Positions 1-34,926 of a stretch of 34,926 nt of DNA are shown in pieces. Each line of letters begins with the position of its first letter. The stretch's first letter is position 1. Location of the stretch: positions 19,692 through 54,617 of the forward strand of contig NW_003133847.1 of assembly GCF_000003605.2 (NCBI RefSeq), in the 5' to 3' direction. Origin of the DNA: Saccoglossus kowalevskii (lineage: Eukaryota; Hemichordata; Enteropneusta; Harrimaniidae). The translations under genes and the position numbers were made by a program. The notes beneath the pieces were generated by a model. The model saw only the letters and a list, made by a program, of their open reading frames with translations, did not search any database and had not been told where the DNA came from.

Positions 1-450
1 TTTGAAAAGCAATTCAGCATATAGTATCTCTGTCGATAGCTCTACAAAGTTACTGAAGCAGATTTTCGAAAAATGGCTTCCTTTGGCAGCCATCTTGGAT
101 TTAGTAAAAAGTGAAAGCACGCTATAACTTATGAACAATTTGCCAGATTTAAACAAAACTTGGCATACAACATCCGCTCAATGAGATGATTATGTGTTCA
201 TGGAAATATTTCCCATGATTCAAGTGGTTTTGGCGGCCATGTTGAATTTATCACAAAAATTCAAAAAACCTCAAAAAAATATCTTGTTAAAAACTGCTTG
301 CTTGTTTGAAAAGCAATTTAGCATATAGTATCTCTGTTGATAGCTCTACAAAGTTACTGAAGTAGATTTTTAAAAATGGCTTCCTTTGGCAGCCATCTTG
401 GATTTAGTAAAAGAGAAAAAGTTCTATAACTCATGAACTATTTGTCCTTG
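1..450. repeat. Tandem repeat, period 304 bases, about 1.5 copies
   Basis: Bases 1-145 recur at 305-450 with a few substitutions; the shared part includes the phrase GCCATCTTGGATTTAGTAAA. The spacer (about 146-304) holds a related phrase, GGCGGCCATGTTGAATTTAT. The array probably runs off the left edge of the window. The wording resembles the GGCCATTTTGAAT monomers at 28378-29060, so the two may be distant members of one satellite-like family. No coding potential is seen. Confidence 0.75.
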
Positions 451-616
451 CATTAAGTTTATCATATTCCTGTGAAATCAAATCCATATGTTGTGTAGTT
501 TGTCTGCTATCTTGCGTTCTAGACATGAAACATTCGTCAAATAATCACATCGAGCAAGTGCAATTTGTCATGAGCCACGCAGGCTCGAAACCCGTCATCG
601 CTGCTATGCAGCTATA

Positions 617-1235
617 TTTTTTATTAATATTAATATTAATCAAACGCCGTAGGCGTTTGCGAAATGCCGAAGGCATTTCAAGCGAGGGCCGTAAGGCCCG
701 AGAGACTTGTTATAGCCTGCAGGACTGGCCTTGCTATTAATTATGCATGCATCTCGATGACGTAGAAATAATTTGCATATGGGCGGAGTTAAACTGTTAT
801 GCAAAGGTCAAATCGCGGGGTTTTTTTATGTCACGCATGACTTTGATCGTCTCGCCGAGTATAGATCGTTTTCTGCCAAGTATTATCCAGAACTACTTCA
901 TACCCAAGTTTCTTCAACGCCAGCGAAACTGCATCGTCACAAGCCATCTTCAAAGCAGTGCACTGAACGAAGTTTATAAACTATTGCGTCGTCTGGTGGC
1001 TCAATTTTTTTTACTTCCTGTTGACCTGGGACTGCGAGACTTGTGATTGGTTAACATTTTTATGACATCACTCTGCCTGTCAATCATGATGGTACGCTAC
1101 AGGAGAATTTCTCTACAGTGGCGAGTGGTGGCGCAGCAGGCTATAACAGTCTCTCGGGCCTTACGGCCCTCGCTTGAAATGCCTTCGGCATTTCGCAAAC
1201 GACTACGGCGTTTGATTAATATTAATAATAAAAAA
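617..1235. mobile_element. Element with about 100-base inverted arms made of nested palindromes
   Basis: The left arm (617-720) and right arm (1136-1235) are reverse complements apart from a one-base indel, one substitution and some variation in the AT-rich outer end. Each arm is a chain of hairpins: 641-659 (AAACGCC/GGCGTTT), 661-679 (GAAATGCC/GGCATTTC) and 686-699 (GGGCC/GGCCC), with matching ones at 1147-1216. The outer ends are TTTTTTATT plus (TTAATA)n. The 415-base centre has open frames on the plus strand (747-1046) that match nothing I recognise. It is probably a non-autonomous foldback-type DNA element. The close match of the arms suggests a recent insertion or arm correction. No target duplication is clear. 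Confidence 0.75.
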
Positions 1236-2027
1236 CACACACACACACACGTAAGGCCAGAGGGACTGTCGACAGTCTACGGCAGACTTGGTAGTGCGAG
1301 TTCGTGTTTTGTGCAGGTGCTAGCTTTGTGATTGAAATTGCCACCATACAATACCAAGAACCTGCGAGCCAAGACGTTTAATCCATGTTACAATTCTCTG
1401 TTCCAATCGGGTGATTTTTAAGGTAAGGTCTTTCTACGTGGTAATGTGGTACATGGTGTGAGACGCAATAATGGTTCTTGTAATAGTAAGACCATACATT
1501 TTACTTTTGGTAGCATTACATATATATTTCGTATCGTTGTAAACCATGGTGCAATGGAGTTGAACTAGACTCATTGGCTGCTTTTTTGTTTTGTTTTTAG
1601 TAAGTCTGCTGTCGCATTGAAAAGGTAAACAGTGCACTCGTATCTGACAAATTTATCTTTGCAGTTAGTCAGTAAATCGTTTTTGTCCCGCATTGACAGT
1701 GCAACAAAGAAGTTTTGTTTTTATGTTTGATAGTAACGAACTTTTTTCCCTGGCGCCATCCTACAATCTAACCATACCGTTTATGTATAGTGTGTTATTG
1801 AGTGGTTATGTGGTCTGATATAGACGTCTTCTTACGTCAGTTAAATTTTCGTCGCGAGAGGGCGTAACTTACAAAAAGTATGCCCTCGTACAACGAGCAT
1901 TGAATTCCTTTTGTTTTTCCCTATACTCAATCTATCTGAGACATACAAAGAGAGTACACATCGTCCGCCTGCACGGTGTTGTTTCGTTCGGACATTTCTC
2001 TCTCTACAACGCCGAGTGGTAATTCTA
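1236..2027. other. No gene seen; short AC microsatellite and a diverged repeat copy
   Basis: A short CA run lies at about 1236-1250. Bases 1897-1965 (GAGCATTGAATTCC onward) are a diverged copy of the segment found at 3511-3580 and 3961-4030. I see no exon with splice signals here; the short open frames lack family similarity. Confidence 0.5.
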
Positions 2028-2333
2028 GTCATAACCGTATGTCACATGGTTGCGCGATAGAAAGTTTACCGATCGATAGAAAGCTGTGTTACAATGACTG
2101 TCGGAAAGCGCTTGGAGCATTGCATTTCGGATGTCTTCGGTTCCATTTCTGTCGATATGTGTTGCAGTGACATCATGAGCTTTGAGGTATAACACCTCCT
2201 TTTCTGACAACACTATTACCACGCTCGATGGTCGCAAGGCCGGTAAAGCATAATAAAATAAGGATTTACTATTTCCAGTGCGACTAAAAACGAACACATC
2301 AGACTCGGCACTAAGTATAGTTTGAATAGCTTG
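2028..2333 (-). pseudogene. Fragment of a RecQ-like superfamily 2 helicase
   Basis: Read on the minus strand from 2333, the frame gives QAIQTILSAESDVFVF, then SRTGNSKSLFYYALPAL, SSVVIVLS and YLKAHDVTATHID. This matches the start of the RecQ-type helicase core: the segment before motif I, a Walker A region (usually TGxGKS, here TGNSKS), the strand ending in VVSPL, and the DQV..LK..G..A segment. The stretch between VVIVLS and the next block is shorter than usual and the SPL sequence is missing. The Walker A glycine is replaced by Ser and the frame ends after GYD, so this is a relic. Such helicases are often multiplied in marine invertebrates, some inside DNA transposons. The assignment is from remembered motifs. 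Confidence 0.5.
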
Positions 2334-2444
2334 GGTCTAAATGTCAGTGAGTTGCATGATGTATGGGTATCGTCGCTGTATTGCCTTGACATCCAAGCCA
2401 ACACCGCTCTCACTGTGCACAGCGACATTTATTCTCTGGGCGGG

Positions 2445-2600
2445 CATTTTCACCGTCTGGCAACCATCATGGTGAAAACAAAGTCCAATAAATTCTCAGA
2501 AAACGGTATTTTGGGATGGTTGTTGACACCCCTGAACAGTGCAACAAGATTACCCCTACATATGCATCATATTTAAATTTGGTTGTTTAGGATTACTTAA
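2445..2600 (+). repeat. Dispersed repeat R, copy 1
   Basis: It shares TGGCAACCATCA, GTGAAAACAAA, CAGTGCAACAAGATTACCCC, TACAT and AAATTTGGTTGTT with copies at 27775-27990 and 29120-29600. Only the first part of the unit is present. The family is unknown to me, and no terminal inverted repeats are visible. Confidence 0.6.
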
Positions 2601-3150
2601 AAGTTATGATTGTGCTGTTTTCTCGATTTTAGCTATTTTCACCGGCTTTTCGACCGGTTGATTGGTTGTCGGTAAACATGGGTCGGTCGGTCCTAATGAA
2701 ATACTTCAAGGTGATAGTTGAGTGCTTTGCCGGAACATTCACCTTGAAAATTCAAGATGGGAGTACACTGACACGGGACTGAAACAGACGTTTCCGTAAT
2801 TCCGATTGTATCAATTTCAAATTATGCCCTTGTACTGTCATGAATTTGTTTTTGTGTATCTGTTAATCGACTTAATTAGTTGATTATTAGCTGAATTGCT
2901 GTGTTATGTCTGTCATCGTTTAGGCCTATTTGAAGTTTTGGAAGGAACTTGGCTCAGTGATTTGGAACTAATTATGAGATAACCGTCGCTATTCAGACAG
3001 TTCATTCTGACAGTTTATATTCATAGTTATTAATGTAGTGAACGATTAATCAAAAGATATGACGTATTCAGTATTTAGTGTGATTGGCTTTATGGTTGAA
3101 GGTTACGCCCTAGATAGAGTCTTTTTACTGCTTTGTAATTGGTTAGAGTT
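2601..3150. other. No gene; partial repeat copy at about 2753-2832
   Basis: Bases 2753-2832 (AGTACACTGA ... CGTAATTCCGATTGT ... TTTCAAATTATGC) match the end of the 450-base tandem unit and its right flank at 4012-4070. The rest is AT-rich sequence in which I see nothing. Confidence 0.5.
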
Positions 3151-4050
3151 GTGAAAATGAATAAAGAGAGTTTGAGTTGGTCTTGGGGAGTACACCACGA
3201 GAGACGCAGTCTAGAGCAGTCCTGGAGAGCCTTGGAGCGAGTGTTGACGCAGTCTAAGAGAGTCTTGGGCCAGCCTTGCGATATTCTTGGGGATTTTTCC
3301 CCAGGGCGCTGTGTCTTATAGAGTGCTCGAATGACCGACTAAGACGAGAGCTGAAACGTATTTCGTTGTGTGCGTCTTATTTGACTGTAAAGTATAAGTG
3401 ACTTTCCCGATCCCGCACCTCAAGGGGACGAGATATAGAGACGAGACGAGTTTTTCCCCTGACACGTGTAGAGAACCCAGAGAGAAGAGATTTCCCCCTG
3501 ATAGTACCATGAGCATTGAATTTCCTTTGTTTATACATATACTCCATCTAAGATATACACAGGAAGTACACTGAAACACACGTTTTCGTAATTCCGAGTT
3601 GTGAAAATGAATAAAGAGAGTTTGAGTTGGTCTTGGGGAGTACACCACGAGAGACGCAGTCTAGAGCAGTCCTGGAGAGCCTTGGAGCGAGTGTTGACGC
3701 AGTCTAAGAGAGTCTTGGGCCAGCCTTGCGATAGTCTTGGGGATTTTTCCCCAGGGCGCTGTGTCTTATAGAGTGCTCGAATGACCGACTAAGACGAGAG
3801 CTGAAACGTATTTCGTTGTGTGCGTCTTATTTGACTGTAAAGTATAAGTGACTTTCCCGATCCCGCACCTCAAGGGGACGAGATATAGAGACGAGACGAG
3901 TTTTTCCCCTGACACGTGTAGAGAACCCAGAGAGAAGAGATTTCCCCCTGATAGTACCTTGAGCATTGAATTTCCTTTGTTTATACATATACTCCATCTA
4001 AGATATACACAGGAAGTACACTGAAACACACGTTTTCGTAATTCCGATTG
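3151..4050. repeat. Two almost identical 450-base tandem copies
   Basis: Unit 1 is 3151-3600 and unit 2 is 3601-4050. Reading across, I find only about two differences (near 3285/3735 and near 3509/3959). The unit has short purine-rich phrases (GAGTTTGAGTTGG, GAGACGCAGTC, CTGGAGAGCC) and no convincing reading frame. Parts of the same unit recur, more diverged, at 1897-1965 and 2753-2832, so the family is dispersed locally. It is either a very recent tandem duplication or a collapsed or duplicated assembly join. Confidence 0.85.
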
Positions 4051-4070
4051 TGTGAATTTCAAATTATGCT

Positions 4071-5519
4071 TCGGGTCAAAAGTTCAAATTGGAAAATATC
4101 TGTGTTCTCATTTGTTTTATTTATTTATTAACAATTGCGAGATCTTACTTAATAGTAAAATATAATTGACTTAATCATACAGCGTGCAGATCAAATGTGG
4201 ACAGCGACTATAAAAATATCTTCAATCCCAACTGTTATTTTGCTATGACGTTTTGTTAATTTGTTTTGACTCGCAGATAAGTGTATCGCCCCACCTAAAC
4301 CTTTGAGAAATTATTTCGATAACACACAGAAAGAAAGAAATGCGTTTGTTTTTATTTTACATTTTGTTTACTCGCTTGTTTTGTCGGAATCGAACGTCTT
4401 CATGAATATTTAATCGCTTGACGCAATGCTCAGTGATTTGGCGGGCAAATATGTGATTTGAAATATCAGGAATTCCACACAAAAAAGTGATAGTCTCTTG
4501 TGCAAATATATGTATCCGTGAACGAGCCTATAAGCTGCGACTTAATCGAAAATCATGCACGGCATGAAAAAAACGCAAACTGCCGACAGGCGGGACAAGT
4601 GCGTACAGCGTTGAAAAATATAAAGTTTTTATATACTTACATTAAGCTGACGCAATTTCTGAAAAATACTGTCTTGGTGATTTTAGAAAATTTGAATTAA
4701 AACACATTGATACTTTCAATTTAGATAATTCAAAATACATTTTTACTGTGTTTCTGTCAGATTCGCCGTGGAACTTCTCATCGACTTCCCAACATGGGCA
4801 GCTGTGTGCCCTAATCCGGGCGAAGCAAATAGTGTAATATCGCACATACGATCACCACAGTCAACTCATTAATACATCGGGCGGAAGCAATCTGACATCG
4901 GCAAACATGGGTTTATCACTGAGCTAATGTAGCCGTGATGCGGGAATTGAACCCTAAACGACATCGTAGCAAGTTACACTGGAACATGGGTCAATAGATT
5001 CGCCATTGCCATTCACGGTTGCCAGGATACGATGGTGGTTGGCGACGGCTCGAATATGTTATCATGGTACGATACATACAGTATCTAATAAAGTACTAAT
5101 TCACCTCAAAGAGATAATGGATCTGTCTATCGGCACCGGAAATGTGAAATGAGGGATAAACCGATAGTACCCCGTCAGAAAAAAAATAATGTTGACTTGC
5201 ATGCCCACAGATGTGTGTGTAAAGATGAAAAATAAGCTGGCAAATACGGGCAAGAGAATCAATATTACAATTCCTGTCGACCAATCCTTTTATACGAGAC
5301 ACTCAGTTATATTACGACGTGCTACACAATATATACTGCGATTTTAGTTTAGTAATACTACTACTAATAAAAGCAGTTCCCGAAAAACTGACATAGCCAT
5401 GTTTGCTCTTTTTATTGCGACTATCAAGATAATTTATAGTTACAAGTTTAATTAACTCGATGCTGATACATTTCACTTTCTGCGATGCATACCCATGATG
5501 CATTTGCATTTTATCCATA
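4071..5519. other. No gene or clear element seen
   Basis: AT-rich sequence with short open frames that match nothing. A tRNA-like B-box phrase (GGTTCAATTCCCGC, minus strand, about 4941-4954) is present but without an A box in the proper place. Confidence 0.4.
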
Positions 5520-5776
5520 ATTCAACGTGTGTGACATTTGTCTTGATAAACATTAATTATCCCGTAATCCAATGCGCTCTTCTAATGGAAATCACAAGTA
5601 TGATGTTTTACCTGGGTGCGACTTGCCGTAATTACCGCCGGCGACTCCTTCGATACCTTCCAACCTATATATTCAAGCTTCTCAATTTGTACTCGTTGAT
5701 CTGCGCAGCAGTCAAAGTTACCATCTGTGTTTATATGAGACCTATATATCTCGCGCATGCGTGGCGCGACGACTAA
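5520..5776 (-). mobile_element. MITE of the TTAA/NRF1-palindrome family, copy 1
   Basis: Reverse-complemented, this stretch follows the element at 22338-22624 through most of its length: GTCGTCGCG, GCATGCGCGAGATATATA, GGTCTCATATA, GATCAACGAGTACAAA, AAGGAGTC, CGGCGGTAATTA, CATACTTGTGATTTCCATT, AGAAGAGCGCATTGGATT and GTTTATCAA. The plus-strand right end reads CGCGACGACTAACTATC followed by TTAA, so the outer end has decayed. The left end is truncated or diverged near 5520. Confidence 0.75.
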
Positions 5777-6574
5777 CTATCTTAAAAGATGAGTCCTGAC
5801 GGACCCTTCTATATTACCGTTTCATGGGCAGAGTGAGTTCGAGAGTCTTGTCATCAGAATTGCATTTGAATTTGATTCCGAACTATTTTTTTAATCGACA
5901 TGATTTGTAAATAACCGAGATATTTGTCAAGGGATTCGCTGATTGGTTATTTTTATGTTCATTCTGATGACGTAGTTAAATCAGTCACTGTATTCCATGG
6001 TTGTTTCATTTCATTTCTCAAAGGTTTAATTAGATTCATCATTAGTCTGCGAATAAAACAAAGTTATGTATCAGTTTTGTCAAGATACATTTATTTATTT
6101 AATTATTTTTTTTCCAAAAATGAATCCAACAACACAAACTGCTAGAATTTTCATACGAATGCTCTTTAATGGATACGATGAATGCAGCTTGGGTTTCAGA
6201 CGAGGTGCATTATTTCCTTTTATAACCAATTGAAAGATAGTTTCCACTAATTGAAAGATATCCATTTTTTAACATGTGGTTCAGGGCAAGCTACTGTATT
6301 TGCTTTGTTCTATTCACTTGTTTACCTGGCGCCATCTTTAAGCTCCAATCACAGGAGAGAAGTTGATCTATCTATTATAGCATGCTTTCCCTTTTCTCTC
6401 AAAATTTTCGAAAAATACAACAAATTTTCGTGTTATCGCTTAGTGTCTGAGGTCTAAGCAGCTTGACTGAATGTTATTTCAATATTGCGACAACAATTCA
6501 CAATGAACTACTGAAACTTGAAAAAAACAGAGCTATTCAAAGAATATTTCTTTGTATAGTCAAAATCGTAAGCA
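5777..6574. other. Downstream flank of gene B; AT-rich
   Basis: No exon is supported. On the minus strand this is the 3' side of gene B. The first good AATAAA is at 6090-6095 (minus), about 480 bases after the stop, which could end the transcript. Confidence 0.4.
6090..6095 (-). terminator. Possible poly(A) signal of gene B
   Basis: TTTATT on the plus strand reads AATAAA on the minus strand, about 480 bases past the gene B stop. It sits in a very AT-rich run, so chance occurrence is likely enough to keep this tentative. Confidence 0.3.
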
Positions 6575-6724
6575 TTAAATTGCACGTACCGACTCATCCG
6601 ATGAAGAATTCGACCACTGGTCAAGAGGTTTCCTAGCAACTACGAGAAATAAATGATTTCCAGATGACTCAATGAGATTTTCCACAGCATTCAAAGTGGC
6701 TCCAAGAACAATCTGGTGATTTAC
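6575..6724 (-). CDS. Gene B exon 3 (C-terminal half of PDZ)
   Basis: It follows acceptor TTCTTGCAG and begins VNHQIVLG; LFLVVARK completes the PDZ fold. Read straight through, the frame ends VRAI-stop. A possible donor (GTACGTGCA) at 6589 would cut after SSSDES, so a further exon cannot be excluded, but none was found to the left. Confidence 0.75.
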   Translation of the reverse strand, partial: VNHQIVLGATLNAVENLIESSGNHLFLVVARKPLDQWSNSSSDESVRAI

Positions 6725-9700
6725 CTGCAAGAATAATTACATAGTACGCTGCAATATTGTATACTTGCTGTAATGCTTTCCCAGAATACTCTCTACAGGG
6801 GCTAATCTGAATATATCGCTAAATAATCCCACCAATTTATATATAACATAATGCCAGATAAATTGGTATAATATACAACTGCGCATCTAGATCATTAACA
6901 ATTACCACGAGAACCCTGGTTAATATGCAACTGCTAAGAGCAAACGACACCTAGCTTCATAATGTGCGATGTTATCGCTTTCTCTGTGAGGTGTGATTGA
7001 TTCATTAAAAATATCTAAGACGCAAATGGTTGAAAACGAGATAACCACGAGACTTGTTTTTCTCCCCATCAATATTATTCCGTTCTCACCTGTCATGGCG
7101 TCTACTGTCGACTATTTGAGAGGTAATTGCAAGTCTCGTGGTTGTTTCGCTGTTAGTGAGATCTTGGCGACCATTTGCGGCCAACGACTATTGCAACCTA
7201 CCTCCATTATACAGTCATCCTTCATTAGTTTACTGTCAATGGCTGGGCTGCGTTTACTGATATGATGTACAGTAATATGTGGTGGGTTGCCTGCATCATG
7301 TATATGAGAAGGTGATGCAATGGTGGTTACGATCTTCTGTTTCAACTGAATGCCCCAACTCTCTCTGGGAGTTCTTAACACGTGGACGTGAATGATTGTG
7401 TTTCCATCGAGCTGATCGTAAAGTCCATGCAGTGGCAACTGCAGTTTGGCTTTGTGTTCTGTAGTTAATATTTGGTCAGGCCTCACTGAAACAGAGTGAG
7501 TTATAGATCTTGTTCTTACACACCGAGTAGGATCTGTGTGCAAGGGATTGCAGGTGTTATCATGGTGCTTTGGTGGACTAGTGGAGCAGACGTGGTCATG
7601 TTCTTCAGTGTTTAGTGGGAACGTTCCATTTGGTGTACGCACCCTGACAATGTCAGCAATGCTTCGTTTAACATCATCGAAAACAGCTTTCAAAGATTCA
7701 CTCTCTATTGTGTAGGATTCATTGTGCATGGTCTCAGATTCTCTGCATTTCTCGTCACTGGACTCACCCGAGATTAGTGACACGTCAAGTGGTATGTTAG
7801 GCTTGGAGAATTCGCGTGCTTCTTCTGGCTTCAGTGTTGGTACTCGGGTTGGGAGGCTTATTCTCCTCTGTTTAACTATGTCTCTGTCCCGGTTCATATT
7901 GAAATTTGGTTTAATAGGTGTAGAGTATCTTCGACTCCTTCCAGATGTTAACTCTGTTCTTCCAATCTCTGGATATTTACTCACTCCATATTTTCTGTGA
8001 ATAGGAAAAATGTCTACATATCTTGCCGCACTATGTTCCTTGGCTGAAGATGCGGGCATCTGCTGGCAAATTCTATGTCCTGTTATTTTTGAATGCAAAG
8101 CTGTGGAACGGGAATCTTTTGTAGCACTGGACACACTATTGGAACTAAAGGACAATTGTATCTCATTGTTGCTTTCGGATGAACTGATAGTATTCATATT
8201 ACTATCGTCCTGGAGTATGCAAGGGTTATTATCATGGCTTAAATCGTAATCGCTCTCAGATTTATGTTTTCCACATCCAGCATATTGTGTATACCCTTTT
8301 ACATTTTCTTCAGTTATTGTTTCAAGATCAGTATCACTTGTATCATAGTAGTATGGAGTGATATTACAATGACAGTGCTCATCACTGGGATAATTAATGC
8401 TGAAACTATGGGAATCATGTGTTCCCATTTTATTGTAGTTACCCAATGATGTCTCATCCAATGCAAACGCTTTTGATTCTGCTGGTAACACGTTGTTAGA
8501 TCTGTGATTATGAAACTTTCCTGAATTTTTGGACAACTGTGTAATGTTCTCACTTCCATTGTCATCCATAGTGGTCACGTGATACGCGATGTTGCTATTT
8601 ACACTGTGAATTACACGAGAATCATATTCTGATGTCTCTTCTGGGTTTGAGTCAGAAAGCCCACTGAATGATGTATTTGTTGACATTGACACTGAATTAT
8701 TTAATCCAGTATTAATACAATGATCTTCAATCTCGTGGTATTCATTTGAGACTGAACCATGATACTGTAATACTTTAACTTCATGTGAGCTCGCACCTGT
8801 TAGCCTATCAGAACAAAAATATTACTGAAGTATATAGAAACGGCTAGTGGCAATATCAATTTGCAGGCAAACATGCATGGTATTCAAGTATTAGATACAT
8901 TGGATCCACCACAAATCGTACATGGTGTATATGCCATGTTGGTTAGTCTACTAATATTAATAGTTCATAGTATGATGCAGGTTACTCCCATAAAATCTAT
9001 GAATCATCTCAAGATAACTTTCATAATCATAATATCAGCAATTATTTAAAAATAATGTGATTTTCTTTTGCATTTGTTGTCAAAATTAGAAGATTTAAAT
9101 GAGTACAATCCTGGTGTACGTAATTTTTCAATTTTGCATCGTTTTTTCTAAAACAAATGAAGACTATCATTCAAAAATCCTGTGGCAATTTCATCGGGGC
9201 ACAGAGAGTGAGTAAGCGCACATTAATGAATACATTGTTAATTCATCAACACTCAGATGATTTATTCTGCTATAAAATTATGTTGTGACATATATTCCTT
9301 CTTATATCCAAGCTTTTTGAAATATGTACACCTTGCCATATATACAACTCGAGTAATGATTACAACTAGCTTAAATACAGTTCTACTAATTTTAATATTT
9401 TTATCTCTGTGTAACAGCAATCCATCTATGAATCATTGAATGATACAGCCAGCCAAAGCTGTTAGTATAATTGGACATGTTTAAATAAGTAAACTGCAAG
9501 GTGAACTTTCTATTGAACTTAATAGTTTCAGTCACCTGTCGTCGGTTTTCAATACCACCATAACAATTACAACACTACAGTCATTTTGCTTATTTGAGTA
9601 TTTCACATGGAACGAATTTAAATCACAGTTCTTGCGCAAAGAAGCATAAATTACACCACGAATTCCGTGATACTACATTACTCACAGTGTCTCATCATCG

Positions 9701-9852
9701 ATGAGTGGACCATCACTGTCAGTGTCACTTGACGGCTCTGGTTTGCCATCAAGACAACCAATCCAGTCTGGAGCATCTATTGCAAGCAAAGCAACCGTTG
9801 TTGTTATCCCCTCTAGATTGGCCCCTTCTCTCTGTGAATCTTCTATGGACAT
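6575..9852 (-). CDS. Gene B: Ser-rich PDZ-domain protein, 3 exons, 639 aa
   Basis: Exons 9852-9686, 8804-7202 and 6724-6575 join in frame (phases 2 and 0; 1920 bases with stop). Residues 1-56 are an acidic N-terminus (DTDSDGPLIDDETL). About 57-520 is Ser/Thr/His-rich, low-complexity and probably disordered. About 524-622 is one PDZ domain: IIHVHVLR, a carboxylate-binding loop ESWGI, SPAIDSKLMKDDCIMEVN and a last strand LFLVVARK. The start ATG has an in-frame TAA seven codons upstream, which supports it. PDZ domains bind C-terminal peptides and scaffold membrane-proximal complexes; a partner cannot be named. The PDZ matches that of upstream gene A in sequence and intron position, so the two are likely tandem relatives. 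The last exon may instead splice onward from a GTACGT donor. Confidence 0.8.
7202..8804 (-). CDS. Gene B exon 2 (Ser-rich region and first half of PDZ)
   Basis: Acceptor TTCTGATAG, donor GAG|GTAGGT. This large 1603-base exon carries residues 56-590. The open frame runs 90 bases past the donor to 7112, but that tail lacks PDZ sense, while splicing to exon 3 restores it. Confidence 0.85.
9686..9852 (-). CDS. Gene B exon 1 (start)
   Basis: It begins MSIEDSQREG; donor ACT|GTGAGT leaves phase 2, completed to Leu by the first base of exon 2. It contains the acidic run near its end. A CAG at about 9866 upstream could be an acceptor but has a poor pyrimidine tract. Confidence 0.7.
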
Positions 9853-11506
9853 TGTAAAGCGTTCACTGAGATGTTAACTCGTTATAGATGTGCGGTGATT
9901 TAGCTGACTCTGTATAGTATGATTGTATCTGTTTGGCAGCACATTGTGGAAAGTCTGTTTAAGTCACAGCTACGTTCTTATCAACCGGGTTCGCAATTAC
10001 ACACGGGTGAGCAATAACCTGCATGGTAGATCTGTAAATATTAGGTCTACGTGGCCAGTTGTTAAATATTAACTATTGCTTAAGTCAATAGAGCGTGTGT
10101 TCCCACATACATAACATTAACGATGCTAACTTAAAACTCTATCAAAGTTGAGCTGCCAAATATTCATTCCTTACATCTGATTTAAACTGTACAAACTCGA
10201 CATTTGAAAGGTCAGATATTAAACCTTATAAAAAGTTGGCGAAATAATACAATAATTGTTTTGTCTGGTTTTACAGGTTTTTCAATACATTTTTAAAAAG
10301 TATTGTAACATTAAACGTGTATATACTATCTTTAGGTAGATTGGGCCAACATCGGCAGTGATCATGATATAATAACGCCAAACATGAGTGGTATTATTGA
10401 AGTGTTTGCTCTCGTTTAGTGGGATTGGACGCTGATGCATTTTAAAACTAGTGCCCATTGAAACTCTGTCTAGTTTGCAGTGCATAAAACTATCATATCC
10501 ACCACTCGATATCCTCATCAAGAATTAATGCTAAGCAGCAAAGTAAAACTGTGTAGCCTGTTGGGGCAAAGGCCTAAGTATCGTATTGCACAAAAATAAT
10601 GTTGGACTTACTTACATAAAATCAGTTGGTGTTGGTAATCAAGAACTGCTTTAATGTTTAATGGCCTGAGCCATTTATAAAAACAAACATTTCACACGTA
10701 TAGTTGTGGCAGTAATACCATGATAATTTATGTCTATAAAAATATAGTAGCATTTATTTCAACAACGTTTTATGTGAAAGTATCTAAATAATCTAACAAT
10801 AGTGAAAACATATTTGCATCTCTGTTGTTCGACAATATATATATATAGAACTCATACTGTAAATATGGTGTATTGATTTCTACCAAATTTCAAGGAGTTG
10901 AATTTTTTTTAATGCAGCAAATCAAAATTTAACTACATAATGCTTATTTATTGCTCGTATATTTACACTTCATGTTGCATATACACGTGGCAGGGACTCC
11001 TGCATGTGTCAATGAGAGGATGTGACCAAAGCTGATGTTGTATATGCACTCATATGTCGCCTGGATACAAACAACGTCCATGACCAAACGGCCTATATGT
11101 TTACCTATAGAATTTAGAGTTCATAGACAAATCCAACAAACCAACATTTATGTATCAGAATCATGCCCAAAATTGAGTTATCGCCAAGATGTTGCCAGAC
11201 TGTTATTTTGATTTTGACACGCAAGACATGTATTTGTTTGCTTAGTTGAGTTTCACAGTTAAAATGTGGTACACACTTTTATCAATTATTATAAATTTTA
11301 TATAATTTAAAGTAAGTAATTTATCATCTCAATAATAATAAAAATGTGACTGCAATCAAGAGAACTGTGCTTATTGGAAATAAAATGTTGTACCCGCAAC
11401 ATGTGCTTATAGTCAGAACTTAAAGTCTTTTCAGTCAATCAAACGAACTAGGCCTGTCTCAGGATGATATGTAACACTTGCTGCTTAGGAAGAGAACTGA
11501 TTATGT
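9853..11506. other. Intergenic region between gene A and gene B
   Basis: This 1.65 kb holds no exon that I can support. It must carry the gene B promoter if B is transcribed on its own; no clear TATA box or known site stands out. Confidence 0.5.
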
Positions 11507-11542
11507 TTTATTCTCAACATGTGCTTATAGTCAGAAGTTAAA
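11398..11542. repeat. Direct repeat of about 26 bases in the 3' flank of gene A
   Basis: CAACATGTGCTTATAGTCAG and the following AACTTAAA or AAGTTAAA occur at about 11398-11424 and again at 11516-11542. The two copies flank the possible poly(A) signal of gene A. Confidence 0.7.
11507..11512 (-). terminator. Probable poly(A) signal of gene A
   Basis: AATAAA on the minus strand, about 50 bases past the gene A stop codon, a normal distance for a short 3' untranslated region. Confidence 0.5.
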
Positions 11543-11560
11543 TTAATTGCAGCATATGCT

Positions 11561-11812
11561 TCATGCGTCAATTTCCTCCACGTCTTCGTGTACTTCTTTA
11601 AATGGGGATAAGTGTTCAAACCCACTGTTGCGACCAAGTTCGGATTTAAGAGCGTCAATAGTCTTGTCCTTTTCACTTAATTCTTTGACAGCCTGAAAAA
11701 GCTGAAACCTCAGCTCGTGCAACCTGCGATCGATTTCTTTGTCAGCTCTGTCGCTGTTGTCAGTAGCAGTTGGCACAGATATGGCGGGTTCATGAATTTG
11801 ACGATCAGGAGT
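11561..11812 (-). CDS. Gene A exon 11 (coiled coil, stop)
   Basis: Acceptor TTGTTTTCAG; residues 743-825. The segment [20 protein letters not shown] to ALKSEL has heptad spacing typical of a coiled coil. It ends EEIDA-stop. Confidence 0.85.
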   Translation of the reverse strand, partial: TPDRQIHEPAISVPTATDNSDRADKEIDRRLHELRFQLFQAVKELSEKDKTIDALKSELGRNSGFEHLSPFKEVHEDVEEIDA

Positions 11813-14800
11813 CTGAAAACAATATATAAAAGTTATACTACAGTATCCTGTATTCGAGAACTGCTTCCCATTTGTGAGGACCACATGGTGTTATTCAACT
11901 CAAAAACAGATGTTAATATCCAGTATGTATGTAACAGGTCATGATGATCTATTAAAACGTGATTTTTGCAGTTATATTATAATTTCATCTGTAACTAAAC
12001 ATAGTTGTGAGTGACATTTATCATCTTACATACCATTTGAGATGATTGTACGGATGCAGTTTTTCTAGCAACGAGTAGTTTAAGATCAACAGCCATTCTG
12101 TGGGAATCTATGAACTTTTCAACTTCCCTTGGTCGTAAACTGGAGACAGATTTATCATTTACCTGTAACAAATGTAGTACACTAGTCAGTATTTTATAAT
12201 ATCATAAATATGTTTTTTATGAAGTCACTCTGGTGCGTGCAGAATAAAGCGTCTTTTGAATATCAGTACAGCACCGAAATTGCATAAATTTCAGGTATGA
12301 TCTAAAGTCAGGTATGAATAACCTCACCTGTAAAATTAGATCTCCAATCTGTAAATCACTCTGCCTGCCAATAAGGTTCCTTCCAAGTTCAGCGACGCAT
12401 ACAAAACCTCCAGCATCTTCAGTGTCTGTATCTGATTCAGTCTCCATCGATGACTCAGATGTAGTTGATGACTGATAAACTGACCTTCTAGTTGGCCTTT
12501 GAGAAGATGTTACAGAAGACACAGTCAGGCGAATTCCCCAGCCTCTGTGTGCACCATTCAGGTGTCGTCTCAAGACAACAACATTGAGAATGGTGTATCC
12601 ATGTAGAGTTTCTAGGATTGGTTTCAAAGATGAATGATAAGTATCAAAATGAGGCAGAGATTGACACTTCTTGATTGTTGATTTCTCAAATGGTCGCACC
12701 ATCGGAATTGGACGTTTTTGAAGGACAGGTTGTCTGGAGATTTTGATTGGCTTACGAGGTCCCTCACAAATGTCAACTACTTGTTCATTGGCATATTTAA
12801 TATCCTGATGCTGGTTCCCAGATTCGAATGTTTTGACAGGCATTGTCGAACACCGTGGCCGAAAACCAGATTGAGGCATCCCTGTTGAGTTTTGCCGTGC
12901 GATTGTGGCCACCTGTGTTGAATTTACAATATGAGACTCTCTTGGCTGGACGCCATCAGAACACCTCAATCCTGTCCTTGGATCTGTATTTATGTTATGC
13001 ATTTTCTGTGAAAAGTCTGTGTAGCATGATCTAGGACGGACTTTTTCGTTTGGTATATGTTTTCTGTGTACATTAGCTTCAGAAATGTGGTTCTTATTCC
13101 GCCTTATTTCCACATGCATATTTGTCTTAGTGAGTGCATTTTGTACATAATGATCTTGACATCCTGGTACAGCTCCTTCAATGGAGTTTGAAGGCAGTGA
13201 GTTTGTTCTGTCCACTGTATAATGTCTCATGTCAGATTCTACGGAAGATGTTACTGATGGCACTCTTTCAATAGCTCCCAATGACAGTGATTGTGTCCTG
13301 TCCACTGTATAATGCTGTCTCTTGTCATCTTCCACAGAAGATGCTGCGGATAAATAATTATGTATAGGTTGTCTTGTCCGGGCATTTTCTGGATGTGGGT
13401 GATACACTGTGGAAAAGTTTGTTTTAGAGTAACTTGTAGCGTAATGGTCATTTCTGGTTACCGGAGGTGCCTTGTTTTGATCCAAATGCGAGAAAGACTT
13501 ACTGCAACAGTAAAAAAATGTATAGTTAGAAGATTTTCCGCAGCTCACGTTTATAATTACAGTTTTTTATTATTATTTTTTAATTTTGTATTGTTCAAAT
13601 TGCTTGATAATAATTAGTCTTTTGTCTAAAATAAAATGTTAATGTTGTTTTCTGATGAAGAATGACCAAATTGATTATGATATAACGTAAACTAAAATAC
13701 TGTTTTTGAAACATACACAGTATTTGAAAATTTGAAGAATAAAAGACATCATCAAATCAGCTTATCTTTTCGGGTTGCTTGACTGTTGTAAGATCAGAAA
13801 ATACTTCACCATAATAACGAGGCTACAGTACATAGGTTTACAACCCGTGAATTTATTTAAAATTGCCACAGTGAGTGGGAGAGATGGCAACCGAACGGTC
13901 GCAATGCCTATGAAATAACTGAAAACATCTGTGTGAAATGATTCATATTCATAATGAATGCATTGTAATACAAACAACAACAAAAAGCAATAACGATATA
14001 TTGGATGGCATGAATCGGAAATGATAGTATTGGTCGTGAGCAAATAGCATTGGAGGTAATAAACCAAGCCTAATGAAAGAAAAATGGAACATAACTTTCA
14101 ACAAGTAATTTCACATGAAATATGAATAAACATATATGTATCATTTATAATTACTCAACTTACCTGTTTTTCATACATTCTTGTTTCTCTATTTGCATGG
14201 CAGTCTTCTTCGGAGCTATGGGATCACCCTTTTTGACGTATTGGTGACATTTTCTTAAGTGACCATTAGTACCTTCTGTAGAAGTATATGGGGTGTAGTG
14301 GGCATTGACAGGTTGGGATGTATTGACCCATCGTTTAATGTATTGTTCTTTCTGCATCTTTACCATGGCAATGTGTATTTTATCTTCCCGTCTTTCATAG
14401 TTTTCCTGTGGAATAAAATTACGGTAGAATTTATATAATTTTGATGGATTTTTGCTGAGCGTATAATGTGAAGAAGAACAACTATATCTTAAAATAGTAT
14501 TTCAATCTTTGTTGTTCAATATATTAAATATAACTTCTTACATCACATCGACATTCACATTATATAGGCAAAGGGAAAATGCATGTTCAAGAACACAAAA
14601 CATGGTCAAAACCGGAAGAAGAAATACAATATTCCCCGTTTTTTGCAATGAATATATCTTTGTTGGTTACAAGGTTTGATCCATGTATAATAACAAAAAT
14701 GTGACTGAACAACGGCATTAAATTTAAAAAAAGTCTCATTTGAAACAAAGCTGGTTAAAGCTTTACTATTTTTACACTTTTGGGCAAAAACATTTCTTTT

Positions 14801-17800
14801 TCTCTTACATATATTGTGTATGCCAAGCGTTCTGTTCTATGTTGACGTATTATGTTAATTTAACTAAAAAATATTACCTCGTCCTCTAGACACTTCGACG
14901 ACTTGTCTCGGCGACGTAACTTGAATGTTTTAGGTCCAGGCGTCTTCTTTGAACAACTCAACGGCAGGTACTCGGCTCTTAGAGGCATGGACGTAACTAC
15001 AGAATTTAATTGTGGGAAAGGTTGTAAGTAACTATTAAATCGGGAAGGTCGTCACCTGCGCACGCGCGGGAATTGAGTTCCAAGCTATGATAACAACACA
15101 CGCTAAGATCACAAAGGCTCATGGGTAGACGCTTGTTTGTAAACAATGACAAGCTATGGCCATCTGACGCATGCGCAGGTGACGACTCCCCCGCTTTAAA
15201 GTTGATGTTGAACTGAAAAAGCAACTCAAAATACCGTGGGCTTCTCTGTCCTATATGTCTGTCTACCCCGTGACATCGTATACGCAAATAAAACTCGTCT
15301 CCAACAAAGCTATTTCCGCTGAATTGTGATTTGAACGAAAAGTGCGCATGTAGGCTGGATGCAGTTTCCATGAACTCTTATTTGAACAGAGGGTAGCACA
15401 AATTAAATGACATGACCCATGGACCATCATATAACTAATACTTACAGCCGGTTTCAACTGAATATTCACAGAGTTGAAAATCAGTGGCCTGTTCTTTGCA
15501 TTTATACTTGAGCAGAGAGAGTCGTACTATTTCTTTGCTGTGTGTGCTTTCACACACATGCATTGTCTTGTACGGCATCTGTGCGTAGAGATTGGAAATA
15601 ATTGAACTAGTTGTTAATGCGTTAATGTGTCGATCTCAACGGATATTTTGTCTCAATTGCGACTTGCCCACCCTGTCTATCGTGTTCGCAATCTCTTCAA
15701 TCAGAGAATCTTTTTTTCGCGTAACAAGATAATCAATTCTCTCATCTGCTGCAATTCCAAATCTCGGCTGTCTTGAATTGGTTAGTCGGCATTTGAGAAT
15801 TTCCATGTCTATGTGCCATACCCTGCTCATGACATGGTACATAAGATCAAAATATTGTCATCGCTGAATATACGACAAATCGACTACAAAATGTACTACG
15901 CACATTTACATGTGGTAACCATTACGTGACCATTATTTACTTAGTACATCTTTTGAAAACATCCTTGTTATTATAATTGAACTAGAGTACATTAGATACA
16001 ACGACGCAATGGACACACCAAGTTAATGCCGCCCTCTAGTGGCGAAGTGCTTCTGTGACGTAACTGGGTGACTTGAAATCTGTTCAAAGCGTCGATATCG
16101 TGTTGATCTGTGGCTGTCCATCAATACAAAATTTATTTTCAAGATATGTTATTAAATTCTAGACAATGAATCAAACGACAACACAAGAAAACACGTTTGT
16201 CGATTTGAATGACATTGCTTTCACCCATTTTATTTTGACGTCACAGAGGCGCTCCGTCACTTGAGGGCGCAATATATAGAAATTGTGTATTGGGTCGCAG
16301 CATGCTTGATTACTATATGTATATGTTGGTACTGTATATTTTGGTGAATGACTGAATTATTCGGTGTTTACTTTGGTGCGTTAAATTTCTTACCTCCGGG
16401 TCCAATATCTCGCCGTACACTTTGATAATTGCTCCTCTCTTGATCTTCAAAGAAAATCTTATAAAACAAGCATAAATAAATCGTTTATTTTCTCGTGCAG
16501 TGTTTCAGTGTCGGTCTTTGTATCATATATTGCTTCAGTCAGTTGTGGTTGACTGATCCTCGGCAGTATGTACGTTGTCGCATAAAGTGACGATATGTAG
16601 ACGAGATCGAAAAGTGTTCATCCATGAATTCTACTCTCAGACTGTAGTAATAATGATTTATTACCGAAGGTCAAATAAATATTATTTTGAATACAAATAG
16701 TCTGTCTTACCTTGTCGTTTCTGATGGTTGACACATTTGCAGGAGCAATGGCTTTGTGTCGTCTTCCAGTAATATGGCCGTCGAAACATTTGGATCTGCA
16801 CGTAGGATGAATTGGTATGGTTATTTATTTGTGATTCTGTGGTGTGTACAATTGTGTGAACATGATGAACATGTATCGGCTAATCTGGTTAATGTGTTAA
16901 TTTGTTAAAATGGGTCGTTCATACACCAATGTGTCATGCGGTGTTCAAGCGGTCTGGCGCCCTCGTATAAGGACAAATGGTGACTTACCTGGTTTTGAGA
17001 TTCCCGTTTCCATGGTCAGGTAATAAAGATTCGGGTCGTGGGTTTCCAATCTATATTTGTATAACACCATTTTAATCAGGTCTTTGCTGTGTAGTTGAAT
17101 AATACATGATACTATTAAAACTGCGTACTGCAATGCAAATTAGCAGTATGGCTCCCTTGTACCTGACAGCAGGTGACTTTTCACACGCAATTAGTCCGCC
17201 GGGGAAATCTACACAAGTCTAGTTATCCCTTCGTGTGAAATAATGATTCATAGTCTGGTGACGTCATATACTTCACTATATACACTATACTACACTTAAT
17301 TGAGCGGCTCGTCTGCATGATAGTTTTTTTCAGGAGTGTCAACAGCCGCCAATGTTTAACATGTCTGCCAGTACTAGTCATTCAACCCTGTCAGTTCAAC
17401 TTCCCAGGCGTGCTCAAATTTAAAATTATAAATACATATATTCAGGTTAATAGAATACAATTTTGCTAGAAACTTAAATGAGATCTAGATTTACTAAAAA
17501 AATGCATCAAATTTACCAAAATGCGTTGTGTTTAAACCAAAAAATCCATTTTGGGGTTTTTCTATATTCACATCATAGACACTTTTTTCGACTTTTCTTC
17601 GTAGATTTACGAAGGTCACGTTAGTACGCATAAGCCCACGAGGAATTTCGTTTATTTGTCAAACGAATACAACTATGTTCGTTAACAAAACATCGTTTTT
17701 ATTTTACAATAAACCATACCCTCCTGTTACCCTACCATACTAAACTCAATAATTTAGACATCCACTGTCAATTTACACAAAATAAAACCAACATAATGTT

Positions 17801-20800
17801 TTCAAATTTCTCTAAAATTTGATAAACAGATGTAACTAATAAACAATACTGTCCGTTTTGTCCAATATTATCGAAAAACATTCTAGAAAAAAGTCGTGAA
17901 AATCGAAAATGGTGGAAATTTAAATGATTTTGAATTTATCTCAAAGCTTTCTGAGGCATTTACAACTTTTGAGAGCATAACTGTGAAAATATCTCAAACA
18001 ATCGTTTTTGTAAGTAGGCTATGACGAGACATTGAAGCGTGCAGTGTAGAGGTGTAGTATTACCTGGTGGTTTCCGTGGTAACAACGAATGTCTTGTACT
18101 CCCATTCTTTCCGCAGTATACTGGCATGTACCCGGATGGAGCCCTGTAATGTGAATACGGAATAGTTTAATGTTTGCTGTTCACATTGGAATCTGTATAG
18201 GGTGTGTCAGGTGTATGTAGAAATGAAACACTTGTTTTAAATTGGCAGACACGGATTTGTTATTTTCGTACACAATATTCCCGCTATAAAAACCAAACAT
18301 CGTGGGAATGTGAGTGAAAGAAACGTAAACCTAGACAATATGCCAAGCTTTAAATGAAAATTTGTCACCGGCCTTGATTCCAGACTAGGACCTCTCACAA
18401 GCTCGAAATTTGTCCTTCAGCGCAAGGTTAGTGAGCAGCTCCCCCCCCCCCCTCTACCCCCCCCCCCGCAAAATTCCGTGCCACCGCCTCTGTACTTTGG
18501 GTGGCAGAAAAAGTCCAAATTATTGATTTAATAATTCTCTCTAAATGTTAGTTTACCCCTGTAAAATCTTTCTCTGTCCCTGCCCTCCGCCAGAATGTGT
18601 ATTGGTCATCCCTTAAACGTGGTATGTTGTGAAATATTCTCTTCATTCTTCGCTAGACACGTACAAACAGTATTTTCAGCGTAAACAAGTTAATTTATCA
18701 ATCATTTACAGAATAGTGTATGTATGTACACATCCAGTCAGAATGTAACATATATTTAGGTCGATTGTCACTACACACAGTTCAGGTTACGAGGCCAGTT
18801 TCCATGGAAACGAAGGTACATTATATCTACCCCAGGTGGTTTGACATAATAGAGGTAAATATTACTGTCTCTGATTTCAACGCTAAATATTTTGTTTCTA
18901 TTTTTACATGCGTCTGTATTTTAAATAGCCTTGGGGAAATTAGATATTGAAGTTTGTGGTATTTGAATAAAAAAATCTTTTAAAAATGTAAATATCAAAG
19001 TAATATTGTACACATGATTGTTTGATCGAAATGCATTATGGGAAAATATAGGAGCGTCGCTTGATTAAAAAAACTAGTTCGCCCTTGGCATAGCCACGTG
19101 TATCTGTTTTCGTTTACATTTATACCATTGTTCCAGGGGCTCAGTTATCATTGGACGTCTTTCACACTAACCGGATATTGACAAAACATTTGCCATTCAA
19201 GCACCTGAAAAGACGAAAACACGAGTGTTTGCAAACTTATTGTGTAAGTGTCCCGTTTCACACTCGACTTGGTGTTGTTTTCGACGTCGCTATCCATTGG
19301 TACAAAATCTACCTCCTTTTCACTCGACTCGACTCCCATTCTGTGTCGGTTTCAATGAACGACAAAGAGACTTCCGGAAGTGCTATGAATAGTATCAATA
19401 ATGAGCGCACAATGTGGATTAAACGTTTATTGTGGAGTATTCAAGTAGGCGCTCTTTTCAAGCATACACTTGTGTATAAAAAGCGGGAAGCGAATAACTA
19501 AACAGTTAATTCGACATCACAGTGTTCACTATATCCACCAGCTGTCCTATCACAATGCGACTTTTTATTCGACCGCCCTGTCCTCGAAGATTCATTGAGT
19601 TCATAACTGGGTCAGTGAGTTGACAAGATTCCGATTTTGTTAATGCAGTCAATACACGTGTGTGTGCGAACGTATCTATTTTTCAGAAAGGCACGTCGGG
19701 TAGAATGAAAACAGGGTAGTTGTTAAACTGATATACAATATTAAAATTATTTTGAAATGCTAAAAAATTCTCACAAATTATCGAATTATTACTTGATATT
19801 TGTGTTCCCATGTTTTGAATCCAGTAAACTAAACAGCAAACCCGGTAAAGAATTGCGACGTCACTGGCGCGGCGTGGCCGGGATATAATATTCAGTCGCT
19901 TTGCATAGGTGTGTGCATTCCCTGGCATTGATAATGTGCACAGTGGATGTGCAAAAACGGGAAGATGTACTTTTGAAAAGTGGAACGTACTTCATTCTTA
20001 CTTCTGCATTTATTTTGAAATGAACTTCTCAAATTAAACGTTTTAAAGAGATTTAAGAGAAGAGATTAGTTAAAATTATTATTATGAAATGGTGATTTAA
20101 AATTGATAATATCAAAATTAATATTAACACATCGTCCTCTGCTGAAAACAACATAACATCAGCTGGTGATGTAGTTGTATACCAAGAATGGAAGCGGATG
20201 AAGCTTTTCTTTTTTCTTGGACTCATGATACAATACATTGCTAAAAAAAAACGTCCCTTGAAATAACCAGATGTGTCAGCACGTCGCTAGTCAGTGTGAT
20301 CACTCGGCGCATAATTATCGAAAGACGGTAAATACTATATGGTCTGTTTATATTACTTTCTGTGTACGTGCAATTCTGTCATCAACACAAGGCATCGCTA
20401 TCAGCGTGGTGATTAGTGGCCCTGGAACTATATGAAGGAGTTGTGACTTAGCGCCGGGTGATCGATGTCCTGCACGCCAAACCAAATCTTCAAGCACGCT
20501 CAATTACGATCAAAGTAACGCTTGGTTTAAGATGGAGGGCGGAAATGCAATGTTCTCCGTGTCAACCGCCTATCATGGTGTTTAGGTGGTCTATGTGTGA
20601 GAAAGTAAAATCGTTTTACAGATACTTCCTCTATATATCAACTACCTGTTGATTTAACATGTCATATCCAGAACCCGCGGCAGATCACTGACACGCACCG
20701 GTGGCTGTCTTGTAAAGGACCGAGGTAAAGAACCTCCCGAGTTATGTCATATTATGCTCGAGGAATATAAAACACCTTATTTTGGTTTCTAACGCGTTTC

Positions 20801-21329
20801 TCTTTTTTAAGTCTATAAATATATCGAGACTTGAAAAAGCAAATTAGCTGTGCATGACCGTGAAGCGGAACAAGTATTTGGAGGGATTCCGACGGAGAGC
20901 AAGGCTGGAAGGTTTTGTAAACACATTTCAGTTTAGGTGGTGTGTTGGTTCGCCGAAGTGGAAGAAGGGGCCTTTATGTGTGCGTCGGTTGTGAATAGTC
21001 TGGTGCTGGGGCCCACGAAGTGTGTACAATGTTTGGTACCAAACGAGCCAATAAAATGCTTACGCAATACTCATGTGTACTCACTGACAGTGTCGAGCGA
21101 AAACGGTTCTTTTTTTAAAAGTCACGGTGAAAGTTGGCATGATTGTAAGACGTGTAAGACGCTATAAACTGGGAACTGGGAGACAGATGTAACAAACGCC
21201 GTTCGTTTTTGACGTAAAGGTACTCACGCAGTTATCGTTATTTTCCCATACCGAGTCGTCCGCCTGGGCGAGGGAAGGCAGTGACTTGGATTTCTTGACG
21301 TCTCGGTACGTGGTACAGTGTTTCAACAT
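11561..21329 (-). CDS. Gene A: RA-RA-PDZ-coiled-coil scaffold protein, 11 exons, 825 aa
   Basis: Eleven exons (21329-21228, 18143-18064, 17086-16989, 16795-16711, 16457-16394, 15578-15446, 14996-14878, 14405-14164, 13501-12328, 12162-12034, 11812-11561) join with intron phases 0,2,1,2,0,1,0,2,0,0 and no stop (2478 bases). Residues 35-128 are RA1 ([45 protein letters not shown]). Residues 129-220 are RA2 ([43 protein letters not shown]). Then come a Lys/Glu-rich stretch, a Ser-rich region to about 600, a PDZ at 610-732 with loop GWGI and a long acidic insertion, and a coiled coil at about 766-801. RA domains bind Ras/Rap-type GTPases, so a GTPase-regulated cortical scaffold is inferred. Afadin also has RA-RA and PDZ, but with FHA and DIL between. 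No ortholog name is claimed. Confidence 0.85.
12034..12162 (-). CDS. Gene A exon 10 (second half of PDZ)
   Basis: Acceptor TTACAG, donor ATG|GTATGT, phase 0 on both sides. It reads [18 protein letters not shown] to DLKLLVARK, the usual PDZ helix and last strand. The open frame of exon 9 continues for 111 bases past its donor but then loses PDZ sense. Confidence 0.85.
12328..13501 (-). CDS. Gene A exon 9 (Ser-rich region and first half of PDZ)
   Basis: Acceptor CTGTTGCAG, donor CAG|GTGAGG; residues 309-699. It contains two tandem copies of a motif around HYTVDRT(Q/N)SL, many basic-x-x-Ser sites, a Pro/Lys/Arg-rich stretch ([19 protein letters not shown]), and the PDZ start ILNVVVLRR ... GWGIRL ... 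LQIGDLILQ. Confidence 0.85.
14164..14405 (-). CDS. Gene A exon 8
   Basis: Acceptor TTTATTCCACAG, donor AACAG|GTAAG; residues 228-307. It is rich in charged residues and Lys ([20 protein letters not shown] near the start, [19 protein letters not shown] near the end), possibly helical. No known domain is recognised. Confidence 0.8.
14878..14996 (-). CDS. Gene A exon 7 (end of RA2)
   Basis: Acceptor TTCTGTAG, donor [23 protein letters not shown] and KTFKLRRRD form the last strands of RA2. The internal ATG is not the start: joined to exon 6 the phase fits and RA2 is completed. Confidence 0.8.
15039..15195. mobile_element. TTAA-flanked MITE in intron 6 of gene A
   Basis: TTAA lies on both sides (15035-15038, 15196-15199). 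The ends are inverted over about 28 bases: ATCGGGAAGGTCGTCACC and, reverse-complemented, AGCGGGGGAGTCGTCACC, each followed by TGCGCAxGCG. The 19-base core pairs 15048-15066 with 15168-15186. The TTAA duplication points to the piggyBac-type superfamily. The ends match the larger copy at 22338-22624 in layout, though the interior differs and is shorter. Confidence 0.7.
15446..15578 (-). CDS. Gene A exon 6 (core of RA2)
   Basis: Acceptor TCTACGCACAG, donor GGCT|GTAAGT; residues 144-187. [20 protein letters not shown] to [12 protein letters not shown] is the second strand, main helix and third strand of an RA fold. Confidence 0.85.
16029..16270. mobile_element. Inverted-repeat element (242 bases) in intron 5 of gene A
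   Basis: The left arm (CCGCCCTCTAGTGGCGAAG, TGCTTCTGTGACGT) pairs with the right arm (ACGTCACAGAGGCG, CTCCGTCACTTGAGGGCG) over about 33 bases with several mismatches. The trinucleotide AAT lies on both sides and may be the target duplication. The right arm holds a full TGACGTCA (CRE-type) palindrome. A lone arm-like phrase (GCGCCCTCTAAAGTATCCGC, then TTCTGTGAC) occurs at about 26570. Confidence 0.6.
16394..16457 (-). CDS. Gene A exon 5 (RA1 end, RA2 start)
   Basis: Acceptor TTTTATAAG, donor GAG|GTAAGA. It reads [21 protein letters not shown] nearby TTTGAAG could be mistaken for the acceptor, but only the TATAAG site keeps the frame from exon 4 and completes RA1. Confidence 0.8.
16711..16795 (-). 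CDS. Gene A exon 4 (RA1)
   Basis: Acceptor GTGCAG, donor AAG|GTAAGA; phases 1 in and 2 out. It reads [20 protein letters not shown], the acidic turn and fourth strand of RA1. Confidence 0.85.
16989..17086 (-). CDS. Gene A exon 3 (RA1 helix)
   Basis: Acceptor CAACTACACAG, donor CAG|GTAAGT. It reads [20 protein letters not shown] then YYLTMETG, an RA helix and strand. Upstream codons in the same open frame are intronic. Confidence 0.85.
17087..18063 (-). other. Intron 2 of gene A
   Basis: 977 bases, AT-rich. A T-rich stretch at 17500-18000 holds repeated AAATTT phrases. I see no element or exon in it. Confidence 0.6.
18064..18143 (-). CDS. Gene A exon 2 (RA1 start)
   Basis: Acceptor TTCACATTACAG, donor CCAG|GTAATA. 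It reads [20 protein letters not shown] and on to VTTETT, the first two strands of RA1. Phase 0 in, phase 2 out (Ser completed by exon 3). Confidence 0.85.
19205..19339 (-). CDS. Possible alternative first exon of gene A
   Basis: An ATG at 19339 opens 45 codons beginning [20 protein letters not shown], acidic and not repeat-like. The frame reaches CAG|GTGCTT, a weak donor whose phase 0 would join cleanly to exon 2 (GSIRVHAS). A perfect ETS-type palindrome lies 31 bases upstream. The product would be a gene A isoform with a different N-terminus before RA1. CAG|GTGCTT is poorly matched to a donor, so this could equally be chance. Confidence 0.3.
19370..19381. promoter_or_regulatory. ETS/GABP-type palindrome
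   Basis: ACTTCCGGAAGT is two head-to-head GGAA cores, the classic high-affinity ETS-family site found in many animal promoters. It stands just upstream (minus strand) of the possible alternative start of gene A. Confidence 0.45.
21228..21329 (-). CDS. Gene A exon 1 (start)
   Basis: It begins [10 protein letters not shown] and ends WENNDNC; donor TGC|GTGAGT, phase 0. This is the first ATG of a frame open to 21437, and upstream only a GTG precedes it. It includes KKSKSLPSL, a basic Ser-rich motif of the kind often phosphorylated. Confidence 0.75.
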
Positions 21330-22337
21330 CGTCCCGGTGAACAAAATTGGAATATTCAATCTGTAGAAACTGCTATTAAAAATCCGATTCAAGTTAAAAC
21401 CGTAATTGGACAAGCCGCGTACGGGAAGGCATGTCACAAACCAACAGCTATCGGGAAGTGAAACGTAAACACGCCACTAACACAGAACCCACTGGTCATT
21501 GGAATTAACTGGTTTGTTTGACGGTACCAAAATATACAAAGAAGGCGGGAACACTTCCCTTTGTCGTAATGTAAATTCCTTTATAGTGACTAACAATTGA
21601 ATGAATATGTATTCAATTGAAGTCCATTCATATACCTGAGCACGACCTTTGACAAATTAGAAAACCAACTCATTACACTACTTCCTTTGCGGTGTGGAAT
21701 CATCAGCCTCGTTCAGGATCAATTTATTTGTCTCGGCAAAACTGGTTAAAACACCGTTCATTTTGAACTGCTTACTTTTAAAATAACTTCCACTATACTT
21801 GTTCCATATCAAGGACAAAACATAGAATCGGTCTGTAAACACCTAGAAAATACCTAGTGCATGTACCAACGAACATAGAACACACTGTCGACCAAGAGAT
21901 GGCCTAACGTGACCCGAACCTTCAAGGTATTTCCAATTAATACGGGACTGAAGCCAGCGAGGAGATTTACGATCGAGGTGTCACCGAGCGGATACAATTT
22001 GTTTAAGGGCATGTGCGTACAACTGTATGGTCCTAAGGCGTTGACAAGACTATAGTAAAGAACAATTTGTTTTTTTTATTGCTCTGTAGAGGTGACGAGG
22101 GCAGTAAATAAATACATGATGTTAGCGAGTGTACAGGAAACTCATCATATTCCTATCAACGGTAAAGACGGTCATGGTGGGCGTATAAAGACACACTGAA
22201 AATCGTCGCCTAATACACTCCCAATACACACAAATACTTTGTGACTGACGAAAGTGGAAACACCACCCCGAGAGTCACAATAGTATACGAGTCCGACCAA
22301 TCTACGCGCTGCTGTTGTTATCGTCCAAGACAATTAA
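21330..22337 (-). other. Upstream region of gene A, likely promoter
   Basis: No exon is seen. A TATAAAG-like word (minus strand, about 21580-21586) lies about 250 bases before the ATG. The TTAA-flanked MITE with NRF1-like sites begins 1 kb upstream. Confidence 0.35.
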
Positions 22338-22624
22338 AGGGCGGTGGTCGTCGCGTCACGCATGTGCGAGATATATGGGTCTCATATAGACAAAGATGGC
22401 GAGATCAACGAGTACAAACTTTCCGACTTTACCAAGCTTTAATTAGGTATTGTTTAGGTGATTGGAAAGTATTGAAGGAGTCATCGGCGGTAATTAGTGC
22501 AAGTCGCGCCCATGTCAAACCTCATACTTGTGATTTCCATTAGAAGAGCGCATTGGATTGTGGGAAAATTAATAGTTTATCAACACATATGTCGCACATG
22601 CGCAGCGCGACGACCACCGCCCCT
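22338..22624. mobile_element. TTAA-flanked MITE with NRF1-like palindromes, intact ends
   Basis: TTAA flanks both ends (22334-22337, 22625-22628). The inverted ends run about 40 bases: AGGGCGGTGGTCGTCGCG, GCATGTGCGA and ATATATG at the left, and AGGGGCGGTGGTCGTCGCG, GCGCATGTGCGACATATG at the right when reverse-complemented. GCGCATGYGC words resemble NRF1 sites. The interior matches the copy at 5520-5776. Non-autonomous, probably mobilised by a piggyBac-type transposase, judging from TTAA alone. Confidence 0.8.
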
Positions 22625-24844
22625 TTAACAGCAATGAGTACGTCTCCAGATTTTACACTAAGAAACATGTCATAGACATTTAGCTAATTTCCATATTAAT
22701 AATAGTTTTACCATCGTTTTAAAGTAAAAATTTCCAGTAACCAAACACCCTTAACATTAACAGTTCTGGTGTTGATCATTCAAATAGCTTATCGTTGGTG
22801 GCTCGCTATTTAACTACAGGAGTGTGTGAAACCTCATACTAGTAATATTTTGAGGTAAAACAACTTACAATACGCATGATATTCTTTCAGTCAATAGAAT
22901 AGCGGGATGAGACGGAGCCGAGTTAAGAAATTATTCAAGGAGTAGTGTCGTTGTGGAACACCTGGCAATGTTCATACAAATGCCATACAAATGCTAACAC
23001 GATCACTGCGTAAGAAACACTGTCACTCACACGTATGTGTACGAATTGTAAAAGGCATTATGGGATACTAGTAGTTGGCACCAGGGCGAACTATTTACAA
23101 GCCATCATATGATTTGCACACTGAACACGTTGCTGTAGACTGTGAAAGCTAGACAACTTCCCCGGGGACGCAATCAAATCAGTCGACAAAACAGTCGATA
23201 ACGTCCAACGTAATAAAGCTGCATTGGCCTGTTTTGAGTAATTGTCACATGGCATTTTACTCTGTGCTCGAATACCCCTATAAAACCAAAGACCATGACC
23301 TGCGGTAAAACGCATGACTGCGTTCAGTTAGAGTGAACCATTCATTATTACAGCCAAGAATAGAATTATATCTGCGCTCATAATATACGTGCCGTGGTAA
23401 TTATAACGGAAAACAATGTGATTACTAATTTTCAGCACGACTGACTCATTTATTTTGACTTAGCATCTTGTTAAGAAAAAGAAATTTCGACTCAGTGAGC
23501 TTAATGTGGAAGTACTTTTTGACCACAATCCTTCTGTGTTCTGACCTGTTAAACCATTTATTGGTATCCGGTTATGTTCGTTCACTGGTTCGTATGTACA
23601 ACCTGGGTATACAACGCACTAAACGACTACAAATGTATCAGGCCTCCACGTGTTTCCCAGCCAAGTAGTTTATAGACAGTTATTTAGGAAATGTTTGACT
23701 ATTTATTACACGACTGGTCACGAACGAGGCTGAATCAAAATCACAACACCCATAGATGGCGTACTGAAAATTACTTGGAAGTTATTTTCGCTATTTCGCT
23801 GAAAGAATAAATCAGTATAAATAAAATCCCTTTCATCCTACATTTTACATTCAACTCATCAAAAATCAGTGAAAATAAACTTCATACACTACAGCCGAAA
23901 TGACTTTACAGTGAAAATTAATTCCAGCTATTTCACACGTGACGGTACAAAATCGAGCTGATATCGGGTTGACATTCTGATGAGAAATACATCACTGAAA
24001 TCACTTGTTTGCCTTTTTCAATGTGATAACTTATGACATTTCTCATGACTCGTGGAATTAATTTAGTATTTACGTGTTGACGCTGCAGCTCGTGGACAGG
24101 TGCAGTTCAATCATACCGTTATATTTACATCACTGCCTGTCGCTGTCAGACCAGAGTAGACAATGTTCAGGCACTTATTTTCTGTGTTGAACATTTCAGC
24201 GATAAAATGTTATTTTATTAAAATGTTTGTAGTTTTTAAAATAAAACAAGGTGAAAATTGTTTTATGCCTAAAACACAGACGATTTTTCAGCCCGCCCCA
24301 AAAAAATAAATAAAAAACGTGGCGTATGCATAAAATAGGACAGAAAAGATACACAATTCAAAGTTGCATATGTACTAAGTGACGAGAAATCGTACAAAAC
24401 ATATCGTTCCAAAACAAAAAAAATACACAAAATAGTAAAAGTGAATGAATGGGATACACATACACTGATTTGAATTTAGCACTATAAAACCGAGAGGTGC
24501 TCGTGCGTATTTCCAACCAATGGCATCACAGTAAATATGCATGGCCGCAGATCGGCCAATACGAGACTCACAAGCAGCGTCCAGGAGGTCTCGATGTCTG
24601 TGAATTCAACTGAGTAAATCCCGCTACAAACATCGATGATTACAAATATTTGGCATTTGTCCAGTAATGTAACGTGAACACAATAACAAAATATTAAATG
24701 CACAAATATACACCAAATATAAATCATTCAAAGTGTAGAAAGACACATACATATAAGTTCATGATGGTTCGCGGAAGTTCCAGTCATATGACTTTCAACA
24801 CCATTTTCGTCCGGACTTTTCGGTACTCACAAATTACAAAAAAA
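22625..24844. other. Intergenic, no gene seen
   Basis: AT-rich sequence with short open frames on both strands and no splice-supported exon. Around 23770-23900 a phrase TTTTCGCTATTTCGCTGA recalls the MITE at 29229-29439 and may be a decayed relative. Confidence 0.4.
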
Positions 24845-25567
24845 AATTACTGAACCCTTTAGAAATTAGTGATGTTTGCAAACAAAACAGTATTATCCCA
24901 TTAGCTACAAAAAAACTAAAAAATATGTTTGAAAAACACTGCACAGAAACAATGCACAATGACAATAAAGGCACTAACCACAAAAATAAACTTCGTACCT
25001 ACAGACAGCTGAAAACTGATTTTGCACTTGAAAAATACCTTGAAATTATTAAAAAAAAAAACCATCCACAGATCATCTATGACTAAACTGAGGATAAGTG
25101 CCCACATACTTCAGATTGAAATTGGGTGATATCACAACATAGATATCTTAAATAGAACATGCCTTGTCTGTGACTCCAATGAAACTGAAGATGAAGAACA
25201 CTTCCTCTTCAATTGTAACCTGTACAAATTTGAAAGAGAGGCTTTGTTTGAAAACTTAAACTTATCCCGTAATCTGAAAGATTTTCTCAATAACAAAAAT
25301 TCTGAAACTGCCCAAGCAATTGCCAAGTTTATCAGCGACTGTTTCACTAAAAGAGAAAACTTCATGAAAAGCAATTTACCAGCTGCCTCAAAATAACACC
25401 AAAAAATATTTATATAATAATAATAATATTTTTACAGTATTACTATTTATTTATTTCCTTTTTTTATTATTATTATTACTTATGTATTTTATTGTTCCTT
25501 ATATCCTTATTGTGTTCTAATCTAGATCCCAGAGGGGATACGATATCAATAAAGATTGTTATTATAC
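24845..25567 (+). mobile_element. LINE (non-LTR retrotransposon) 3' end, broken
   Basis: The plus strand gives KLRTYRQLKTDFALEKYLEI (from 24988) and, in another frame, KLRISAHILQIEIG, then LNRTCLVCDSNETEDEEHFL, FNCNLYKFEREALFENL and a stop at 25394. This is the C-terminal region after the reverse transcriptase of Jockey/CR1-like elements, with the Cys-x2-Cys ... His ... Cys motif. There is one frameshift near 25080 and one in-frame TGA at 25127. The 3' region has ATT runs and ends near AATAAAGATTG. It is 5'-truncated, as LINE copies usually are. Confidence 0.8.
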
Positions 25568-26895
25568 AACTTAGTTAATAGTAACTAAATATAAATATGG
25601 CGTGCTTTTAACCATTGATGTTAGTGTGCCAATGTTTTTTATTGCAAGACAATGAATATCATACTGAATTCACATTTGCCGCACTGACCTAATACGTGCG
25701 CCTGACTGAAAGGTCCGCCTTCTGCAAAACGCGTGTCCAAAAAGTCCGAAGGCGTAAATGGTGGTCGAAACTTCATATATTATTTTATTTCGTGATAGAC
25801 CAATCCTCGACAGGATATTTCCCTCAATAATGACGATGTGATGTATTTTTACTCGCATTGTTGTAAAGCAACAGCCCTAAACGTATCCGAAACACGGGAA
25901 ACGGATATGTAATTTGTGCCGATACCGGTGGGGGTTATGGGCTGGAAAAAAAAATAGGAATTTGGTAAATTGTTCAATAATTTGGTACAGAACAAGTTCT
26001 AGGCTTATTGACGGCATTGGGGATATGAGAGCTTAGGCCAACCCCATTCGGGACAAAAGCTTCCCTATACGAACAATGTCGGACAACCTAAAGTCAGAAC
26101 TAAACCTGAGGCCAGACGTACCCTGGTTTATGTGACGCTATGGAGTTGTTCTCAAAGTTCGGACCATGGAGTTAAACACCGCATCAATATACACTTCTTT
26201 CAAGTTTCTCAGACCATTCATTTAGTAATCTGAGTTCAAAGTGGCCGCGTAGTGTATTAAAACACTTTGAAATATCTGCATGTCATTTTAGTGGTTTTGA
26301 CAAAATACACGAATTAACTGAATATTAATTTAGCTAATTCGCCAACAATCTCATTGTCAGAATTCGTTTTTAGGGTTAGCTAAATTAGCTAAAAAGTCAT
26401 GTTTTACATGTTAGACTGTGATATCGTATTTCAATGAACGCGTATCGAACTTCTGCATTTTAAGAGATCCTACCGAGTGCAACAGGGCATGAAACTGGCG
26501 GAAAGTTATCCGAGGTGGAACGTTGTAAAGTCGCAGGGTCACGAGGAACCACAGTCCACACAAGTTGCGCCCTCTAAAGTATCCGCTTCTGTGACTCAAG
26601 CATCGGGAGAAACGTTTGCTTTGTCATGGCGGAATATACAAATATGTCAGTTTCTGAAGTTTGCTGATATTGGACAGAAGGGAATTTTATTTTTGTCACG
26701 TCGATTGCGATTGGTACACCCAGAAGCACAATGTCACGCGTACATATTTAAGTTACACCCCATATCCGGCTAGTGCGCGCAAACTGGGGGATACTAAACA
26801 TGCCGATACTAAAGACTAGTAAATATGACGGCTCCTTACATTGAATAATTGAACATATCCAAAGCGAAATCCAATGAGGGCGCCCTTATAAACAA
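25568..26895. other. Intergenic, no gene seen
   Basis: A frame open over about 300 bases at 26477-26773 (plus) has no ATG near its start and no recognisable domain. A phrase GCGCCCTCTAAAG at about 26570 resembles one arm of the element at 16029-16270. Confidence 0.4.
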
Positions 26896-27004
26896 AAACA
26901 TAACCTTGAGGCGAAAAAAAAAAACTGTCTTTTTAACATAACCTGGAGGCGAACAAAAAATGTCGATTTAACATAACCTGGAGGCGAACAAAAAATGTCG
27001 ATTT
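26896..27004. repeat. Short tandem repeat, unit about 35 bases, three copies
   Basis: The unit TAACATAACCTGGAGGCGAA, then CAAAAAATGTCGATT, is exact in the last two copies (about 26934-27004) and altered in the first. Confidence 0.8.
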
Positions 27005-27292
27005 ATTTTCCAAAGCACGGGCTATTTTATCTTTAAATTGTCAAAAAAAAATTGTGTTTTTAATTTCACTTCACCTAAATATTTTAAAATGAAATAAAAT
27101 AATATTTTTCTTTCTTTTATATTAAACTAGAGTATGATATCTAACCACATTTTACTCTGCAAACAGGAAAACAAAAACTATCAGAACTATGATGTACTTC
27201 TTTAATCCTCACACCATGCATGCACTAGAAATGGTTTCATACTAACAAAGCTGGTGAATTTGTTGCACAGATCAATGTATATTAAATAATTA

Positions 27293-27470
27293 CACTGTAA
27301 TCTCGTTATAACAAGCTATTTGGGAGACATACAATTAGTTCGTTATAGTGAAATGTTTACTATATTGAAGCACATAATACATTGGGTTTGTTGTGAGCGG
27401 GAGACATGCTATGTGTTCATTTTATCAGGAGATTCATTATAAAGGTGTTCATTATATTGAGGTTACAGTG
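27293..27470. mobile_element. MITE (178 bases), TA-flanked, mariner/pogo-like ends
   Basis: TA on both sides (27291-27292, 27471-27472). The ends CACTGTAATCTCGTTATAAC and CACTGTAACCTCAATATAAT (reverse complement of the right end) are inverted over about 20 bases. The interior repeats TTCGTTAT and TTCATTATA words. TA duplication and CACTGTAA(C/T)CTCG ends fit pogo/Tigger-like Tc1/mariner derivatives. Confidence 0.75.
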
Positions 27471-27774
27471 TATTGGAATGGTTTGAAATGCATTAATGAA
27501 AGAACACACACATGCAAACCAAATTAATTTTTTATAAAAAAAAAATCAAGTTTATTAAGTACTATACAAGAAATATATACAAAAGATACATATAAAAATA
27601 AATTGTTAGAATCACACTGCTGTATGTTGTAATAGTTACAAGTAATCATGATAAAAACATAACATTTCTGTAAATGTGTAAAACTAGAATCTGGTTATCA
27701 CTGATTTAGTTAAATTTGTTTCTTCTACTTAAATTTAAATTCCAAATAAAAGGCCTATTCTTGGGAATGAACAT
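27471..27774. other. AT-rich spacer
   Basis: No gene or element is recognised in this stretch. Confidence 0.4.
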
Positions 27775-27990
27775 CCCGGAAGTTTTTACCACCTGGCAAC
27801 CATCACTGATGAAAACAAAAGGTAAAAACTACCAGGAAACATTATATCCAACTACATGTAGTTGTTAAGACTCTTTGAAACAGTGTAACAAGACAACTCC
27901 CAACAAATGCGCATAGCCCATAGAAATACATGGTAAAGTATGCCCAAGCACCAAAGAACGTTCTGTGACATAGCTCCACCGCCAGGAATA
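27775..27990 (+). repeat. Dispersed repeat R, copy 2
   Basis: It has TGGCAACCATCACTG, GTTGTTAAGACTCT, CAGTGTAACAAGA, CCATAGAAATACATGGTA and GAACGTTCTGTGACATAGCT in the same order as copy 3 (29120-29600). Confidence 0.65.
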
Positions 27991-28377
27991 TATTGATATT
28001 TTAACAAAATTGGCAAGAATTTGTACATGATTCTAATCTGAAGATAAATGAAGAATACAAACATATAAAGTATTTTGAAAAGACTGAGAATAAAACGACT
28101 ACTTTAATTCTAAAATTGAAATTAAAAAATACATTTTTCTTTTAAACTAGTATACTATGTAATCACATCTGTATTGTAATAAACTGTGTACTTTATATAT
28201 TAATATATTCTAATTTAGATAAAACAAGCCATGCATGGCACAGTCCCCGTTAGTTATCCAATTTAATGATGTATAGTTTTGTTTATAGTAGTATGGATGG
28301 AACATAAACATGTCAGAGATATGGATCCAGAAGCTGATGTTTGATTATAATTTTTTAACATTCAAATGACTAACACT

Positions 28378-29060
28378 CGGTCATTTTGTATCTGATCTTC
28401 AAATGAGAACTTGGCCATATTGAGAGATATTGCTCTGGAACAGCATAAATTAAAATAAAAGGCCACCAGTTGGCCATTTTGAACGGGATAGTCAAACCAT
28501 TAATTAATTAACCATTCATTAAAACGAAATGGCCACAAATCAGCTATTTTGAATTTGATCTGAAAAACAAAATGAAGTGTATCAAAAACCAATGATGTCT
28601 AATGTATGTACCAATTTTGAATGAACTTCATCCATAATATGAAATGCTTGATTTTTTTGATATTTTTTTAACACAAAAATGGCCACCATTCGGCCATTTG
28701 AATGTATGTACCAAGTTTCAACAAAATCCATTTGTAAAAATTCGTGATCCGCTTCCGGAATGCCAGAATGCTTGATTTTGGTGGTTTTTCAGCACAAAAA
28801 TGGCTACAATCCCGCCATTTTGAATCAGATCGTCAAACCAATAAATCTGTACATGATGTATAATATATATACAAAATTTGAACATAATCACTCAAAACAT
28901 GTCAGAGATATGGCATGAGAACTGCATTCACTAAAACAAAATAGCCGCCAATTGGTCAGTTTGAATCAGATCTGAAAAACAAAATGACGTGCATCAAGGA
29001 CCTATAATGTCCGATGTATGAACCACGTTTTAATGAAATCCATCTGTAAACCGTGTTCGA
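28378..29060. repeat. Degenerate tandem repeat with GGCCATTTTGAAT monomers
   Basis: Phrases of the form ACAAAATGGCCACCATTCGG followed by CCATTTTGAATCAGATC recur at about 28378, 28465, 28540, 28675, 28795 and 28940, with linking text about GTATGTACCAA(G/T)TTT and AATCCATCTGTAAA. Spacing is irregular and divergence high, so this is an old array or a cluster of related elements. Confidence 0.6.
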
Positions 29061-29119
29061 ACCAGGGCTAATAAACAAATAATACAATGCATAATAAAAT
29101 AATTTATTTGTTGAGATAT

Positions 29120-29600
29120 TCTCAATGCGGCCATTTTTATGGCCTGGCAACCACAGCCAGTTTTGAGCTACTAGTATTTGTTGAGACTCTAAATAGTATA
29201 ACAAGATTATCCCTACATGTTTGACATATACTGTAAAAGGGTTAATTATTCGCTGGGTTTTTATTTCGCTTATTTCGCTGACTGGAAAATGCGCTAAATT
29301 AAAACCCAGTGAATATGTAAAAATAAGCATAGAACACATTATCTAAATGATAAAACCGTGAATTTAAAACACACTGAATATGACTGAAATGCTAAATCAG
29401 TGAAATTTAAACCCAGTGAATATTAGTCATTTTACAGTATAAATTTGGTTATTCAGGATTGTCTCAAAGTTGAGTTTGTTCGACGGCAGCTCGCACAGAG
29501 TCCATAGAAATACATGGTACAGTGGTGCATATCTTAGCAATGTAGAACATTCTGTGACGTAGCTGTGCCTCTAGGAATAAGGTATCACAATGTTCAGAAC
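29120..29600 (+). repeat. Dispersed repeat R, copy 3, interrupted by a MITE
   Basis: It carries TGGCAACCACAG, GTTGAGACTCTAAATAG, AACAAGATTATCCCTACATG, then after an insertion AAATTTGGTTATTCAGGATT, CCATAGAAATACATGGTA and ACATTCTGTGACGTAGCTG. The order matches copies 1 and 2 once 29229-29439 is set aside. Confidence 0.65.
29229..29439. mobile_element. MITE (211 bases), TA-flanked, nested in repeat R
   Basis: TA duplication at 29227-29228 and 29440-29441. The ends TACTGTAAAAGGGTTAATTA and TACTGTAAAATGACTAATAT (reverse complement of the right end) are inverted; both continue into TTCxCTGGGTTT. It interrupts repeat R exactly where copy 1 is continuous, so it inserted later. The Tc1/mariner type is suggested by TA. 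Confidence 0.75.
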
Positions 29601-30636
29601 TAAAACTATATGTATATCTATATAATACGGATATGCAGATCTTTTAAAAATGTAAATATGTAAAAAAAAATGCTATTCAAAAATCATCAAAATGTATCAT
29701 GTGCTCAGGCAAGACTGAATGGTAAAAAAATCATACTCATATTTACAAATGCATGCGCAGAAATATTATATCTAGTTGCAAGTTATATTCACAGGATTGA
29801 AATAGACATATAAACAAAGAGATAAAAATTACATGATTGAGGAGAAGTACAAGTAAAATGATGATAATATACACCCCTAATTGCAAAATACATTCTGCAA
29901 TAGCAGAATACATTTTGTAGTACTGATGCAGTTTTTCTTTTTTATATGACATCATGAAATTAGTGTGACGCCATTGTGACAGTTTAATTAACAAGTTTTA
30001 TATTCACTCTCTCATGAGTAAACATTATCACATCTTTATAAATGAAGAAATATATTTGATATGAGGTAAATTAAGTACATATAAAATCACATCATAGCAA
30101 AAATTTAGTTGCTTTTTATTTTATAGAAATGAACAATGTAAGATTCTGTGTCTGCATGCGGAGAATAAAAAAAAAATTGTCACACAGTGAGTTTAATCAC
30201 AAAAACTATATTCTATGTTTGTACATGATATGGCTGTGTGACCAACTAGCTTCCACAACACCACTGTCCTGTTTGACTGTGGCACTCTCGACCAGGGTAG
30301 ATGTTATTTTGGTGTACAATCTATTGTAGGATTTAAAAAAATGATTCATCAGTCATAAAGCTCTGAAGTAACATCCACTATGCTACCATTCATCATTGGG
30401 TATGCAAATGTTAGAAAGGAAGACATGCATTAAGTTTTTAAAATATTATATTCTGTAATATCATACATGGTAATATCTTATAGTATTCTTAACTGAATTA
30501 ATACTGGTGTGATGTGGTATATACAAGACTTTCTTGGGTATATTCTGAGTTGAAAAAAAGTCAAAATTAAGTAATCCATCATTACATGCAGCTACATAAA
30601 TATCGTGGAAGATACTCCTTGCATTTGACCACGTTG
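29601..30636. other. Downstream flank of gene C; no gene seen
   Basis: AT-rich. It includes possible minus-strand AATAAA words near 30113 but none close to the gene C stop. Confidence 0.4.
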
Positions 30637-30716
30637 TCATCTGTGTAGATTATAGGAAAAATGATCCGCACTGGCTTCTCTGCTGTTAGCAAGGGACATG
30701 TGTCTAAAGTCTTCAT
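30637..30716 (-). CDS. Gene C last exon
   Basis: Acceptor TTGTTGATTTCAG; it reads EDFRHMSLANSREASADHFS to NLHR-stop. Confidence 0.7.
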
Positions 30717-32906
30717 CTGAAATCAACAAAATTAATAAACATTCATGTCCTCTCATTACTAAGCAACAAATAAGAGCAAATAATTTCATAGAGGGGGCTA
30801 TAACTGGTAACACTGTTGTCAATAGAGGGCGCTTTAACAAAAATCTCCACAGTCAACAAGCTGATCAACTCAGGTCAAAATCCTAATGGATTGCGTCTTC
30901 AGGTGAGTAAAGAGTGGGGGATTAGAAATTGATGGAAGAAGAAGAAGAAAATGTGCAAATTATTTGTTTTCTTCACTTAGTTTTTGGCTGAATTATTTTT
31001 GAAGATAATGATACAACATTTTTTAAGAATTATTCGCTTGGTATCAGGTGTACAGAATTGTTTTGCTTATCAATTCCTGTTTTTTATTTCTTCCTGTGCA
31101 GACACTGATTTTTAACAATCTACCCAGAGAAATGTAACTACTAAAGTAAGGCATTGACCAAAAATGGCAGTAGAAATTGTCAAAGAATGTCTCATATCAA
31201 AACATTGGATAAACAGACATACCGGTACATATGTACTACCGGTACCTATATAAGCTTCACATCAGCTGAGTTGAAGGGAGGGGGGTATTTGTTCTACTTT
31301 TGCACATCTTCAACAAAGGTACATGCAGTTCAATAATTTGTTTGTTTTGATTGTATTTAAAGTTAGCCAATCTTAGTCCATCTGTCATTCTCTGTATTAG
31401 TATTTCAGCCAATATTAGTAACAAAATAGTAAGAGTGAAAAAACTGCAGGTGTCTTTGCATTTCGGATACCACATATAAAGGTGTATTTCAGATATCGAT
31501 AAAACACAGTGAAAAATCATAGGTGTTCTGAAATTCTGAGAATATATATGAACAAGAACCAATTTGATGGGCACGCTTCGGTTACATAAAGCAGCCAGTA
31601 TGTGTTCTATTACTCACCAAAGAGTTCTCCCGATTGTGGAGTCCAACCATAGGTATCTCTTCTCATGGAGCTTGGTCTGAGACGTGGACTCCATGGTGGA
31701 ACATTTTCAGCTTTTCCAACTCCTCTCCTTGCGAGCATTGGGTGATATTGATCAACAGCAAAATTATAAGAAAGAGCTGAAAAACAGTTTATTCAAATTT
31801 ACTGTAAATCAATTTTAACAAGTTGATTACATGACACTTGTTATGAAACAGTAAACAAAAAGTGAAATGAAATGATGGGCATGAAAGTTTAATTATAATA
31901 CATCCAGTTTTGTAATTGCAGAATTGTGGCAGTAACATCGACCAGATTTGGAAAATCAACCCACGATTGATTTATCAACAGGCAGAGAACCCAATTACAG
32001 ATGCCTGGCACGAGAACCATCATTCACAGAGATTCATTAGAAATTAGGATACCTGGGCTTAATAACATGTACCGAGGACAGGAACAACACATGGCTGACA
32101 GATATCATCATTCCTCTGTTTAATCTGACACTGTTATACCAAACTTAGAATTGAATATTTAAGCGTTTGGTGGTCTAGGCAGAATGTTATCAAATTAATA
32201 CTGCTGTGTGAGCAGTCAGTTGACGAAATCAAATCCACTGCCTCCCTGAGATGTGAGGAGAAAAATGATAATCACTTCACCACACACATCCATGCAAAAC
32301 AATTGATAAAGATATCTGTGTGATGTCCATGTGGGATCAAGTCAGTAACAATAATGAATCAGTAAATTATATTATTATACATCTGTCACCGTAACACTAT
32401 TTGTTACAGCATGCCGTAATTTTGCGGTATTTATGGGGTATTTTCATCCTACCATATTAGGAAACACGAATTCCAAATATGGAACGATTTTGCGTGTAAG
32501 GGTCCTCTAAAAATTAAAAAAAGAAACATGGCTACCCCCAGAATTTGACCGGTCCCCACACAAAGAAGTTCCCTAAATTTGTTCTAAACGTTTTGGATTT
32601 CGGCATTCCCCTGATGTATTCCTGGGAAGATAAGATGTAAAATAATAAGGTTATTACGAGGATACTGCAAAGTATGCACCCACGACGATATGTGGTTCGC
32701 ATTAACCCCCGCTGCACGTCGGTCGATACTCTCGATGTACTGTCTTTGTGCATACATTGCAGCATCCTCGTAATAACCTTATAATATTGAAATGGTGGAT
32801 ATTAAAAGCGGTACACTACCTGCAGCAGATGGTACAAATTTCATGTAATCAGGTCTGATAACTCTTGGTAGCTCTGGATACCATTCACGTGCTATGAGAA
32901 CCTCAC
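30637..32906 (-). CDS. Gene C: 3' end of an unrecognised gene, 3 exons seen
   Basis: Exons 32906-32820, 31776-31618 and 30716-30637 join in frame (phase 1 at each junction) to 108 codons ending YNLHR-stop, plus one residue completed by an exon not found. The protein reads EVLIAREWYPELPRVIRPDY, then FVPSAAALSYNFAVDQYHP, PWSPRLRPSSMRRD and TYGWTPQSGELF. It is rich in Pro, Arg, Trp and Tyr, with no membrane segment, Cys cluster or known domain. The style resembles short Pro/Tyr-rich ciliary microtubule proteins, but that is only an impression. The 5' part is missing: either it lies beyond the right edge or in exons I could not see among the repeats at 33085-34535. Confidence 0.7.
31618..31776 (-). 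CDS. Gene C internal exon
   Basis: Acceptor CTGTTTTTCAG, donor TTTG|GTGAGT. 52 full codons, from LSYNFAVDQYHPMLARRGVG to QSGELF. Confidence 0.75.
32646..32781. mobile_element. MITE (136 bases), TAA-flanked, PIF/Harbinger-like
   Basis: TAA on both sides (32643-32645, 32782-32784). The 33-base inverted ends, TAAGGTTATTACGAGGAT(A/G)C onward to GTATGCA, differ at only two places. A 3-base TWA target is the mark of PIF/Harbinger. It lies in an intron of gene C, 38 bases past a donor. Confidence 0.75.
32820..32906 (-). CDS. Gene C first visible exon
   Basis: Acceptor CTGACTTTTTTAG, donor GCAG|GTAGTG. 28 full codons, EVLIAREWYPELPRVIRPDY to VPSAA. It needs one base from an upstream exon. Confidence 0.7.
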
Positions 32907-33089
32907 CTAAAAAAGTCAGAATTTGTAACAAGAAAGAAAACAACAGAACATACTGCTGTATATGAAAGTTATTTCTTTGTTATGGATAATGTTTGTTCAA
33001 AACCTGATACAGATACAGACTCGATTTTGCATAGTATCTTAATTGGTTCTCCACAAACCCCACACAGTGCGCCCTCTAATCAAATTTAG

Positions 33090-33517
33090 GCCAGACTTTT
33101 TTTATTCCTTGTTTCTCGAGTTTTAATGAGGCAATGTTTTTGAGGAGGGCGGGAAAAAAATAAAATTAATTCTTTTTTTCCATTAGATTTGTGTGATTCT
33201 CAACGAATTGTAAGTGAGATCATTGATCGGAGAGAAGAAATGAAATAAAATTTTATTCCATGTATAACCTTGTTTCTCATCTGCGCGAGACTTAGGTACT
33301 TTGATCATCATACTCCCACGAAAATGCAACTTGGGTTTGTTATGCGGCGGGCGAAAAAAAAAAATGAAGATAAAAATAAGTTTTTTTAGCAATTTTTTGC
33401 ACTTACACTTTTTGCACTTTTTGTGAGAAATTACGCTGAAATAAAATTTTATTTTATTTCATTTTCGGCTCCTGTTCATTCGGCGGGTTTGTGAAACAAG
33501 GGATAATAAAAGTCTGG
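33090..33517. mobile_element. Inverted-repeat element (about 428 bases)
   Basis: The left end CCAGACTTTTTTTATTCCTT, GTTTC pairs with the right end (reverse complement CCAGACTTTTATTATCCCTT, GTTTC). TTTAG lies on both sides (33085-33089, 33518-33522) and may be a 5-base target duplication. The interior has A- and T-runs and a 10-base ATAAAATTTTAT palindrome twice (near 33245 and 33442). The superfamily is unknown. Confidence 0.55.
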
Positions 33518-33869
33518 TTTAGCAAGCTCTAACATTTTAACCACCAGACTTTCTCACTCAAATTTGTCTACACTTTTTCCTATATTCTGCAATATTTCTA
33601 GAAATGAACTGTAATTTTGGAGCCAAGAGACAAAATTGGAATAAATTTTCAGGTTTCACTCAAAAATATTTGCTATTTTTGTCCCAATCTTCTGAAAAGA
33701 AGTGCAAACTATAAACAGGATTATATTTGTGAATTTGTGATGAAAAGCGGAAACTGGTGGAGAGGTTAGGCAGATTCCCTAGGACTCCATTGATGCAACA
33801 TAAAATCATACAGTGACATAGTGATATTGACAAGCAGCCTCTCGGCTGAGATAGCTTTGCTGTTAGCAA

Positions 33870-34535
33870 TGCACATTTCAATTAAAGAACTGAATATATC
33901 ATTAGAAAATAAACAATATGTATAGTATCAAAGCAATCAGACTTGCAGTTTTTAAACAAGAAGTGAAAAATATCACTTTTTACTAAAAATATTCACTAAA
34001 ATTAGAGAATTGAAGATATCATCATGAAATAAACAATCTGAGTTAGAACCACATGTAGTACCTATATATATGTAATATCAAAGCAATTGGACTTGCGCTT
34101 TTTAACAAGAAGTCGAAAATATCACTTTTTACCCAAAATGGCAAAATTATTCACCAAAATTAGAGAATTGAAGATATCATTACAAAATGAACAAATCTGA
34201 GCAAGGTCCACATGTAGTACCTATATATGTAATGTCAAAGCAATTGGACTTGCGGTTTTCAACAAGAAGTTGAAAATATCACTTTTTACCAAAAATGACA
34301 AAAATATTCACCAAAATTAGAGAATTAAAGATATCATCATGAAATGAACAAATCTAAGAGAAGTCCACCCAAGGTACATATACACCAAGTATCAAAGCAT
34401 TCAGGCTTTTAGTTTTCAAGAAGAAGTCGAAAAAGTAAAACATTGACACGGACGACGACGGACGATGGATGACGACGGACAATCACTCATATGATAAGCT
34501 CCGCTCGACAAAGTCGACAGCGGAGCTAAAAAAAA
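33870..34535 (+). mobile_element. Pearl- or Helitron-like non-autonomous element with core tandem repeats
   Basis: Units of 150-157 bases start near 33941, 34091, 34248 and 34402; each has (G/A)ACTTGCxxTTTT, AACAAGAAGT, AAAATATCACTTTTTACC, ATTCACCAAAATTAGAGAAT and GAAGATATCAT. Then follow a GACGACGGACGATGG microsatellite (about 34449-34480) and a hairpin (34497-34527, stem AGCTCCGCT/AGCGGAGCT, inner CGAC/GTCG) running into CTAA and an A-run to 34535. This order (core tandem repeats, microsatellite, 3' hairpin with CTAA) is that of bivalve pearl elements, which are linked to Helitrons. The 5' boundary is not clear. Confidence 0.6.
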
Positions 34536-34926
34536 GATTACTCCAGTCATGGAATTTGAAAAAAATGAAACTCATGTTTAAAAACAAAATAATTGTAAAA
34601 ACAAAAGAAAATCAGAGGCCACTTTAGTTTGTGATTTCAGAAGTTATACCTACTACCACACACAATCGTTATTTATCCTTGAAGTGATCTCTTTCAATAG
34701 TTAACACGATGACCAACTTAATTATGGAGGATATGTGTACATAAAATGCATTATGCATGGAAATATAGTGAAAGCTCTTCTCTAATGAGATTTGTCCACT
34801 AACTATAGAGAGTACCTAACTTGAATGTTCTATACATGGTACACTGTAAATCATAGACACTGATTGGCTATTGATTGAATGAGATGTAATTTGTCCGCCA
34901 ATCAAAGAACACTAACTAGATTAATC
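34536..34926. other. Right end, no feature seen
   Basis: AT-rich sequence. No exon with splice signals fitting gene C upstream was identified. Confidence 0.4.

Follow-up and report, generated by a model that had tools for sequence, protein, structure and literature searches.

Gene structure

The window (the whole 34,926-nucleotide stretch of Saccoglossus kowalevskii DNA analysed here, C2563:19692-54617 in the contig set of its own genome) carries on its minus strand a gene whose 11 exons, rebuilt from the raw sequence and running from 21329 to 11561, join in phase without a stop codon and encode a protein of 825 amino acids (Table 1). All 10 introns are of the GT-AG type and their phases agree; the eleven exons in perfect phase that the first-pass annotation had proposed were thus all found in their places, on the same strand. 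Codon usage was scored by a leave-one-out procedure against 4000 intron windows, and this supports exons 1 and 3–11, for which 0 to 3.8% of intron windows score equally well (0.85% for exon 1, which may be either the first exon or an internal one). The score of exon 2 is weak and is reached by 7.4% of intron windows, and exons 2 and 4 have a higher codon-usage score in another frame. The poly(A)-signal-like hexamer beyond the stop codon is the sole AATAAA or ATTAAA within the 400 bases scanned.

Table 1. Exons of the two minus-strand genes of the window and a downstream signal.
Feature	Position	Strand	Content and support
Exon 1	21228..21329	-	residues 1-34; first in-frame ATG at 21329; splice sites and phase
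Exon 2	18064..18143	-	start of RA1; splice sites, phase and Pfam; weak codon score
Exon 3	16989..17086	-	RA1; splice sites, phase and Pfam
Exon 4	16711..16795	-	RA1; splice sites, phase and Pfam; another frame scores higher by codon usage
Exon 5	16394..16457	-	end of RA1 and start of RA2; splice sites, phase and Pfam
Exon 6	15446..15578	-	RA2; splice sites, phase and Pfam
Exon 7	14878..14996	-	end of RA2; splice sites, phase and Pfam
Exon 8	14164..14405	-	linker; splice sites, phase and codon score
Exon 9	12328..13501	-	linker, then the opening part of PDZ, starting near 12609; Ser/Thr-rich insert
Exon 10	12034..12162	-	second part of PDZ (to about 12055)
Exon 11	11561..11812	-	stop codon, preceded by the coiled coil (11740-11636)
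AATAAA, poly(A)-signal-like hexamer	11507..11512	-	48 bases past the stop codon
Neighbour exon A	9686..9852	-	own ATG; none of 4000 intron windows has as good a codon score
Neighbour exon B	7202..8804	-	linker, then the opening part of PDZ, starting near 7414
Neighbour exon C	6590..6724	-	second part of PDZ (to about 6620)
Neighbour exon D	6026..6046	-	stop; least supported exon, with a codon score matched by 30% of intron windows

When the 825-residue protein was searched against its own genome (572 Mb in 4830 contigs), the matches at E ≤ 1 were only its own exons (11 of 11 candidates scored), in a search that scores the best candidates only and could miss a diverged second copy. The gene is intact and is a real animal gene with a well supported model, and it is apparently single-copy.

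Domains of the 825-residue product

Pfam finds the RA profile (PF00788) in two stretches of the whole protein (5.3e-20, 72.3 bits against a curated cut-off of 21), and each stretch passes that cut-off when searched alone, RA1 with 47.1 bits (3.7e-12) and RA2 with 34.0 bits (4.7e-8). The two had been described as complete RA folds lying back to back; both domains are there, but the match for RA2 is limited to positions 4-71 of the 93 in the profile and leaves its last part uncovered. The PDZ profile (PF00595) is barely above its cut-off of 23.2 bits in the whole protein (24.6 bits, 3.4e-5) and reaches 30.1 bits (6.2e-7) when the domain is searched alone, so that the profile search of the product for RA and PDZ, which the first-pass annotation had put forward as a check, places both above their curated cut-offs and upholds its PDZ assignment. 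The remaining Pfam matches are weak PDZ or RA relatives and chance matches, all below cut-off, and no FHA, DIL, RGS or kinase domain was found in the 825 residues at E ≤ 10 (with filters that drop most matches above 0.1). For the RA pair, NCBIfam returned argR alone, at 12.2 bits against a cut-off of 130.45, a chance match.

RA1 and RA2 are related to one another, with a local alignment score of 81, where the highest of 2000 shuffles reached 56. Each has a phase-1 intron at or just after a shared ETG (VETG/FTS at one of the junctions), a pattern that an old tandem duplication would explain; no further RA introns correspond between the two domains.

The linker between the RA pair and the PDZ domain (residues 228-600) had been called Ser-rich; its Ser content is a modest 9.4%, and the very Ser/Thr-rich segment is instead a 39-residue insert inside the PDZ domain (residues 630-668; 28% Ser, 21% Thr). 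Two stretches of exon 9, 13195-13258 and 13285-13351, are 79% identical in DNA and give the linker an imperfectly repeated peptide. The GLGF loop of the PDZ domain reads GWGIRL, and by eye there is no His at the position expected for a class I PDZ. Residues 767-801 form the C-terminal coiled coil that had been proposed: 9 of 10 a/d positions are hydrophobic (Ala counted), and when the last 83 residues were shuffled 1000 times, no shuffle reached the same heptad score.

A downstream neighbour with a related PDZ domain

A second gene, which the first-pass annotation missed, lies downstream on the same strand (9852-6026); its exons join in phase through GT-AG introns and encode 641 amino acids (Table 1). 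Its PDZ domain scores 21.4 bits in the whole protein, under the Pfam cut-off, and 26.0 bits alone, over it. The two PDZ domains align with 27% identity over 136 columns (blastp 2e-4, one sequence against the other without low-complexity filter), and their local score of 71 compares with a best of 50 in 2000 shuffles. The intron phases of the 3' halves are equal in the two genes (2, 0, 0), and in both the PDZ intron falls just before a VN pair. A tblastn search with the 825-residue protein found no RA exon for the neighbour in the window; a match of residues 205-274 at 9120-8899 (E 1.8) is at chance level. We read the neighbour, from these sequence features, as the probable result of a tandem duplication confined to the gene's 3' half, or as a duplicate from which the RA exons were lost. 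The two linkers were also compared and homology was rejected, their score of 32 being equalled or exceeded by 299 of 300 shuffles.

The neighbour shows that a linker-PDZ gene without RA domains occurs at this locus, and the eleven-exon model might by the same token be two adjoining genes, one RA-RA and one linker-PDZ-coiled coil, wrongly joined. We consider such a misjoining very improbable, as the junction of exons 8 and 9 is a phase-2 junction whose donor agrees with the consensus at 9 of 9 positions and whose acceptor is good, and the joined product has no in-frame stop.

Comparison with afadin and RADIL

A two-sequence profile of RA1 and RA2, run against 177635 PDB sequences, matched afadin chain 1wxa best (4e-9), followed by a chance endonuclease match (0.056) and by 3ec8 (FLJ10324) at 0.15; we take 1wxa to be the RA2 domain of afadin and 3ec8 to be RADIL. 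Searched singly, RA1 also has 1wxa as its best PDB match (1.7e-5), and RA2 matches 1wxa (0.045), C. elegans AFD-1 (0.28) and 3ec8 (0.93). The PDZ profile matched Scribble, ZO-1, ZO-2 and MAGI (best 2.7e-5) and also bacterial Do/DegQ proteases, and therefore says little about the type of PDZ; the PDZ of afadin is absent from the best 60 of its 134 PDB matches, a two-sequence profile being one that separates PDZ types poorly. In viral and prokaryote contig collections 0 of 8 and 0 of 37 pattern stretches, respectively, were confirmed for the RA pair, a result that is uninformative for an animal gene.

Like afadin/Canoe, the gene has two RA domains followed by a PDZ domain, and its RA pair matches an afadin chain; it differs in that its RA domains are back to back and that no FHA or DIL was found. 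Could exons for these domains have been missed? The two introns between RA2 and PDZ measure 472 bp (14877-14406) and 662 bp (14163-13502), 1134 bp in total, and the bare FHA and DIL profile lengths (67 and 105 positions) could fit there, so that the argument is carried by the open frames and by two separate genes at other places in the genome, one DIL-PDZ and one RA-FHA. Four open frames in these two introns contain no FHA or DIL match at E ≤ 1; the frame at 13762-14097 has a match to LrgB only, below cut-off and taken as chance. Two further intron frames (19683-19991 and 15006-15377) had no domain match.

The separate DIL lies on another contig, C994, where two exon matches from 4 candidates reach 1e-31 when joined, in a genome-wide DIL list with gaps, since it contains neither the DIL of the RADIL-like gene nor the one expected for myosin V. 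About 1.8 kb downstream of this DIL the same strand encodes the beginning of a PDZ domain, NYSVKFVKGNTGMGLSIVAAK, whose PDB matches are Dlg4 (0.062), Canoe (0.064) and afadin (0.37-0.52); 6 of its 12 matches are Canoe or afadin, all of them weak, and the DIL stretch itself matches myosin DIL chains only (16 matches). We label this DIL-PDZ gene afadin-like tentatively. The separate RA-FHA gene is RADIL-like and lies on C1728, with an RA match of 2.5e-14 and a sub-threshold FHA match (19.5 against 20.7 bits). It was one of five places (L001-L005, this being L001) found in a genome-wide RA search, all of them outside the window, where the RA exons were presumably missed for being short; among these five, its RA region is the best tblastn match of RA2 (E 0.047). 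The FHA- and DIL-free intron frames together with these two genes make an afadin with missed exons improbable, and we conclude that the gene is probably not one. The order RA-RA-linker-PDZ-coiled coil without FHA or DIL, as first annotated, is right for the gene model by both Pfam and the intron frames.

That the gene is instead a derived afadin, which has lost FHA and DIL, would agree with its domain order and with afadin as the best match of its RA profile. We nonetheless think such a descent quite improbable: C994 carries a DIL gene followed by the start of a Canoe/afadin-like PDZ (even if that PDZ match is weak and equalled by Dlg4), afadin PDZ does not appear among the best 60 of the 134 matches counted above, and RA1 and RA2 share a single best PDB chain, 1wxa. 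The likeness to RADIL lies in the related RA type (3ec8). Known RADIL has a PDZ domain and one RA, with FHA and DIL; the gene differs from RADIL/RASIP1 in having two RA domains and no DIL or FHA reported, and the RADIL-like RA-FHA gene of this genome is a separate one.

Comparison with Rau/CG8965

The nearest named protein is Drosophila Rau/CG8965, set beside the gene by description only. Rau homodimerises and prefers active Ras, and a 2013 study by Sieglitz is reportedly the one that defined it. To our knowledge fly Rau has no PDZ domain, and among human proteins we know of none that has RA-RA-PDZ but lacks FHA and DIL. The two proteins share the presence of two RA domains; the PDZ and coiled coil of the gene described here are not known in the fly protein.

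CG8965, paired with the name rau in a table (PMC7309417), is described as having two RA domains and is proposed as a Ras effector candidate (PMC2405789), and Rau is described as promoting FGFR signalling in wrapping glia (PMC7595039). These descriptions argue for the gene being a Rau/CG8965 ortholog, which would make its product a Ras effector with positive feedback on receptor tyrosine kinase signalling, and one carrying a PDZ and a coiled coil perhaps absent from the fly protein; we regard such orthology as a real possibility that falls somewhat short of being probable. One source describes rau as a protein that binds ras-GTPase and has homologs, left unnamed, in mouse and human (PMC4390571); should Rau be the ortholog, this would speak against a family confined to invertebrates. 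Orthology with Rau would be compatible with the gene encoding an effector scaffold (below) and would name its family. Such mammalian homologs, set against the human proteins familiar to us, also suggest that Rau may belong elsewhere.

The first-pass annotation knew no named family with this domain order. That part stands to the extent that, among the matches listed from 5.39 million open papers searched for proteins with two RA domains and a PDZ, there was no RA-RA-PDZ-coiled-coil family (which is no proof of absence); it had overlooked Rau/CG8965. The listed matches show Canoe/afadin, PLC-epsilon and RGS12/14 (PMC11810119, PMC11698047, PMC8163975). If the order proves conserved, it would define a Ras/Rap effector class outside the named families known or found, and would separate the roles of tandem RA domains from the junction-actin functions of afadin. 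If the gene is simply a Rau ortholog, it would extend the fly work to another animal branch and raise the question of where the PDZ was gained or lost.

Predicted function

The 825-residue product of this intact, apparently single-copy gene probably serves Ras-family GTPases as an effector scaffold. The two afadin/RADIL-type RA domains would bind active, GTP-bound Ras or Rap at the membrane, the C-terminal coiled coil would make the protein a dimer with four RA sites, and GTP-bound Ras or Rap could thus recruit the dimer through up to four RA domains, while the PDZ domain on its long flexible linker would bring a partner to the same place. In its mode of action such a scaffold might resemble Rau or the RA portion of afadin, minus afadin's junction-actin part. 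GTPase binding, dimerisation, the PDZ partner and the role in Ras/Rap signalling are all predicted from the protein sequence.

The residues at the presumed binding face are consistent with this prediction. Both RA domains have a basic residue in strand 1 (R38 and K134) that aligns with an R of 1wxa, and both retain the YK of strand 2. A basic residue in helix 1 (K66 and R162) aligns with a K of 3ec8; K66 and R162 are perhaps one place off K/R84 of CRAF, which we take to lie in helix 1, with R/K59 of CRAF presumably in strand 1. R/K59 and K/R84 (CRAF) are described as the only two RAS-contact residues conserved in RA/RB domains (PMC8163975). Both Canoe RA domains are reported to bind Rap1-GMPPNP (4.5 and 8.7 µM) and RA1 of PLC-epsilon to bind none of these GTPases (PMC11698047), so that an RA domain need not bind a GTPase. 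RGS12/14 and PLC-epsilon resemble the product in having two GTPase-binding domains, tandem RB or RA (PMC8163975, PMC11698047), but differ in carrying RGS or phospholipase domains, none of which was reported in the 825 residues.

The neighbour is a built-in, RA-less comparison for the RA-bearing gene. RA exons 1-8 would join its exon B in frame, both being in phase 2 (a 1-in-3 coincidence), and as these downstream linker-PDZ exons start in the phase of exon 9, the RA exons could splice to either PDZ module; the RA-less protein, for its part, could be a natural antagonist that competes for the PDZ partners. A still wider proposal, of an unnamed animal Ras/Rap effector family built on a coiled-coil dimer with four afadin-like RA domains and with a swappable PDZ or an RA-less antagonist, we regard as unlikely.

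Other features of the window and genome

The window also contains a 450-bp direct tandem duplication (3146-4052) that is 99% identical and probably recent, and a 157-bp tandem repeat in about 3 copies (33916-34433). An inverted dispersed repeat (5528-5773 and 22347-22598, 76% identical over 268 columns) is perhaps a transposable element, and open frames on the plus strand at 24757-25396, the second with a sub-threshold zf-RVT match (0.014), are perhaps the degraded end of a non-LTR retrotransposon.

Elsewhere in the contig set, contig C4830 (L021) is probably the mitochondrial genome: its COX1 match has seven in-frame TGA codons, read as Trp. At the nine aligned ATA codons, the best PDB match 7o37, which we take to be mammalian, has Ile five times, Val twice, and Leu and Met once each, which favours ATA being read as Ile, a reading that, taken with the AGA, AGG and AAA usage given next, points tentatively to an echinoderm or hemichordate. 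AGA and AGG are unused in this COX1, and AAA is used once.
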